Assembly (NCBI GenBank): GCA_025999455.1
Contig: AP024683.1
Span: forward strand, 813,501-877,500
Direction of reading: 5' to 3'
Length of the DNA: 64,000 nucleotides
From: Geminicoccaceae bacterium
Lineage (GTDB): Bacteria; Pseudomonadota; Alphaproteobacteria; Geminicoccales; Geminicoccaceae
A program made the translations under genes and the position numbers. Of the stretch, positions 1 to 64,000 are shown in pieces. Under the pieces are notes generated by a model. It ran no database searches. It was not told the DNA's origin and was given only the letters and a program-made list of their open reading frames with translations. Position 1 is the stretch's first letter; every line of letters begins with the position of its first letter.

Positions 1-546
1 GAGCCGGGCCACGACCTTGAGCCCCGGCGCGGCGGCGAACACCCGCTCGGTGTAGGGCTCTTGACCCGCGAGGCTCGCCACGCAGCCCGGAAGATGGCGC
101 AAGAGCTCCTCTTCGCGCATCGGCCGGCCGTAGGGGTTGGGGACGAGCTCGAGGCCCGCCTCGACGAGCGGCTTCAAGAGGTGCTCGCGGCCCTGGAGAT
201 GGACGACCGCCACGAGCACCTTGCCGGGCTTGGCCGGGCCGGGGGCCGCCACCCGGCGGTGGACGGTGACCTTGCGGTCGAGCAGGAGCGGTTCGGCCCG
301 TTCGCGGTACCAGGCGAGGTAGGGTGCCGCCTTGTGCGCCTCGAAGGCGGCTTCGTCGGCGTAGACCTCGTAGACGAAGGCGCGGTCCGGGTCGCTGCCG
401 TCGCGGACGACGTCGAACTGCAGGCAGCCCGGCTCGTTCGTGCGGCTGTTGCGGGCGTGCTGCTCGAGCAGCGGCAGGAACTCGTCCATCCGGCCGGGCT
501 TGACCTTGAACTCGGCCAGCACGACGAGCGCCTCGTCTCGCGCCAC
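1..546 (-). CDS. ABM monooxygenase-like domain fused to D-2-hydroxyacid dehydrogenase (3' end outside window)
   Basis: The visible 182 residues hold two joined parts. Residues about 5-95 resemble the antibiotic biosynthesis monooxygenase (ABM/YgiN) ferredoxin-like fold: VVLAEFKVKPGRMDEF, then EPGCLQFDV and a YADEAAFEAHK stretch. After a short Pro/Ala/Lys linker, residues about 110-182 match the N-terminal region of NAD-dependent D-2-hydroxyacid dehydrogenases (LPGCVASLAGQEPYTE, then APGLKVVARL). No stop separates them. The NAD-binding domain lies beyond the window. The start is a GTG at 544-546 with a GAGGAG ribosome site 7-8 bases upstream. It is last in the minus-strand run with the DMT transporter, amidase and AtzG-like peptide. 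The fusion is seen directly; the substrate is unknown. Confidence 0.75.
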   Translation of the reverse strand, partial: MARDEALVVLAEFKVKPGRMDEFLPLLEQHARNSRTNEPGCLQFDVVRDGSDPDRAFVYEVYADEAAFEAHKAAPYLAWYRERAEPLLLDRKVTVHRRVAAPGPAKPGKVLVAVVHLQGREHLLKPLVEAGLELVPNPYGRPMREEELLRHLPGCVASLAGQEPYTERVFAAAPGLKVVARL

Positions 547-568
547 GGCTCTTCTCCTCGCTGACGAT

Positions 569-1495
569 CTAGCCGGATCCGCCCACCGCCGCCCGGGCGG
601 CGCGCGAGCGCACGTGCTCGCGCCAGGCCGCGTAGCAGCCGGCGCCCACCACGACCAGAGCGCCGGTCACCGTCCAGCGGTCGGGGAGATCGCCGAAGAC
701 CAGGTAGCCGATCACGACCGCCCAGACCAGCATCGTGTAGGAGAAGGGCTGGATGACGACGGCCGGGGCGTGGGCCAGCGCCCGCACGAGGCAGTAATGG
801 CCGGTCGCCCCGAGCGTGGCGAGGGCGGCGAGGAGGGCCCATTCGACCGGGGTGAGCGGCTGCCAGAAGAACGGCCCCACGAGCGTGAGCAGGAAGGCCG
901 CGACGACCGTCTGCCACAGAAAGCTCGTCTCCGGCGCATCGGCCGTGCCGGCGAGGCGGGTCAGGATGTTGTAGAGCGCGTACATGCCGGCGGCGAGGGC
1001 CGCCAGGAGGAGGGCCGGGTGGACCTCGGCGAAGCCCGGCCGGATGATGACGAGCACGCCCGAAAAGCCGACCGCGACCGCGGTCCAGCGCCGCCAGCCC
1101 ACCCGCTCGCCCAGAAGCGGCACCGAAAGTGCGGTCACGATCAACGGCGTGGCGGCGAGGACGGCGTGGACGTCGGCCAAAGGTAGGGCGCGGAAGCACA
1201 AGAGCACGATGCCCATCTCGACGACGAGGAGGGTCGTGCGGCCGATCTGCAGCCAGGGCCGGCTCGCCCGCAGATGGCGGCGGACGCCCGTGGGTCCGAG
1301 GACCAGCAGCACGAGCGGCAAGGCCGCCAGATGGCGCAGCCAGAGGACGAGCGGGGCCGGATGGTGGGTGACGAGGTGCTTCGAGATCCCGTCCATCGCC
1401 CCGAAGCAGGCCATGGCGAAGACCGCGAGCGCGATCCCGCGCAGCTCGCTGCGGACGAGCGGGACGGGGCCGGCCGCCGCTTTCTCAGCCCGCAC
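569..1495 (-). CDS. EamA/DMT-family transporter
   Basis: A 308-residue protein with about ten hydrophobic segments and the internal duplication of the EamA (drug/metabolite transporter, RhaT-like) family. Typical stretches are FGAMDGISKHL in the first half and LLGERVGWRRWTAVAVGFSGV at the junction between repeats. It acts in the inner membrane, most likely as an exporter of small metabolites or amino acids. Its start overlaps the amidase gene end by 11 bases, so the two are probably co-translated. Substrate specificity cannot be read from sequence; an amide-related metabolite is only an inference from the neighbours. Confidence 0.85.
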   Translation of the reverse strand: MRAEKAAAGPVPLVRSELRGIALAVFAMACFGAMDGISKHLVTHHPAPLVLWLRHLAALPLVLLVLGPTGVRRHLRASRPWLQIGRTTLLVVEMGIVLLCFRALPLADVHAVLAATPLIVTALSVPLLGERVGWRRWTAVAVGFSGVLVIIRPGFAEVHPALLLAALAAGMYALYNILTRLAGTADAPETSFLWQTVVAAFLLTLVGPFFWQPLTPVEWALLAALATLGATGHYCLVRALAHAPAVVIQPFSYTMLVWAVVIGYLVFGDLPDRWTVTGALVVVGAGCYAAWREHVRSRAARAAVGGSG

Positions 1496-2900
1496 CGGGT
1501 GGCCGCCTCGCGCCGTAGCCGGTGGCCTTCTCGAAGGCGTGGGCGGTGCGCAGCAAGAGCGCCTCCGCGAACGGCCGGCCGACGAGCTGCAGGCCCACCG
1601 GCATGCCGCGCGAATCGAACCCCATCGGCACCGAGAGCGCCGGCAGCCCGAGATAGTTGGCGAAGCCGATCGCCGAGCCCATCGCGGTCGAGATCTCGAC
1701 GAAGCGGGAATCGCCGCCCGTGTCGGTCTCGGCGAGGGTGGGCGTGCGCACCGGGCAAGTGGGCAGGGCGAGGACGTCGCAGGCCTCGAAGACCTCGGCC
1801 ACGAACCGCTCCAGCAAGGGCGTGCGGAGCTGGAGCGCGCGCAGATAATCGACCGCGCCCAAGGCGAAGCCGGGCATCATCCGGGCGAGCGTTTCGGGGT
1901 TGTAGTCGGCGCGGCGGGTGCGGACGAGCTCGCGGTGCAGCGCCGCGCACTCGACCGCGAGGACGATCCGCCGCAGCGCGTTCAAGGGCGCCATGGCCGG
2001 GATCGGCTGGTCGTGGACCCGCGCGCCGAGCTCGCGGAAGACCGCCGCCGCCTCCCGCTCGAGGGCGGCGATCTCGGCTTCCGGGGCGATCTCGAGGCCG
2101 TCGCGGGCGAAGCCGATCCGCAGCCCCTTCACGCCGGCGTCGATCGCCGCCGCGAACGGCCCCGGGGGCCGCGCGCTCGTCGTCCGGTCGAGGGGATCGG
2201 GGCCGGCGATCGCCTCGAGCAGGAGCGCGCAGTCGAGAGCGGTCCGGGCCAAGGGGCCGATGTGGTCGAGCGAAAAGGAGAGCGGCATGGCGCCGGCTCG
2301 GCTGACCCGGCCCCAGGTCGGCTTGATGCCGACGATGCCGCAGAGGCTCGCCGGCACGCGGATCGAGCCGCCGGTGTCCGAGCCGAGCGTGCCCGGGACG
2401 AGGCGTGCCGCGACCGCGGCCGCGCCACCGCTCGTCGAGCCGCCCGTCACCCGGCTCGGGTCCCAAGGATTGCGGGGGTGGCCCGTGTGGGCGTTGTGGC
2501 CGGTGATGCCGAGGGCGAACTCGACCATGGCGAGCCGGCCGAGGTCGATCGCGCCGGCCGCATCCAGCCGGGCAATCACGGTCGCGGTCCGCTCGGCCAC
2601 CCGGCCGCGGTGGATCTTCGTCCCCCACTCCGAAAGCTCGCCCGCGCGGTCCAACATGTCCTTGTGGGCGAGCGGCACGCCGTGGAGCGGGCCAAGGACG
2701 CGGCCCTCGGCGCGCGCCCGGTCGAGCGCCTCGGCCCGGGCGAGCGCCTTCTCCGGCCACAGGCGCGCCACGGCGCGGAGTTCGCGGCCGCGGCCGTCGA
2801 GCGCCTCGAGCGCGGCTTCGGTCGCGGCCCGGGCGGTGACCTCGCCGGTCCGCAGTTTCGCGGCGAGCTCGGCGAGCGAGAGGTCGAGGAGCGCGCTCAA
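1485..2900 (-). CDS. Amidase-signature hydrolase, AtzE-like
   Basis: A 471-residue amidase-signature enzyme that cleaves C-N amide bonds in the cytoplasm. The Ser-cisSer-Lys catalytic triad is intact: Lys80 (in PLAHKDM), cis-Ser155 (in VTGGSTSGG) and nucleophile Ser179 (in SDTGGSIRVPAS), with the usual 24-residue spacing between the serines. It overlaps by 4 bases a tiny upstream gene whose product resembles DUF4089/AtzG. That pairing is characteristic of the AtzE/AtzG 1-carboxybiuret hydrolase type, in which the small protein packs like GatC on the amidase. It lacks the gatB context of a tRNA amidotransferase. The exact substrate is unproven. Confidence 0.88.
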   Translation of the reverse strand: MSALLDLSLAELAAKLRTGEVTARAATEAALEALDGRGRELRAVARLWPEKALARAEALDRARAEGRVLGPLHGVPLAHKDMLDRAGELSEWGTKIHRGRVAERTATVIARLDAAGAIDLGRLAMVEFALGITGHNAHTGHPRNPWDPSRVTGGSTSGGAAAVAARLVPGTLGSDTGGSIRVPASLCGIVGIKPTWGRVSRAGAMPLSFSLDHIGPLARTALDCALLLEAIAGPDPLDRTTSARPPGPFAAAIDAGVKGLRIGFARDGLEIAPEAEIAALEREAAAVFRELGARVHDQPIPAMAPLNALRRIVLAVECAALHRELVRTRRADYNPETLARMMPGFALGAVDYLRALQLRTPLLERFVAEVFEACDVLALPTCPVRTPTLAETDTGGDSRFVEISTAMGSAIGFANYLGLPALSVPMGFDSRGMPVGLQLVGRPFAEALLLRTAHAFEKATGYGARRPPGAG

Positions 2901-3088
2901 GGCCGTGCTCCCGTGCCCGGCTCGGGCTCGGCGAGCCGCTCGAGGGCGGCCGCGAAATCCTGCGGCTCGACGCCGAACGGCAGAAGCTCGGCCGCCACCT
3001 CGCGCGCCACCTCGGCGAGCGCCTCGGCGGTCCGCCGATGCTCGGGCTCGACCGGGATCTCCTCGGCCGGGCTCCGCGTCTCGTCCAT
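2897..3088 (-). CDS. AtzG-like small amidase subunit (DUF4089)
   Basis: A 63-residue acidic helical protein, starting MDETRSPAEE, with a helical stretch ending in the signature-like PFGVEPQDFAAALERL. Size, position and the 4-base overlap with an amidase gene match the DUF4089/AtzG family, small GatC-like partners that stabilise AtzE-type amidases. The ATG at 3086-3088 has a GGGGAG ribosome site about 8 bases upstream. A much longer open frame runs upstream antisense to the AceE-like gene but has no coding character there. It is the first gene of the minus-strand operon. Confidence 0.75.
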   Translation of the reverse strand: MDETRSPAEEIPVEPEHRRTAEALAEVAREVAAELLPFGVEPQDFAAALERLAEPEPGTGARP

Positions 3089-3145
3089 GGTCCCACTCCC
3101 CGCTGGCCTCCCGGCGTTAGCACCGGCCCGTCGCGGATTGAACGG

Positions 3146-3163
3146 CCGGCGCTTCGGCGCCGG
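3146..3163. other. Small hairpin with TTCG loop in divergent intergenic region
   Basis: A perfect 7-bp stem (CCGGCGC / GCGCCGG) closed by a TTCG tetraloop sits between the divergent amidase operon and the AceE-like gene. There is no T-run, so it is not a clear terminator. The rest of this roughly 200-base divergent region shows no recognisable promoter. Confidence 0.3.
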
Positions 3164-3289
3164 GCATGCCAGCCATCCCGGCCCGACCGGGCAGCGCCTC
3201 GCGCGGCGGGGAGCGGCGTTCCGCGGGCGCCGATTGGCCGGCCGGGTGCGAGCCTCTACATGGCCTCGGAGCGAGGGGTGGAGGCGATC

Positions 3290-5644
3290 ATGGCGCGGGA
3301 TGCGGTCGTCGAGGTGGCGGGCGGGATCGGCGCGGCCGAACGGCTCGAGCTCTTGCGCGCGATCGAGAAGAAGATCCTGTGGCTCTCGGCCTGGACGATC
3401 CACCACGCGAACCACGTCCGGCCCTCGCGCGACAAGCTCAAGGTGGGCGGCCACCAGGCCTCCTGCGCCTCGGTCGCCTCGATCGTCACCGCCCTCTTCT
3501 TCGACGTGCTGCGGCCGGGTGACCGGATCGCGGTCAAGCCGCACGCGAGCCCGATCTACCACGCCGCCATGTATCTCCTGGGTCGACAGAGCCGCGAGCG
3601 GCTCGAGCGGTTCCGGGCCCTCGGTGGTGCGCAGGCCTACCCCTCGCGCACCAAGGATGCGACCGGCGTCGACTTCTCGACGGGCTCGGTCGGGCTCGGG
3701 GCGGCCATGACCCTCTTCGCCTCCTTGGCCCAGGACCACGTCCGGCTGCGCGGGCTCGCACCCCCCGACCTCCCCGAGGGGCGGATGGTCGCGATCGTGG
3801 GCGACGCCGAGCTCGACGAGGGCAACGTCTTCGAGGCCCTGCTCGAGGGCTGGAAATACGACGTCCGCAACCTCTGGTGGGTGATCGACTACAACCGCCA
3901 GAGCCTGGATCGGGTCGTCCCGGAGAAGCTGTTCGCCAAGATCGAGCAGTTCTTCGCCACGGTGGGGTGGAACGTCGTCACGATCAAATACGGCAAGAAG
4001 CTCCGAGCGGCCTTCGCCCGGCCGGGTGGCGAGGCGCTCGAGGCGTGGATCGACGCCTGCCCGAACGATCTCTACGCCGCCTTGACCTTCAAGGGCGGGG
4101 CCGCCTGGCGGGCGCATCTCGAGAGCGATCTCGGCCGCAACCCGGCGATCCGCCGGATCCTCGACGAACACGACGACGCCGCGCTCGCGGCGCTCATGAC
4201 CAATCTCGGCGGGCACGACCTCGAGGCCCTGCTCGAGGCCTTTCACGCCGTCGCGGACGACCGGCCGCACTGCTTCATCGCCTATACGGTCAAGGGCTGG
4301 GGGCTGCCGATGGCGGGCCACAAGGACGCCCACGCGGCCCTCATGACGCCCGAGCAGATCGAGACCCTGCGCGCCGCCCACGGCGTGCCGGCGGGCGCCG
4401 AATGGGACCCGTTCGCCGGGCTCGAGGTCGATCGCGAGGCCCTGCGCCGGTTCCTGGCCGAGGTGCCTTACGCGCGGCGGGTCGAGCGGTTCACGGCCCC
4501 GCCCGTGCCGGTGCCGGCGGTCCTGCCGATCGGCCGGCGCACCGTCCAGGCCTCGACCCAGGAGACCTTCGGCCGGATCATGGGCGAGCTCGCCCGCTCG
4601 GACCTGCCCTTGGCCGAGCGGATCGTCACGACCTCGCCCGACGTCACGGTCTCGACCGGGCTCGCCGCCTGGGTCAGCCGGCGCGACGTCTTCAACCGCA
4701 AGGAACACGAGGACGTGTTCCGCGCCGAGCAGGTGACCTCGCCCACGCTCTGGCGCGAGAGCCGCACGGGCCAGCACGTCGAGCTCGGCATCGCCGAGAA
4801 CAATCTCTTCTTGAACCTCGCCGCCCTCGGCCTCGCCCACGAGCTCTTCGGCGCCCGCCTCCTGCCCGTCGGCACGCTCTACGACCCCTTCATCGCCCGC
4901 GGCCTCGATGCGCTCACCTATGCTTGCTACCAGGGCGCGCGCTTCCTCCTCGTCGCCACGCCCTCGGGCGTGACGCTCGCCCCCGAAGGTGGTGCGCACC
5001 AATCGATCGGCACCCCACTCGTCGGCATGGCCCAGCCCGGGCTCACCTACCTCGAGCCCGCCTTCGCCGACGAGGTCGAGGTGATGCTGCGCTGGGCCTT
5101 CGCCCATCTCCAGGAGCCCGAGGGCGGGTCGGTCTATTTGCGGCTCTCGACCCGCAGCATCGCGCAGCCCGACCGGCGCCTGGACGCCCCACTCGAGCGG
5201 GCGATCCTGGACGGCGGCTATTGGCTCGTCGAGCCCGCGGCCGGCGCCGAGCTCGCGGTCGCGTTCACGGGTGCGGTCGCACCCGAGGCGCAGGCGGCGG
5301 TGGCGGCCCTCGCCGAGGAGCTGCCCGGGGTCGGGCTCTTGTGCGTGACCTCGGCCGATCGGCTGTTCGCCGGCTGGCGGGCCGCGGGGCGCGCCTCCTG
5401 GGCCTACCGGCTCCTGGCCCCGCTCGCCGCCGATGCCGGGCTCGTGACCGTGCTCGACGGCCATCCCGCCACCCTCTCCTGGCTGGGTGCGGTGCGTGGC
5501 CAGCGGGTCGAGGCGCTCGGCGTCGACCGCTTCGGCCAGTCGGCCGACATCCCCGATCTCTACCGGGTGATGGGGATCGACACGGACGCGATCCTCGATG
5601 CCTGCGCGCGCGCCCTCGTCGAACGCGCCCGCGGACGGGGCTGA
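3290..5644 (+). CDS. Pyruvate dehydrogenase E1-like / transketolase-family enzyme
   Basis: A 784-residue thiamine-diphosphate enzyme of the homodimeric AceE/transketolase type. The TPP motif is present: GDAELDEGN followed about 25 residues later by [14 protein letters not shown]. The pyrimidine-domain region with the conserved glutamate is at [15 protein letters not shown], and the C-terminal transketolase domain ends near [15 protein letters not shown], a typical AceE-like ending. The ATG at 3290 has a GTGGAGG site 7 bases upstream and is preferred over the ATG at 3260, which lacks one. It is shorter than E. coli AceE (about 890 residues), and no E2 or E3 gene is nearby. It probably decarboxylates a 2-oxoacid or transfers ketol groups; the substrate is uncertain. 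Confidence 0.8.
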
Positions 5645-5733
5645 GCGGGGTCGACACCGCACGCCTCCTTGCCCGATCGCGACCCGGGTCCTACACGCGG
5701 CCGGCGAAGGACGGAGCGAGCGGGGGAACGCCC

Positions 5734-6366
5734 ATGGACATGACCGGGGAGTACCGGATCCCGGCGCCGCGGCAGCGGGTCTGGGAGATGCTCAACGATC
5801 CGGAGGTACTGGCCAAGGCGATCCCTGGTTGCGAATCGCTGCAGAAGATCTCCGACACCGAATTGCAGGCGAAGGTGAAGGCCAAGGTCGGTCCGGTCTC
5901 GGCCACCTTCTCGGGCAAGGTGACGCTCTCCGACCTCGACCCGCCCGCCGCCTACACGATCTCGGGCGAAGGTTCGGGCGGTGTGGCGGGCTTCGCCAAA
6001 GGTGGGGCGCGGGTCCAGCTCCTCGAGGACGGGCCCGCCGCCACGATCTTGAAGTACGAGGCCAAAGCCGAGGTCGGCGGCAAGCTCGCCCAGATCGGCT
6101 CGCGGCTGATCCAGGGCACGGCCAAGAAGATGGCCGACGATTTCTTCGGCAAGTTCGCCGAGCTCGCCGCGGCGGCGGCCCCCGCGGCCCCGGCCGAGGC
6201 CGCCCCGGCGGCACCCGCCGCCGAAGCCGCACCACCGCCGCGGCCCGCCGCGCCGCCGCCCCCACCGGCCCCAGCCCCGGCCGGGATCGCCGGGATCCCC
6301 TGGATCTGGATCGTCGCCGCGGGCGTCGTCCTGATCGTGTTCTTGTGGGCGCTCTTCGGCGGTTGA
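5734..6366 (+). CDS. coxG: CoxG: CO dehydrogenase subunit G-like SRPBCC protein with C-terminal membrane anchor
   Basis: A 210-residue protein. Residues 1-150 are the CoxG/SRPBCC fold, starting [20 protein letters not shown], with [17 protein letters not shown] and [12 protein letters not shown] as family signatures. A Pro/Ala-rich linker (about 152-190) then leads to one transmembrane segment near the C-terminus ([17 protein letters not shown]). CoxG is thought to recruit mature CO dehydrogenase to the cytoplasmic membrane, and the tail anchor fits that role. It opens the cox cluster, 157 bases before coxS. The start is the first ATG of two, with a GGGGGAA sequence 5-6 bases upstream. Confidence 0.87.
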
Positions 6367-6523
6367 GGCCGCCGGGGCGGCGCGTTGACGCTCGGCGGGC
6401 GGCCACTTAGGTTGCCCAACGCCGGAAAGACGAGCGGGCCGCCTTCCTGCGCGCTGGCGCGGGATCTTCGCGCGAGCGGGGCGCGGCCACGGACGATGAC
6501 CGAGGGATGGGAGGGTCGAGCCG

Positions 6524-7006
<483 letters not shown>

Positions 7007-7033
7007 GATCCCGGGGGAGGAGCGGAGGCGAAG

Positions 7034-9403
<2,370 letters not shown>

Positions 9404-9414
9404 GGGAGGAAGCG

Positions 9415-10212
9415 ATGTACGCGTTCGACTATCATCGGCCGACCTCGCTCGCCGAGGCGGCGCAGCTCTTGGCCGGCAACCCGGAGGCCAAGCTCCTGGC
9501 CGGTGGGCAGACCTACATCCCGACCCTGAAGCAGCGTCTGGCCAAGCCCTCGGCCGTCATCGATCTCGGCCGAATCGCCGAGCTGCGCGGCATCACCGAG
9601 GAGGCCGGCGGGCTCACGATCGGGGCGATGACCCGGCACGCCGAGGTGGCCGGATCGCCCCTCGTCAAGCGGGTGATCCCGGCGCTCGCCGCGCTCGCCG
9701 AGGGAATCGGCGATCCGCAGGTCCGCAATCGCGGCACGCTCGGCGGCTCGATCGCCAACAACGATCCGGCGGCCGACTATCCGGCGGCGGTCCTGGGGCT
9801 CGGGGCGACCGTGCGGACGAGCAAGGGCCGGGCGATCGCCGCCGACGATTTCTTCACCGGGATGTTCGAGACGGCGCTCGAGCCGGACGAGATCGTCACC
9901 GCGGTGCATTTCCCGAAGCCCGAGAAGGCGGCCTACGCCAAGTTCCCGAACCCGGCGAGCCGCTACGCGATCGTCGGCGTCTTCCTCGCCAAGACCGCGG
10001 GCGGCGTGCGGGTCGCGGTGACCGGGGCGGCACCGTGCGTGTTCCGCGCGACGGCGCTCGAGCAGGCGCTCGCCCAGAGCTGGTCGGCCGCGTCGATCGA
10101 CGGCGTGACGATCGACGCCTCCAACCTCAACAGCGACATCCACGCCCAGGCCGACTATCGGGCGCATCTCATCAAGGTGATGGCCAAGCGGGCGCTCGCC
10201 GCGGCCGGCTGA
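9415..10212 (+). CDS. coxM: CoxM: FAD-binding medium subunit
   Basis: A 265-residue FAD subunit of the xanthine oxidase family. The N-terminal FAD-binding domain carries AGGQTYIPTLKQRL and the signature TLGGSIANNDPAADYPA; the C-terminal CO dehydrogenase flavoprotein domain covers about 175-265. It takes electrons from CoxS and passes them to the quinone pool. The ATG follows the coxL stop by 12 bases with a GGGAGGA ribosome site. It is the last gene of the first cox block and is followed by a strong terminator hairpin. Confidence 0.92.
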   Translation: MYAFDYHRPTSLAEAAQLLAGNPEAKLLAGGQTYIPTLKQRLAKPSAVIDLGRIAELRGITEEAGGLTIGAMTRHAEVAGSPLVKRVIPALAALAEGIGDPQVRNRGTLGGSIANNDPAADYPAAVLGLGATVRTSKGRAIAADDFFTGMFETALEPDEIVTAVHFPKPEKAAYAKFPNPASRYAIVGVFLAKTAGGVRVAVTGAAPCVFRATALEQALAQSWSAASIDGVTIDASNLNSDIHAQADYRAHLIKVMAKRALAAAG

Positions 10213-10259
10213 ACGACAAGGATCGCGCGATCGGCGCGGAAGCTTCACGCGCGCCGGGG

Positions 10260-10284
10260 AAGGGGGCCTTCGGGCCCCCTTTCT
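10260..10284. terminator. Strong rho-independent terminator after coxM
   Basis: A 9-bp stem (AAGGGGGCC-type arm and its complement) with a TTCG tetraloop is followed by TTCTC on the plus strand; the minus strand gives a matching A/T-flanked hairpin. It lies 48 bases after the coxM stop and 16 bases beyond the end of the opposing VanZ-like gene, so it probably ends both transcripts. Confidence 0.8.
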
Positions 10285-10299
10285 CGTTCGGACCCCGGT

Positions 10300-11436
10300 T
10301 CAGCCGGGCCGGCTCTCGGGGGCCTCGAGGGGGACCAGGGGCAGGGCGCGCTCGATCACGGCGCCGGGCTCTTCGACCGCGCGTCGGCCGCCGCCGGGGC
10401 CCTCGAACCGCGCGAGGAGGAGGGCGAGGCCGATCCCGGCGGAGCCGCCCGCCAGGTTGGCGAGCGCGTCGAAGGGGCTCGGGTCGCGGCCCTCGCTCAG
10501 GAACTGGAGGGCTTCGCCGGCCGCCGCCGCGACGACGAGGAGCAGAGCCGGGAGGGCGAGCGTGCGGGCGGCCGTGGCACGCGCGGCGAGGAAAGCGACG
10601 GTCGCGGCGAGCGCCACGTGGCCGAGATAGGGCACGCTCTCGTGGCGGCCGAGGGCCGAGACGATCGGGCCGGGCAAAAGAATCGCCAAGAGCTCGGGCG
10701 GGGCGAGGATCAAGAGGAGCGCGCCGACCGCCGCGAGCGCGCCGAGGGCGGCCCAGAACCGGCGGACCGCGTTCGCGATCAAGAGGCCGATGCCGGCGCC
10801 GAGTGCCACGAGCCAGCCGACCGCGAGGGCGAGGCGTGCGGCATCCAGCCAAGGCGCCTCGCGCAGTGGCTGGAGCTCGAGCCGGCGGAACTCGAGGCTA
10901 CCCGTGGCCCGCTGCAGGCGGACCAGGAGCTCCACCGAGGCGGCACCGGGCGGCCGAGCGAGCTCGCCCGTGACATGGGTCCAATCACGCGGGGCGCGGG
11001 CGTTCAAGGCGTCTTCGAAGCGATCGGGCAGGAGGTGACCGGCTTCGTCGCGAGCCGCGAGATGGATCCGCGCCGCTTCGCTGGCCCGGCCCCCACCCAC
11101 GCCCGCGAAGCGTACTTCGGCGCCGACGCGGAACGCGGCCACCTCCGGCGCGAGCGGCAGCGGACGGCGAAGGAGCACGTAGGGATCGCTGCCCGGCGCT
11201 TCGAGCCGGAGGATGCCGTCGAGCACCTCGACCCGGCCGCGGCCGCGCTCGACCGTCCAGCCGGCGAGCGGGTCGTCGGTACCGGCCGCGGGCGTCGCCG
11301 GCGGCCAGAGCTTCGCCACCGGGCCGGCGGGCGCGTAGGCGGGGAGGAGGGTGAAGGCGGCGATCGTGACGAGGACGAGGGCGGCCGTGACCGCGGCCCA
11401 GAGGAGTGCGGCGGTGCTCGCCTGCCGGCCGCTCAC
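10300..11436 (-). CDS. VanZ-like membrane protein with N-terminal extracytoplasmic domain (copy 2)
   Basis: A 378-residue membrane protein. It has an N-terminal transmembrane helix (about residues 10-30) and then a beta-rich extracytoplasmic region (about 60-210, starting near PLAGWTVERGRGRVEV) that looks like a carbohydrate-binding or jelly-roll module. About five C-terminal helices follow, with the VanZ-type signature E-x2-Q-x4-GR-x4-D-x3-N around ALQFLSEGRDPSPFDALANL. The GTG start at 11434-11436 overlaps the stop of the preceding gene (GTGA). It is clearly a paralogue of that neighbour, sharing order and C-terminal motif. VanZ-like proteins are linked to teicoplanin resistance or cell-envelope functions; the role here is unknown. 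Confidence 0.7.
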   Translation of the reverse strand: MSGRQASTAALLWAAVTAALVLVTIAAFTLLPAYAPAGPVAKLWPPATPAAGTDDPLAGWTVERGRGRVEVLDGILRLEAPGSDPYVLLRRPLPLAPEVAAFRVGAEVRFAGVGGGRASEAARIHLAARDEAGHLLPDRFEDALNARAPRDWTHVTGELARPPGAASVELLVRLQRATGSLEFRRLELQPLREAPWLDAARLALAVGWLVALGAGIGLLIANAVRRFWAALGALAAVGALLLILAPPELLAILLPGPIVSALGRHESVPYLGHVALAATVAFLAARATAARTLALPALLLVVAAAAGEALQFLSEGRDPSPFDALANLAGGSAGIGLALLLARFEGPGGGRRAVEEPGAVIERALPLVPLEAPESRPG

Positions 11437-12524
11437 GCCGGTCGCCGGTCGAGGCGGGCCCGCACGGGCGCGAGCCGGCGCACGAGCAGACCGAGCCCGC
11501 CACCGATCGCCACGCCCAAGAGATTGCGGACGGCATCGGACGGCTCGACGTCGCGCCCTTCGGTGAGGAGCTGGACGAATTCGGCGAGCGGGGCGGCGAG
11601 CGCCAAGGTGGCGAGCACGACCCAGGGCGAGACGTGGCGGACCGCGGCGGTCGCGAGCAGCGCCAGACCCGCGAAGACGAGGACGTGCGCGGTGTTGCCC
11701 AGAAGTGCGGGATCGAAGGCTTCGAGGCCCAGGAGGTTCGCGAGCTCGCTCACGAGCCGCTGCTCGGCCCCGCTCGGCAGCACGAGGAGGACGATCGCGA
11801 CCAGGGCGGCGACGCCGATGGCCGCCGCGAGCCAGGGCGAGCGGAGCGTGCGCAGGAGATGGACGAGGGTCCAGCCACCCACGAGGATCCAGCCCGCGAT
11901 CAACGCCGCCCGGCCGAGGCGGAAGAGCGGCCGCTCGCGCAGCGGCAGGAGGGAGAGCTCGCTCACCTGGAGCCGGCCGCTCGCACGCACGAGCTCGACG
12001 ACGAGCGTGGCGCCCACCGCACCCGCCGGCAGGGCCACGTCGCGCGCGAGCAGCCAGGGCGAGCGGTTGCCGACCAGGCGGGCCAGGTGCAGCTCGCGGT
12101 GGTAGAGGAGCTTCCCGTCCGCGGCGCGGCCGACCAGGCGGAGATGGCCACCGGTCGACCAGTTCCCGGCGGGTCGGAGATCCTGGGCGGCGACCTTCGC
12201 CGCGACGCGCACCCCGGCGAGCGGGGTGCCCGAGGGCAGCGTGATGCGCAGCGCCACCGTGCCGGTCGCCGTGGGGCTCGAAAGCGCCGCCTCGCCCGGC
12301 GCGAGGTCGATCCGACCGGCACCGGGGCGGCTCTCGACCCGAGCGGGACCGTCCGGACCCTCCTGGAGGGGGCGGAGGACCGCCGCCCCGGGCGTGGGCT
12401 CGAGGCGCGTCATCCCCCATTCCTGCCAGGCGGTCAGCGACGCGAGGACGACGAGGGCGGCGACGAGCCGCTTCAGCGTCGGATCCGGGTGGATCGCGAG
12501 GAGACGGAGGAGCCGGTCCCTCAA
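11433..12524 (-). CDS. VanZ-like membrane protein with N-terminal extracytoplasmic domain (copy 1)
   Basis: A 363-residue protein built like its downstream neighbour: one N-terminal transmembrane helix (near LKRLVAALVVLASL), a roughly 170-residue beta-rich exported region, then five or so helices with the VanZ-like motif EFVQLLTEGRDVEPSDAVRNL. The start is a TTG at 12522-12524. It overlaps the TGA of a 17-codon mini-frame that begins with ATG at 12572-12574, so the true start could be further upstream if a base is missing. The gene pair sits on the opposite strand between coxM and coxD. No known cox accessory gene has this architecture. Confidence 0.65.
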   Translation of the reverse strand: MRDRLLRLLAIHPDPTLKRLVAALVVLASLTAWQEWGMTRLEPTPGAAVLRPLQEGPDGPARVESRPGAGRIDLAPGEAALSSPTATGTVALRITLPSGTPLAGVRVAAKVAAQDLRPAGNWSTGGHLRLVGRAADGKLLYHRELHLARLVGNRSPWLLARDVALPAGAVGATLVVELVRASGRLQVSELSLLPLRERPLFRLGRAALIAGWILVGGWTLVHLLRTLRSPWLAAAIGVAALVAIVLLVLPSGAEQRLVSELANLLGLEAFDPALLGNTAHVLVFAGLALLATAAVRHVSPWVVLATLALAAPLAEFVQLLTEGRDVEPSDAVRNLLGVAIGGGLGLLVRRLAPVRARLDRRPA

Positions 12525-12711
12525 GCCGGTGCTCCGAGCCGGGTCCGGCGCCGCGAAGCGTCGCGCACACGCATGGTCGCGAGTTTAGCCGACGGTCCGG
12601 GTCGCGTCAGCCGGTCCGGTCGGCGCGACTTGCGGTGCGGAGCGGCATCGTGTGTGATCCGCGCCGCCGTGCCGCCTGGGCGCGGGCCCCCGGATACGAG
12701 TCGACCATCGC

Positions 12712-13629
12712 ATGCCCCAACTCCCCGCCTCGATCGACGCCACAATCGAGCTCCTCGCCGCCGGCCGCTACGTCGCCGATCGGCCGCTCGCGACGGCACT
12801 CTTCCTCGCCTTGAAGCTCGGCCGGCCACTCTTCCTCGAGGGCGAGGCCGGGGTCGGCAAGACCGAGATCGCCAAGGTGCTGGCCGAGACCCTCGGCCGC
12901 AACCTGATCCGGCTGCAGTGCTACGAGGGCCTCGATGTCGCCGCGGCGGTCTACGAGTGGAACTATCAGCGGCAGATGCTCGAGATCCGGCTCGCCGAGG
13001 CGGCCGGGATCACCGACCGCGAGGGGCTCGCCCAGGACATCTTCACCGAGCGGTTCTTGATCCGCCGGCCGCTCCTCCAGGCCCTCGAGCCCGATTTCCG
13101 CGGCCCGCCCGTCTTGTTGATCGACGAGCTCGACCGCACCGACGAGCCCTTCGAGGCGTTCCTCCTCGAGGTCCTCTCGGATTTCCAGATCACGATCCCC
13201 GAGATCGGCACGATCAGAGCCCCGGCCCCGCCGATCGTGGTCATCACGAGCAACCGCACGCGCGAGATCCACGACGCCTTGAAGCGGCGGTGCTTCTATC
13301 ACTGGGTCGACTATCCTTCGATGGAGCGCGAGCTCGAGATCGTCCGGGTCAAGCAGCCGGAGGTCGAAGAGCGGCTCTCGCAGCAGATCGTGGCGTTCGT
13401 CCAAGAGCTCCGGAAGCGCGATCTCTTCAAGCTGCCGGGTGTGGCCGAGACCCTCGATTGGACGCGCGCGCTCACCACCCTCGACTGCCTCGAGCTCACG
13501 CCCGGTGTGATCAACGACACGCTCGGCACGCTCTTGAAGTACCAGGACGACATCGCCAAGATCCGCGGTTCGGAAGCCGCCAAGATCCTGGCCGAGATCA
13601 ACATGAAGCTCGAAGGGGTCCGCCTCTGA
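12712..13629 (+). CDS. coxD: CoxD: MoxR-family AAA+ ATPase
   Basis: A 305-residue MoxR-type AAA+ ATPase, with Walker A GEAGVGKTE (residues about 43-51), Walker B LLIDELDRTDEP and sensor region VITSNRTREIHDALKRRC. CoxD is required for maturation of the Mo-Cu centre in form I CO dehydrogenase and may unfold or remodel CoxL. In form II clusters it is also conserved. Its stop overlaps the presumed start of coxE. The 187-base region upstream, shared with the divergent VanZ-like genes, should hold its promoter, but I cannot identify one. Confidence 0.92.
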   Translation: MPQLPASIDATIELLAAGRYVADRPLATALFLALKLGRPLFLEGEAGVGKTEIAKVLAETLGRNLIRLQCYEGLDVAAAVYEWNYQRQMLEIRLAEAAGITDREGLAQDIFTERFLIRRPLLQALEPDFRGPPVLLIDELDRTDEPFEAFLLEVLSDFQITIPEIGTIRAPAPPIVVITSNRTREIHDALKRRCFYHWVDYPSMERELEIVRVKQPEVEERLSQQIVAFVQELRKRDLFKLPGVAETLDWTRALTTLDCLELTPGVINDTLGTLLKYQDDIAKIRGSEAAKILAEINMKLEGVRL

Positions 13630-14879
13630 AGGACGAGATCGAGGAGCCGGTCCGGGGCGGCAAGCTCGCCCGTAACATCGTCCATTTCGTCCGGGCGTTG
13701 CGCGCGGCCGGCCTGCCGGTCGGCACCGGCCACGCGCTCAGGGCCCTCGAGGCGGTCGAGGCCGTCGGGCTCGAGCGGCGGTCGGATCTCTACTGGACGC
13801 TCCATTCCGTGCTGGTCAACCGCCGCGACCAGCAGCCGATCTTCGATCAGTGCTTCCACGTCTTCTGGCGCGATCCGAAGATCCTGGAGCGCATGATGCA
13901 GCTCCTCTTGCCGCAGCTCGAGGCCGAACGGCCGGTCGAGCGCGAGGAACTGAGCCGGCGGGTCGGCGAGGCGCTCGGGCCCGAGAAGCTCCCCGGGCGC
14001 GGCGAGGGCGAAGAGGAGCGCGAGGAGCCCGAGGTCGAGTTCGACGCGGTCCTCACCTGGTCGGCCAAGGAGCAGCTCGCGAGCAAGGATTTCGAGCAGA
14101 TGTCGGCCGAGGAGCTGGAGGAGGCCAGAAAGGCCATCGCCCGGCTCCGCTTGCCCATCATGGAGGTCAAGACCCGCCGCTTCACCCCCGACCCCAAGGC
14201 GCTCCGGATCGACCTGCGCCGGACCCTGCGCCGCTCGCTGCGCGGTGGTGGGGCGGCGATCGACCTCGTGCGCAAGAAACCCAAGAGGCGCCACCCGCCG
14301 CTCGTCATCCTCTGCGACATTTCGGGGTCGATGGCGCGCTACTCGCGGATGTTGCTCCTCTTCATGCACACCCTCGCGACCGATCGCGACCGGGTGGCGA
14401 GCTTCGTGTTCGGCACGCGGCTCACCAACATCACGCGCTATCTCAGATACAAGGACGTCGACCAGGCGCTCGCGAAAGTCGGCGAGGTGGTCGAGGATTG
14501 GTCGGGTGGGACGCGGATCGGCGCCTGCCTCGAGGAGTTCAACCGGGTCTGGTCGCGCCGCGTCCTGGGCCAGGGGGCGGTCGTGCTCTTGATCACCGAC
14601 GGGCTCGACCGGGACGCGGGCGAGGGGCTCGCCGCGCAGATGGAGCGGCTGCACAAGAGCTGCCGCCGGCTCATCTGGCTCAACCCGCTCCTGCGCTTCG
14701 ACGGCTACCAGCCGATCAGTGCCGGTGCCCGGGCCATGATCCGCCACGTCGACGAGTTCCGCCCGGTGCACAATCTGCAGAGCTTGGCGGAGCTCACGCG
14801 CGTCTTGTCGGAGGAGCGGCCGCGGCGCGCGGAAGGGCTCTCGGAATGGGTCGCGGCGTCCGAACGGAGGGCGGCATGA
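13626..14879 (+). CDS. coxE: CoxE: VWA-domain metal-insertion protein
   Basis: A 417-residue CoxE-family protein. The N-terminal part (KLARNIVHFVRALRAAGL) and the basic central region (TRRFTPDPKALRIDLRRTLR) are family-typical. The VWA domain follows, with an intact MIDAS motif at VILCDISGSMARYS and a threonine site at SGGTRIG. CoxE works with the CoxD ATPase in metal-centre assembly. No ATG, GTG or TTG lies upstream of the conserved N-terminus. The best start is CTG at 13626, which forms a CTGA overlap with the coxD stop behind an AAGGGG site. Its stop in turn overlaps the next gene by 4 bases. Confidence 0.87.
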   Translation: MKDEIEEPVRGGKLARNIVHFVRALRAAGLPVGTGHALRALEAVEAVGLERRSDLYWTLHSVLVNRRDQQPIFDQCFHVFWRDPKILERMMQLLLPQLEAERPVEREELSRRVGEALGPEKLPGRGEGEEEREEPEVEFDAVLTWSAKEQLASKDFEQMSAEELEEARKAIARLRLPIMEVKTRRFTPDPKALRIDLRRTLRRSLRGGGAAIDLVRKKPKRRHPPLVILCDISGSMARYSRMLLLFMHTLATDRDRVASFVFGTRLTNITRYLRYKDVDQALAKVGEVVEDWSGGTRIGACLEEFNRVWSRRVLGQGAVVLLITDGLDRDAGEGLAAQMERLHKSCRRLIWLNPLLRFDGYQPISAGARAMIRHVDEFRPVHNLQSLAELTRVLSEERPRRAEGLSEWVAASERRAA

Positions 14880-15196
14880 GCGAGGCGGAGCGGCTCCTGC
14901 ACCAGGCCCTGGCGTGGAAGCGCGAGGGCCGGAAGGTCGCGATCGCGACGGTCGTGACGACGTGGGGCTCCTCGCCCCGGCCGGTGGGCTCGATGCTCGT
15001 CGTGGACGACACGGGCCGGATGGTGGGCTCGGTCTCGGGCGGCTGCATCGAGGGGGCGGTCGTCAAGGAGGCCCGGGCCGTCATGGACGGCGCGCCGCCC
15101 CGGCTCTTGGATTTCGGCGTCACCAACGAGCAGGCTTGGGAGGTGGGCCTCGCCTGCGGCGGTAAGGTCCAGGTCTGGGTGGAGGCGCTCACGTGA
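14876..15196 (+). CDS. XdhC/CoxI-type protein, N-terminal domain half
   Basis: A 106-residue protein corresponding to the XdhC_CoxI N-terminal domain, with VVTTWGSSPRPVGSMLVV and VGSVSGGCIEGAVVKEA as signatures including the conserved cysteine region, and LACGGKVQVWVE at the end. XdhC-type proteins bind and sulfurate or insert the molybdenum cofactor of xanthine oxidase-family enzymes. Here the usual single protein is divided into two overlapping genes: the ATG overlaps the coxE stop (ATGA) and the stop overlaps the next gene (GTGA). Split forms are known in cox clusters, where they are often called coxF or coxI. Confidence 0.85.
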   Translation: MSEAERLLHQALAWKREGRKVAIATVVTTWGSSPRPVGSMLVVDDTGRMVGSVSGGCIEGAVVKEARAVMDGAPPRLLDFGVTNEQAWEVGLACGGKVQVWVEALT

Positions 15197-15888
15197 AGCT
15201 CGCGCTCGCCGAACGGCTCCTGGCCGCGCGCGAAGCGGGCCGTCCGGCCTGCCTCGTCCGCTTCTTGCGGACGGGCGAAGAGGCGCTCGTGGTGGGCGGC
15301 GACACGATCGTCGGGGCCGATCTTCCGGACGCGGTTCTCGACGCGATCCGGGAAGCGCACCGCCGCGACCGTTCGACGACGATCGAGACCGAAGCGGGGC
15401 CGGTCTTCCTGCAGGTGTTCAACCCGCCGCTCCGGCTCGTCGTCGTGGGGGCGGTCCACATCGCCCAGGCCCTCGTGCCGATGGCGTCGCTCACGGGCTA
15501 TGCCGTGACCGTGATCGACCCGCGGCGCGGCTTCGCCACGGCCGAGCGGTTCCCGAACGTGACGCTCGTCGACGCCTGGCCCGACGAGGCCATGGAAGCC
15601 CTCGCCCCCGACGAGCGGACCGCGGTCGTGACCTTGACCCACGATCCCAAGCTCGACGATCCGGCCCTCGACGTGGCGTTGCGGTCGCGCGCCTTCTACA
15701 TCGGCGCCTTGGGCTCGAAGCGCACGCACGCGGCCCGGCTCGAGCGGCTTTCGGCCATGGGCCACGGGCCCGAGGCGCTGGCGCGGATCCACGGGCCCGC
15801 CGGGCTCGACATCGGTGCCGTGAGCCCGGCCGAGATCGCGATCTCGATCCTCGCGCAAATCACGGCGGTGCTGCGGCGGGAGGGTTGA
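15193..15888 (+). CDS. XdhC-type protein, C-terminal Rossmann domain half
   Basis: A 231-residue protein with the XdhC_C Rossmann-like domain. The nucleotide-binding strand appears as LRLVVVGAVHIAQALVPMA, and the family motif YIGALGSKRTHAARLERL comes later. It pairs with the preceding N-terminal half to form a Mo-cofactor maturation factor for the Cox enzyme. The start is GTG at 15193, overlapping the upstream stop by 4 bases. It ends the second cox block, 3 bases before the Uma2 gene. Confidence 0.87.
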   Translation: MKLALAERLLAAREAGRPACLVRFLRTGEEALVVGGDTIVGADLPDAVLDAIREAHRRDRSTTIETEAGPVFLQVFNPPLRLVVVGAVHIAQALVPMASLTGYAVTVIDPRRGFATAERFPNVTLVDAWPDEAMEALAPDERTAVVTLTHDPKLDDPALDVALRSRAFYIGALGSKRTHAARLERLSAMGHGPEALARIHGPAGLDIGAVSPAEIAISILAQITAVLRREG

Positions 15889-15891
15889 GCG

Positions 15892-16488
15892 ATGGGCGAG
15901 CCGGCCCCGAAGATCCGACGGACGATCGCCGAGTGGCGGGCCTGGGAAGAGCAGCAGCCGGAGCGCTACGAGCTTTTGGGCGACGAGCCCCGGATGATGG
16001 CCGGGGGCACCGCGGCGCACAACCAGATCGCACTCAACGTCGCTGGATGGCTCCGCGAACGGTTGCGCGGCCGCGACTGCCGGACCTTCCTGTCCGACGT
16101 CAAGCTCGTCTTGCCGAGCGGACGGTGGCTCTATCCCGATCTCTTCGTGCGCTGCGGCCCGTGGACCGGGCGGGAGACGGCGTTCGCCGACCCCGTCCTC
16201 GTGGTCGAGGTCCTCTCGGCGAGCACCGCCGGCGTCGATCTCGGAGTGAAGCGCTGGGCCTATCAAGAGCTCGCGAGCCTCGCCGATCTGCTCTTCGTCG
16301 CGACCGACCGGGTCAAGGTCGAGCACGCCGTGCCCGCGGGCGACGGTTCCTGGCGCAGCGTCTTCTACACCGATCTTTCGCAGGCGATCCGCCTCGAAGG
16401 GCTCGGGCTCGCGCTGCCGCTGGCCGCGATCTACGAGGGCGTGCCGCTCGAGGGCGAGGCGGCCGACGACGCCGCGGCTGCTATCTGA
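15892..16488 (+). CDS. Uma2-family putative restriction-endonuclease-fold protein (DUF820)
   Basis: A 198-residue protein of the Uma2/DUF820 family, with the PD-(D/E)xK nuclease fold. Visible features are the N-terminal RYELLGDEP motif (Glu27), YPDLFV with Asp83, and VLVVEVLSASTAG with Glu106. These proteins are abundant in cyanobacteria and some alphaproteobacteria; their biological role is unknown. It follows the XdhC half by 3 bases and is probably transcribed with the cox block, but a functional link is not established. Confidence 0.8.
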   Translation: MGEPAPKIRRTIAEWRAWEEQQPERYELLGDEPRMMAGGTAAHNQIALNVAGWLRERLRGRDCRTFLSDVKLVLPSGRWLYPDLFVRCGPWTGRETAFADPVLVVEVLSASTAGVDLGVKRWAYQELASLADLLFVATDRVKVEHAVPAGDGSWRSVFYTDLSQAIRLEGLGLALPLAAIYEGVPLEGEAADDAAAAI

Positions 16489-16583
16489 AAGCGACCAATC
16501 GTTTGTCATCTTCGCCTGGACTGCCGGCCGGGCGTCGGGCAATCTGCACGCAATTTGAGCAATTCATCATGTTCGGGGGCGGC

Positions 16584-17705
16584 ATGGCGGGCGATCTCGA
16601 CGGTATCCTCGTCGTGAGCGTCGAGCAGGCGGTGGCGGCACCCTATGCGGCGCGGCTCTTGGCCGATGCCGGGGCGCGGGTCATCAAGGTCGAGCGGCCG
16701 GAAGGCGATTTCGCCCGCGCCTACGACGACTACGTTCGAGGTCTTTCGGTCAACTTCGTCTGGCTCAACCGGGGCAAACAATCGATCGCCCTCGACCTCA
16801 AGAAGCCCGAGGACAAAGCCCTTTTGGAGCGGATCCTGGCGCGGGCCGACGTGTTCATCCAGAACCTCGCGCCCGGGGCCATGGCCCGACTCGGCTTCGG
16901 CTCCGAGGCGCTGCGCGCCCGCTACCCGCGGCTCGTCACCTGCGACATCAGCGGCTACGGCGAAGAAGGCCCGCGCAAGGACCTCAAGGCCTACGACCTC
17001 CTCGTCCAGGCGGAGAGCGGCATCGCCTGGGTCAACGGGGTGGGTGACGAGCCGGCGCGGGTGGGTGTCTCGATCTGCGACATCGCCGCCGGGATCACCG
17101 CGGCGGCGGCGATCTTCCGCGCCCTTTTCGCGCGCGAGCGGACCGGCCGCGGCCGGGGGATCGAGGTTTCGCTCTTCCACGCGATCGGTGATTGGATGAA
17201 CGTGCCCTGGATGACCTGGGCCTATGGCGGGTTCGAGCCGCCGCGCCTCGGCCTGCACCATCCGACGATCTCGCCCTACGGGGCCTACAGCTGCGGCGAC
17301 GGCAAGGCGGTCCTGATCGCCATCCAGAACGAACGGGAATGGGGCCGGTTCTGCGCCGACGTGCTGGGTCGCGCCGAACTCGCCCACGATGCGCGCTTCG
17401 CCACGAACACCGAGCGGGTGAAGAACCGCCTCCTCTTGGATGCCGTGATCGTCGATGCCTTCGCCGGGCGCGATCGGGAAGCCGTCATCGCCGCGCTCGA
17501 GGCGGCCAAGATCGCCTACGGCCGGCTCTCGAGCCTGGCCGATCTCGACGCCCATCCGCAGATGCGCTGGCTCGAGGTGCCGACCGGGGTGGGGCCGGTG
17601 CGGGTGATCGGGCCGGGGGCCAGGTTCCGCGACGAGCCCGTCGACCCGGCCCCGGTCCCCGCCCTCGACGAGCACGGTGCCATGATCCGGGCGGAGTTCG
17701 GCTGA
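16584..17705 (+). CDS. CaiB/BaiF family CoA-transferase
   Basis: A 373-residue type III CoA-transferase. The N-terminal motif VEQAVAAPYAARLLADAGARVIKVE is typical, and the catalytic aspartate is expected in KAYDLLVQAESG, after the family segment CDISGYGEEGP. It moves CoA between organic acids in the cytoplasm. The ATG at 16584 (MAGDLDGI) matches the usual family N-terminus; an ATG 15 bases upstream is also possible. The roughly 95 bases upstream are richer in A/T than the surroundings and contain two copies of a CAATTTG/GCAATTC-like sequence. The substrate cannot be inferred. Confidence 0.87.
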   Translation: MAGDLDGILVVSVEQAVAAPYAARLLADAGARVIKVERPEGDFARAYDDYVRGLSVNFVWLNRGKQSIALDLKKPEDKALLERILARADVFIQNLAPGAMARLGFGSEALRARYPRLVTCDISGYGEEGPRKDLKAYDLLVQAESGIAWVNGVGDEPARVGVSICDIAAGITAAAAIFRALFARERTGRGRGIEVSLFHAIGDWMNVPWMTWAYGGFEPPRLGLHHPTISPYGAYSCGDGKAVLIAIQNEREWGRFCADVLGRAELAHDARFATNTERVKNRLLLDAVIVDAFAGRDREAVIAALEAAKIAYGRLSSLADLDAHPQMRWLEVPTGVGPVRVIGPGARFRDEPVDPAPVPALDEHGAMIRAEFG

Positions 17706-17713
17706 GGGCGCCC

Positions 17714-17733
17714 GAACCGCCCGGCGCCGGTTC
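17714..17733. terminator. Hairpin between convergent genes
   Basis: A 6-bp stem (GAACCG / CGGTTC) around an 8-base GC-rich loop lies between the CoA-transferase stop and the convergent catalase-like gene, which ends 5 bases further on. The stem could extend with a bulge to CCC/GGG. No T-run follows, so termination is only a reasonable guess from position. Confidence 0.4.
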
Positions 17734-17738
17734 CGGGA

Positions 17739-18725
17739 TCACTCCGTCCGCCGGGCCAAGGAGACCGCGTAAGCGGCGGTGCGGACGGCGAGGATCGGGT
17801 CGGCCGACGGTGCCAGCCCCTCGGCGAGATTGTCGGGGGCGAACATCAAGGGATCGCAGGCCCCCTTCTCGCCTGCCGGGGCGACCTCGCGGATCTCGAG
17901 GCGGGCGACTTCGACCGTCCGGCGCTTCTCGGGCCAGGTCGCGGTCGGATCGTCGAGGGAGTCACCGGGCTCGGCGAAATGGACGCGCACCCGCCAAGCC
18001 GCCGGCCCCTGGGCGACCCGCCGGCGCAGCTCGTCGGCGAGGAAATCGTCGCTTTGCTGCGCGAGCTCCGCCTCGCTCAGACCCACTACGCCGGCTTCCG
18101 GAACGAAGCTCCAGCGGATCGCGTGACGCTCGCCGCGGGCGTCGGTCAAAAAGAAGGTGTGGATGGCCCAATAGGGGGTGGTGGCGTAGCTCGCCGTGAT
18201 CGGCGCTTTCGCCATCCAGGCGGGCAGGACCTTGGTGTCGGGGTGCGCGTCCATGAAGGCCTTGGCCTTCTCGGGGTCGGGCTTGCCGGTCGCCGGGTCG
18301 GGTGCGCGGGCCCGCAGCAGGCCCAAGAAGGTCTCGGGGTCCTTGGCCTGGAACACGGGCGCCGAGAGCAGCACGAAATCGTGCTCGCCGCCGCCCGCGA
18401 GCTGGACGCGGAAGGCGAGGCCGCGCGGCGTGCGGCTCTTGTCCGAGACCTGGGGGTTGCCGCCGGCCAGGGAGAAGCGGGCCACGACCGGGGCTTCGCC
18501 CGCGAAGAGAGGCGTGGGCGCGAGCTCGCGGCCGGCGGCGGTCGGCAGCCAGCGGCCGGCCGCGCAGACACCTTTGGCGTGCGAGGCGCGCAGGCCCTTG
18601 TGCTTGCCGAACACGGCGTTGAGGGCGTCGACCAGGGCTTCGGGCGTGGCCTCGCCGGCCGGCGCGGCGGGGGCCCCGAACAGGAGCGAGGCGGCGAGCA
18701 GGATCGCGGCGGGTGAGCGTCGCAC
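17739..18725 (-). CDS. srpA: SrpA-like catalase-family peroxidase, exported
   Basis: A 328-residue catalase-fold heme protein of the SrpA type. A signal peptide covers about residues 1-24 (hydrophobic AAILLAASLLFGAPAAPA). The distal histidine region is seen as LRASHAKGV, the heme-contact segment as PVVARFSLAGGNPQVSD, and the proximal tyrosine in DPILAVRTAAYAVSLARR. Monofunctional catalases are larger; these short forms act as organic peroxidases and are usually periplasmic. The GTG at 18723-18725 follows a perfect GGAGGAA site. The gene is divergent from nothing nearby and convergent with the CoA-transferase. Confidence 0.86.
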   Translation of the reverse strand: MRRSPAAILLAASLLFGAPAAPAGEATPEALVDALNAVFGKHKGLRASHAKGVCAAGRWLPTAAGRELAPTPLFAGEAPVVARFSLAGGNPQVSDKSRTPRGLAFRVQLAGGGEHDFVLLSAPVFQAKDPETFLGLLRARAPDPATGKPDPEKAKAFMDAHPDTKVLPAWMAKAPITASYATTPYWAIHTFFLTDARGERHAIRWSFVPEAGVVGLSEAELAQQSDDFLADELRRRVAQGPAAWRVRVHFAEPGDSLDDPTATWPEKRRTVEVARLEIREVAPAGEKGACDPLMFAPDNLAEGLAPSADPILAVRTAAYAVSLARRTE

Positions 18726-18910
18726 GGTGGTTCCTCCCCGATCGGTGACGGTCTTCGCGACGGATCGAAAATGATCGATCTCGGATGAACTTTGAAGCCC
18801 CGCCCGTCGCTCCGTCATGCCGTGCCGCTTCGGGTCACGTGCGCCGGGTCGGTCGGCCGGGGGCCGACCTGCGAGGCGGGCGGGGGCGGTGGTCGGGGCC
18901 GAGTGTGGGC

Positions 18911-19534
18911 TCAGAGCGCCCGTATTTTGTCTGCGAACAGATCGAACGACGCGCTCTGGGCCTGCGGGCTCCAACACAGACCGAGTTCGCGAACCTTCTT
19001 CGCGATGCCGGGGGAGTCCGATTCTCGGTACTCTTTCACCTTCGAGGGATTTGTCGGCCGTAGGTCGGCGCAGAGCCGTTCCTTCACGTTCACGATTTGG
19101 CCCACCGCCTGACCATGGCGCGCGAGCCGTCGCCAGCCCGGGCGGTAGGCCGCGACGGCGTCGGGAAAGAGGTACCACCACGCCTCCAGCTCGAAGGCGG
19201 GCGTCGCCGCCACGACGCGTGCAGGCGCGCAAGTCGCAGCGGCTTCCGTTTCGAGCCTTCGGGACTCGTCGACGTGCGCGGGCTCCACGGCGTCGCAGTC
19301 GTGGTGGAGGACCACCGCGTGGACGGGCCGGGCCGCGGCGTCCGCGCGCACGACGGCTGCGATCTTTTCCACATTGGTCTTTCGCTTCCGTGCGTCCGCG
19401 GCCTTTGCGAGGACGATCGGCTCGCGCCGAGTGCCGACGTCCAGATCCGACCTCAGGCATCGGACGAGTTCGGCGATCGCCTTGGTGTCGTTCTCGCTCT
19501 CGCCGAAGACCAGCACCCGCTTGCCGTCAGGCAT
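18911..19534 (-). CDS. TOPRIM-like DUF4276-type protein paired with ATPase (defence candidate)
   Basis: A 207-residue protein with an OLD-like TOPRIM pattern. Glu12 sits in the first strand (VLVFGESENDTKAIAELV), and an Asp79-x-Asp81 pair follows a second strand (HAVVLHHDCDAVE). The segment FELEAWWYLFPDAV is typical of DUF4276 proteins. TOPRIM proteins of this kind are metal-dependent nucleases. The ATG at 19532-19534 lies inside the end of the ATPase gene (8-base overlap), so the two are translationally coupled. Both genes have visibly lower GC content than flanking genes. Role inferred: effector of an ATPase/nuclease immune module. Confidence 0.65.
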   Translation of the reverse strand: MPDGKRVLVFGESENDTKAIAELVRCLRSDLDVGTRREPIVLAKAADARKRKTNVEKIAAVVRADAAARPVHAVVLHHDCDAVEPAHVDESRRLETEAAATCAPARVVAATPAFELEAWWYLFPDAVAAYRPGWRRLARHGQAVGQIVNVKERLCADLRPTNPSKVKEYRESDSPGIAKKVRELGLCWSPQAQSASFDLFADKIRAL

Positions 19535-20711
19535 CCGGAACCCCGCCGAGCGTGCCCGAGAACCAGAGCTCACCGAGCCGAAGGTCGCTTTCTTTCATTT
19601 GACGAGCCAGCATCGTCGAATCCGTCGGGACGACACGGGTACAGCCCCGTTCGACATCGCGCTCGAAGATCACGAGTTCTTCGGGTCGGAGCCGATTGAC
19701 GAGCGCGGGCGAGTGGGTCGCTACCAGGATCTGGGTGCGCTCGGCCGCTTCCCGCAGGCGCTCGACGATACGATCCAGGGCGTAGGGGTGGAGACCGTGG
19801 TCGATTTCCTCGATGCAGGTGAGGGCCGGCGGAGCTGGATCGTGCAGGAGCGCGAAGAGGGCGAGGGCGCGGATCGTGCCGAAGGAAGCGGCCGACAAGG
19901 GCGTGGAACCGGGCAGGCCGCGCTCCCGGAGCCGGACCTCGACACCTTCCTCGGCGCCGGCGAGCTGCCGGAACTCGAGACCTTCGAACCCGGGGAGCAC
20001 GCTCGCGACATCCTGCTCCAAGACCTCGAGGGTCTCCGGCTCGCGCTCGCGGAGGTCGGCCAGGACGTTGGCGAGGTTCGCGGCATCGGCCCGAAGGCGC
20101 TCACCCTTTCGGCGTGGGGTCGGCTGCCGCGCGGCACGATCGTCGATCTCGACGACGCGAAAATTCTCGAGGATCGACGCGAGCTGCTCGACCTGAGGGG
20201 CTCCGTACTTTTCACCGAGGCGGCGCAGCGTCGCCAGACCGGAGGTCCGCTCGCTCAATTGCAGACGGAGCCCCCGCCCGATGGTGAGTTCGGCACCGCT
20301 CAATTTGAGCCGGCGGCCTCTCCCACCGACTCGCTTGAAGACGAACGACTCCTCGCGTTGGATGAACGGACCGATTTCCGAGAAGAGCAGCTCGTATTCG
20401 TCGGGCGCACGAGAACTCGCGTGGGTCGTCAACAGGGCTTCGAGCTTGATGCGAACCCGTTCACTCACGGCTGCCGCCCGCCAGCGCAGTGCCGCGGCGC
20501 CGCCGAATTTCTCCACGGCGGCCGGCAGATCCAACCGTGCGACGTCGCCGAGGAACGAGAAGGCGCGGAGCAGGTTGGTCTTGCCCGAGCCGTTCGGGCC
20601 GACCAGGACGCTGAGGCGACCGAGCTGAACCGTCGACGATTTGAAACTCAGAAAATTCTCCAGGGTGACGCGCAGGATCGCCGGGTGCCGTTCGCTGACA
20701 ACCTCGGGCAT
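19527..20711 (-). CDS. AAA_21/OLD-type ABC-like ATPase (defence candidate)
   Basis: A 394-residue ABC/SMC-like ATPase of the AAA_15/AAA_21 type. Walker A is GPNGSGKT (residues 38-45), preceded by the typical N-terminal [14 protein letters not shown]. Near the C-terminus are the signature-like [15 protein letters not shown], Walker [12 protein letters not shown] and switch histidine in ATHSPALVN. This architecture matches the ATPases of OLD, PARIS (AriA) and retron-associated systems. It lacks its own TOPRIM domain, which is instead supplied by the overlapping downstream gene. It starts at ATG 20711 with a GAGGTGA ribosome site. Confidence 0.8.
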
Positions 20712-20784
20712 CGAGCTTCACCTCGCCGAACCCGTGTGGTTCCATAAACGTGACGTCGAACGATCGATAGAGTTCCCGCGCCAC

Positions 20785-22380
20785 ATGACCGCTGCGCCCA
20801 CGCTCTCCGAGGTCCCCTTCCGCAAGCTTCCGCTCGAGGCGCCGCGCGTCGAACGCGCGCTCGGGCGCGAGATCCTGCGCGTCGAGGGCGAGGTGCTCGC
20901 ACGGCTCGCCGAGACGGCCTTCGCCGAAATCCAGCATTTCTTCCGCACGTCGCACCTGGCCCAGCTCCGCGCCATCCTCGACGATCCCGAAGCCTCGGCG
21001 GGCGATCGGTTCGTGGCGCGCGAGCTCTTGAAGAACGCGGTCGTGGCCTCGGGTGGCGTGCTGCCCTCCTGCCAGGACACCGGCACCGCGCAGGTGAAGG
21101 GCTGGAAGGGCGAGACCGTCTGGGTCGAGGGGGAGAGCGACGAGGAGGCCCTCACGCGCGGCATCGCCCGCTGCTGGCGGGAGCGCAACCTCCGCGCCTC
21201 GCACCTGGCGCCGCTCACCATGTACGAGGAGCGCGACACCGGCACGAACCTGCCGGCGCAGATCGACATCGCGGCCGTCCCCGGTGCGACCTACCGGCTG
21301 CTCTTCGTCGCCAAGGGCGGCGGTTCGGCCAACAAGACGTTCCTGTTCCAAGAAACCAAGCGGCTCCTAGAGCGCGAGCGGCTCTTCGCTTTCCTCGACG
21401 AGAAGATCCGCACGCTCGGCACCGCCGCCTGCCCGCCCTACCACCTCGCCGTCGTGATCGGCGGGCTCTCGGCCGAACAATGCCTTTCGACCTTGAAGCT
21501 CGCCACGACCCGCGCACTCGACGATCTGCCCGAGACGGGCGACCTCACGGGCCGGCCGTTCCGCGACCGCGGCCTCGAGGCCGAGATCCTCGAGCTCACG
21601 CGGAGGATGGGCGTCGGCGCCCAGCTTCTCGGCAAATATCTCTGCCACGACGTGCGGGTGATCCGCCTGCCCAGGCATGCCGGCTCGCTGCCGGTGGCGC
21701 TCGGCGTCTCCTGCTCGGCCGACCGGCAGATCTGGGCGCGGATCGACCGCGAGGGCGTGTGGCTCGAGGAGCTCGAGCACGATCCGGCGCGCTTTTTGCC
21801 CGAGCTCGGGATCGGCCTCGAGGGGGCGGTGGCGGTCGACCTCGACCGGCCCATGGAGGTGATCCGCGCCGAGCTCGCGCGCCTTCCGGTCGGAACGCCG
21901 CTTCTTCTCACCGGCACGATGGTCGTGGCGCGCGATCAGGTCTTCGCCGCGCTCGCGAAGGCGCGGGCGCGGGGCGAGCCCTGGCCCGACTGGCTCCGCG
22001 AACACCCGGTCTACCATGCCGGCCCGGCGCGCACCCCGGACGGCTTCGCCACCGGCTCCTTCGGACCCACGACCGCGGCCAGGATGGACGCCTACATGCC
22101 GGAGATGACGGCCGAGGGGGCGGCGCTCGTCACCGTCGCCAAGGGCAACCGCTCGAAGCTCGTCGTCGAGGCACTGCGCCGTGCGGGCGGCTTCTATCTG
22201 GCGGCGATCGGTGGGGCGGCCGCGGTCACGGCGGCCGAGCGGATCCGGAGTGCCGAGGTGATCGCCTTCCCCGAGTTCGGGATGGAGGCGGTGCGCAAGA
22301 TCCGGGTCGAGGCCTTTCCCGCCTTCCTCGTGATCGACGACAAGGGCAACGATCTCTACGCACGGCCGAAGCCCACCTAG
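20785..22380 (+). CDS. fumA: Fumarate hydratase, class I (iron-sulfur)
   Basis: A 531-residue class I fumarase catalysing fumarate to malate in the TCA cycle. The three cluster cysteines are present: Cys96 ([11 protein letters not shown]), Cys216 ([14 protein letters not shown]) and Cys310 ([11 protein letters not shown]). The spacing is close to E. coli FumA Cys105, 224 and 318. The C-terminal beta domain carries [13 protein letters not shown] and IGGAAAVTA. The ATG at 20785 fits the family length. Its stop overlaps the stop of the convergent BtuF-like gene by 4 bases. Confidence 0.94.
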
Positions 22381-23186
22381 GCGGCGGCGAGCCGGCGCGC
22401 CTCGGCCTCGCCCCAGAGCGCTTCGAGGATCGCATCGAGCCCGTCGGTCGTGGCAGCGGGGCCCGGCTGGAGGATCAGGGGCGAGGGGATCGCATGGATG
22501 CGGCCCGCGCGCACGGCCGGGATCGCCGCCCAGCCGGGGCGGGCCGCGATTTTCTCGGGGCGGACCTTCTTGCCGCACCAGGAGGCGAGGATGACCTCGG
22601 GGGCGGCGGCGATCACCCGCTCGGGCGGGACGATCCGGTCCTTCGCCGATTTCTCGCGGGCGAGCTCGGGGAAGATCGGCTCGCCACCCGCCACCCGGAC
22701 GAGTTCCTCGACCCAGCCGATGCCGGAGATCAAGGGCTCGTCCCACTCCTCGAACCAGACCCGCGGCCGGGGCAGGGCGGCGGTGGCGCGCGCGATCCGC
22801 TCGACGCGGGCCTCGAGCTCGCGGGCGAGGGAATCGGCCTTTTCGGGTGTGCCCACGAGTGCCCCCACCGTGCGGATCATGGCGTAGATGCCGGCAAGAT
22901 CGCGCTGGTTGAAGGCGTGGACCGCCACGCCCGCGCGGACGAGGTCGCGGACGATCTCGGCTTGCAGGTCCGAAAAGGTGAGCACGAGGTCGGGCTCGAG
23001 GGCGAGGATCTTGCCGATGTCGGCGGAGGCGAAGGCCGCGACCCGCGGCTTTTCTTTCCTCACTCGCGGCGGGCGGACGGCGTAGCCGGAGACCCCGACG
23101 ATGCGGGCGTCCTCGCCCAAGAGATAAAGGGTCTCGACCGTCTCCTCGGTGAGGCAGACGATCCGTGCGGGCGGGAAACGGCGCAT
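22377..23186 (-). CDS. BtuF-like cobalamin/iron-chelate-binding protein without signal peptide
   Basis: A 269-residue type III periplasmic-binding-fold protein of the BtuF/FepB-like group (ABC-type Fe3+-siderophore/cobalamin binding). Family pattern: [27 protein letters not shown], then [17 protein letters not shown] and the long interdomain helix. There is no signal peptide, so it may be cytoplasmic; such stand-alone versions are common in proteobacteria and their function is not settled. It follows the frameshifted pobA by 28 bases on the same strand and may be co-transcribed. No BtuC/BtuD partner is nearby. Confidence 0.78.
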
Positions 23187-23214
23187 CGCGGGCGGTCGGG
23201 TCGGGGGTCGGGCG

Positions 23215-25552
<2,338 letters not shown>

Positions 25553-25556
25553 GGCG

Positions 25557-26033
25557 TTGCTCGAGCGGCTAGCGGCGGCCTTCGCGATCGCGGGCGGGAC
25601 GATCCTGCTCGCGATCGCGGCCGTCACCGGCCTCAACGTCCTCCTCTACGCGGCCGACCTCGTGGCGCCGGGCCGGCTCGGCATCGTCCGCGGCTACGAG
25701 GATCTCGTGCGGCTCTGGGTGAGTGCCGCGGTGCCGCTCCTCTTTCCCTGGTGCCAACTCCGCCGCGGTCACGTCGCGGTCGACCTCCTCGCCGAACGGC
25801 TGCCGCTTCGGGCCCAGCGGCTGCTCGACCGGGTGGGGACCGGCCTCACCGCAGCACTCGCCCTCTTCCTCGCTTTCTGGATGGTCCAGGGCCTGCTCGA
25901 GACGCGCGCCGATGGGCGGATCTCGAGCGTGCTCGGCTGGCCGGAGTGGCCGTTCTACGCCCCGGGCCTCGCCGCCCTCCTCTTGTGGGCGGCGATCGCC
26001 GTCCGACAGCTCCGGACCGGGCAGCGGGCGTGA
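25557..26033 (+). CDS. TRAP transporter small permease (DctQ-type)
   Basis: A 158-residue membrane protein with four hydrophobic segments and the DctQ family motif RRGHVAVDLLAERLP after the second helix. It forms the small membrane subunit of the TRAP system with the next gene. The start is TTG at 25557, 5 bases after the dctP stop. Its stop overlaps the large-permease start (GTGA). The arrangement P-Q-M is standard. Confidence 0.87.
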   Translation: MLERLAAAFAIAGGTILLAIAAVTGLNVLLYAADLVAPGRLGIVRGYEDLVRLWVSAAVPLLFPWCQLRRGHVAVDLLAERLPLRAQRLLDRVGTGLTAALALFLAFWMVQGLLETRADGRISSVLGWPEWPFYAPGLAALLLWAAIAVRQLRTGQRA

Positions 26034-27421
26034 ACGAGCGCGAACTCGTGGGCCTCGCCGCCCTTTTCGTCCTCTTCCTGCTCCTCCTCCTGCGCTTGCC
26101 CGTCGCCGTGGCGATGCTCTTGACCGGCATCGGCGGCAGCTGGGTGCTCTCGCTCGTGGCGCCCTTCCTGCGCTTCGAGCCTTATCTGCGGCAGTTCAAG
26201 ACGCTCTTCTGGAACACGGTCGCTTCTTACGACCTCTCGGTCGTGCCGCTCTTCATCCTGATGGGCTATCTCGCGAGCCACGGTGGGCTCGCTCGCGATC
26301 TGTTCGCCGGCATCCAGGCCCTGGTCGGCCGGCGCCGCGGCGGGGTGGCGATGGCCGCGATCGGTGCCTGTGCCGGCTTCGGCGCGGTCTGCGGCTCCTC
26401 GCTCGCGACGGCCTCGACGATGGGGCGGGTGGCGCTGCCGGAGCTCGCCCGCCTCGGCTACCACCCGCGGCTCTCGACCGGCACGCTCGCCGCCGGCGGC
26501 ACGCTCGGCATCCTGATCCCGCCCTCGGTGCCACTCGTCATCTACGCGATCGTCGTCGAGGCCTCGATCCTCGAGATGTTCCAGGCGGCGATCGTCCCGG
26601 GCCTGCTTGCGGTCCTCTTCTTCCTCGCCGTGATCGCCCTCCAGGTCCGCCGCGATCCGTCCCTCGCGCCGGCGGTGGTCGGCATGGAACCGGCCGAGCG
26701 GCGCGCCGCGCTCCTGCGCCTCCTCCCGGTCCTCCTCCTCTTCGGAGCGATCATCCTGGGGCTCGGGATCGGGCTCTTCACACCCACACCGGCCGCCGGG
26801 GTCGGGGTCTGCCTCATCCTGCTCTACGGGCTCCTCCTGCGCGCCCTGGGCCGGGGTGGGATCGGCCGCGTGGAGATCGGCCGCGCGGTGCTCGACACCG
26901 CCGTCACCTCCTCGATGATCTATCTCATCTTGTTCGCGGCCGAGGTCTTGAAGGGCTTCTTCGCGCGCACCGGCCTTCCCGCGGCGATCGCGAGCTGGGC
27001 CGCCGCTTCGGGGCTCGACCCCTGGCTCGTGCTCGTCGCCATGCTCCTGCTCCTCGTCGTGCTCGGCTGCTTCCTCGAATCGCTCTCGATGGTGGTCGTC
27101 GTGCTGCCCTTCTTCTGGCCGGTGCTCGTCGAGCTCAACGGCGGCGAGGACGTCGTGGCCGCCAGCGCTGCCTACGGCTTGGGCAACGAGGAGCTCAAAA
27201 TCTGGTTCGGGATCCTCGCCCTCGTCGTCGTCGAGCTCGGTCTCGTGACCCCGCCCGTGGGGCTCAACCTCTTCATCATCGGCTCGCTCGCGCCGAACGT
27301 GCCGATGCGCGAGACCGTCCGCGGGGTCCTGCCCTTCCTCGCGAGCGAGGGGATCCGGATCCTGCTGCTCTTGGCCTTTCCTTTGCTCACGCTCGGCTTG
27401 CCCCGGCTGCTGGGCCGCTGA
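26030..27421 (+). CDS. TRAP transporter large permease (DctM-type)
   Basis: A 463-residue permease with about twelve hydrophobic segments. DctM family motifs are GACAGFGAVCGSSLATAST and GGTLGILIPPSVPLVIYAI, followed by FTPTPAAGVGV. It carries the solute and sodium across the membrane. The GTG start at 26030 overlaps the dctQ stop by 4 bases. The C-terminal TPPVGLNLFIIG segment is also family-typical. Confidence 0.92.
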   Translation: MNERELVGLAALFVLFLLLLLRLPVAVAMLLTGIGGSWVLSLVAPFLRFEPYLRQFKTLFWNTVASYDLSVVPLFILMGYLASHGGLARDLFAGIQALVGRRRGGVAMAAIGACAGFGAVCGSSLATASTMGRVALPELARLGYHPRLSTGTLAAGGTLGILIPPSVPLVIYAIVVEASILEMFQAAIVPGLLAVLFFLAVIALQVRRDPSLAPAVVGMEPAERRAALLRLLPVLLLFGAIILGLGIGLFTPTPAAGVGVCLILLYGLLLRALGRGGIGRVEIGRAVLDTAVTSSMIYLILFAAEVLKGFFARTGLPAAIASWAAASGLDPWLVLVAMLLLLVVLGCFLESLSMVVVVLPFFWPVLVELNGGEDVVAASAAYGLGNEELKIWFGILALVVVELGLVTPPVGLNLFIIGSLAPNVPMRETVRGVLPFLASEGIRILLLLAFPLLTLGLPRLLGR

Positions 27422-27442
27422 GCGCCGCTTGACCGTCGAATT

Positions 27443-27462
27443 GGAGGGCTTCTAGCCTCCTT
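27443..27462. terminator. Weak hairpin between dctM and preT
   Basis: GGAGGGC pairs with GCCTCC around a short TTCTA loop with one bulged base, followed by TT, some 20 bases after the dctM stop. It could give partial termination between the TRAP genes and preTA. The stem is short, so this is tentative. Confidence 0.3.
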
Positions 27463-27507
27463 CCGTGGTCCGGTGCCCGCTGCGCCGGCCGGGATCGGGA
27501 GGGTGGC

Positions 27508-28857
27508 ATGGCGGAAGCGCCGGACGTGCGCGCGGGCCGGCTTTCACCGGCGGAATACGAGCGGAACTTCGCCGACGCCCATCCGCCTCTGACCGCCCAG
27601 CAGGCGATGGTCGAGGCGGTGCGCTGCCTCTTCTGCCACGACGCGCCCTGCATCGAGGCTTGCCCCACCGGCATCGACATCCCGCGCTTCATCCGCGGCA
27701 TCCAGAGTGGCAACCTCAAGGGTGCCGCCGAGACCATCCTCGAGGCCAACGTCATGGGCGGGACCTGTGCCCGGGTCTGCCCGACCGACGTCCTTTGCGA
27801 GGGCGCTTGCGTGCGCCTCGCCGAGGGCAAGAAGCCGGTCGAGATCGGCGCCCTCCAGCGCCACGCCGTCGATTGGCTCTTCGAACGCGGCATCCAGCCC
27901 TTCACCCGCGGGCCGATCACGGGCGAGCGGATCGCGGTCGTGGGCGCCGGCCCGGCCGGGCTCGCCTGCGCCCACGCCCTCGCCCGGCTTGGCCACGAGG
28001 TCGTGATCTTCGAGAAGCGGGCGAAGGCCGGCGGCCTCAACGAGTACGGGATCGCCGCCTACAAGATGGTCCACGACTTCGCCCAGCGCGAGGTCGACTT
28101 CATCCTCGGCATCGGCGGGATCGAGCTCCGCACCGGGATCGAGCTCGGCCGCGACGTCACGCTCGGTGAGCTGCGCCGCGACTTCGCCGCGGTCTTCTTG
28201 GGCCTGGGCTTGCAGGGCGTGCACGCGCTCGGCGTCGAGGGCGAGCGCCTGGCGGGCGTGCAGGACGCGGTCGCCTTCATCGAGCGGCTGCGCCAGACGC
28301 GGGATCTCTCGACCATCCCGGTCGGCCGGCAGATCGTCGTGATCGGCGGCGGCAACACCGCGGTCGACGTGGCGGTCCAGAGCAAGCGGCTCGGTGCCGA
28401 GACCGTCACGATCGTCTACCGGCGCGGCCCCGAGGCGATGTCGGCGACACCCGCCGAGCAGGAATGGGCGAAGTCGAACGGTGTGGCGATCCGCCATTGG
28501 GCGCGGCCCGTGGCGATCGAAGGCGTCGACGGGCACGTCCGCGCCGTCGTCTTCGAGCGGACCCCGCTCGACGGGGCGGGCCGGCTCGAGGGCACCGGCG
28601 AGCGCTTCACGCTCCCCGCCGACCAGGTCTTCAAGGCGATCGGCCAGAAGCTCGTGCCCTCGGCCTTCAACGGCACGGCCGAGCTCTTGGACGTCGAGAA
28701 CGGCAAGATCGTGGTCGACGCGGAACGGCGGACCACGCTCGATCGGGTCTGGGCCGGGGGCGACTGCATCGCCGCGAGCGTCGACCTCACCGTGGCCGCG
28801 GTCGAGGACGGCAAGCTCGCCGCCGCCTCGATCCACCGCTATCTCATGGGTGGTTGA
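27508..28857 (+). CDS. preT: PreT: NAD-dependent dihydropyrimidine dehydrogenase, FAD/iron-sulfur subunit
   Basis: A 449-residue glutamate-synthase-beta-like flavoprotein. The N-terminal Fe-S domain has two cysteine groups (CLFCHDAPCIEACPTGIDIP and GTCARVCPTDVLCEGAC). An FAD motif follows (VVGAGPAGLACAHALARLG near residue 150), then an NAD(P) motif (VIGGGNTAVDVAVQSKRLG). PreT passes electrons from NADH to PreA, which reduces uracil and thymine in the reductive pyrimidine pathway. It is followed by preA after 14 bases. The upstream TRAP transporter may share its regulation, but no evidence shows that it carries a pyrimidine product. Confidence 0.9.
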   Translation: MAEAPDVRAGRLSPAEYERNFADAHPPLTAQQAMVEAVRCLFCHDAPCIEACPTGIDIPRFIRGIQSGNLKGAAETILEANVMGGTCARVCPTDVLCEGACVRLAEGKKPVEIGALQRHAVDWLFERGIQPFTRGPITGERIAVVGAGPAGLACAHALARLGHEVVIFEKRAKAGGLNEYGIAAYKMVHDFAQREVDFILGIGGIELRTGIELGRDVTLGELRRDFAAVFLGLGLQGVHALGVEGERLAGVQDAVAFIERLRQTRDLSTIPVGRQIVVIGGGNTAVDVAVQSKRLGAETVTIVYRRGPEAMSATPAEQEWAKSNGVAIRHWARPVAIEGVDGHVRAVVFERTPLDGAGRLEGTGERFTLPADQVFKAIGQKLVPSAFNGTAELLDVENGKIVVDAERRTTLDRVWAGGDCIAASVDLTVAAVEDGKLAAASIHRYLMGG

Positions 28858-28871
28858 GAGGGAGAGCGAGG

Positions 28872-30152
28872 ATGGCCGATCTGCGCTGCGAGATCGCCGG
28901 GGTGAAGGCGCCGAACCCGTTCTGGCTCGCCTCCGCTCCGCCGACCGACAAGGAGTACAACGTCGTCCGCGCCTTCAAGGCCGGCTGGGGCGGGGTGGTC
29001 TGGAAGACGCTCGGCGAGGATCCGCCGGTCGTGAACACCTCCTCGCGCTACGGTGCCCTCCATTATCGCGGCTACCGGATGATGGGCTTCAACAACATCG
29101 AGCTCATCTCCGATCGGCCGCTCGAGGTGAACCTGCAGGAGATCAAGCGGGTCAAGCGCGATTGGCCCGATCGCGCGCTCCTCGTCTCGCTCATGGTGCC
29201 GTGCACCGAGGATTCGTGGAAGCGGATCTTGAAGCGGGTCGAAGAGACCGAGGCGGACGGCGTCGAGCTCAATTTCGGCTGCCCGCACGGCATGAGCGAG
29301 CGCGGCATGGGCTCGGCCGTGGGCCAGGTGCCCGAATACATCGAGATGGTCGTCCGCTGGTGCAAAGCCGCGACCCGGATGCCGGTCTTCGTCAAGCTCA
29401 CCCCCAACGTCACGAACATCCTGGCGCCGGCGCGCGCCGCCAAGGCCGGTGGGGCGGACGCCGTCTCGCTCATCAACACGATCAATTCGGTGATGGGGGT
29501 CGACCTCGACACCATGGCGCCTCTGCCCTCGGTCCACGGCAAGGGCGCCCACGGCGGCTATTGCGGGCCGGCCGTCAAGCCGATCGCGCTCTGCATGGTG
29601 GGCGAGATCGCCCGCGACCCCGAATGCCGCGGCCTGCCGATCTCCGGCATCGGCGGCATCGAGACCTGGCGCGACGCGGCCGAGTTCATCGCCATGGGCG
29701 CGGGCTCGGTCCAGGTCTGCACGGCGGCGATGCATTACGGCTTCAAGATCGTCGAGGACATGATCACGGGCCTTTCGAATTGGATGGATTCGAAGGGCTA
29801 CCGCACGCTCGACGATTTCCGGGGTGCCGCCGTGCCGAACTACGTCGATTGGGGCCAGCTCGACATGAACTACGTCGTGAAGGCCCGGATCGACCAGGAC
29901 AAATGCATCCGGTGCGGGCTCTGTCACATCGCCTGCGAGGACACCTCCCACCAGTCGATCCGCAAGATCAAGGAGAACGGCAAGCGGCGCTACGAGGTGA
30001 TCGAGGAGGAGTGCGTGGGCTGCAATCTCTGCGCCCATGTCTGCCCGGTCGAGGGCTGCATCACCATGGTCGAGGTCGAGACCGGCCTGCCCTACGTGAC
30101 CTGGGCGGAGGATCCGCGCAACCCGCAGCGCCTCGCGAAAGCGGCGGAGTAG
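28872..30152 (+). CDS. preA: PreA: NAD-dependent dihydropyrimidine dehydrogenase, FMN subunit
   Basis: A 426-residue protein: an FMN-binding dihydroorotate-dehydrogenase-type barrel (about 1-320), then a C-terminal 2[4Fe-4S] ferredoxin domain (CIRCGLCHIAC and CVGCNLCAHVCPVEGC). The active-site loop reads CPHGMSERGMGSAVGQ. Where mammalian dihydropyrimidine dehydrogenase has its catalytic Cys671 this copy appears to have valine, which is worth checking. The ATG at 28872 follows GAGAGCGAGG. It acts with PreT in the cytoplasm on uracil/thymine or a related ring. Confidence 0.9.
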   Translation: MADLRCEIAGVKAPNPFWLASAPPTDKEYNVVRAFKAGWGGVVWKTLGEDPPVVNTSSRYGALHYRGYRMMGFNNIELISDRPLEVNLQEIKRVKRDWPDRALLVSLMVPCTEDSWKRILKRVEETEADGVELNFGCPHGMSERGMGSAVGQVPEYIEMVVRWCKAATRMPVFVKLTPNVTNILAPARAAKAGGADAVSLINTINSVMGVDLDTMAPLPSVHGKGAHGGYCGPAVKPIALCMVGEIARDPECRGLPISGIGGIETWRDAAEFIAMGAGSVQVCTAAMHYGFKIVEDMITGLSNWMDSKGYRTLDDFRGAAVPNYVDWGQLDMNYVVKARIDQDKCIRCGLCHIACEDTSHQSIRKIKENGKRRYEVIEEECVGCNLCAHVCPVEGCITMVEVETGLPYVTWAEDPRNPQRLAKAAE

Positions 30153-30162
30153 GTCCTCACCC

Positions 30163-30645
30163 GTGAGCGAGGTGGGCAGCCTCGACCGGCCGGGCAGCCG
30201 CGACGACCTTTACGAGCGCGACTTCTACGCCTGGACGCGCGCCCAGGTGCGCGCGCTCGAGAAGCTCGCCGCCACGCGGCCGAACCTCGAGCTCGACCTG
30301 CCGCACCTGATCGAGGAGGTCAGGGATTTGGGGAGCGAGCAGCTCGACGAGCTCGAATCGGCGTACCGCGTGCTGCTCCTGCACCTCTTGAAATGGAAAT
30401 ACCAGCCGGAGGGGCGAAGCGGCTCGTGGCGCGGCAGCATCGTCGAGCAGCGACGCCGCGCGCTCCGCCTGATCCGCCGCAACCCGGGCATGAAGCCGAA
30501 GCGACAGCGGCTCTTCGCCGAGGCTTACGAGGATGCGCGCCTACAGGCCGCCGCCGAGACCGGTTTGCCGCTCGAGACCTTGCCGGAAACGGCACCCTTC
30601 ACGCTCGAGCAGGCGCTCGACGAGGCGTTCTGGCCGGAGCCCTGA
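30163..30645 (+). CDS. DUF29-family protein
   Basis: A 160-residue, charged, helical protein of the DUF29 family: DDLYERDFYAWTRAQVRAL near the start, LIEEVRDLGSEQLDELESAYRVLLLHLLKWKYQP in two pieces, and a basic stretch EQRRRALRLIRRNPGMK. DUF29 is frequent in cyanobacteria and Rhodospirillales; no function is known. It begins with GTG 10 bases after preA, but that spacing alone does not imply a pyrimidine role. Confidence 0.8.
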   Translation: MSEVGSLDRPGSRDDLYERDFYAWTRAQVRALEKLAATRPNLELDLPHLIEEVRDLGSEQLDELESAYRVLLLHLLKWKYQPEGRSGSWRGSIVEQRRRALRLIRRNPGMKPKRQRLFAEAYEDARLQAAAETGLPLETLPETAPFTLEQALDEAFWPEP

Positions 30646-30703
30646 GGCGCGCCGGACCGACCGCGCCGGCGTACCGTCGCCTCGAAGCTGCCCGCACCGC
30701 CGA

Positions 30704-32071
30704 TCAGCCGGCGGCGGGGCTGGACGTGGCCGCGGCGAGCGTGGCGAGGGTGCGCTCCTGATCGGGCTCGACCCGTAACGAGACCGAAGCGGCGGCGAGC
30801 GCCCGGCGCCGGCTCAGATGGAGGATCGGGCCCCGACCGGCCTCCCGCGCGAGCCGTTCGGCGACACCGTCCGGCAGGCCGGTGAGGAGCAGGAGGTCGT
30901 ACGTTTCTTCTCGCAGCGCGCCGTCGAGGGTCGAGAGGCGGGCATCGGCGAGGAGATGGAGCGAGGCGACCCGTGGCTGCCAGAGCCGAGCCACCGCCGG
31001 GTCGGCCGTGACGAGCCGGGGCCGGCGGGCCGCATCGAGCCGCTCGAGGAAGCGTTCCGCGGCGACGAGGCCGTCGACACGGCGACCGTCGCAAAAGGCC
31101 GCGCCGATGCGGCCGTCGAACGCGCCGAGCGGCTCGACGAGGGGGCCGAGCGTGGCCCAATCCGCCGGATCGAGACCGGGAGGCAGTGCCGCGAGCCAGG
31201 TGTGGGGCGCGGCCTCTTCGTGGACGATCCAGAGCCCGGTCGGTTCGGCCGTGCCGGGGATCGGGCGGAGGTCCGTCTCCCCGAGGGCGTGGTTCACGGC
31301 GATCGCACAGGCGTGTTCGGCGCACTGGACGAGGCCCTTGACGCGCAGCACCTCGGTCGGCGCCGCGGCGAGCCAAGCCACGAGCTCGCGGCGGCGTGGC
31401 AATCCCTCGGGCTCCAGGCGGATCGTGCGGACGTGGGCATGCAGGCTGCCGTCGCCGCCGCTCGGATCGCCGAAGCCCGGGGAGAGCCAGGCGGCGAGTG
31501 GAGCGTTCACGCGCCCCTCGAAGGCCGGCAGGACGGCGCCGCGCGCGATGCCGGCGAGCGCCCGGCGTGCCGAGTCGAAGCCCGGCCGGTCGAGCCGATC
31601 GGCGCCGCTCACGACGACGATCCCGGCCGCGGCGAGCTGAGCGCGCGGGAGCGGATCGCGTGACAGGCGCTCGATCTGGCTCGCGGCCACCACGCCGATC
31701 GTCCCGACCAGACGGTAGCCCTCGCTTTGGAGGGCGGCGGCGATCGGCCCGGGCGGGCTCACCCCGGATCCTTCGACGATCAGGAGCTCGGGGGCGAGCG
31801 CGTCGCGGATCCGGGCGAGGGCTTCGAGGAGTTGCCCGCCCGCCTGACAGCAGAAGCAACCCCCCGCCACCCCGAAGGTCGGGACGGCGGTCTCGCTCAG
31901 GAGCAGCGAATCGAGCGGGGTCACCCCCGCGTCGTTGACGAGGACGACCACGCGCCGACCGGCGAGCGCCGGCAGGATCGACCGATCGAGGAGCGTCGTC
32001 TTGCCGGCGCCGAGCGGCCCCGTGAGGAGGAGCGCTTCCGGAGCCGCCGCGGCGCCGTCGGCGTGCCTCAA
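30704..32071 (-). CDS. CobW/G3E-family GTPase (COG0523), large
   Basis: A 455-residue G3E P-loop GTPase. Walker A is GPLGAGKTTLL (residues 18-28), and the metal-binding CxCC signature GCFCC is at 71-75. GTP-specificity or switch motifs are less clear than usual: the expected NKxD appears as SGADRLD. A long C-terminal part beyond the CobW C-domain (about 250-455) is unusual. Such proteins deliver zinc, iron or cobalt to target proteins. It overlaps the upstream beta-propeller gene by 4 bases, suggesting they work together, perhaps in metal handling. Confidence 0.78.
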   Translation of the reverse strand: MRHADGAAAAPEALLLTGPLGAGKTTLLDRSILPALAGRRVVVLVNDAGVTPLDSLLLSETAVPTFGVAGGCFCCQAGGQLLEALARIRDALAPELLIVEGSGVSPPGPIAAALQSEGYRLVGTIGVVAASQIERLSRDPLPRAQLAAAGIVVVSGADRLDRPGFDSARRALAGIARGAVLPAFEGRVNAPLAAWLSPGFGDPSGGDGSLHAHVRTIRLEPEGLPRRRELVAWLAAAPTEVLRVKGLVQCAEHACAIAVNHALGETDLRPIPGTAEPTGLWIVHEEAAPHTWLAALPPGLDPADWATLGPLVEPLGAFDGRIGAAFCDGRRVDGLVAAERFLERLDAARRPRLVTADPAVARLWQPRVASLHLLADARLSTLDGALREETYDLLLLTGLPDGVAERLAREAGRGPILHLSRRRALAAASVSLRVEPDQERTLATLAAATSSPAAG

Positions 32072-33381
32072 GCGAGATGCGGGTTCACCACCCGCTCGAA
32101 CACGCCGTAGGGGGCGGCGAGCACCATGGCCTGGGCCTGACCACCCGCGGCGGTTTGGATGCGCTTGGTGATCGTCCAGCTCTTCGGGTCGATCACCAAG
32201 ACTTCGTCGGCCTTGCGGTTGTTGACGTACATCTTGCCGGCGGCGAAGGCCGCGTGGCCGAGATGGCCGCCTTGGCCGGCGTCGATCGTCGCCACGATCT
32301 TCTTCTCGGCGAGATCGAGGATCGGCAGCTTCGTGTCGTTGTACTGGGTGAGAACGGCGAAGCGGCCGTCCGGGGTGAGGTAGGCGTGGCCGACACCGGC
32401 GGCACCGCAGTCGAGCGCGGCGATGCGCTGCCGCGAGGCCCGCTCCCAGATCTCGACCGAGGTTCCCTCGAGGGCTTTCCCCGTGCCGCGGTTGCAGACG
32501 ACGTAGTGCCGGCCGTCTTGGGTGAAGACGCCGTGATGGCCCTCGATACGATCGAGGAGCTCGCTCTCCTTGGCCGTCCGGCCCATGGCGAGCGAGGCTT
32601 CGAGCTTGGGGGCCGCGGCATCGGCGAGGTTCCAGACCTCGACCCGGGTCGACACACCTTCGGCCTTGGGCTCCGGCGCTTCGACCACGACCCAGACCTC
32701 GCGGCCGTGCCAGTCGAAGTAATGCGGGTTGCCGGCCGAAGCGACTTTCGTGAACGCGCCGTCGGGGCGAACGAAGAAGATCGCGTTGTCGAAATAGGAG
32801 CCGATCGCGAAGAGCGCGCCGTCCGGCGACCAGGCCCCGTGCATGCTCGCGTCGCCTTGGCCGCCCGTGTTCTCGACCGGCAGCTCGACCGTGCGGACCG
32901 GTCGGCCCGTCGCGGCGTCCAAGAAGGTGAGCCGCAGTTTGCCCTCGTCGAGGCCGGAATGGTTCACCGCCACGAGCTTGCCGTCGGGGGAGAGGATCGG
33001 GTGCTTCGGCCGGTTGCCGGTCTCGATCGAGCCGGCGAGGTCGAGCTTGCGCGCATCGACCACGGTGACGGCGCGCTGGCCGGCGGCGTTGTTGGCGACG
33101 AACAGCATGCCGCCGTCGGCCGAGAGCGAACCGAGGGTGCCGCCCTTTCCGCCGGTCTCGAGCGTGCGGAGGATCGTGTCCGAGACCGGGTCGATCACCA
33201 CGATCTTGCCGTCGCCGCGCAGCGCGAAGACTGGCCCGCCGCTGCCCTGCGCGCCGACCGAACGCGGCGCGAGCACCGCGACCGCCCCGAAGCCCGCCGC
33301 CAGGAGCGCGGCCCGGCGCGAGAGATGTAACTTCGTAACATGATCCGCAGCAGTTATCGCGACCTCCCTCGACCCTTGCAA
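32068..33381 (-). CDS. Exported YVTN-type beta-propeller protein, possible metallochaperone
   Basis: Up to 437 residues. A twin-arginine-like signal (LSRRAALLAAGFGAVAVL, cleaved near VGAQG) is followed by seven or so beta-propeller blades with repeats such as GKIVVIDPVSDTILRTL and KIVATIDAGQGGHLGHAAF. Several histidines are clustered (NPHYFDWHG, EGHHGVF, GHAYL, GGHLGHA), which could bind metal. The pairing with a COG0523 GTPase recalls AztD-type zinc chaperones, but that is inference. The start is doubtful: the only standard in-frame candidate is TTG at 33381, while a strong GGGAGG site sits before an ATA codon at 33357. Confidence 0.65.
   Translation of the reverse strand: MQGSREVAITAADHVTKLHLSRRAALLAAGFGAVAVLAPRSVGAQGSGGPVFALRGDGKIVVIDPVSDTILRTLETGGKGGTLGSLSADGGMLFVANNAAGQRAVTVVDARKLDLAGSIETGNRPKHPILSPDGKLVAVNHSGLDEGKLRLTFLDAATGRPVRTVELPVENTGGQGDASMHGAWSPDGALFAIGSYFDNAIFFVRPDGAFTKVASAGNPHYFDWHGREVWVVVEAPEPKAEGVSTRVEVWNLADAAAPKLEASLAMGRTAKESELLDRIEGHHGVFTQDGRHYVVCNRGTGKALEGTSVEIWERASRQRIAALDCGAAGVGHAYLTPDGRFAVLTQYNDTKLPILDLAEKKIVATIDAGQGGHLGHAAFAAGKMYVNNRKADEVLVIDPKSWTITKRIQTAAGGQAQAMVLAAPYGVFERVVNPHLA
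33325..33341. promoter_or_regulatory. Near-palindromic 17-base site at the start of the beta-propeller gene
   Basis: ATGTAAC-TTC-GTAACAT, with one mismatch between the arms, stands out by its A/T content in a GC-rich region. Its shape is reminiscent of Fur/Zur-family operators. It lies within the first codons of the assumed beta-propeller frame and about 175 bases before the divergent OmpA-like gene. Zur-type control of the CobW/propeller pair would make sense, but is only an inference. Confidence 0.35.
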
Positions 33382-33515
33382 TTCGCGTCTATCAGCTGTG
33401 CCTTTTATGAAGGCAAGCGCGAATGCGGGGCGAACGGCGGCGCACGCGGCTCTTCCGGGCCGCCGGCGGGTCGTCGCATAGGAGCGGGCGCGCGGATTTC
33501 GACAGGGCCTTCGCG

Positions 33516-34172
33516 ATGCGTGTTCTCCTGGTCGTGCTCCTTTCGGCGGCACTCCTCGCCGGCTGTGCCGGCAGCGAGGAGCGGCTCGGCACCTACGACA
33601 AGACCGTGATCGGTGCGGCGACGGGTGCGGTGCTCGGCGGTGTGGCCGGAGCCGTGCTCGACAAGAAGGACCGCCGCGGCGTGCCGATCGGGGCGGCGGT
33701 GGGCGCCGCGGTGGGTGGTGGGATCGGCTATCTGTTCGACCGCCAGGAGGAGGAGTTCAAGACCGTCCTCGCCCGCGAACAGGAAGCGGGCCGGGTCGAG
33801 GTCGAGCGGGTCCGCGACGATCTCCTCAAGATCACGATGCAGAACGAGGTCCTCTTCGATTTCGCCAAGGCCGACATCAAGCCCGCCTTCGCGCCCACGC
33901 TCGACAAGCTCGCGGGCGTGCTGGTCAAGTACGACCGCTCGGTCGCGACGGTCGTGGGGCACACCGATTCGATCGGCTCGGAAGCCTACAACCAGGCGCT
34001 TTCGCTCCGCCGTGCCGAGGCGGTGGTGGACGCGCTCGTGGCGCGCGGCGTCCCGGCCGCACGGCTCTCGGCCGCGGGCCGGGGCGAGAGCGAGCCGCGT
34101 GCCGACAACGCCACGGAAGCGGGGCGCCAGCTCAACCGCCGGGTCGAGATCTTCGTGAGCCCGCAGGCCTGA
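33516..34172 (+). CDS. OmpA-family outer-membrane lipoprotein (YiaD-like)
   Basis: A 218-residue lipoprotein. The signal ends with lipobox LLAGC, then a glycine-zipper region (about 35-75) with repeated GAVLGGVAGAV-type motifs precedes the OmpA C-terminal peptidoglycan-binding domain (about 105-215). Key motifs are NEVLFDFAKADIKPAF, GHTDSIGSEAYNQALSLRRA and GRGESEPRADN. It anchors the outer membrane to peptidoglycan. The ATG at 33516 is used because the lipoprotein signal begins there; longer upstream starts would bury it. Confidence 0.9.
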   Translation: MRVLLVVLLSAALLAGCAGSEERLGTYDKTVIGAATGAVLGGVAGAVLDKKDRRGVPIGAAVGAAVGGGIGYLFDRQEEEFKTVLAREQEAGRVEVERVRDDLLKITMQNEVLFDFAKADIKPAFAPTLDKLAGVLVKYDRSVATVVGHTDSIGSEAYNQALSLRRAEAVVDALVARGVPAARLSAAGRGESEPRADNATEAGRQLNRRVEIFVSPQA

Positions 34173-34261
34173 ACGCGGCCGCTCGGCGGCTCGCCTTGCT
34201 CGCTCCGAGGGCCGGGCGTATCAGGATCGTCGGGTTCGAGGAGCGCACGAGGGAGGCACCG

Positions 34262-35335
34262 ATGCTCGGCTCGACGATCGACCGTCTGAGGCTCGGTTTC
34301 GCCGCGGGGCTGATCGCAGCCGGGAGCGTGCTGGCCAGCGGGCCCGCAGCTGCCGATTTCGACCGGGTGCGCTGGCCCGTGCCGATGGCCTTCGCCTCGA
34401 ACCTCACCGCACTCGGCGACGCCATGCCCTGGGTCGCCGAACAGCTCAAGGCGCAGAGCGGGGGCAAGGTCGATCTCCGCATCTTCGAGCCGGGCAAGAT
34501 GATCCCGGCCCTCGGGGTGTTCGACGCGGTGAGCGAGGGCAAGGTCGAGGCCGGCTACACCTGGATGGGCTACGAGATCGGTAAGGTGCCGGCCTCGGCG
34601 CTGTTCGGCGCGGTGCCGTTCGGCATGGAGCCTTGGGAGTACGCCGCCTGGTTCTACTTCGGCGGCGGCAAGGAGCTCCTCCACGAGGTCTACCGGCCGC
34701 ACAACATCCACCCGATCTTCTGCGGCACGATCAGCCCCGAGGCGGCCGGCTGGTTCCGCTTCGAGATCACCTCGCTCGACCAGATCAAGGGCCTCAAGTT
34801 CCGCGCCGCCGGGCTGGGCGGCAAGATCTGGCAGAAGCTCGGCGCGTCGGTGACGCTGCTCCCGGGTGGCGAGCTCTTCCAGGCGCTCGAGAAGGGCGTG
34901 CTCGACGGGACCGAGTTCTCTCTGCCCACGGTCGACGAGCAGCTCGGCTTCTACAAAGTCGCGAAGTTCTACTACCTGCCGGGCTGGCATCAGCCCTCGA
35001 CGAGCCAGTATCTCTACGTCAACAAGAAGGCTTGGGACTCGATCAACAAGGAGACCCAGACGCTGATCGAGACGACCTGCACGGCCGCCGTGACCATGGC
35101 GATCGCCAAGGCCGAGGCGCTGCAAGGCCCGATGCTCTCGAAATTCGAGAAGGAAGGCGTCAAGCTCGTGCGTTGGAGTGACGAGATGCTGGCCGCGTTC
35201 AAGAAGGCCACCGACGAAGTCATGGCCGAAGAGGCGGCCAAGGATCCGCTGTTCAAGAAAGTTTACGATTCGCAGAAGACGTTCCAGGAGGCGCACCGGC
35301 CCTGGCGGGCCTACGCCTTCCTGCCGCGCGGTTGA
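34262..35335 (+). CDS. TRAP transporter solute-binding protein, mannitol/chloroaromatic-type
   Basis: A 357-residue periplasmic protein of the DctP family, closest in style to the COG4663 (FcbT1-like) group. Signal peptide about 1-32, ending near GPAAADF. Motifs include FEPGKMIPALGVFDAVSEGKVEAGYTW in pieces and GLKFRAAGLGGKIWQKLGA with the ligand-binding arginine. The ATG at 34262 has a GAGGGAGG site. It is followed by a hairpin and then its permease genes. Homologues bind 2-oxoacids or 4-chlorobenzoate; the ligand here is unknown. Confidence 0.9.
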   Translation: MLGSTIDRLRLGFAAGLIAAGSVLASGPAAADFDRVRWPVPMAFASNLTALGDAMPWVAEQLKAQSGGKVDLRIFEPGKMIPALGVFDAVSEGKVEAGYTWMGYEIGKVPASALFGAVPFGMEPWEYAAWFYFGGGKELLHEVYRPHNIHPIFCGTISPEAAGWFRFEITSLDQIKGLKFRAAGLGGKIWQKLGASVTLLPGGELFQALEKGVLDGTEFSLPTVDEQLGFYKVAKFYYLPGWHQPSTSQYLYVNKKAWDSINKETQTLIETTCTAAVTMAIAKAEALQGPMLSKFEKEGVKLVRWSDEMLAAFKKATDEVMAEEAAKDPLFKKVYDSQKTFQEAHRPWRAYAFLPRG

Positions 35336-35358
35336 CGGCGCACGCGATCCGAGCTGCG

Positions 35359-35382
35359 GGGCCGCCTTCCGGGCGGCCCTTT
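35359..35382 (+). terminator. Attenuator-like hairpin between dctP and dctQM
   Basis: A perfect 8-bp stem (GGGCCGCC / GGCGGCCC) with a TTCCG loop is followed by TTT, 23 bases after the dctP stop and 29 bases before the dctQ start. Partial termination here would give more binding protein than permease, a common arrangement for TRAP and ABC operons. Confidence 0.65.
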
Positions 35383-35410
35383 CCGTGTGGAGAGCGGGAG
35401 AGCCGAGGCG

Positions 35411-36028
35411 ATGGGTCCGGTCCGAGCCGAGCCGATGCGGGAGACCGTCGGCGAAGTCGCCGAAAAGGTCTTTCACGAGCTCGAAGAACAGCACCACTTC
35501 CGTCTGCCGCGCACCGCTCCCTCGGACCTGCTCGAGGCGATCGTGCTCCGCGTCAACTACGTCGCGGCCTATCTCTGGGCGCTCCTCGTCCTCGTGATCG
35601 TGGTCGCGGTGACGCTCCGCTACGTGTTCGGCCGCGGCTCGATCATGCTCGAGGAGATCCAGTGGCACATTTACGGGGTCGGGTTCATCCTCGCCCTCTC
35701 CTACGGCCTCGTCACCGACCGCCACGTCCGGATCGACGTGCTCGCCGAACGGCTGCCGCTCAGGCGGCGGGCCTGGATCGAACTCGTGGGGCTCGTGGTC
35801 CTCTTGATCCCCTTCTGCCTCGCCGTGATCGTCGAAGCCGTCCCCTTCGTGCTCCGCTCCTGGCAGCTCCACGAGGTCTCGGCCGCACCCGACGGGCTGC
35901 CCCATCGCTGGATCCCGAAGTCCTTCATCATCTGGGGCTTTCTCCTCCTGCTCTTGGCCGCGATCGCCCGGCTCTTGCGCGTGACGGCGCTCCTGTTCGG
36001 GCGTCCCGCCCCGCTGCCCGCCGGTTGA
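35411..36028 (+). CDS. TRAP transporter small permease, COG4665-type
   Basis: A 205-residue membrane protein with four hydrophobic segments. The DctQ motif is SYGLVTDRHVRIDVLAERLPLRRR, seen in two adjoining pieces. The N-terminal 50 residues are hydrophilic. The ATG at 35411 has a GAGCCGAGG-type site. It pairs with the large permease that begins 28 bases downstream and with the binding protein upstream. Confidence 0.87.
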   Translation: MGPVRAEPMRETVGEVAEKVFHELEEQHHFRLPRTAPSDLLEAIVLRVNYVAAYLWALLVLVIVVAVTLRYVFGRGSIMLEEIQWHIYGVGFILALSYGLVTDRHVRIDVLAERLPLRRRAWIELVGLVVLLIPFCLAVIVEAVPFVLRSWQLHEVSAAPDGLPHRWIPKSFIIWGFLLLLLAAIARLLRVTALLFGRPAPLPAG

Positions 36029-36056
36029 ACCGAAGCGAGCGACGACGAGAAAGAAG

Positions 36057-37415
36057 ATGCCGGCCTACGAGATCATCGTCGTCATTTTTCTGATCTCGTT
36101 CATCCTTTCGCTGTTCACCGGCTTCCCGATCGCCTGGCTCCTGGGTGGCCTGAGCCTGCTCTTCGCCTGGGTCGGGATCACCCTTTATCACGTCTTCGAC
36201 GTCGACACCTTCATGCTCGCCGACTGGTCCCGGTTCGCGATCCTCGTCGATCGCATCTGGAACCAGATGGAGAACTGGGTCCTCGTCTCGCTGCCCAACT
36301 TCGTCTTCATGGGCTTGATGCTCGACCGGTCGGGCGTGGCCGAGACGATGATGCGCAACTTCGCGGGGCTCTTCGGCCGGTTCAACGGTGGGCTCGCTCT
36401 GACGGTCGTGCTGATCGGCATCCTCTTGGCCGCCTCGACCGGCATCGTCGGCGCCTCGGTCGTCCTCCTCGCCGTCCTCTCGCTGCCGATCATGCTCGAG
36501 CAGGGCTATTCGAAGAAGCTCGCGAGCGGGGTGGTCGCCGCCTCGGGCACGCTCGGCATCCTGATCCCGCCCTCGATCATGCTCGTCATCATGGCCGACC
36601 AACTCGGCCTCTCGGTCGGCGATCTGTTCATGGGGGCGGTTTTTCCCGGCCTCTTGTTGGGTGGACTCTATCTCCTCTACGTGATCCTGGTCGGGCTCTT
36701 CTTCCCGAAGGTGGCACCGCATCCGCCCGACCTCGAGCCCGTGAGCTGGCGGCTCGTGCGCGACACGCTGCTTTCGATCCTCGCACCCCTCTTCTTGATC
36801 CTCGCCGTTCTGGGCTCGATCTTCGCCGGCATCGCCACACCCACCGAAGCCTCCGGATTGGGTGCCTTCGGGGCGACCCTGCTCGCGGCGGCGAACCGCA
36901 AGCTCGACTTCGCGACCCTGCGCGAGGTGTGCCGCGAGACCGCGCTCACGACCGCCTTCATCTTCGGCATCTTCTTGGGGGCGACCGCCTTCGCCCTCGT
37001 CATGCGCTCGCTCGGTGGCGACGAGCTCGTCGCCGAAACGTTGAAGGCGTTGCCTTTCGACCCGAACGGGATCGTCCTCTTCATCCTGGCGATCGCCTTC
37101 CTTGCCGGCTTCTTCCTGGATTGGCTCGAGATCACCCTGATCATCCTGCCGCTCGTCGCACCCGTGGTGAAAGACCTCGGCTTCGAGCCCACCTGGTTCG
37201 TCGTCCTGTTCGCGCTGTGCCTGCAGACCTCGTTCCTGACCCCGCCCGTGGGCTTCTCGCTCTTCTACCTGCGCGGCGTGGCACCGCGGTCGATCGGCAC
37301 GGTCGACATCTATCTGGGCATCGTCCCCTTCGTGCTGCTCCAGCTCCTGGCGGTCGCGATCGTCTTCACCTGGCCGCAGCTCGTGCTGTGGCTGCCGGCC
37401 AAGATGTACGGGTGA
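36057..37415 (+). CDS. TRAP transporter large permease, COG4664-type
   Basis: A 452-residue permease with about twelve transmembrane segments. Motifs are AASTGIVGASVVLLAVLSLP, ASGTLGILIPPSIMLVIMAD and GIATPTEASGLGAFGA, all typical of the mannitol/chloroaromatic group of DctM. It follows dctQ by 28 bases with an AAGAAAG site. The system should import an organic acid with sodium. Confidence 0.92.
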   Translation: MPAYEIIVVIFLISFILSLFTGFPIAWLLGGLSLLFAWVGITLYHVFDVDTFMLADWSRFAILVDRIWNQMENWVLVSLPNFVFMGLMLDRSGVAETMMRNFAGLFGRFNGGLALTVVLIGILLAASTGIVGASVVLLAVLSLPIMLEQGYSKKLASGVVAASGTLGILIPPSIMLVIMADQLGLSVGDLFMGAVFPGLLLGGLYLLYVILVGLFFPKVAPHPPDLEPVSWRLVRDTLLSILAPLFLILAVLGSIFAGIATPTEASGLGAFGATLLAAANRKLDFATLREVCRETALTTAFIFGIFLGATAFALVMRSLGGDELVAETLKALPFDPNGIVLFILAIAFLAGFFLDWLEITLIILPLVAPVVKDLGFEPTWFVVLFALCLQTSFLTPPVGFSLFYLRGVAPRSIGTVDIYLGIVPFVLLQLLAVAIVFTWPQLVLWLPAKMYG

Positions 37416-37518
37416 AGCACGCGGGCGAGGCCTCGGCCGCGGGGTTTCGATCGGGTCGATGAGCCTTTCGGGTGCCGTGGTCAGCTTCGGAGCGGGGCCG
37501 ACGACGGCGGAGGGTGTC

Positions 37519-38277
37519 GTGCGGGCTCGAGTTCGAGCCCTGTTCGGCGTGTTGCTACTCGTGATCTCCGGCTGCACCGGGACCCAGTCCCAGCTCGCGC
37601 CGGACCTCGCCATCGGGCAGCCGGGCGAAGCGGCGGTGCCGTTCCCGGACGACAAGGTGCCCGTCCTGCCGCCCGACCTCGAGGTGGGCGAGGCCACCCT
37701 CGATTCCGAGTTCACGCCGCGGGCCGATCGGACCGAGGAGGCCAGGCGCCACGTGATCGCCGCTCTCGAGGCGAAGCTCTCCGAGCGGGTGCGGTTCGAG
37801 CGGCTCGACGAGGCGAGCCTCGACCCGGCCGAGAAGGCCGACTACGAGCGGTTGGTCTCGCTCCTGCGCGCGGTTGCGAAATCGATCTCGCCCGACCGAG
37901 GACGGCCGACGAGTCGCGGTTGGCTCGACTGGTCGGTCGGGGACACCGGGAAGCCGTTGGCGAAATCGCGCGGCGCGCGCTACGCGCTGTTTCTCCGGAT
38001 CCGCGACACCCATGCCTCCACCGGCCTGGTCCTGGCCAACTTGGCGGTGTTCACTTTGGCGATCGTCACGGCCCCTCACGGAGGGCAAAGCGGGTGGCTC
38101 GCGCCCATGATGAGGGTCGGCGAGCATTTCGGGACCGCCGATCTCGTGGATCTCGAAACCGGGCGGATCCTATGGCACAACCGCATGCGGTCGGCCTCGC
38201 TCGAGGCCGATCTGCGGACTCGAAAGGGCGCGGAAGCGGCGATCGAGGCGTTGCTCGAAGACGTGCCGATCCGATGA
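37519..38277 (+). CDS. Predicted lipoprotein of unknown function (paralogue of next gene)
   Basis: A 252-residue protein with a lipoprotein signal (ALFGVLLLVISGC) starting at GTG 37519 behind a GGAGGG site. The mature part has no family I recognise. It shares with the next gene the pattern of an ATLDSEFTPRADRTEEAR-like entry, a central DPAEKADYERLVSLLRAV helix, an LAKSRGARYALFLRIRDTHAS segment, a short hydrophobic stretch, and an ending DLVDLETGRILWHNRM. A shared function of the two proteins, perhaps as envelope partners, is inference. The gene is intact, unlike the following three. Confidence 0.65.
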   Translation: MRARVRALFGVLLLVISGCTGTQSQLAPDLAIGQPGEAAVPFPDDKVPVLPPDLEVGEATLDSEFTPRADRTEEARRHVIAALEAKLSERVRFERLDEASLDPAEKADYERLVSLLRAVAKSISPDRGRPTSRGWLDWSVGDTGKPLAKSRGARYALFLRIRDTHASTGLVLANLAVFTLAIVTAPHGGQSGWLAPMMRVGEHFGTADLVDLETGRILWHNRMRSASLEADLRTRKGAEAAIEALLEDVPIR

Positions 38278-38423
38278 GCCGACCGAGGATCGTTTCCGCG
38301 GACAACGGCGGAGCGCCAGCACTACCGGAGCCGGCCGGGCCGCCAGGATTTGATTTGGATCGAGGAAGGCTCGGCCGGTCCCGATGGAGTCACGGGCCGG
38401 CGTGACGAGTCACAGGGGGCGTC

Positions 38424-39180
38424 GTGCGCTCGCGGACACGCATCGTCCTCGCGATCCTGTCGCTGGTTCTCGTCGGATGCGCTTCCGGAACGGAGGAACC
38501 GAAAGTGGTCCCGAAGAACGTGATCATTTCGGCCCCGCAGGGCGAGAAGATCAAGCTCGTCCTGTTGCCGCCCGACGTGGAGCGGGGCGTTCACGGGATG
38601 ACGATCGGCTATCAAGCGCGCGGGGATTGGACCGAGCGGGCCGCGCGCAACTTGACCGACGCTCTGAAGGCGAAGCTCTCGAACAGGTTCGAGGTCGAGC
38701 TGCTCGACGAAGCGACGATGAGCCCCGCGCAGCGCCGACTACGGGCGGCTCGGGGCGCTCCTCCGAGCGGTTCGCGAGACGCTCGGTGCCGAGAAGAAAC
38801 TTCCGACCCTGGAAGAGCGGTTGCCCTTGTCCATCGGCGGGGCCGGTCGGTGGTTGGCCGTCTCGCACGGCGCGCGATACGCCCTCGCTGTCCAAATGAA
38901 GGACTATCAACTCCGTAGCGGCGCCGAAACCTACAATTGGATCATGGTTTTGACAGTTTTGATGGGAACGGCCTTCGGAGTACCTCCATCTGGATCGGCG
39001 GAGATATTCATAGAACCGGACAGGAGTGCGACTGCCGTGCTCGCCGATCTCGAGGACGGGCGGATCGTCCGGTACAATTTCCGGTGGGGATTGCCGGTGG
39101 ACATCCGGACGCCCGAGGGTGCGGGAGCGCTCGTCGACGAATTGTTGAGCGATTTCACTCTGAGCGAGGCCCGCTCGTGA
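38424..39180 (+). pseudogene. Lipoprotein paralogue with a frame break
   Basis: It starts at GTG 38424 behind AGGGGGC and has a clear lipoprotein signal (IVLAILSLVLVGC). The first frame runs correctly to LLDEATMSPAQ and then degrades near 38730-38735. In the next frame DYGRLGALLRAVRETL matches the same helix of the upstream paralogue and reads on to LSDFTLSEARS. One missing base explains it. Corrected, it would be about 252 residues like its neighbour. The C-terminal part has a LAVSHGARYALAVQMKDYQL segment and the ADLEDGRIVRYNF ending. The stop overlaps the next gene start (GTGA). Confidence 0.7.
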
Positions 39181-40389
39181 TCGCGATGCCCGCGCCTCGC
39201 TGCTCCTGCTCGCTCTGGCCTCTTGCGCCGGCCCGTACGAGCCCGCGCAGCCGGAAGGCGACGTGCGGCTCTCGGCGGATCGGAAGGAAGCTCGCTCGCG
39301 GAGCTCCGGCCGGGTCGTCCAGCAGGCGGATCTCGAAGCCTATCGACGGCGCGTCTTGGGTCGGGTGGTCGCGGAGCGCTGCGCCGAGCTCCGCCTCTAC
39401 GTCGTCGACCGACCGGGTTTCAGCGCAAGGGCTTGGCCGAACGGCGTCATCGAGATCAGGACCGGTGCCTTGCTGCGCGTGGAGAACGAGGCGCAGCTCG
39501 CGTTCCTGCTCGCCCACGAGGCGACCCACCACGAGAACGGGCACACCGACCGTGTTTGGCAATGGCTCCTCGGCTATCCGCCGTCCCGGCTCGTCGAGGC
39601 GCTGCTCTTCGACATTGAACAACGAGCTAGGGGAGAACGAGGTTGGCAGCGATTCGACGTCCCGCCGTTGGCCGTGTTGTTGAGATCACGCTATGATTGC
39701 GGGATGGGGTTGGAGGCCGAGCGAACGAGCCTCGAGCGGCTCGCCGCCGCCGGCTACGATCCGAAGGAAGCGCCCCGGCTCTGGGAAGCGCTCCTCGAGG
39801 AAGCGACCATTCTCGAAGGCTCGGAGTGGTTGTCGGGGCCGCTCGGTTGGATCTGGCGCCAAGATCGTGAGCCCGCTCGTGTCGGGACGCCCGAGCGGTT
39901 GCCGTTCGTGGTGATCCACGGCCTCGATGCCGAGGGGGTCGCGCGCTTGCGCGCGCAGGCTGCCACCCTGCCGCCACCGTCTTCCCCGACCCGATCGGCC
40001 GAGACGCTTATCGATCGGTCGTGGCGCGCTTCCGCGGTGCCTGGCTCCGGGCGGAGCTCCGTCAGCTGCACTTCGAGGCCGACGTCCTTCTACTCGAGCG
40101 ACTGCGCGCCGCCGAACCCGACTCGGGCGAGCTCCTGTTCTTCGCGGGTGAGCTCCGACGACTGCGCGGCGAGCCCGGCGATCTCGAAGCGGCCCTCGCG
40201 CTCTTCGAGCAGGCTCGCGACCGGCCGGACGCGCCGGTCGAGGTCTGGCGGTCGATCGGCTTCGTGGCCGCGCAGCTGGGCCTATCTTCGACGGCACGAG
40301 AGGCGCTCACGACCTGTCTCGCCCGAGCGCCCGAGGCGGTCGATCGCGCGCTCGTCGAAAAGACGCTCGCCGAGCTCGGACGAAGCTGA
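39177..40389 (+). pseudogene. Lipoprotein M48-like metallopeptidase with TPR-like tail, two frame breaks
   Basis: The reconstructed protein has a lipoprotein signal (ASLLLLALASC), a peptidase M48 domain with zinc motif HEATHHENGH (the family HExxH) and a later GLEAERTSLERLAAAGYDP segment, then a TPR-like helical tail (AALALFEQARDRPDAPVEV). Two single-base losses are implied: near 39189-39193, between the GTG start and the signal, and near 39975-39980 after AATLPPP, where the next frame continues VFPDPIGRDAYRSVVARF. M48 lipoproteins of the YfgC/BepA type help outer-membrane quality control. Its stop shares one base with the next start. Confidence 0.7.
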
Positions 40390-41080
40390 TGCGCAAGCTT
40401 CCGCTCGCCCTCTTTTTCGCCGTGCTCCTCGCGGCTTGCCGGGGCGGACCGATCATTCGGATCGCCCCCGGCGAGGTCGCGACGAGCCGCCTCGCGGTAC
40501 GGACCGACATCGCTTGGACGGAGATCAGGGATCCGACCTCGTGGGGCTGGCCGAAGCAACGGTTCTGGAGTGTGCACGGCCCGCTGCTCGACCGCCTCGT
40601 GCTGGTCGCAGATCTGGCCGAGGGCGAACAACTGCAACTCACGGATTTCGAGACGCGCACGAGGGAGCCGGCGGTTCCGTTCCGCGCCACGGCGAGCGGG
40701 GCCGAGCTCGCCGAGTTCGTCCTCGCGAGCCTGGAGCGGCAGGGCTTCGCCGGGGCGACGCTCGATTCGCGCCGCCCGGTCTCGTTCGCAGGTGGCGAAG
40801 GGATCCACGCCGAGTTCCGCCTGCGCGACGGCCGGACCGGGGTCGCGCACCGGGGTCTCGCCCTCGCCCGGATCGTCGGGTTCGGCTCTTCGCGATCATC
40901 TTCGTGGCCGCCGAGGATCACTGTTGCCCGACGCTCCTGCCGGCGGTCGAGCGGATCGACGGGTCGGCGCGGATCGTCCGAGGCGATCAGAGCGCGGCGG
41001 CGCGGCTCTCCTCGACGAGCCACTCGGTGAAGGCCCGCACCCGCGGGCTCTCCGGCATACCCTCGGGCCGGACCCGGTAA
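40389..41080 (+). pseudogene. Predicted lipoprotein with a probable C-terminal frame break
   Basis: The ATG at 40389 overlaps the previous stop (TGATG). A lipoprotein signal LALFFAVLLAAC is followed by about 150 residues with RTDIAWTEIRDPTSWG and a HRGLALARIVG strand. Near 40880 the frame leaves family-like sequence; in the next frame RLFAIIFVAAEDHC and LLPAVERIDGSARIV complete a plausible domain ending. One lost base would explain this. That second frame has no stop until 41080, inside the convergent LysR gene, so the true end is uncertain. No named family is recognised. Confidence 0.55.
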
Positions 41081-41898
41081 TAGGCGTAGTCGGCTTTCAT
41101 GGTCACGGCGAAGGGCCGCACGAGGCGCCCAGCCGCCAGATGCTCGCCAGAGAGACTCGTCCGGCCGATCGCCACGCCGAGCCCGCGCACCGCGGCCTCG
41201 GTGAGCATGACCGAATCGGGAAGCTGCAGGCCGCGGTCGGCCGGGAGATCCGTGAGACCGAGCTTCTGGAGCCAGGCCGGCCACCCCAGCCAGGTCTCGG
41301 CGGCGGTGAGGTCCCAGTCGTGCAGGAGCCGGTGGCGACGCAGATCGGCCGGCCGGCGCAAGGGCGGCGGGCCGTCGAGGAGCGCCGGCGCGCAGATCGG
41401 GAATGTCTCCTCGCTGAAGAGGAACAGCGACTCGACCCCGGGCCAGCGGCCGGGGCCGTAGCGGATGCCGACGTCGATCCCTTCGCGGACGAGATCGACC
41501 GGCCGGGTCGAGCCGTGGATCACGATCTCGATCTCCGGCCGGGCGGCGAGGAAGCGGCCGAGCCGCGGCAGGAGCCAGAGCTGGGCGAAGGAGGGGATCA
41601 CCGTCACGCGCAATTGGCCCGCGAGCCCGCCCTCGCGCGCCGCCTGAACGGCCCGCGCGACGTGGGCGAAGCCGCGACCGAGTTCCGGCAGCATGGCCTT
41701 GCCGGCCTCGGTGAGCACGAGGCCGCGCGCCAGGCGGTGGAACAGGGTGACGCCGAGGATCTGCTCGAGCTGCTTGACCTGGTGGCTCACCGCCGCCGGC
41801 GTCACGTGGAGCTCCGCCGCCGCTTTGACGAAGCTTTCGTGGCGAGCGGCGGCCTCGAAGGCCCGGAGCGCGTTCAAAGGCGGCAGGGCGGTCGCCAA
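40987..41898 (-). CDS. LysR-family regulator, GcvA-like
   Basis: A 303-residue transcription factor. The N-terminal winged helix reads PPLNALRAFEAAARHESF, VTPAAVSHQVKQLEQILG and LFHRLARGLVLTEAGKAML, the GcvA-type sequence. The C-terminal LysR substrate-binding domain covers about 95-300. The start is TTG at 41898 with an AGGA site about 12 bases upstream, giving the family-standard N-terminus. It is divergent from the DUF1127 gene, which it may control through the 119-base shared region. Its 3' end overlaps the frameshifted lipoprotein gene. Confidence 0.9.
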   Translation of the reverse strand: MATALPPLNALRAFEAAARHESFVKAAAELHVTPAAVSHQVKQLEQILGVTLFHRLARGLVLTEAGKAMLPELGRGFAHVARAVQAAREGGLAGQLRVTVIPSFAQLWLLPRLGRFLAARPEIEIVIHGSTRPVDLVREGIDVGIRYGPGRWPGVESLFLFSEETFPICAPALLDGPPPLRRPADLRRHRLLHDWDLTAAETWLGWPAWLQKLGLTDLPADRGLQLPDSVMLTEAAVRGLGVAIGRTSLSGEHLAAGRLVRPFAVTMKADYAYYRVRPEGMPESPRVRAFTEWLVEESRAAAL

Positions 41899-42017
41899 GA
41901 CTCGATTTTCCTGAGCCTCAGGCCGAGAACATCTCGTTTGTGGCCGAGAATAATTCGACCCATCCTCGCCGTCGAGCCGACGACGCGGAGCCGTCGCGGC
42001 GATCGAGGAGAAAGACG

Positions 42018-42239
42018 ATGCGGACCCTCGCCACGACCAGCGCCGTTCTCGTCCGGCCGAGCGGCGGGAAGAGCCGCGCGCAGCGGCTCGTGGCGCTGCT
42101 CGATCTCGTGGAGAGCTGGCTCGCCCGCCGCCGCCAGCGGCTCGACCTCGCCGAACTCGACGATCGGCTCTTGCAGGACATCGGTCTGACCCGTGCCGAC
42201 GTCGCCCGCGAGACGGCCAAGCCCTTCTGGCAGCCTTGA
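42018..42239 (+). CDS. DUF1127 small protein
   Basis: A 73-residue basic peptide with the C-terminal DUF1127 motif (LAELDDRLLQDIGLTRADV). The ATG at 42018 follows GAGGAGAAA; longer upstream starts would add a non-conserved tail. DUF1127 proteins in alphaproteobacteria (for example those affecting phosphate and carbon metabolism or RNA turnover) are short, sometimes RNA-binding, and often divergent from LysR genes as here. Confidence 0.87.
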   Translation: MRTLATTSAVLVRPSGGKSRAQRLVALLDLVESWLARRRQRLDLAELDDRLLQDIGLTRADVARETAKPFWQP

Positions 42240-42249
42240 ACGGACCGCG

Positions 42250-42275
42250 GCCGGGAGCCCGGTGCGGCTCCCGGC
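42250..42275. terminator. Ten-base perfect hairpin after DUF1127 gene
   Basis: GCCGGGAGCC pairs with GGCTCCCGGC around a CGGTGC loop, 10 bases after the DUF1127 stop. No T-run follows, so termination would need Rho or another factor; it may also stabilise the small mRNA. Confidence 0.55.
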
Positions 42276-42367
42276 ACACGGTTCCCGTCCGTTGCGTGAC
42301 ACGGCGATGACAAGCCCGTACGCGCGCGCCAAGATCTCCGCGAGGCGGGGAAGGAGGGGGCCGGGGG

Positions 42368-43150
42368 ATGTGCTGGAGCCTGCAGGCCTCGGCGGTGCTC
42401 GCCGTCGCCGGGGCGGGGACGGCGGTCTGGACGGCACGGCGCGGCGAGCCGCGGGCGATCACCGCCACGCTCGTCTATTTCGCGATCATGGAGGGGCTGC
42501 AGGCGGCGACCTGGCCCGTGATCGACCGCTGCGAGCTGCCCGCGAACCAGGTCCTCACGCTTTTGGGTTACCTCCACATCGCCTTCCAGCCGGTCTTCAT
42601 CAACGCCTTCTCGCTCTGCTTCGTGCCGCAGGCGGTGGCCCGCCGGGTCGCCCCCTGGGCCTACGGGATCGCGGGGGCTGCGGGCGTGCTCATGGTCGTC
42701 CAGCTCTACCCCTTCGAATGGGCGGGGAGCTGCCGGATCGGCCGGCCGCTCTGCGGTGAGGGGCTCTGCTCCTTCACCGGCTCCTGGCACCTCGCCTGGT
42801 CCTTGCCCGTGAACGGGATCGGCAACGATTTCGGCGGCGGCTTCCTCGGCTGGTTCTTCGACCACGGCTTTCCCGGCTACGCGATCGCCGGGTTCCTCTT
42901 GCCGTTCCTCTACGGGGCCTGGCGGATCACCGCGTTCCATTACCTGTTGGGCCCCGGCCTCGCACATCTCTTGACCGACGATCCGCGCGAATGGCCGGCC
43001 GTCTGGTGCCTCTTGTCGATCGGCATCGTGCTGATCGCCCTCCTGCCGCAGGTGCGCCCGTTCCTCTGCACGCGCACTTGGCCGCTCTGGCCGCGGCGCC
43101 TCGAAGCCGAGCGCGAAGCCCGCGTCCCGGCGGCCCTCGTGCGCGCCTGA
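42368..43150 (+). CDS. DUF5765-type multi-pass membrane protein
   Basis: A 260-residue membrane protein with about seven hydrophobic segments. The N-terminus MCWSLQASAVLAVAG and the cysteine-containing loop SCRIGRPLCGEGLCSFTGSW are reminiscent of the DUF5765 family. No biochemical function is known. The ATG follows a rich GGAGGGGG-type site. It stands alone between the DUF1127 hairpin and the ABC exporter gene. Confidence 0.65.
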   Translation: MCWSLQASAVLAVAGAGTAVWTARRGEPRAITATLVYFAIMEGLQAATWPVIDRCELPANQVLTLLGYLHIAFQPVFINAFSLCFVPQAVARRVAPWAYGIAGAAGVLMVVQLYPFEWAGSCRIGRPLCGEGLCSFTGSWHLAWSLPVNGIGNDFGGGFLGWFFDHGFPGYAIAGFLLPFLYGAWRITAFHYLLGPGLAHLLTDDPREWPAVWCLLSIGIVLIALLPQVRPFLCTRTWPLWPRRLEAEREARVPAALVRA

Positions 43151-43220
43151 GCCGGTCGACGACCTCCGCGGTCGCCGACGGCCTTGCCCCGAGCGGCTCC
43201 CGGGCCTAGGGCCCTCCACC

Positions 43221-45047
43221 ATGTCCCGGGAGCTTCGAGCGCTCGAGCGCGAGCCACGGACGCGCACGATCGGCGACCTCGAGGTACTGCGCCGGCTCTT
43301 GCCGTTCGTCTGGCCGCAGGACGACCGAGCCTTCCGGCTGCGGCTCCTCGCCACCGTCGCGACCCTCGCCACGGCCGCGCTCCTGAACGCCGTCGTGCCG
43401 CTCCTCTTCGCCCGGGCGGTCGATGCGCTCGCCGAACCCGGACCCGCCGAGGCGGCGTTCGCGATCCTCCTCGCCTACGTGGTCGGTGGTTGGCTCGCCA
43501 AGCTCGCGAACGAGGCCCGCTGGGCGCTCTACGGCCCGATCGAGCAGCGGGTGCGCCGTCGGCTGGGCCGGGCCGCCCTCGCGCACCTCCTCGACCTCCC
43601 CTACCCCTTCCACGTCGAGCGGCGGACCGGGCAGATCAGCCGGATCCTGGAGAGCGGGCTCTCGGCCGTCCGCGAGCTCCTGTTCGACTCGGTCTTCCTG
43701 ATCCTGCCGCTCCTCGCCGAGATCCTGTTCGTGGGCGCGATCTTGGCGGCTCGTGTCGAAGGCCCGTTCGCGGCCATCTTGGTCCTCACGCTCGCGGCCT
43801 ACGCGGTCGTGCTGATCGTGGGCTCGGAATGGCTCCGCGCGCATCAGCGCCGCGCCGTGGCCGAGGCTGCGATCGCCCACGGCCGGGCGATCGACGCGCT
43901 CTTGGGCTACGAGACGGTGAAGCTCGGCTCCGCCGAACGCGCGACCCTCGAACGCTACGACCGGGCACTCGGCGAGGTCGAGCGACTCACCGTCAAGGCG
44001 CTCGCCTTCCGGACCCTGACGGGCGTGGTGCTCGTGAGCGTGCTGGCCCTCGGCAGCGGGGCGATCCTCCTGCTCGCGGCCGACCGGCTCGTCGCCGGTG
44101 CCATGAGCGTGGGCGAGCTCGTCCTCCTCAACGTGTATCTCCTCCAGCTCACCCGGCCGATGGACCGGCTCGGCCAGCTCTACCGTTCGATCAAGCAGGC
44201 GCTCGTCGACCTCGGCCAGCTCCTCGAGCTCTTGGCGCTGCCCGCCGAGCAGGACCGGCCGGGGGCGTACGATCTGCCGGAGGGGCCGATGGCGATCCGG
44301 TTCGAGGGCGTCCGCTTCGCTTACGATCCCGACCGGCCGGTACTCGACGGCCTCGACCTCGAGGTACCGGGCGGGCGAACCGTCGCGATCGTGGGGCCGA
44401 GTGGCGCCGGCAAGACGACGATCGTCCGGCTCCTCTACCGCTTCCTGGAGCCGCAGGCCGGGCGGATCACGATCGACGGCCACGATCTGGCCGGGCTGCG
44501 TCTCGAGAGTCTGCGCAGGAAGATCGCGGTCGTGCCGCAGGACGTGGCACTCTTGAACGACACCCTCGCCGCCAACATCGCGATCGCCGACCCCACGGCC
44601 GATCGGGCCACCGTCGAGGCCGCGGCTCGGGCCGCCGCCCTCGGCGAGCTGCTCGATGCGCTTCCCGACGGTCTCGACACGCTCGTGGGCGAGCGCGGGA
44701 TCAAGCTCTCGGGCGGCGAGCGCCAGCGGGTGGCGATCGCCCGAGCACTCCTCAAGCGGCCACGGCTCGTGATCCTCGACGAGGCGACCTCGGCTCTCGA
44801 CAGCGCGAGCGAGGCGCGGGTCCGCGAGGGGCTCGCCGCGCTCTGCCGCGGGGTGACCACCCTCGTGATCGCCCATCGGCTCTCGACCGTGGTCGACGCC
44901 GACCGGATCTGCGTGCTGGAGGGCGGCCGGATCGTCGAACGCGGCCGGCACGGCGAGCTGCTCGCTCGGGGCGGGCTCTACGCCGCACTCTGGCGCCGGC
45001 AGATGGAGCAGCACGCCACGCGCGACGCGGTGCCCGCCGAGCGTTGA
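43221..45047 (+). CDS. ABC exporter, ATM1/HMT1-like (ATPase fused to permease)
   Basis: A 608-residue half-transporter. The membrane domain (about 40-330, six helices) carries the family-like motif TGQISRILESGLSAVRELLF. The nucleotide-binding domain carries Walker A GPSGAGKTT (about 391-399), the Q-loop VPQDVALLNDT, signature LSGGERQR and Walker B LVILDEATSALD. It resembles bacterial ATM1 proteins that export glutathione-based or sulfur species linked to Fe-S metabolism and metal detoxification. The dimer works in the inner membrane. Confidence 0.88.
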   Translation: MSRELRALEREPRTRTIGDLEVLRRLLPFVWPQDDRAFRLRLLATVATLATAALLNAVVPLLFARAVDALAEPGPAEAAFAILLAYVVGGWLAKLANEARWALYGPIEQRVRRRLGRAALAHLLDLPYPFHVERRTGQISRILESGLSAVRELLFDSVFLILPLLAEILFVGAILAARVEGPFAAILVLTLAAYAVVLIVGSEWLRAHQRRAVAEAAIAHGRAIDALLGYETVKLGSAERATLERYDRALGEVERLTVKALAFRTLTGVVLVSVLALGSGAILLLAADRLVAGAMSVGELVLLNVYLLQLTRPMDRLGQLYRSIKQALVDLGQLLELLALPAEQDRPGAYDLPEGPMAIRFEGVRFAYDPDRPVLDGLDLEVPGGRTVAIVGPSGAGKTTIVRLLYRFLEPQAGRITIDGHDLAGLRLESLRRKIAVVPQDVALLNDTLAANIAIADPTADRATVEAAARAAALGELLDALPDGLDTLVGERGIKLSGGERQRVAIARALLKRPRLVILDEATSALDSASEARVREGLAALCRGVTTLVIAHRLSTVVDADRICVLEGGRIVERGRHGELLARGGLYAALWRRQMEQHATRDAVPAER

Positions 45048-45062
45048 GCGGGCGCGACCGGC

Positions 45063-46154
45063 TCAGGCCTTGGGACCCTTGGCACCGGCCCCGAGCAGGG
45101 GCTCGGCCGCCGGATCGAGCGGCCAGCGGGCCCGCGCCTCGATCTCGAGCGGATCGACGCGCCCGAGCTCGAGCCGCTCGATCCCGGTCCAGGCGACGAT
45201 CACGGCGTTGTCGGTGCAGAGCGCGGGCGGTGGGATCGCGAGCGCAACGCCGGCCTCCTCGGCGAGCGCGCGGAGCGCCGAACCGATCCGGCGGTTGGCC
45301 GCGACGCCCCCGGCCAGGACGAGTGGCGGGCGGAAGCCGAGCCGCGCCCGGGCCCGCTCGAGCGCGCGGCGGGTACGGTCGACCAGGACGTCGGCGACGG
45401 CCTGCTCGAAGGACGCACAGAGATCGGCGAGGTTCGGGGGCTCGAGGACGGCCGGGCCGAGCTCCAGGATCTGCAGCCGTGCCGCGGTCTTGAGCCCCGA
45501 AAACGAGAAGTTGCAGTGCGGTTCGCCGAGCATCGGCCGCGGCAGGGCGAAGCGGGTCGGATCGCCCCCGCGCGCGGCCGCCTCGACGCGCGGCCCGCCC
45601 GGGTAACCCAGGCCCAGCATCTTGGCGAGCTTGTCGAAGGCTTCGCCGACCGCGTCGTCGACCGTCGTGCCGAGCCGCTCGTAGCGGCCGACCCCGTGGA
45701 CGAGCTGGAGCTGGGCATGCCCCCCGGAGACCAGGAGGACGAGGAAGGGGAAGTCGAGCCCGTCCGTGAGCCGGGCGGTGAGCGCATGGGCTTCGAGATG
45801 GTTGACCGCGACGAGCGGAAGCCGGTGGACGAGGGCGAGCATCTGCGCGGTGACGACGCCCACGGTGAGCCCGCCGATCAGCCCCGGCCCGGCGGTCACC
45901 GCGACCCCGGCGAGATCGGCCAGGCCGAGCCCGGCCTCGTCGAGCGCACGGGCGATCAGATGGTCGAGCCGTTCGAGATGCGCGCGGGCCGCGATCTCCG
46001 GGACGATGCCGCCATAGGGCGCGTGCTCGCCGAGCTGGGAGACGAGCGGGGCCGCGAGCACGCGGCGGTCGTCGCGCACCAGCGCCGCGGCGGTCTCGTC
46101 GCAGCTCGTCTCGATGCCGAGGACCACCCGGCCGGAAATCGCTGGCAAGCTCAT
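45063..46154 (-). CDS. tsaD: TsaD: tRNA N6-threonylcarbamoyladenosine transferase
   Basis: A 363-residue Kae1/TsaD enzyme that installs t6A at position 37 of ANN-decoding tRNAs. Motifs are [15 protein letters not shown] at the N-terminus, [26 protein letters not shown] and the metal/ATP region [13 protein letters not shown]. The ATG at 46154 gives standard family length. It is divergent from hemC with 68 bases between starts, the usual alphaproteobacterial arrangement. Essential gene in most bacteria. Confidence 0.96.
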
Positions 46155-46222
46155 GAGCGAGGGTCTAAGGGGCGAGGGCGGGGCGGCGGGACCGCCCCGT
46201 GCGGAGGGGATAGCCGGGTTCG

Positions 46223-47152
46223 ATGGGTGTGGCGAGGGCCTGGCGGATCGGCACGCGCGGCTCGCCCTTGGCGATGGCCCAAGCCGAGCTCGTGCGGGCG
46301 GCACTCGCGGCGGCGCGTCCGGAGCTCGCCGCACCGGGGGCGCTCACCCTTGAGGTCATCCGTACGACCGGCGACAACGTCCAGGACCGTCCGCTCGCCG
46401 AGATCGGCGGCAAGGGCCTGTTCACGAAGGAGATCGACGAAGCGCTCCTGGACGGCCGGATCGACCTCGCCGTCCATTCGATGAAGGACGTCCCGACCGT
46501 CCTGCCCGACGGCATCGTCGTCGCCGCGATGCCGGAGCGGGCCGATCCGCGCGACGTGCTGCTGGCAGGCGGGGCCGCGAGCCTCGCCGCGCTTCCCGCC
46601 GGCTGCGTCGTCGGCACCGCGTCGCTGCGCCGCGCCGCGCAAGTGCTCGCCGCCCGGCCCGATCTCACGGTCGTGTCGTTGCGCGGCAACGTGCAGACCC
46701 GGCTCGCCAAGCTCGCCCGCGGCGAGGTGGGGGCGACGCTCTTGGCGGCGGCCGGGCTCGCGCGGCTCGGCCTCGGCACGGCCGGCGGCACGCCGCTCGA
46801 GCCCGAGGAGATGCTGCCGGCGGTGGCCCAAGGTGCGATCGGCATCGCCTGTCGGGCCGACGATGCGGAGGTTCGCGCCGCGGTGGCACTCCTCGGTCAT
46901 CCGCCGACCGAGCGGTGCGTCGCGGCCGAGCGGGCGCTCTTGGCCGAGCTCGACGGGAACTGTCGGACCCCGATCGCCGCCCTGGCGGTGGAGGGACCGG
47001 GCGGCATCGAGCTGCGTGGCCTTTTGGCCACGCCCGACGGCCGCCACGTGGTGCGCGTGCAGCGGACCGGGGCGGCTCGAGACGCCGACCGGCTCGGGCG
47101 CGAGGCCGGACGCGAGCTCTTGCGCCTCGGGCAAGGCTGGGCCGCCGGCTGA
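46223..47152 (+). CDS. hemC: HemC: porphobilinogen deaminase
   Basis: A 309-residue hydroxymethylbilane synthase that polymerises four porphobilinogens in heme synthesis. The N-terminal [14 protein letters not shown] and the [12 protein letters not shown] segment carry substrate-binding residues; the dipyrromethane cofactor attaches to Cys247 in LDGNCRTP. It is first in the hemC-hemD-mitofilin-hemY run. Intact in all motifs. Confidence 0.96.
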
Positions 47153-47206
47153 TCCGACCGGCAGGGTCTGGCCGGACCGGCCGTTCTGCTGCTAGCTTGC
47201 ATCATC

Positions 47207-47971
47207 ATGCGGATCCTGCTGACACGACCCCGCCAGCAATCCCTGGCGACGGCACGAATGTTGCATGCGAAAGGGCATCGCGTGTTGATCGACCCGATGC
47301 TCGTGCTGCGCCACGTGCCTCACGAGCCGATCAGCGGCGACGGTGTGGCCGCGGTCGTGCTGACGAGCGCCAACGCCCTTCCGGGGCTCGACGATCCCCT
47401 GCGCCGATTGCCGATCTTCGCGGTCGGCCAGGCGACCGCCCAGGCGGCGATCGCGGCCGGCTGCCCGCAGGTCGAAGCCGGCGGCGGCGACGGTGTGGAG
47501 CTCGCCAAGCTCGTCCGCGAGCGGATCCCGCCCGAGGCCGGGACGATCCTGCACGTGTGCGGCGAGGAGGTCCGCGACGGGCTCGAGGCCGCGCTCGTCG
47601 AGGCCGGCTATCGCTACGAGCGGCTCGTCGTCTACCGCACGGAGGCGCCGCCGCGCCTCTCCCCGCGCACCGTCGAAGCGCTGAAATCGCACGAGATCGA
47701 CGCCATCCTCTTCTACTCGCCACGGACCGCCGCCAACTTCGCCACGCTCGTCGAACGCGAAGGGCTCGCCGCGGAACTCGCGCATGCGAGCGCGGTCTGC
47801 CTCTCCGAAGCGATCGCCGCGGAGATCCGTCGCTTGCCCTGGCGGTCGATCGAGATCGCCGCACGACGCGACCAAACGGCGCTACTCGCCTGCCTTGAAG
47901 ATCTGGAGGCAGCGATGATAGCGCAACACGGGATCGTTCCCGGCCGTAGGCCGTTCTCGCGCGGACGCTGA
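47207..47971 (+). CDS. hemD: HemD: uroporphyrinogen-III synthase
   Basis: A 254-residue protein with the low-similarity HemD fold. The N-terminal MRILLTRPRQQSLATARML is typical, as are the domain-2 features AILFYSPRTAANFATLV and the strand VCLSEAIAAEI. It closes hydroxymethylbilane to uroporphyrinogen III. It follows hemC by 54 bases and precedes the mitofilin gene, a conserved alphaproteobacterial order. Confidence 0.88.
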   Translation: MRILLTRPRQQSLATARMLHAKGHRVLIDPMLVLRHVPHEPISGDGVAAVVLTSANALPGLDDPLRRLPIFAVGQATAQAAIAAGCPQVEAGGGDGVELAKLVRERIPPEAGTILHVCGEEVRDGLEAALVEAGYRYERLVVYRTEAPPRLSPRTVEALKSHEIDAILFYSPRTAANFATLVEREGLAAELAHASAVCLSEAIAAEIRRLPWRSIEIAARRDQTALLACLEDLEAAMIAQHGIVPGRRPFSRGR

Positions 47972-48021
47972 CGACGAGGCGCCCGGAGGAGACGGCTCCG
48001 GCCGCAGCGGAGGCGGGGCAG

Positions 48022-49980
48022 ATGGCCGAGTCGAGCCAACCACCGGCCGCAGGCGAGCCGGAAACGCCACCCCAGCTCGCGCCGCAGCCGGCGCGGCGCC
48101 GGCGCGTGCTGCCGGCGGCGATCGTCGGTGGTGTGATCGGCGCGGCGATCGTGGCCGCGCTCAATTGGGCCTTTCTGCGGCCGGACCTCGACCGCAGCGC
48201 CGAGCTCCGACGCATCGCCGCCCTCGAGCAGCAGATGGGGCGCCTGGCCGGGCTCGAACAACAGCTCGCCCGGCTCGAGCCGGTCGAACGCGGCCTCGCC
48301 CAGCTCGCCGATCTGCCGCAGCGGCTTGCGCGGTTGGAGCCCGTCGAGGGCCGGCTCACCGCGCTCGAGCAGCGGGCGGCCGAGCTCGACCGGGCGAACG
48401 CCCGGGTCGAGGAGCTCGCCCGCAAGCTCGACGAGCTCGCGGCCGCGAGCGCTGCGCGGGCGCAACTCGAGACCCTCGCGGGCGAGCTCGCTCGCAGCCG
48501 CGAGGACCTCGCTCGGGTGCAACAGGAGCTCGCCCGGCTCGGCCGGGTCGAAGAGGAGCTCGGCCGGCGGACGAGCGAACTCACCGGCCTTGGCCAGCGG
48601 CTCGCGGCACTCGACCAAGCGCGCGCCGAACTCGCCGAACGGCTGCGCGCGGTCGACCTCAAGAGCGAGACGGTGACGACCTTCCCGGCCGCCCTCGAAG
48701 GCCTCTCCCGCAAGCTCGATGCCGCCGTCCAGGCGGTCGAAAGCCGGGCCGGCGAGCGTGCCCGCGCCCTCGAGGTGGCGATCGCCCAGCTCGAGGAGCG
48801 CGTGAAGCTCGCGCTCCAGCAACCGGGTGAGATCGCCGCCCTGGGTGGCGCGCTCAAGGCGCTCGAGCAGCGGCTCGCCCAGATCGACGCCAAGATCGCC
48901 CGCGACCGGTCGACCACCGACGCCGCGCTCGGCGAGCTGCGCGAGCAGGTGCGGGCGGCCGACGTCCAGGTCGACGCCCTCGCCCTCGCCCTCGACAATC
49001 TGCGCCGCACCCATCCCGACCTCGCGCGGCTGACCGACGAGGTGGGCGCGCTCAAAGGCGAACTCGCCGCGGGCAAGGCCGAGCTCGGGGCGATCAAGGC
49101 GGGGCTCGGGGAGCTGAAGGCGGGGCTGGGCGCGTTCGAGGGCGAACTCGCCCGGCTGCAGGGGGCGCAGGCCGCCCTCGACATCCGACTCGGGACGCTC
49201 GACTCCGGGATCAAGGACCTGCGCGACGGTCAGATCGCGCTCGTCCGAGCCGACGAGGCACTCACCGCGCGGCTCGGGCAGAGCCGCGAGGAGCTCGCCC
49301 GTGGCATCGAGACGGCCAAGACCGCGCTCGCGTCCGAACTCGCGACGACCCGCGACGCGCTCGCCGAGCTCGGCAAGTCCCTTGCCGACGGGTTCGGCGA
49401 GCGTGACCGGGCGATCGGCGAGCTGCGCGAGGGTCTGGCGGCGCTCACCAAGCCGGTCGACCGGCGGCCGCAGGTCGTGGCCCTGGCGCTGGGCGAGCTC
49501 GGCGAGGCGCTCGCCCGGGGTGGCCCGCTCGTCGAGACCCTGCGCTCGCTCGAAGAGGCGGGTGCCGCCGACCCGGTGATCGGTGAGGCCGTGGCGCTGC
49601 TCCGGCCGGCCGCGGCGGGCGTACCGACGGTGGCGAGCCTCCGCCAGCGCTTCGAGACGGTGGTGGGGGCTTTCGTCCAGCCGGCACCGGCCGAGCCCAA
49701 GGCCGAGGTGGGGCTCGGCGAGCGGCTCCTCGGCCAGCTCTCGAGCGTCGTCCAGGTCAAGCGGATCGGCGGGCCGCACGCCGGCGCGGTCGAGGCGGCG
49801 CGGGCCGCCCTCGCTCGCGACGATCTGGCGGCCGCCGTCGCGGCGCTCGAGGGGATCCCGCCGGCCGACAATCCGGCGCTGCCCGGCTGGCTCGCCGAGG
49901 CCCGCAAGCGGCTCGACGCCGAGGCCGGCGTCGCCAAGCTGCGGGCCCATCTGCGCACGCTCTCGACCGCCGCCGGCTGA
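48022..49980 (+). CDS. Alphaproteobacterial mitofilin (Mic60 homologue), coiled-coil membrane protein
   Basis: A 652-residue protein. A Pro/Ala-rich N-terminus and one transmembrane helix (AAIVGGVIGAAIVAALNWA, about 35-55) precede a very long coiled coil (about 60-480, full of repeating RLEPVEGRL-like and GELRA-like heptads). A C-terminal mitofilin-type domain ends the protein (LGERLLGQLSSVVQVKRIG, about 565-640). Alphaproteobacterial Mic60 proteins shape inner membranes and intracytoplasmic membranes and are commonly encoded between hemD and hemY. It acts in the inner membrane with its coiled coil in the periplasm. Confidence 0.86.
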   Translation: MAESSQPPAAGEPETPPQLAPQPARRRRVLPAAIVGGVIGAAIVAALNWAFLRPDLDRSAELRRIAALEQQMGRLAGLEQQLARLEPVERGLAQLADLPQRLARLEPVEGRLTALEQRAAELDRANARVEELARKLDELAAASAARAQLETLAGELARSREDLARVQQELARLGRVEEELGRRTSELTGLGQRLAALDQARAELAERLRAVDLKSETVTTFPAALEGLSRKLDAAVQAVESRAGERARALEVAIAQLEERVKLALQQPGEIAALGGALKALEQRLAQIDAKIARDRSTTDAALGELREQVRAADVQVDALALALDNLRRTHPDLARLTDEVGALKGELAAGKAELGAIKAGLGELKAGLGAFEGELARLQGAQAALDIRLGTLDSGIKDLRDGQIALVRADEALTARLGQSREELARGIETAKTALASELATTRDALAELGKSLADGFGERDRAIGELREGLAALTKPVDRRPQVVALALGELGEALARGGPLVETLRSLEEAGAADPVIGEAVALLRPAAAGVPTVASLRQRFETVVGAFVQPAPAEPKAEVGLGERLLGQLSSVVQVKRIGGPHAGAVEAARAALARDDLAAAVAALEGIPPADNPALPGWLAEARKRLDAEAGVAKLRAHLRTLSTAAG

Positions 49981-49989
49981 GGCCCCGCC

Positions 49990-51372
49990 ATGCTCCGTGT
50001 CCTCGTCTTCGTGATCGTGGCGAGTGTGGTCGCGGTCGCCGCCGCCTGGCTCGCCGACTTCCCGGCCGAAGTGGCGATCTCGGGTCGGGGCTACGAGATC
50101 CGCTCGAGCTTGGGCGTCCTGGTCCTGGGCGTGCTCCTGTTCGGCCTCGTCCTCGCCGCCCTCGTCGAGCTCTACCGCTGGCTCGTGACGGCGCCGCGAC
50201 GGCTGCGCCGCTACCGCCAGGAGGTCCGCACGCTGCGCGGCTACCAGGCCCTCGGCAACGGACTTCTGGCCGCCGCTTCCGGTGACGCGGCCCGGGCCCG
50301 GCTCTTGGCCGAGGAAGCCCGGCGGCTCCTCGGCGAGGCGCCGCCGCTCCTCCTGCTCGACGCCCAAGCGGCGCAGATCGCGGGCGACGACCGCGCGGCC
50401 GCGCGCAGCTTCCGGCGGATGCTCGAAGCCCCCGAGAGCGAGCTCATGGGGCTGCGGGGCCTCTTGACCCAGGCGATGCGCGCCGGCGACCGCGAGGAGG
50501 CGCTCGAGCTCGCCCGGCGGGCCTACCGCCGCGCCCCCGACGCACCCTGGGCGGTGAGCGCGCTCTTCGAGCTCTTGACCGGGGCACGCCACTGGGCCGA
50601 GGCGCTCGGCGTCGTCGACCGGCTCGCCCCGCTCGGCCTCGCCCGGCCAGAGGAAGTCGCCCGCTACCGCGCCGCGCTCCACCATCTGCGTGCCCAGGAG
50701 CTCGACGCCGAGCGGCGGCCGATGGACGCGCTCAAAGAAGAGCGCCGGGCCCTCAAAGTCCTACCCGGCTTCGCGCCTGCCGCCGCCCACGCCGCCCGGA
50801 TCGCCCATCGGCTCGGCCGCGACCGGGAGGCGCGGAAGCTCGTCGAGGAGGCCTGGCAGATCGCCCCGCACCCCGAACTCGCCCGGGCCTATGCCGATCT
50901 CGCGCCGAACGAACGGCCGAGCGAGCGGTTGCGCCGGTTCGAGCGGCTCCGGGCCCGCGCCGCCGACCATGTCGAGACCCGCTTGGCGCTCGGCGAGCTC
51001 GCGCTCCTGGCCGGCCGGCTCGACCAGGCCCGCGAACATCTCGAAGTGGCGCTCGCCAAGGGCCCCACGGCCCGCGCCTGCCGCCTCATGGCCGAGCTCG
51101 AGCGGGCGGCCGGCGCGCCGGCCTCGACCGTGCAGAGCTGGCTCGCCAAGGCCGGCGAGGCCCAGCCCGACCCGGCCTGGGTCTGCGAGGACACGGGCGA
51201 AGTCCTGCCGGAATGGCGGCCCTTCTCGACGAGCGGTCGGTTCGGTGCGGTGAGCTGGCAGACGCCGCCGCGGGTGAGTGCGCTCGCCGTTCCCCCGCGC
51301 CCGCCCTTCCTCCTCGTCGACAGCCGGCCGGAAAGCCCGGCCGAGCGCGAGCCGACGGCCGACGCGGCCTGA
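49990..51372 (+). CDS. HemY-type TPR membrane protein
   Basis: A 460-residue protein with two N-terminal transmembrane helices (LVFVIVASVVAVAAAWLA and VLVLGVLLFGLVLAALVELY) followed by TPR-like helices (about 100-400). The HemY_N signature lies around ISGRGYEIRSSLGVLV. It is named for its place in heme operons, but it is not protoporphyrinogen oxidase and its role is not settled; it is often linked to membrane or heme assembly. The start lies 9 bases after the mitofilin stop. Confidence 0.9.
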   Translation: MLRVLVFVIVASVVAVAAAWLADFPAEVAISGRGYEIRSSLGVLVLGVLLFGLVLAALVELYRWLVTAPRRLRRYRQEVRTLRGYQALGNGLLAAASGDAARARLLAEEARRLLGEAPPLLLLDAQAAQIAGDDRAAARSFRRMLEAPESELMGLRGLLTQAMRAGDREEALELARRAYRRAPDAPWAVSALFELLTGARHWAEALGVVDRLAPLGLARPEEVARYRAALHHLRAQELDAERRPMDALKEERRALKVLPGFAPAAAHAARIAHRLGRDREARKLVEEAWQIAPHPELARAYADLAPNERPSERLRRFERLRARAADHVETRLALGELALLAGRLDQAREHLEVALAKGPTARACRLMAELERAAGAPASTVQSWLAKAGEAQPDPAWVCEDTGEVLPEWRPFSTSGRFGAVSWQTPPRVSALAVPPRPPFLLVDSRPESPAEREPTADAA

Positions 51373-51385
51373 GCCCGACCGGGGC

Positions 51386-52477
51386 TCAACCGACCCGCAA
51401 GGGCGCGAGCCCGGCCCAATCGAAGGTCAGGCCGTGGCCCGGCCGATCGGGGGCGATCGCCTTGCCGTCGCGCAGCTCGAGCGGCTCGGCCAGGAACCGG
51501 TCGAGCCCGAAGCCGTGGCATTCGAGGAAGCTCGCGTTCGGCACCGCCGCCAGGAGGTGGACGGTGAGGTCGTGCGCGCCGTGCGAGGTCACGGGTAAGT
51601 TGAAGCTCTCGGCCAGGTGGCAGATCTTCATGAACACCGTGATCCCGCCGCAGTTCGTGACGTCGGGCTCCGGGAAGCTCACCCCGCCGGCCGCGATCAG
51701 GTTGGCGAACTCGTGGAGCGTGTGGAGGTTCTCGCCGGTCGCCACCGGCAGGCCGCCGTCGCGCAGGATCCGCACGTGCCCGGCGATGTCGTCGGGAATG
51801 GTCGGCTCCTCGAGCCAGCAGGGTTCGAAGGGGGCGAGGGCCCGGGCGGCGCGGATCGCCTGATCGGCCGTCCAGCGCATGTTGGCGTCGACCATGAGCG
51901 GAACATCGGGCCCGAGATGCTCGCGCATCGCCCGGACCCGCTCGACGTCCTCCGAAAGCCGCGGCCGCCCGACCTTCATCTTGATGGCGCGGAACCCCTT
52001 GGCGAGATTGTCGTCGGTCTGCCGGAGGAGCGCGTCGAGCGGAAAGTCGAGGTCGATGCCGCCGGCATAGGCCGGCACGGCCGGGTCGTGGCCGCCGAGC
52101 AGTCGCCAGAGTGGCCGACCCTGGCGCCGCGCCTCGAGGTCCCAGAGCGCGATGTCGACCGCGGAAACGGCGAGGCTCACGGTGCCACCCCGCCCGCCAT
52201 AGTGCAGCGTCCACCACATGCGCTGCCAGAGATGTTCGATCCGCCCGGCCTCCTGCCCGATCAGGACCGGGGCGAGATAGCGGTCGATCAGCTCGGCGAC
52301 GGCGCGGCCGGCCGTGCCGACCGTGTAGGTGTAGCCGGTGCCCTCGGCACCCTCGGCGTCGCGGACCCGGACGGTGACGAGCTCGAAGGCGGCGATCCGG
52401 CCGTGCGTGCTGTCGGACAGCACGACCGGGAGCGGGATGCGCCAACAGGCGGCTTCGACGGCGGCGATCGCGGGCAA
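51386..52477 (-). CDS. Enolase-superfamily dehydratase, mandelate racemase subgroup
   Basis: A 363-residue sugar-acid dehydratase/racemase-type enzyme. The mandelate racemase catalytic set is present with a constant shift of two: Lys166 and Lys168 (AIKMKVG), metal ligands Asp197 (MVDANMRW), Glu223 (WLEEPT) and Glu249 (ATGENLHT), and catalytic His299 (VTSHGAHD). A capping-domain loop YTYTVGTAG determines substrate, which cannot be deduced. It converges with hemY and is divergent from the PAS-GGDEF-EAL gene. Confidence 0.88.
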   Translation of the reverse strand: MPAIAAVEAACWRIPLPVVLSDSTHGRIAAFELVTVRVRDAEGAEGTGYTYTVGTAGRAVAELIDRYLAPVLIGQEAGRIEHLWQRMWWTLHYGGRGGTVSLAVSAVDIALWDLEARRQGRPLWRLLGGHDPAVPAYAGGIDLDFPLDALLRQTDDNLAKGFRAIKMKVGRPRLSEDVERVRAMREHLGPDVPLMVDANMRWTADQAIRAARALAPFEPCWLEEPTIPDDIAGHVRILRDGGLPVATGENLHTLHEFANLIAAGGVSFPEPDVTNCGGITVFMKICHLAESFNLPVTSHGAHDLTVHLLAAVPNASFLECHGFGLDRFLAEPLELRDGKAIAPDRPGHGLTFDWAGLAPLRVG

Positions 52478-52585
52478 AGGTGGGCCTCCCTGTCGACCGG
52501 TTCGTGCCGGCTCGACGCGGGAGGCGAGCGTGCTCGGGCCCGGGCGTCAACCTTTCTTTAAGAACGATGCCCCACACTCCGCGGT

Positions 52586-55500
52586 GTGGCACGGCATCGC
52601 GACACGGCGCCGCCGCGGGCGGCACTCTCTCTTCCGGACGCCGAGGCGCTCTCCGCGGCGAGCCTCGATCCCGCCCTGCTGCTCGACGGGCGGGGTCGGA
52701 TCGTCGGGGCGAACGCAGCTGCGCGGGACCTCCTGGGGCCGGTCGGCGGACGTCCGCTCGGTGCGCTCCTGCAGCGCGATGCGGGCTTCCGGCGGCTCGC
52801 GGGGGCGAGGCGGGCCGGGCGGCCGTTCCGCGGCCGGCTCGTGCTCCGTCACGGTGGGCGGGTGACGGTCGGGTACGCGCCGGTCGGTCCGGGCGGTTAC
52901 CTCACGCTTCGCCCCGAGACGGGCGGCGTGCCCGCGCTCGCGGACGACCCGCTCGTCCGCTACGGGCCGCTGCTCGAGCGCTTGCCGCTCGCCTGGGCGC
53001 TGCTCGACCGCGAGCGGCGGATCCGTGCGCTCGACGCCCGGATGGTGGCCATTCTCGGCGCGTCGTTCGAGGGGTCGCTCGGTGGATCGTTCGATGCGGC
53101 GAGCGCGGGCCTGCCGGCCGCGGAAATGGAAGTGTTCGATCGCCGAGCGCTCGCGGGCGAACGGCTCGGTTGCGTCGACCACGTCCAGGATCTCGGCGGG
53201 GGCAGGAAACGCATCCTGCGGACACACCGGATCCCGCTCGGGTCACCGCCCGAAGCGCTGCTGCTCGCGATCGAGGACGTCACCGAGCGGCTCGGGACCG
53301 CCGACGGGATCGCCGTCGACGGGGCGCTCGTGCAGACCATCCTCGACTACATGCCGGGTTTCATCTCGCTCAAAGACGCGGCGACCCGGCGGTTCCTGTT
53401 CGCGACCGGTACCGATCGGGTGATCCTCGACCAGCCGGCCCACTATCTGATCGGGCGGTCGGCCGCCGACCTCTACGAGCCCGAGCTCGCCGCCGCGATC
53501 GACGAGGCGGAGAGCCGGCTCCTCGAGACGCCCGGTGCCACGGTCGACCGTCGCTTCCCCCGCCAGCTCGGTCCCGAGACGCGCTGGTTCTTCTCCCGCA
53601 AGCTCGCCGTTCCCGACCGCGAGGGGCGGCCGCGCTACATCTTGACCTTCAACCTCGACATCACCCACGAGATCGAGATCGAGCAGGCGCTCGCGCGGGC
53701 CAACCGGTTCTTGGACGCGCTGTTCGACACGATGCCGGCGATGCTCGCGGTGCGCGAGATCGCGACCGGACGGCTCGTGCGGGTCAATCCTTCGTTCTGT
53801 CGGTTCCTCGGCCGCGCGCCGGAGGCGATCCTGGGTGCGCCCGTGGACGCGCTCGGGCTCGGCGATCCGGCCGTGCGGCGGGCCGACGAGGCGCGGCTCG
53901 TCGCGGGAGAGAGCGCGGTCGCCGACCGGATCGAGCCGGTCGACGTGGCGGCCGGGAAGCGCTGGCTCAGGACCCTCGAAGTCGTCGTGCACGGCGACGC
54001 CGGCCGACCGAGCCACGTGCTCGCACTCCACTACGACGTCACGGAGCGGATCGTCGCCGAGCGGCGCCTCGCGCAGAGCCGCGCCTTCCTCGACACGATC
54101 GTCCAGCACGTGCCCTGGCCGCTCGCCGTGACCGACGCCGCTTCGGGCGAGGTCTTGTTGACCAACGCGGCCGGCCGGGACGGCCTCCTCGGGAAGCTCG
54201 CCGCGCCGTCCGGGGATCGCCTCGGTGCCGTGCTCGCCGCCCTCGACGCACGGGTCAAGGCCGCGCCCGACCGGGCGATCGACGAGCTCGTGGCCGAGGG
54301 TGAGGGCGAGCGTCGGCGCTGGCACCGGGTCCGCAAGGTGGCGGTGCCGGACGGCTCTGAGGCTTGTCGCTATCTCTTGACCCTCGCCGAGGACGTCACC
54401 GAACGCCACCGGATGACCGCGAGATTGCAGCGCAGCGAAGCGCTGCTGCGGCGTTCCCAATCGATCGCGCGCGTGGGCTCGTGGCGTTGGTGCGCGGGCA
54501 GTCCGGTGCTGGAAGGCTCGGAGGAGCTGCACCGTCTCTTGGGAAGGCCGGTGCGCGCCGGACCGTTGCCGTTGCGCGAGGTGCTGCGTGCGGTGCCGTC
54601 CGGGGATCGAGCGCGATTGCGATCGATCCTGCGCCTGGTCCGTGAGGCCGACGGACGGGCGAGCGTCGAGATCCGCTTGCGCCGGCTCGACGGCGCGCTC
54701 CGCCATCTGAGCGTCGAGGCCGAACTCGACCGGTCGGAGGAGGTCGGGCCGCTCGCCGTGCTCGGGACCGCGCAAGACGTCACCGAGCGGGTCGAGGCCG
54801 AGAGCCGGATGCGGCACCTGGCGCTCCACGATTATCTGACGGGTCTGCCCAACCGTCTCCTGTTCGACGAGCGGCTGGCCGCGGCAGTCTCGGCGGCCGA
54901 CGCGCGCGGCCGGATGGTGGCGCTCCACTGCATCGACCTCAACGATTTCAAAGGCCTCAACGACACGCTCGGCCATCAGGCGGGCGACGATCTGCTCCGC
55001 CAGGTCGCCGAACGGCTCGTGGGGCTCGTCGACGCCGGTGATCTCGTGGCCCGACTGGGTGGCGACGAGTTCGCGATCCTCCAGCACGAGGTCGACGGTC
55101 CCGAAAGGGCCGCGACCCTCGCTTCGCGTGTCACCGCGGCCCTGGCCGCTCCGTTCCACGTCGCCGGCAAGGAGGTCTTCTCGACCGCGTCGGTCGGGAT
55201 CGCCCTGTCGACCGGCAAAGGCCTCGGGCCGGGTGATCTCCTGCGCCAGGCCGACATCGCGCTCTACGCCGCCAAGGCCGCTGGACGCGGCACCTTCCGC
55301 TTCTTCTCTCCGGAGCTCAACGCGCGGCTGCGCGAACGCAAACTCATCGAGGCGCGCCTGCGGCTCGCGCTCGAGAACCGGACGCTCGAGCTCGCCTACC
55401 AGCCGCAATACGCGCTGCGGACCGGCCGGATGGTCGGGGTCGAGGCCCTCTTGCGCTGGCGCGACGCCGAGCTCGGCCAGGTTCCGCCGGACCGCTTCAT

Positions 55501-56119
55501 CGCGGTCGCCGAGGACACCTCCCAGATCCTGGAGCTCGGCGAATTCGTCCTTCACGAAGCCTGTGCCCAGGCGGCGCGCTGGCGAGCCGCCGGGCTCCCG
55601 ATCGGGCGGATCGCGGTCAACCTCTCGCCCGCCCAGTTCGCCTACCAGGACCTGGTCGACACGGTGCAACGCGCCTTGAAGGCGACGGGCCTGCCGCCCG
55701 AAGCCTTGGAGCTCGAGATCACCGAAGGTACCCTCATGCGCGACCGGCAAGGGGCCGTCGCGACGCTGCAGGCTTTGCACGCCCTCGGCGTGACGACCGC
55801 CCTCGACGATTTCGGAACCGGCTACTCCTCGCTCGCCTATTTGAAGCGTTTCCCGCTCGACAAGATCAAGATCGACCGCTCCTTCGTGAGCGATCTGCCC
55901 GACGACCCGGACGATGCGGCGATCGCCCGGACCATCATCAGCCTCGGCAAGACGCTCGGCCTCAAGGTCCTGGCGGAGGGGGTCGAGACCCCGGCGCAGC
56001 GCGACTTCCTGCTCCGCGAGGGCTGTGACGAAGCCCAGGGCTACTTCTTCGCCAAACCGCTGACAGCCGCGCAGCTCGAAGCCATGTTGGAGGAGGATCG
56101 TGTCGCCCTCGGCGCCTGA
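52586..56119 (+). CDS. Multi-PAS diguanylate cyclase/phosphodiesterase (GGDEF-EAL)
   Basis: A 1177-residue soluble signalling protein. Five or six PAS/PAC modules (about 30-735) precede GGDEF (motif RLGGDEFAIL near residue 825) and EAL (VEALLRW near 952; ITEGTLMRD; DDFGTGYSSLAYLKRF; AEGVETPAQ). Both catalytic motifs look intact. The inhibitory I-site before GGDEF reads DAGD, not RxxD, so product inhibition is probably absent. It makes or breaks cyclic di-GMP in response to light, redox or ligand cues sensed by PAS domains. The start is GTG at 52586. Confidence 0.92.
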   Translation: MARHRDTAPPRAALSLPDAEALSAASLDPALLLDGRGRIVGANAAARDLLGPVGGRPLGALLQRDAGFRRLAGARRAGRPFRGRLVLRHGGRVTVGYAPVGPGGYLTLRPETGGVPALADDPLVRYGPLLERLPLAWALLDRERRIRALDARMVAILGASFEGSLGGSFDAASAGLPAAEMEVFDRRALAGERLGCVDHVQDLGGGRKRILRTHRIPLGSPPEALLLAIEDVTERLGTADGIAVDGALVQTILDYMPGFISLKDAATRRFLFATGTDRVILDQPAHYLIGRSAADLYEPELAAAIDEAESRLLETPGATVDRRFPRQLGPETRWFFSRKLAVPDREGRPRYILTFNLDITHEIEIEQALARANRFLDALFDTMPAMLAVREIATGRLVRVNPSFCRFLGRAPEAILGAPVDALGLGDPAVRRADEARLVAGESAVADRIEPVDVAAGKRWLRTLEVVVHGDAGRPSHVLALHYDVTERIVAERRLAQSRAFLDTIVQHVPWPLAVTDAASGEVLLTNAAGRDGLLGKLAAPSGDRLGAVLAALDARVKAAPDRAIDELVAEGEGERRRWHRVRKVAVPDGSEACRYLLTLAEDVTERHRMTARLQRSEALLRRSQSIARVGSWRWCAGSPVLEGSEELHRLLGRPVRAGPLPLREVLRAVPSGDRARLRSILRLVREADGRASVEIRLRRLDGALRHLSVEAELDRSEEVGPLAVLGTAQDVTERVEAESRMRHLALHDYLTGLPNRLLFDERLAAAVSAADARGRMVALHCIDLNDFKGLNDTLGHQAGDDLLRQVAERLVGLVDAGDLVARLGGDEFAILQHEVDGPERAATLASRVTAALAAPFHVAGKEVFSTASVGIALSTGKGLGPGDLLRQADIALYAAKAAGRGTFRFFSPELNARLRERKLIEARLRLALENRTLELAYQPQYALRTGRMVGVEALLRWRDAELGQVPPDRFIAVAEDTSQILELGEFVLHEACAQAARWRAAGLPIGRIAVNLSPAQFAYQDLVDTVQRALKATGLPPEALELEITEGTLMRDRQGAVATLQALHALGVTTALDDFGTGYSSLAYLKRFPLDKIKIDRSFVSDLPDDPDDAAIARTIISLGKTLGLKVLAEGVETPAQRDFLLREGCDEAQGYFFAKPLTAAQLEAMLEEDRVALGA

Positions 56120-56160
56120 GCGGGTCGGCCGGCGCGGCCCGATCCACCGGAGGCTCGCCG

Positions 56161-56922
56161 ATGCGCAGGATCCGCCGCCTGGCCTCGAGGCTCGTCCTGC
56201 TCGCCCTGGTCCTCGCCCCGTCCGCGGGACCGTTCGCAGCGACCGCTGCGGCCACCGATCTCGCCACGGCCCGTGCCGAGATGATCCGTCGCATCGAGGC
56301 CGAGGCCGCGGCCACGGCGTCGATGACCGGCATCGTGCGGCTCGACCCGCGGGTGCTCGAGGCGATGGGCGAGGTCGCGCGCGAACGCTTCGTGCCGGCC
56401 GCCCTCCGCGAGCGGGCTTACGGGCCCGGGCCCTTGCCCGTCCATCCCGAGCAGAACCTCGCCGACCCGTTCCTCACGGCCCTCATGCTGCATCTGGCCG
56501 AGGTGAAGCCGGGCGATCCGGTGTTCGAGACGGGGACCGACACGGGCTATCTCGCGGCTCTGCTCGTGCGCATGGGGGCGCGGGTCACGAGCGTCGAGAT
56601 CCTGCCCGAACTCGCGGCCCTCGCCCGCCGGCTGCTGGCCGACCAGCCGGCCGACCGGCTGTTCCTCGCCGAGGGTGACGGCTACAACGGCTGGCCCGAG
56701 CGGGCACCCTTCGCGGCGATCATCGTCAAGGAGGCGGTCGATCATCTGCCGCCGCCGCTCCTGGCCCAGCTCGCCGAGGGCGGGCGGCTCGTCCTGCCGC
56801 TCGGCCCCGCCGACGGCGTGCAGCACTTGACCGTCGTCGTCCGCCGGCCGGGCGATCGGCTCGAGCTTCGCCGCGTCCTTCCCGTCCGCTTCACGCCCTT
56901 CCAGCGCGGTGGCCGGACGTGA
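56161..56922 (+). CDS. Exported protein-L-isoaspartate methyltransferase-like protein
   Basis: A 253-residue PCMT-fold methyltransferase with a clear signal peptide (LVLLALVLAPSAGPFAATA, residues about 11-30), unusual for this cytosolic family. The AdoMet motif reads VFETGTDTGYLAALLV where the standard is close to LEIGTGSGYQAA; the post-motif region VTSVEILPELAALARRLL is normal. The conserved substrate loop is also altered (VHPEQNLADPFLTALM). It may act in the periplasm, or have lost the usual function. It starts 41 bases after the GGDEF-EAL stop. Confidence 0.75.
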   Translation: MRRIRRLASRLVLLALVLAPSAGPFAATAAATDLATARAEMIRRIEAEAAATASMTGIVRLDPRVLEAMGEVARERFVPAALRERAYGPGPLPVHPEQNLADPFLTALMLHLAEVKPGDPVFETGTDTGYLAALLVRMGARVTSVEILPELAALARRLLADQPADRLFLAEGDGYNGWPERAPFAAIIVKEAVDHLPPPLLAQLAEGGRLVLPLGPADGVQHLTVVVRRPGDRLELRRVLPVRFTPFQRGGRT

Positions 56923-56936
56923 GACGGACCGCCACG

Positions 56937-56965
56937 TGATCTGCGGCCGGTCGCCTTTCGTAGCA
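56937..56965 (+). promoter_or_regulatory. ECF11/sigmaE-like promoter of the COG2907 operon
   Basis: TGATCT, an 18-base spacer, then TAGCA, about 100 bases before the GTG start. It resembles the singlet-oxygen sigmaE (ChrR-controlled) promoter consensus TGATCC...TAAGA. A second copy with the same spacing precedes the convergent photolyase operon. Confidence 0.5.
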
Positions 56966-57000
56966 GAGAGCGTCGTGACGGCTGTCGGCCGACCGGCAAC

Positions 57001-57039
57001 GCGCCCGCCGGCTCATTCTCCCCCGGGGCCGGCGGGCGC
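57001..57039 (+). other. Twelve-base perfect hairpin in the operon leader
   Basis: GCGCCCGCCGGC pairs exactly with GCCGGCGGGCGC around a 15-base loop (57013-57027). It lies between the candidate promoter and the COG2907 start. It might be a terminator for the upstream gene without a T-run, an attenuator, or a structure that hides or exposes the ribosome site about 20 bases downstream. Confidence 0.55.
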
Positions 57040-57065
57040 ACCCGGTCACCGGTTCGGGAGGCCTC

Positions 57066-58385
57066 GTGCGGATCGCGATCGTCGGCTCCGGTATCGGCGG
57101 GCTCGCCACCGCCTGGCTCCTGCACCGCCGTCACGACGTCGTGCTGTTCGAGGCCGAACCGCGGCCGGGCGGGCACAGTCACACCGTCGACGTGCAGCTC
57201 GGCGATCGAACCCTGCCGGTCGACACCGGCTTCATCGTCTACAACGAGCACAATTACCCGGGTCTAACGCGGCTCTTCGCGACCCTCGGCGTGCCCACGC
57301 GCTGGAGCGACATGTCCTTCGCGGCGAGCCTCGAGGACGGCCGCTTCGAATATGCCGGCCATTCGCTGCGCGGGCTCTTCGGCCAGCGGCGCAACCTCGT
57401 GCGGCCGCGGTTCCTGCGCCTCCTGCTCGACGTCCCGCGCTTCAATCGCGCCGCCCGGCGGTTCCTCGAGCGGACCCCGGACGATCCGGCGACGGTGGGC
57501 GAGCTCCTGCGCCGCTGGCGGCTCGGGCCCGCTTTCGTGGCCGGCTATCTCGTGCCGATGGCGGCGGCCATCTGGTCGGCGCCGCCCGCGCGGATCCTCG
57601 AGATGCCGGCTGCGGCCCTCTTGCGCTTCTTCGACAACCACCGGCTCTTGGGCGTCGTCGGGCATCATCGTTGGCGGACCGTGGTCGGTGGCTCGCGTCG
57701 CTACGTCGCGGCGATGACCGCGCCGCTGCGCGGCTGGCTCCGCCTCCGCGCGCCGGTCCGGGCGGTGCGCCGCGTGCCGGGCGGTGTCGAGGTCACGGTC
57801 GAGGGGCAGGCTGTGGAGCGCTTCGATCGGGTCGTGCTCGCTTGCCACGCCGACCAAGCCCTCGCCGTACTGGTCGACGCCGACCCTGAGGAGCGGGCGA
57901 TCCTGGGCGCCATCCGTTTCCAGCCGAACCGGGCCGTTCTGCATCGCGACACCGCCCTCATGCCGCGCCGGCGGAGCTGTTGGGCCTCGTGGAATTACGT
58001 CGCCCGCGCGGGCGCCGACCCCGAGGCCCCGGCGACTGTCACCTATTGGATGAACCGCCTGCAGGGGCTCGCGACCGAGGAGCCGATCCTGGTCTCGCTC
58101 AACCCGCCGCGCGAGCCGCGAGCCGATCTCGTGCACGGGACCTTCGCCTGGACCCATCCCGTCCTTGACGCCGCGGCCCTTCGCGCCCAGGCGGCGCTGC
58201 CGCGGATCCGCGGCCGGGGCGGGGTCGATTATGCCGGCGCCTGGCTCGGCTGGGGCTTCCACGAGGACGGGCTGCGCTCGGCGATCGAGGCGGCGGCCGC
58301 CCTCGGGGTCCGGCCGCCTTGGGAGACGGGGGCGGAGCCCGCCGAGCCCGCTCACCTCCCGTTGCGCGGAGCCCGCGTCGCGTGA
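57066..58385 (+). CDS. COG2907 FAD-dependent amine-oxidase-like flavoprotein
   Basis: A 439-residue flavoprotein of the COG2907 type. The FAD motif is IAIVGSGIGGLATAWLLHRRH, seen as two parts with the terminal acidic residue later in LFEAEPRPGGHS, and the VDTGFIVYNEHNYPGLTRL segment is characteristic. It belongs to a cluster found in the RpoE/ChrR regulon of photosynthetic alphaproteobacteria. There, members act on membrane fatty acids (cyclopropane or methylated and furan fatty acids). It starts at GTG 57066 behind GGGAGGC, and its stop overlaps the next start. Confidence 0.85.
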   Translation: MRIAIVGSGIGGLATAWLLHRRHDVVLFEAEPRPGGHSHTVDVQLGDRTLPVDTGFIVYNEHNYPGLTRLFATLGVPTRWSDMSFAASLEDGRFEYAGHSLRGLFGQRRNLVRPRFLRLLLDVPRFNRAARRFLERTPDDPATVGELLRRWRLGPAFVAGYLVPMAAAIWSAPPARILEMPAAALLRFFDNHRLLGVVGHHRWRTVVGGSRRYVAAMTAPLRGWLRLRAPVRAVRRVPGGVEVTVEGQAVERFDRVVLACHADQALAVLVDADPEERAILGAIRFQPNRAVLHRDTALMPRRRSCWASWNYVARAGADPEAPATVTYWMNRLQGLATEEPILVSLNPPREPRADLVHGTFAWTHPVLDAAALRAQAALPRIRGRGGVDYAGAWLGWGFHEDGLRSAIEAAAALGVRPPWETGAEPAEPAHLPLRGARVA

Positions 58386-59155
58386 GCGCGCCGCGGTCCT
58401 GCCTCTATCTCGGCCGGATCATGCACCATCGCCGGCTGCCCTTCGAGCACCGGTTCGTCTACCGCGTCTTCTCGCTCTACCTCGATCTCGACGAGCTCCC
58501 CGAACTCGACCGGCGTCTGCGCCTCTTCTCGGTCGAGCGACGCAACCTGTTCGGCTTTTCGAGCCGCGACCACGGGCCTCGCGACGGCTCGCCGCTGCGG
58601 CCCTGGGTGCTCGCGCGATTGAGCGAGCACGGCATCGACCTCGAGCGGCCGCGGATCATGCTGCTCTGCTTCCCGCGCGTGCTCGGCTACGTGTTCGATC
58701 CCTTGAGCATCTACTTCGCGTACGACGGGGACCGGCTCGCGGGGGTCGTCTACGAGGTCAAGAACACCTTCGGCGAGCAGACCACCTACGTCCTACCGGT
58801 CGGCCCGCGAGGCGAAGCGCGCCTGCCGGTCTCGCACGCCTGCTGCAAGAGCTTCTACGTCTCGCCCTTCATCACGATGGCGGCACGCTACGAGTTCCGC
58901 TTCCGCGAACCGGCCGACCGGCTCGCCTTCACGATCCGCGAGACGGTGGCCGAAGGCGTCCAACTCGTCGCGAACCACACCGGCGAGCGGCGACCGCTCG
59001 ACGATCGCGAGCTTTTGCGCCGCCTGCTGCGCGATCCCCTGATGACGCTCAAGGTGATCGCGGCCATTCATTGGGAGGCGGCGCAACTTTGGCTGAAGGG
59101 GGCGCGATACTTTCCACGGAAGGTAGAACCTCCGAGACCGCGCGCCGCGCCCTGA
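58382..59155 (+). CDS. DUF1365-family protein
   Basis: A 257-residue protein of DUF1365 (COG3496). Family motifs are YLGRIMHHRRLPFEHRFVYRV at the start (in pieces), NLFGFSSRDHG, and YVFDPLSIYFAYD, and CKSFYVSPFI in the middle. Its biochemical role is not established; it always travels with COG2907 and the CFA synthase-like gene. The GTG start at 58382 overlaps the upstream stop by 4 bases. Confidence 0.88.
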   Translation: MSAPRSCLYLGRIMHHRRLPFEHRFVYRVFSLYLDLDELPELDRRLRLFSVERRNLFGFSSRDHGPRDGSPLRPWVLARLSEHGIDLERPRIMLLCFPRVLGYVFDPLSIYFAYDGDRLAGVVYEVKNTFGEQTTYVLPVGPRGEARLPVSHACCKSFYVSPFITMAARYEFRFREPADRLAFTIRETVAEGVQLVANHTGERRPLDDRELLRRLLRDPLMTLKVIAAIHWEAAQLWLKGARYFPRKVEPPRPRAAP

Positions 59156-60417
59156 TGGAGACTTCCGGGATCGGCACGAGCATGGAACCTCTGAGCGCCG
59201 GCGAGGCCGGCGAGCGTCTGCCGCACGTCGCCCGACCCGCGGCGGGCGGCCTCCTCCTGCGTCGCCTGGTCGAGCGGCTCGCGCGCTTGCGGTACGGCAC
59301 CTTGCGCCTCGTCCTGCCCGACGGAACGGTCCGGCTCGTGCGGGGCGCCGAACCCGGTCCGTCCGCCGATCTCGAGCTGCACAAGAGCCGGCTCGCCTGG
59401 CGCACGCTCCTGGGCGGCAGCGTGGGCTTCGCCGAGAGCTACGTCGCCGGCGAGTGGGACAGCCCCGACCTCGTGGCGCTGCTCGAGCTCTTCGACCGCA
59501 ATGCCGAGGCCTTCGGCCGGGCCTATTACGGCAACCGGCTCTTGGCCCTCCTGCGCCGCTTGCGGCACGCCGCGCGCGCCAACAGCCGGCCGATGGCGCG
59601 GCGCAACATCCGCGCCCACTACGATCTCGGCAACGACTTCTTCGCCGCCTGGCTCGACCCGACCATGCTCTATTCCTCGGCCCTGTTCGAGGACGGAGCG
59701 GCGGACCTCGAGGCCGCCCAGCTCGCCAAGTGCCGCCATCTCGCCCGGCTGATCGGGCTGCAGCCGGGCCATCGGCTGCTCGAGATCGGCAGCGGCTGGG
59801 GCGCTTTCGCGATCTTGGCCGCGCGCGAGTTCGGCGCCCGGGTCACGAGCATCACGATTTCGCCCGCGCAAGCCGAATACGCCCGGCGTCGGGTCCAGGA
59901 GGCGGGCCTCGCCGACCGCGTCGAGATCCGGCTGCAGGACTATCGCGACACCGAAGGTCGCTTCGATCGGATCGCCTCGATCGAGATGATCGAGGCCGTG
60001 GGCGAGGCCTATTGGCCGGTCTTCTTCGCCCGGCTGCGGGATCGGCTCGAACCGGACGGGGTGGCCGGCCTCCAGCTCATTACGATCGCCGACCGTTGGT
60101 TCGACGCCTACCGGGCCAATCCCGACTTCATCCAGACCTACATCTTCCCGGGTGGCATGCTGCCGAGCCCCTCGGCGCTCGATCGCGAATATCGTCGGGC
60201 CGGCCTCGTGCCGACCGCCGAGCGGACCTTCGGGGCCGACTATGCGCGCACGCTCGCGATCTGGCGCAGCCGCTTCGAAGCCGCCTGGCCGGAGCTGCGC
60301 GGCCAGGGCTTCGACGAACGGTTCCGCCGGCTCTGGCGCTATTACCTCGCCTATTGCGAGACCGGCTTCCGCACCGGCTCGATCGACGTGCGTCAAGTCC
60401 GGCTCGAACGTGGCTGA
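59155..60417 (+). CDS. Cyclopropane-fatty-acyl-phospholipid synthase-like methyltransferase
   Basis: A 420-residue AdoMet enzyme of the CFA synthase family. An N-terminal lipid-binding region precedes the Rossmann fold with the motif LLEIGSGWGAFAILAAREFG (near residue 203) and the typical HYDLGNDFFAAWLDPTMLYSSA. The bicarbonate-site-like segment EMIEAVGEAYW is also visible. It methylates double bonds of membrane lipid chains. In this cluster it may be a UfaM-like methylase in furan fatty acid synthesis or a real CFA synthase; the two cannot be separated from sequence alone. Confidence 0.9.
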   Translation: METSGIGTSMEPLSAGEAGERLPHVARPAAGGLLLRRLVERLARLRYGTLRLVLPDGTVRLVRGAEPGPSADLELHKSRLAWRTLLGGSVGFAESYVAGEWDSPDLVALLELFDRNAEAFGRAYYGNRLLALLRRLRHAARANSRPMARRNIRAHYDLGNDFFAAWLDPTMLYSSALFEDGAADLEAAQLAKCRHLARLIGLQPGHRLLEIGSGWGAFAILAAREFGARVTSITISPAQAEYARRRVQEAGLADRVEIRLQDYRDTEGRFDRIASIEMIEAVGEAYWPVFFARLRDRLEPDGVAGLQLITIADRWFDAYRANPDFIQTYIFPGGMLPSPSALDREYRRAGLVPTAERTFGADYARTLAIWRSRFEAAWPELRGQGFDERFRRLWRYYLAYCETGFRTGSIDVRQVRLERG

Positions 60418-61051
60418 GTGGGCCGCCGCCCGTTCGCGACGGGCGAGCGCCGGCGATCGGATCGGCCGTGCCCTGCGTATGCTCGTGCTGGCGATCCTGC
60501 TCGTCGGCGGAGGGTGCTCGCCCATGCGACCCGAAGATTTCGAAGGTACCGGGCCGGCCTTCCTGCCCGAGACGTTCTTCGCCGGGCGGACCCGCGGCCA
60601 CGGTTTCTTCCAGGATCGCTTCGGGCGGATCCGTCGCGAGTTCCGGGTCGACATCGAAGGTCGCGTCGAGGGCGATACACTCACCCTCGACGAGGAGTTT
60701 CTCTACCAGGACGGTGAGCGCGAACGGCGGCGTTGGACGATCCGCCGCCTGGGCCCCGGTCGCTACGAGGGGCGTGCCGACGATCTCGTGGGGGTCGCGA
60801 CCGGTGTGGCGGTCGGACGCGCGGCCCGCTGGCAGTACACCTTCACCTTGCCGATCGGGAGCTCGCGCTGGGCGTTCGCGGTCGAGGATTGGATGCTCCT
60901 CCAGGACGAAGGCACGATGCTCAATCGGTCGACCTTCTCCAAGTTCGGGATCGAGGTCGGCCAAGCCGTGATCGTGTTCCACAAACTGCCGGCCGAAGCC
61001 GGGCGGGCGAGCGTCACGGCGGAAGGGGCGGTGCTGGCTGCGGCCGAGTGA
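60410..61051 (+). CDS. DUF3833-family lipoprotein
   Basis: A 213-residue protein of the DUF3833 family. A basic N-terminus and hydrophobic segment end in a lipobox-like LLVGGGC; the mature domain carries FFAGRTRGHGFFQDRFG and WMLLQDEGTMLNRSTFSKFGI. The GTG at 60410 overlaps the CFA synthase gene end; an ATG at 60479 would lose the basic n-region. Its end overlaps the convergent photolyase gene by 38 bases. Known as a member of the sigmaE-ChrR group; probably attached to the membrane that the neighbours modify. Confidence 0.8.
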   Translation: MAEWAAARSRRASAGDRIGRALRMLVLAILLVGGGCSPMRPEDFEGTGPAFLPETFFAGRTRGHGFFQDRFGRIRREFRVDIEGRVEGDTLTLDEEFLYQDGERERRRWTIRRLGPGRYEGRADDLVGVATGVAVGRAARWQYTFTLPIGSSRWAFAVEDWMLLQDEGTMLNRSTFSKFGIEVGQAVIVFHKLPAEAGRASVTAEGAVLAAAE

Positions 61052-62594
61052 GGGACGCGGTGGTATCTCCGCTACAGACCTCGGCGCGGAAGCGGGCGGC
61101 ATCGGCGCGGATCCGCGCGATCCGCTCGGGCGGGAAGCGGTCGAGCGTACGGTAGGCCTGGGCGAGGCGCGGATTTTTGCCGAGCCGAGCGCGCTGCGCG
61201 ATCAAGAAATCCCAGTAGAGATAATTGAACGGGCAGGCCTCCGGCCCGTTCTTCTGCCGCACGTCGAAGCGACACTGGCGGCAGAGATCGCTCATCCGGT
61301 CGACATAGGCGCCGGAGGCGGCATAGGGCTTGGAGCCCATGATCCCGCCGTCGGCATGGAGCGCCATGCCGAGCGTGTTGGGGAGTTCCACCCACTCGAA
61401 CGCGTCGGCGTAGACCGCGAGGTACCATTCGCACAGCTCGGCCGGCCGGACTCCGAGCAACAAAGCGAGGTTGCCCGTGATCATGAGCCGCTGGATGTGG
61501 TGCGAGAGCGCTTCGCGCCGCGTCTGCTCGATCGCTTGACGGACACAGGCCATGTCGGTCCGGCCGGTCCAATAGAAGCTCGGCAAGGGCCGGTCGGCCC
61601 CGAGCGCGTTCCGCTGCGCATAGTCCGGCATGAAGGTCCAATAGACCCCGCGGACATATTCGCGCCAGCCGAGGATCTGGCGGATGAAGCCTTCGACGCT
61701 GTTGAGCGGGGCGCGGCCGGCGCGCCATTCGGCTTCGACCCGGCGGCAGACCTCCTCGGGCAGGAGGAGGCCGGCGTTGAGATAGGGGGACAGCGCGCTG
61801 TGGAAGAGCCAAGCTTCGCCCGCGCGCATCGCATCTTGGTAGTCGCCGAAGCGGGCGAGGCCGGTCGCGAGGAAATGATCGAACGCGGCGAGGGCTTGGC
61901 TCCGGGTGACCGCGAAACCGAACCCCTCGAGGCTGCCGAAATGACCCGAGAACCGGCTGCGGACGAGATCCAGCACTTCGGTCGTGACGGGGTCCGGCGG
62001 GAAGCGGAGCGGCCGGGGAAAGACGAGATCGTCGGGGGCGCGTTTGCGGTTCTCGGCGTCGAAGTTCCAACGCCCGCCCTCGGGCTCGCCCGCGGGCGTC
62101 ATCAAGATCCCGGTGCGGGCCCGCATCCAGCGGTAGAAGTTCTCCATGCGCAGCCGCTTGCCGCGCGCCCAATCGGCGAACGCGCGGCGGCTCAAGAAGA
62201 AGCGATCGTCGTCGCGGATCTCGACCGGCAGGCCGAGCTCGGCCGACCAGCGTCCGACCTCCTCGAGCACCCGCCACTCGCCGGGTTCGGTGAGCACGAT
62301 CCGCCTCGGGCGGTGGCGGGCCACGGCGCGGCGGATCTCACCCGAGAAGCTCTGGCTGTTCGCCGGATCGTCCAACCTCACGTACTCGACCCGGATGCCC
62401 TCGGCGGCGAGCTCGGCCGCGAAATGCCGCATCGCCGAGAGCAGGAAGGCGATCTTCTTCGGATGGTGCGGGACGTAGGTGCACTCGGCGGCGACCTCCG
62501 TCATGAGCACCACGTCCGAGGCCGGATCGAGGTCACGAAGTGCCGCGACGCCGCGGCTCAGATGGTCGGCGAAGAGGTAACGGAGCGTCGTCAA
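61014..62594 (-). CDS. Iron-sulfur bacterial photolyase/cryptochrome (PhrB/CryB type)
   Basis: A 526-residue FeS-BCP protein. The N-terminal DMRL-type antenna domain and C-terminal FAD domain are family-typical (EGFIRQILGWREYVRGVYW; HHIQRLMITGNLALLLG). The four [4Fe-4S] ligands Cys350, Cys438, Cys441 and Cys454 fall at exactly the numbers known from Agrobacterium PhrB. This also supports the TTG start at 62594, which overlaps the upstream stop. PhrB-type proteins repair (6-4) photoproducts; CryB-type relatives regulate light responses. Convergent end-overlap with the DUF3833 gene. Confidence 0.92.
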   Translation of the reverse strand: MTTLRYLFADHLSRGVAALRDLDPASDVVLMTEVAAECTYVPHHPKKIAFLLSAMRHFAAELAAEGIRVEYVRLDDPANSQSFSGEIRRAVARHRPRRIVLTEPGEWRVLEEVGRWSAELGLPVEIRDDDRFFLSRRAFADWARGKRLRMENFYRWMRARTGILMTPAGEPEGGRWNFDAENRKRAPDDLVFPRPLRFPPDPVTTEVLDLVRSRFSGHFGSLEGFGFAVTRSQALAAFDHFLATGLARFGDYQDAMRAGEAWLFHSALSPYLNAGLLLPEEVCRRVEAEWRAGRAPLNSVEGFIRQILGWREYVRGVYWTFMPDYAQRNALGADRPLPSFYWTGRTDMACVRQAIEQTRREALSHHIQRLMITGNLALLLGVRPAELCEWYLAVYADAFEWVELPNTLGMALHADGGIMGSKPYAASGAYVDRMSDLCRQCRFDVRQKNGPEACPFNYLYWDFLIAQRARLGKNPRLAQAYRTLDRFPPERIARIRADAARFRAEVCSGDTTASLTRPQPAPPLPP

Positions 62595-63253
62595 CCGAAG
62601 CCGGCGAGCGTGAGGGGCGGGTCGGTCACGAGGCGGTAGGTGAGCGCCGACCCGTCGGGCGCGGTCGCGGCGAGTCCGACCCAGCGCCCGTCTCGGTACC
62701 AGAGCTCCAGGGCGAGATCGCCTTCGAGACGGAAGCGGCGCGCGGCGAGCTCGCGGCCGGCCACGGACACGAGCTGCTCGCCCTGCGGCACGACCCGGGC
62801 GCGCCGCAAACGGCCGAACTGGGTGTCGACCCAATGGCCGCGATCGAGGAAGCCCGGGTACCAATAGGTGGTGGGCCAGGCGTCGGCCGGGGCGCGGTAG
62901 GCGCCGTCCGCACCTTCGACGGCGATCCCGTCCGCCGCGCGTTCGGCGCGAACCGTGTATTTGCTGCCGTTGTCGTCGGTGCGGCTCGCGAAGCTCACGA
63001 ACTGCCCGGCGCGCCAGCGCTCCAGGTTCTCGTGGCCGTAGCGGTAGAAGGTGATCGGCCCGAGGCCCACGCGGAGCTCGACGTCGATGGCACAGAGGAC
63101 ATCCTGACCCTCGCGCTGCAATGCGAGCCGGTGGCGGCCGATGTCACGACCGTTGCGCAACACTCGGAACTCGACCGTCGCCAGCGGTGCGGCCTCCGCC
63201 TTCGGAGCCACGAGCCACGCCGAAGCACCCACGAGGAGCGCTCGTCGCTTCAT
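62591..63253 (-). CDS. DUF6134-type exported protein
   Basis: A 220-residue protein with a twin-arginine-like or Sec signal (MKRRALLVGASAWLVAPKAEAA). The mature part matches the DUF6134 pattern: EFRVLRNGRDIGRHRLAL, then GLGPITFYRYGHENLERW and WYPGFLDRGHWVDTQFG. Function unknown. The ATG at 63253 follows GGAG by 9 bases; the ATG three codons upstream is also possible. It is the first gene of the photolyase operon and sits directly behind a sigmaE-like promoter. Confidence 0.75.
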   Translation of the reverse strand: MKRRALLVGASAWLVAPKAEAAPLATVEFRVLRNGRDIGRHRLALQREGQDVLCAIDVELRVGLGPITFYRYGHENLERWRAGQFVSFASRTDDNGSKYTVRAERAADGIAVEGADGAYRAPADAWPTTYWYPGFLDRGHWVDTQFGRLRRARVVPQGEQLVSVAGRELAARRFRLEGDLALELWYRDGRWVGLAATAPDGSALTYRLVTDPPLTLAGFG

Positions 63254-63280
63254 CGCCGCCATCTCCGTCACCACGTCGAA

Positions 63281-63309
63281 GCTTACGCCCCGCGCGCCGC
63301 GGCGGATCA
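63281..63309 (-). promoter_or_regulatory. ECF11/sigmaE-like promoter of the DUF6134-photolyase operon
   Basis: On the minus strand TGATCC, an 18-base spacer, then TAAGC, about 28 bases before the DUF6134 start. This is close to the RpoE/ChrR consensus. The first three bases of the -35 element are also the ribokinase stop codon. Spacing equals that of the motif before the COG2907 operon. Confidence 0.65.
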
Positions 63310-64000
63310 GCTCCCGCGCGGCACCGCGAACGGGACCGGAGGGCCGAGCTCGCCGAGCCGCGCCTCGACCGCTGCCCGCTCGGGCTGCCCCTCCCGCGCG
63401 CCGAGCCGCTCGCAGGCCAGGCCGGCCGCCACGCTCGCGCGCGCGAGCGCATCCGGCAGCGCGAGCCCGAGGTCGAGGAACGCCGCGAGCGCGCCCACGA
63501 ACGTGTCCCCGGCACCGGTCGTGTCGACCGGCCGGATCGGAAGGGCCGGGACCCGCCAGCCACCGTCGGGCCCGACCGCCAGCGCGCCCGCCCGGCCGAG
63601 CGTGAGGACACAGGTCCGAGCCGGGCCGGCGAGCGCCGCCGCGGCCGCTTCGGCTTCCCGCGGACCGCCGAGCAGGGTCGCGGCCTCGTGCTCGTTGACG
63701 ACCAGGAGGTCGACCGAGTCGAGCGCACCGGACGGCAGCTCGCTCGCCGGCGCCAGGTTCAAGATCGTCCGTGCGCCGGCCGCATGCGCGCGCCCGAGCG
63801 CGCCGAGCGTGACGGGGAGCGGGATCTCGTTCTGGCAGAGAAGGGTCGTGCCGGGGCCGAGCCCGGCGCCGTCGAGCTGGTCGAGCGAGACGTCGAGATT
63901 GGCGCCGCTCGCGACCAGGATGAGGTTCTCGCCGCTGCGTTCGACCGCGATGACCGCCGTGCCCGAGGGCCGGGGCGAGGGCGCGAGCCCGTCGACGTCG
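63307..64000 (-). CDS. rbsK: Ribokinase (PfkB family), 5' end outside window
   Basis: The visible 230 residues are the C-terminal three quarters of a PfkB-family sugar kinase. The stretches PSGTAVIAVERSGENLILV and GANLDVSL are ribokinase-like, LLVVNEHEAATLLG is the mid-domain motif, and DTTGAGDTFVGALAAFL holds the catalytic aspartate and anion hole. It phosphorylates ribose or a similar pentose or nucleoside sugar. Its stop codon forms part of the next operon's -35 element. The start lies beyond the window. Confidence 0.88.
   Translation of the reverse strand, partial: DVDGLAPSPRPSGTAVIAVERSGENLILVASGANLDVSLDQLDGAGLGPGTTLLCQNEIPLPVTLGALGRAHAAGARTILNLAPASELPSGALDSVDLLVVNEHEAATLLGGPREAEAAAAALAGPARTCVLTLGRAGALAVGPDGGWRVPALPIRPVDTTGAGDTFVGALAAFLDLGLALPDALARASVAAGLACERLGAREGQPERAAVEARLGELGPPVPFAVPRGS

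Follow-up and report, generated by a model that had tools for sequence, protein, structure and literature searches.

M48 metallopeptidases of the BepA/LoiP type (PF01435; NCBIfam M48_BAM_BepA and M48_lipo_LoiP) carry an M48 domain and a TPR tail in one exported protein. PMC7950410 names the glutamate that acts as third zinc ligand (E201 of BepA), and describes the HPx4R active-site-plug motif as conserved throughout PF01435. The same arrangement of domains is encoded at the locus studied here, which lies in the window (the whole 64-kb stretch that was analysed, corresponding to positions 813501-877500 of a genome, here G000, that consists of a single contig of 3,762,466 bases and is 99.69% complete). 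The gene order is DctM (TRAP transporter), lipoprotein 1, lipoprotein 2, M48 peptidase with TPR tail, lipoprotein 3 and LysR. A preliminary description had noticed a cluster of frame breaks in this operon and had attributed it either to recent decay of one operon or to a stretch of poor sequence.

Results

Frame breaks and a lost stop codon

The features of the locus are as follows; frames are given as position modulo 3.

36057-37415: DctM, TRAP transporter gene, upstream flank of the operon
37459-38277, + strand: lipoprotein 1, frame intact, PelC-like fold by prediction (open frame; AlphaFold model; Foldseek matches to PelC)
38424-38732, + strand: lipoprotein 2, first part, frame 0; diverged paralogue of lipoprotein 1
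38733-38736, + strand: break 1, in lipoprotein 2, net -2 (equivalently +1); coding-model call at 38733
38737-39180, + strand: lipoprotein 2, second part, frame 1, stop at 39178-39180
39182-39976, + strand: M48 peptidase lipoprotein, catalytic part, frame 2 (Pfam PF01435)
39189-39195 (approximate), + strand: break 2, M48 start codons versus lipobox, net -1
39515-39529, + strand: HExxH zinc motif, present as HEATH
39707-39721, + strand: ExxxD site, which holds the third zinc ligand; Gly and Glu in the window, Glu and Asp in 12/12 intact orthologues
39917-39937, + strand: HPx4R active-site-plug motif, degenerate (HGx4G)
39972-39988, + strand: break 3, between the catalytic and TPR parts of M48, net -1; coding-model call at 39971
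39988-40389, + strand: TPR tail of the M48 lipoprotein, frame 1, stop at 40387-40389
40389-40871, + strand: lipoprotein 3, first part, frame 0; PsbP/DcrB-like fold (predicted on the G002 orthologue)
40872-40888, + strand: break 4, in lipoprotein 3, net -1 (nucleotide alignment with G004 and G002)
40889-41080, + strand: lipoprotein 3, second part, frame 2, running on over the 3' end of LysR
From 40987, opposite strand to the operon: LysR gene (Pfam match)

Three-frame translation recovered all four breaks where they had been placed, near 38730, 39190, 39977 and 40880, and together with comparison with two genomes of the same genus (G002 and G004) it bore out their assignment to lipoprotein 2, the M48 gene (two breaks) and lipoprotein 3. 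The proposal that each break is explained by one missing base stands for breaks 2, 3 and 4 (net -1) and has to be given up for break 1, where the window has 4 nt and the paralogous lipoprotein 1 and the homologues of G002 and G004 have 6, that is two codons, so that the net change is -2. At break 2, the possible start codons GTG (39177) and ATG (39186) are read in frame 0, whereas the M48 lipobox is read in frame 2; in the lipobox frame no ATG, GTG or TTG was found upstream of 39263, and the G002 orthologue has a start codon in frame with its own lipobox. An alternative M48 start in place of break 2 was considered and rejected, as the first ATG, GTG or TTG in frame, at 39263, lies past the lipobox. 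Counted on the sequences, break 3 has 23 nt against 24 in G002. Break 4 was missed by the coding model described below. A fifth lesion is a substitution: the stop codon of lipoprotein 3, TGA in G004 and G002, is CGA at 40979-40981 in the window, so that the frame stays open over the end of LysR as far as 41080.

The DNA around all four breaks has a high G/C content and contains short runs or repeats, a setting in which assembly errors occur too, and individual breaks may still be sequence errors. The stretches between the breaks mostly retain a codon-like GC content, and decay would thus have to be recent.

The intact operon in other families

The preliminary description had suggested a comparison with relatives for intact frames. 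A search of 190 genomes of the class detected the lipoprotein in 12, including that of the window. In each of the other 11, which represent 10 families, the lipoprotein and M48 genes are adjacent and each is in one frame (11/11, although a contig end truncates one of the lipoproteins); 10 of the 11 have lipoprotein 3 next in line. Together with G002, these genomes provide 12 M48 orthologues, every one of them unbroken.

This bears on the idea of programmed recoding or phase variation, in which ribosomes would read across the breaks or the breaks would serve as an on-off switch, and which the short GC dinucleotide repeat at break 1 might suggest. The absence of a break from all 12 M48 orthologues argues against it, as do the unequal net shifts (-2, then -1 three times) and the lack of any long repeat tract seen at the breaks; to our knowledge there is no precedent for four recoding sites in one operon. 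We regard this explanation as the least credible of those considered here.

Loss of conserved residues

The catalytic part of the M48 protein scores 37.8 and 37.4 bits against PF01435 in two cuts, above the curated cut-off of 20.3, and the intact G002 orthologue scores 89.6 against the 37.4 of the window copy. The TPR tail is 60% identical to that of G002 and matches TPR_9 with E 5e-07 and 30.1 bits, below the Pfam cut-off of 35 bits. Of the features expected in a functional M48 peptidase, the Pfam score and the HExxH motif are present; the third-ligand glutamate and HPx4R are gone, and breaks 2 and 3 deprive the gene of a single open frame with a start codon.

We counted how many columns that are invariant in the 12 intact orthologues have changed in the window. 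The catalytic part has lost 6 of 30 such columns, among them the third zinc ligand and two residues (P and R) of HPx4R, and the tail 1 of 7; the alignment omits a short insertion that the window has immediately ahead of the ExxxD site. The total of 7/37 compares with 0-3 of 37-40 for each orthologue left out in turn and, pooled, with 14/458 (Fisher P 4e-4, columns taken as independent), while against G002 alone, the intact B copy (defined below) of the same genus, the excess is not significant (7/37 versus 2/39, P 0.08). In the lipoproteins, 5 of 18 invariant columns are lost from the second part of lipoprotein 2 and 3 of 19 from lipoprotein 1, which is still open and has 42% amino acid identity to its G002 homologue and 50% to that of G004. 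Lipoprotein 3 has no excess, with 1 of 6 testable columns lost in its first part and none testable in its second.

A second M48 gene of the G000 genome, with an open frame of 683 codons, lies outside the window (G000:C1:901845-902258).

Background rate of frame breaks

A frameshift-aware coding model was trained on 138 long open frames of the G000 genome and run on the window and on 14 control stretches of 20 kb from the same genome (280 kb). Its strict calls numbered 6 in the window and 7 in the controls, and the translations were examined at all 13 (strict calls only). Three of the window calls fall in the locus, one in pobA (~23850, - strand) and two (5634 and 47156) at ordinary gene boundaries; one of the seven control calls was judged a real break (TssC, L033 ~417) and the other six gene boundaries. 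The claim that elsewhere in the 64 kb only pobA is broken therefore holds within the reach of the model, which recovered 159 of 212 simulated single-base deletions as strict calls and 192 of 212 as calls of any kind. Two background breaks in 341 kb, corrected for this sensitivity, lead one to expect 0.02 breaks in the 2.66 kb of the locus. The Poisson P for the four breaks is then ~8e-9, or 4e-5 for three if 8 background strict calls are taken as real, figures that are generous because the locus was picked for its breaks.

The gene broken at ~23850 encodes an FAD monooxygenase (window 23215-24431, - strand), presumably pobA; its lone break stands beside a short C run and both halves match FAD_binding_3. 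It aligns over nearly its whole length in all five other genomes of the genus (BLAST, 75-82% DNA identity), and its break may accordingly have arisen by sequencing error or by mutation in the very recent past. The TssC/VipB gene (type VI secretion sheath; - strand, G000:C1 ~350417) likewise has a lone break, beside a G run, and both its halves match VipB models.

The main alternative to decay is local poor sequence, with some or all of the four breaks being consensus errors over fast-evolving working genes. That the genome is one contig of 3.76 Mb makes a long-read assembly likely, and the TssC and pobA breaks lie beside short G or C runs, as indel errors would; in the pobA alignments, moreover, every other indel whose length is not divisible by three has a compensating partner, which together with the near full-length matches in the five relatives fits an error in that gene. 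Clustering by itself does not decide the matter, since a bad patch of sequence clusters too. However, the density of breaks in the locus is roughly 200-fold that of the remaining sequence examined, the frames of DctM and lipoprotein 1 on one side and LysR on the other are open, and break 1 involves two bases. Indel errors also do not explain the loss of the zinc ligand, of HPx4R and of the stop codon, nor the lesions of a sister genome described below. Poor sequence is thus less likely than decay as the sole cause, and we hold it to be improbable, if the strongest of the alternatives; for any single base that half of the preliminary description may still apply.

The locus in the same genus

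Six genomes of the genus were searched, that of the window included; the five relatives are drafts, 95-99% complete. A profile search of the genome contigs with the lipoprotein alignment returned two loci only, one in G004 (contig C98, JAILZQ010000047.1, Geminicoccaceae isolate HOT.CON.139) and one in G002 (contig C221, JANWZN010000029.1, isolate SKYG96). In G004 (L019 2037-2912, - strand) the lipoprotein continues in frame into the M48 TPR tail, everything between them, the catalytic domain included, being missing, and lipoprotein 3 has a frame break, the one strict call in L019, at a different place from break 4 of the window; the coverage of this contig is 6.6, which makes an assembly fault possible there. 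G002 has two copies of the locus, both open, of which B consists of three separate genes and A has M48 and lipoprotein 3 fused. These copies (L020 1783-8582) are separated by another gene, and the copy that stands beside the TRAP genes is of B type in the window and in G004 and is copy A in G002.

G003 holds copy A only, an open frame of 656 codons in which M48 is fused to a lipoprotein-3-like domain (L069 3773-5743, - strand). Its sequence reads HALAH at the HExxH position, with Ala for the catalytic Glu, and it is possibly a pseudoenzyme. In G005, copy A is split over two contig ends, and a remnant matches 73 residues of the lipoprotein 3 of B. In the G005 contigs (L070 1920-3558 and L071 2742-3739), stops and frame breaks also occur in conserved neighbours (DctM and an ABC transporter), which suggests that this genome is either poorly sequenced or widely decayed and makes it weak evidence. 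Neither lipoprotein was matched in G001. An intact B copy is therefore seen in one of the six genomes, its absence from the others being uncertain to the extent that the five relatives are drafts. The coding model, applied to the related loci except L047 (794 bases), made no strict call in L046, L048, L069 or L020, and in G005 it made one in L070 and five in L071.

Between G000 and G004, the flanking genes DctM, DctQ and LysR have amino acid identities of 0.89-0.96 and dN/dS of ~0.05-0.13, compared with 0.57-0.67 and ~0.33-0.51 for the pieces of the operon (lipoprotein 1, lipoprotein 3 and the M48 tail). High values also occur between intact copies (dN/dS ~0.5 for copy A of G003 and G005), and because intact copies in the genus change fast as well, the contrast between flanks and operon indicates weak constraint and not decay as such.

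The open frame of G003 shows that catalysis can be lost in this genus without loss of the frame, and it lends some plausibility to the notion that the window M48 is a remodelled pseudoenzyme under selection, with only the frame breaks being errors. This would, however, call for errors at all four places and for a separate reason why lipoprotein 3 lost its stop codon, and we consider it quite unlikely.

Discussion

Our analysis favours, with a probability of roughly 80%, genuine mutation of a decaying operon as the source of the four breaks. The frames are broken relative to intact orthologues and the lesions are of more than one kind (indel, stop loss and loss of invariant sites), as in a pseudogene. 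The first of the two explanations originally offered, recent decay of one operon, is supported by observations that are independent of the breaks, namely the lost invariant residues, the zinc ligand among them, the loss of the stop codon and the different lesions of the sister genome. The decay is of an ordinary kind and probably recent; the operon affected is little known, and one close relative at least is losing it too.

The following course of events would account for these observations. The ancestral unit probably consisted of a PelC-like lipoprotein, a BepA-like M48/TPR lipoprotein and a PsbP/DcrB-like lipoprotein, a putative three-gene envelope operon that occurs in some alphaproteobacterial families. 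In this genus the operon is under weak constraint, and in the window genome lipoprotein 2 (an extra paralogue), the peptidase and lipoprotein 3 have lost their frames, the peptidase also its catalytic residues and lipoprotein 3 its stop codon. With frames and catalytic residues lost, no functional peptidase should come from the locus, and we infer that this function is absent there, a loss that the second M48 gene of the genome may make tolerable. The lipoboxes, the predicted folds and the BepA-like partner lead us to infer an envelope role for the operon.

As a more tentative proposal, which we think has somewhat less than even chances, the intact ancestor could be an undescribed alphaproteobacterial envelope module whose PelC-like ring-forming lipoprotein cooperates with a BepA-like M48/TPR protease and a PsbP/DcrB-like lipoprotein in outer-membrane assembly or export. 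It would occur twice in the genus, as copy A, where M48 is joined to lipoprotein 3, and as copy B, and be repeatedly lost, the window having frozen one step of such a loss.

Apart from the locus itself, the case illustrates how, even without reads, clustered breaks in a genome assembled as one contig can be set against the possibility of bad sequence, by means of lesions other than indels and of a relative in which the operon decays differently. A three-gene envelope operon is also brought to notice, and neither of its two lipoproteins scored above a Pfam or NCBIfam cut-off in any copy that was examined. Two matches below cut-off, DUF3645 for lipoprotein 3 (E 0.025) and SPW_0924 for lipoprotein 1 (E 0.13), were set aside.

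Comparison with known systems

The predicted fold of lipoprotein 1 resembles the outer-membrane lipoprotein PelC, the 18 best Foldseek matches all being PelC or PelBC chains (E 6e-7 to 3e-4). Their TM-scores are at most 0.65 by target length and 0.34-0.40 by query length, with 11-14% identity, and the AlphaFold model has a pLDDT of 71 from a shallow alignment of 4 sequences; FlgT and HpaA also match, more weakly than PelC. This likeness is one of predicted fold, and the neighbouring genes that were read are those of a TRAP transporter, M48, lipoprotein 3 and LysR. For the intact lipoprotein 3 of G002, a PsbP/SciW/DcrB-like fold is predicted (best match 2xb3, E 5e-5, 17% identity; pLDDT 70 from 3 sequences), and here too the likeness is limited to the fold.

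Compared with BepA and LoiP, the intact orthologue in G024 scores 68.9 bits against M48_BAM_BepA, far below the equivalog cut-off of 570 bits, and its match to M48_lipo_LoiP is also far below the cut-off of that model. The window copy differs further from this type, in that it keeps HExxH but has neither the third zinc ligand nor HPx4R, and its coding sequence is spread over several frames. With ordinary frameshift pseudogenes, finally, the locus shares more than one small indel, the loss of a stop codon, substituted invariant residues and a sister lineage that is losing the same genes, and from these it shows no difference in kind.
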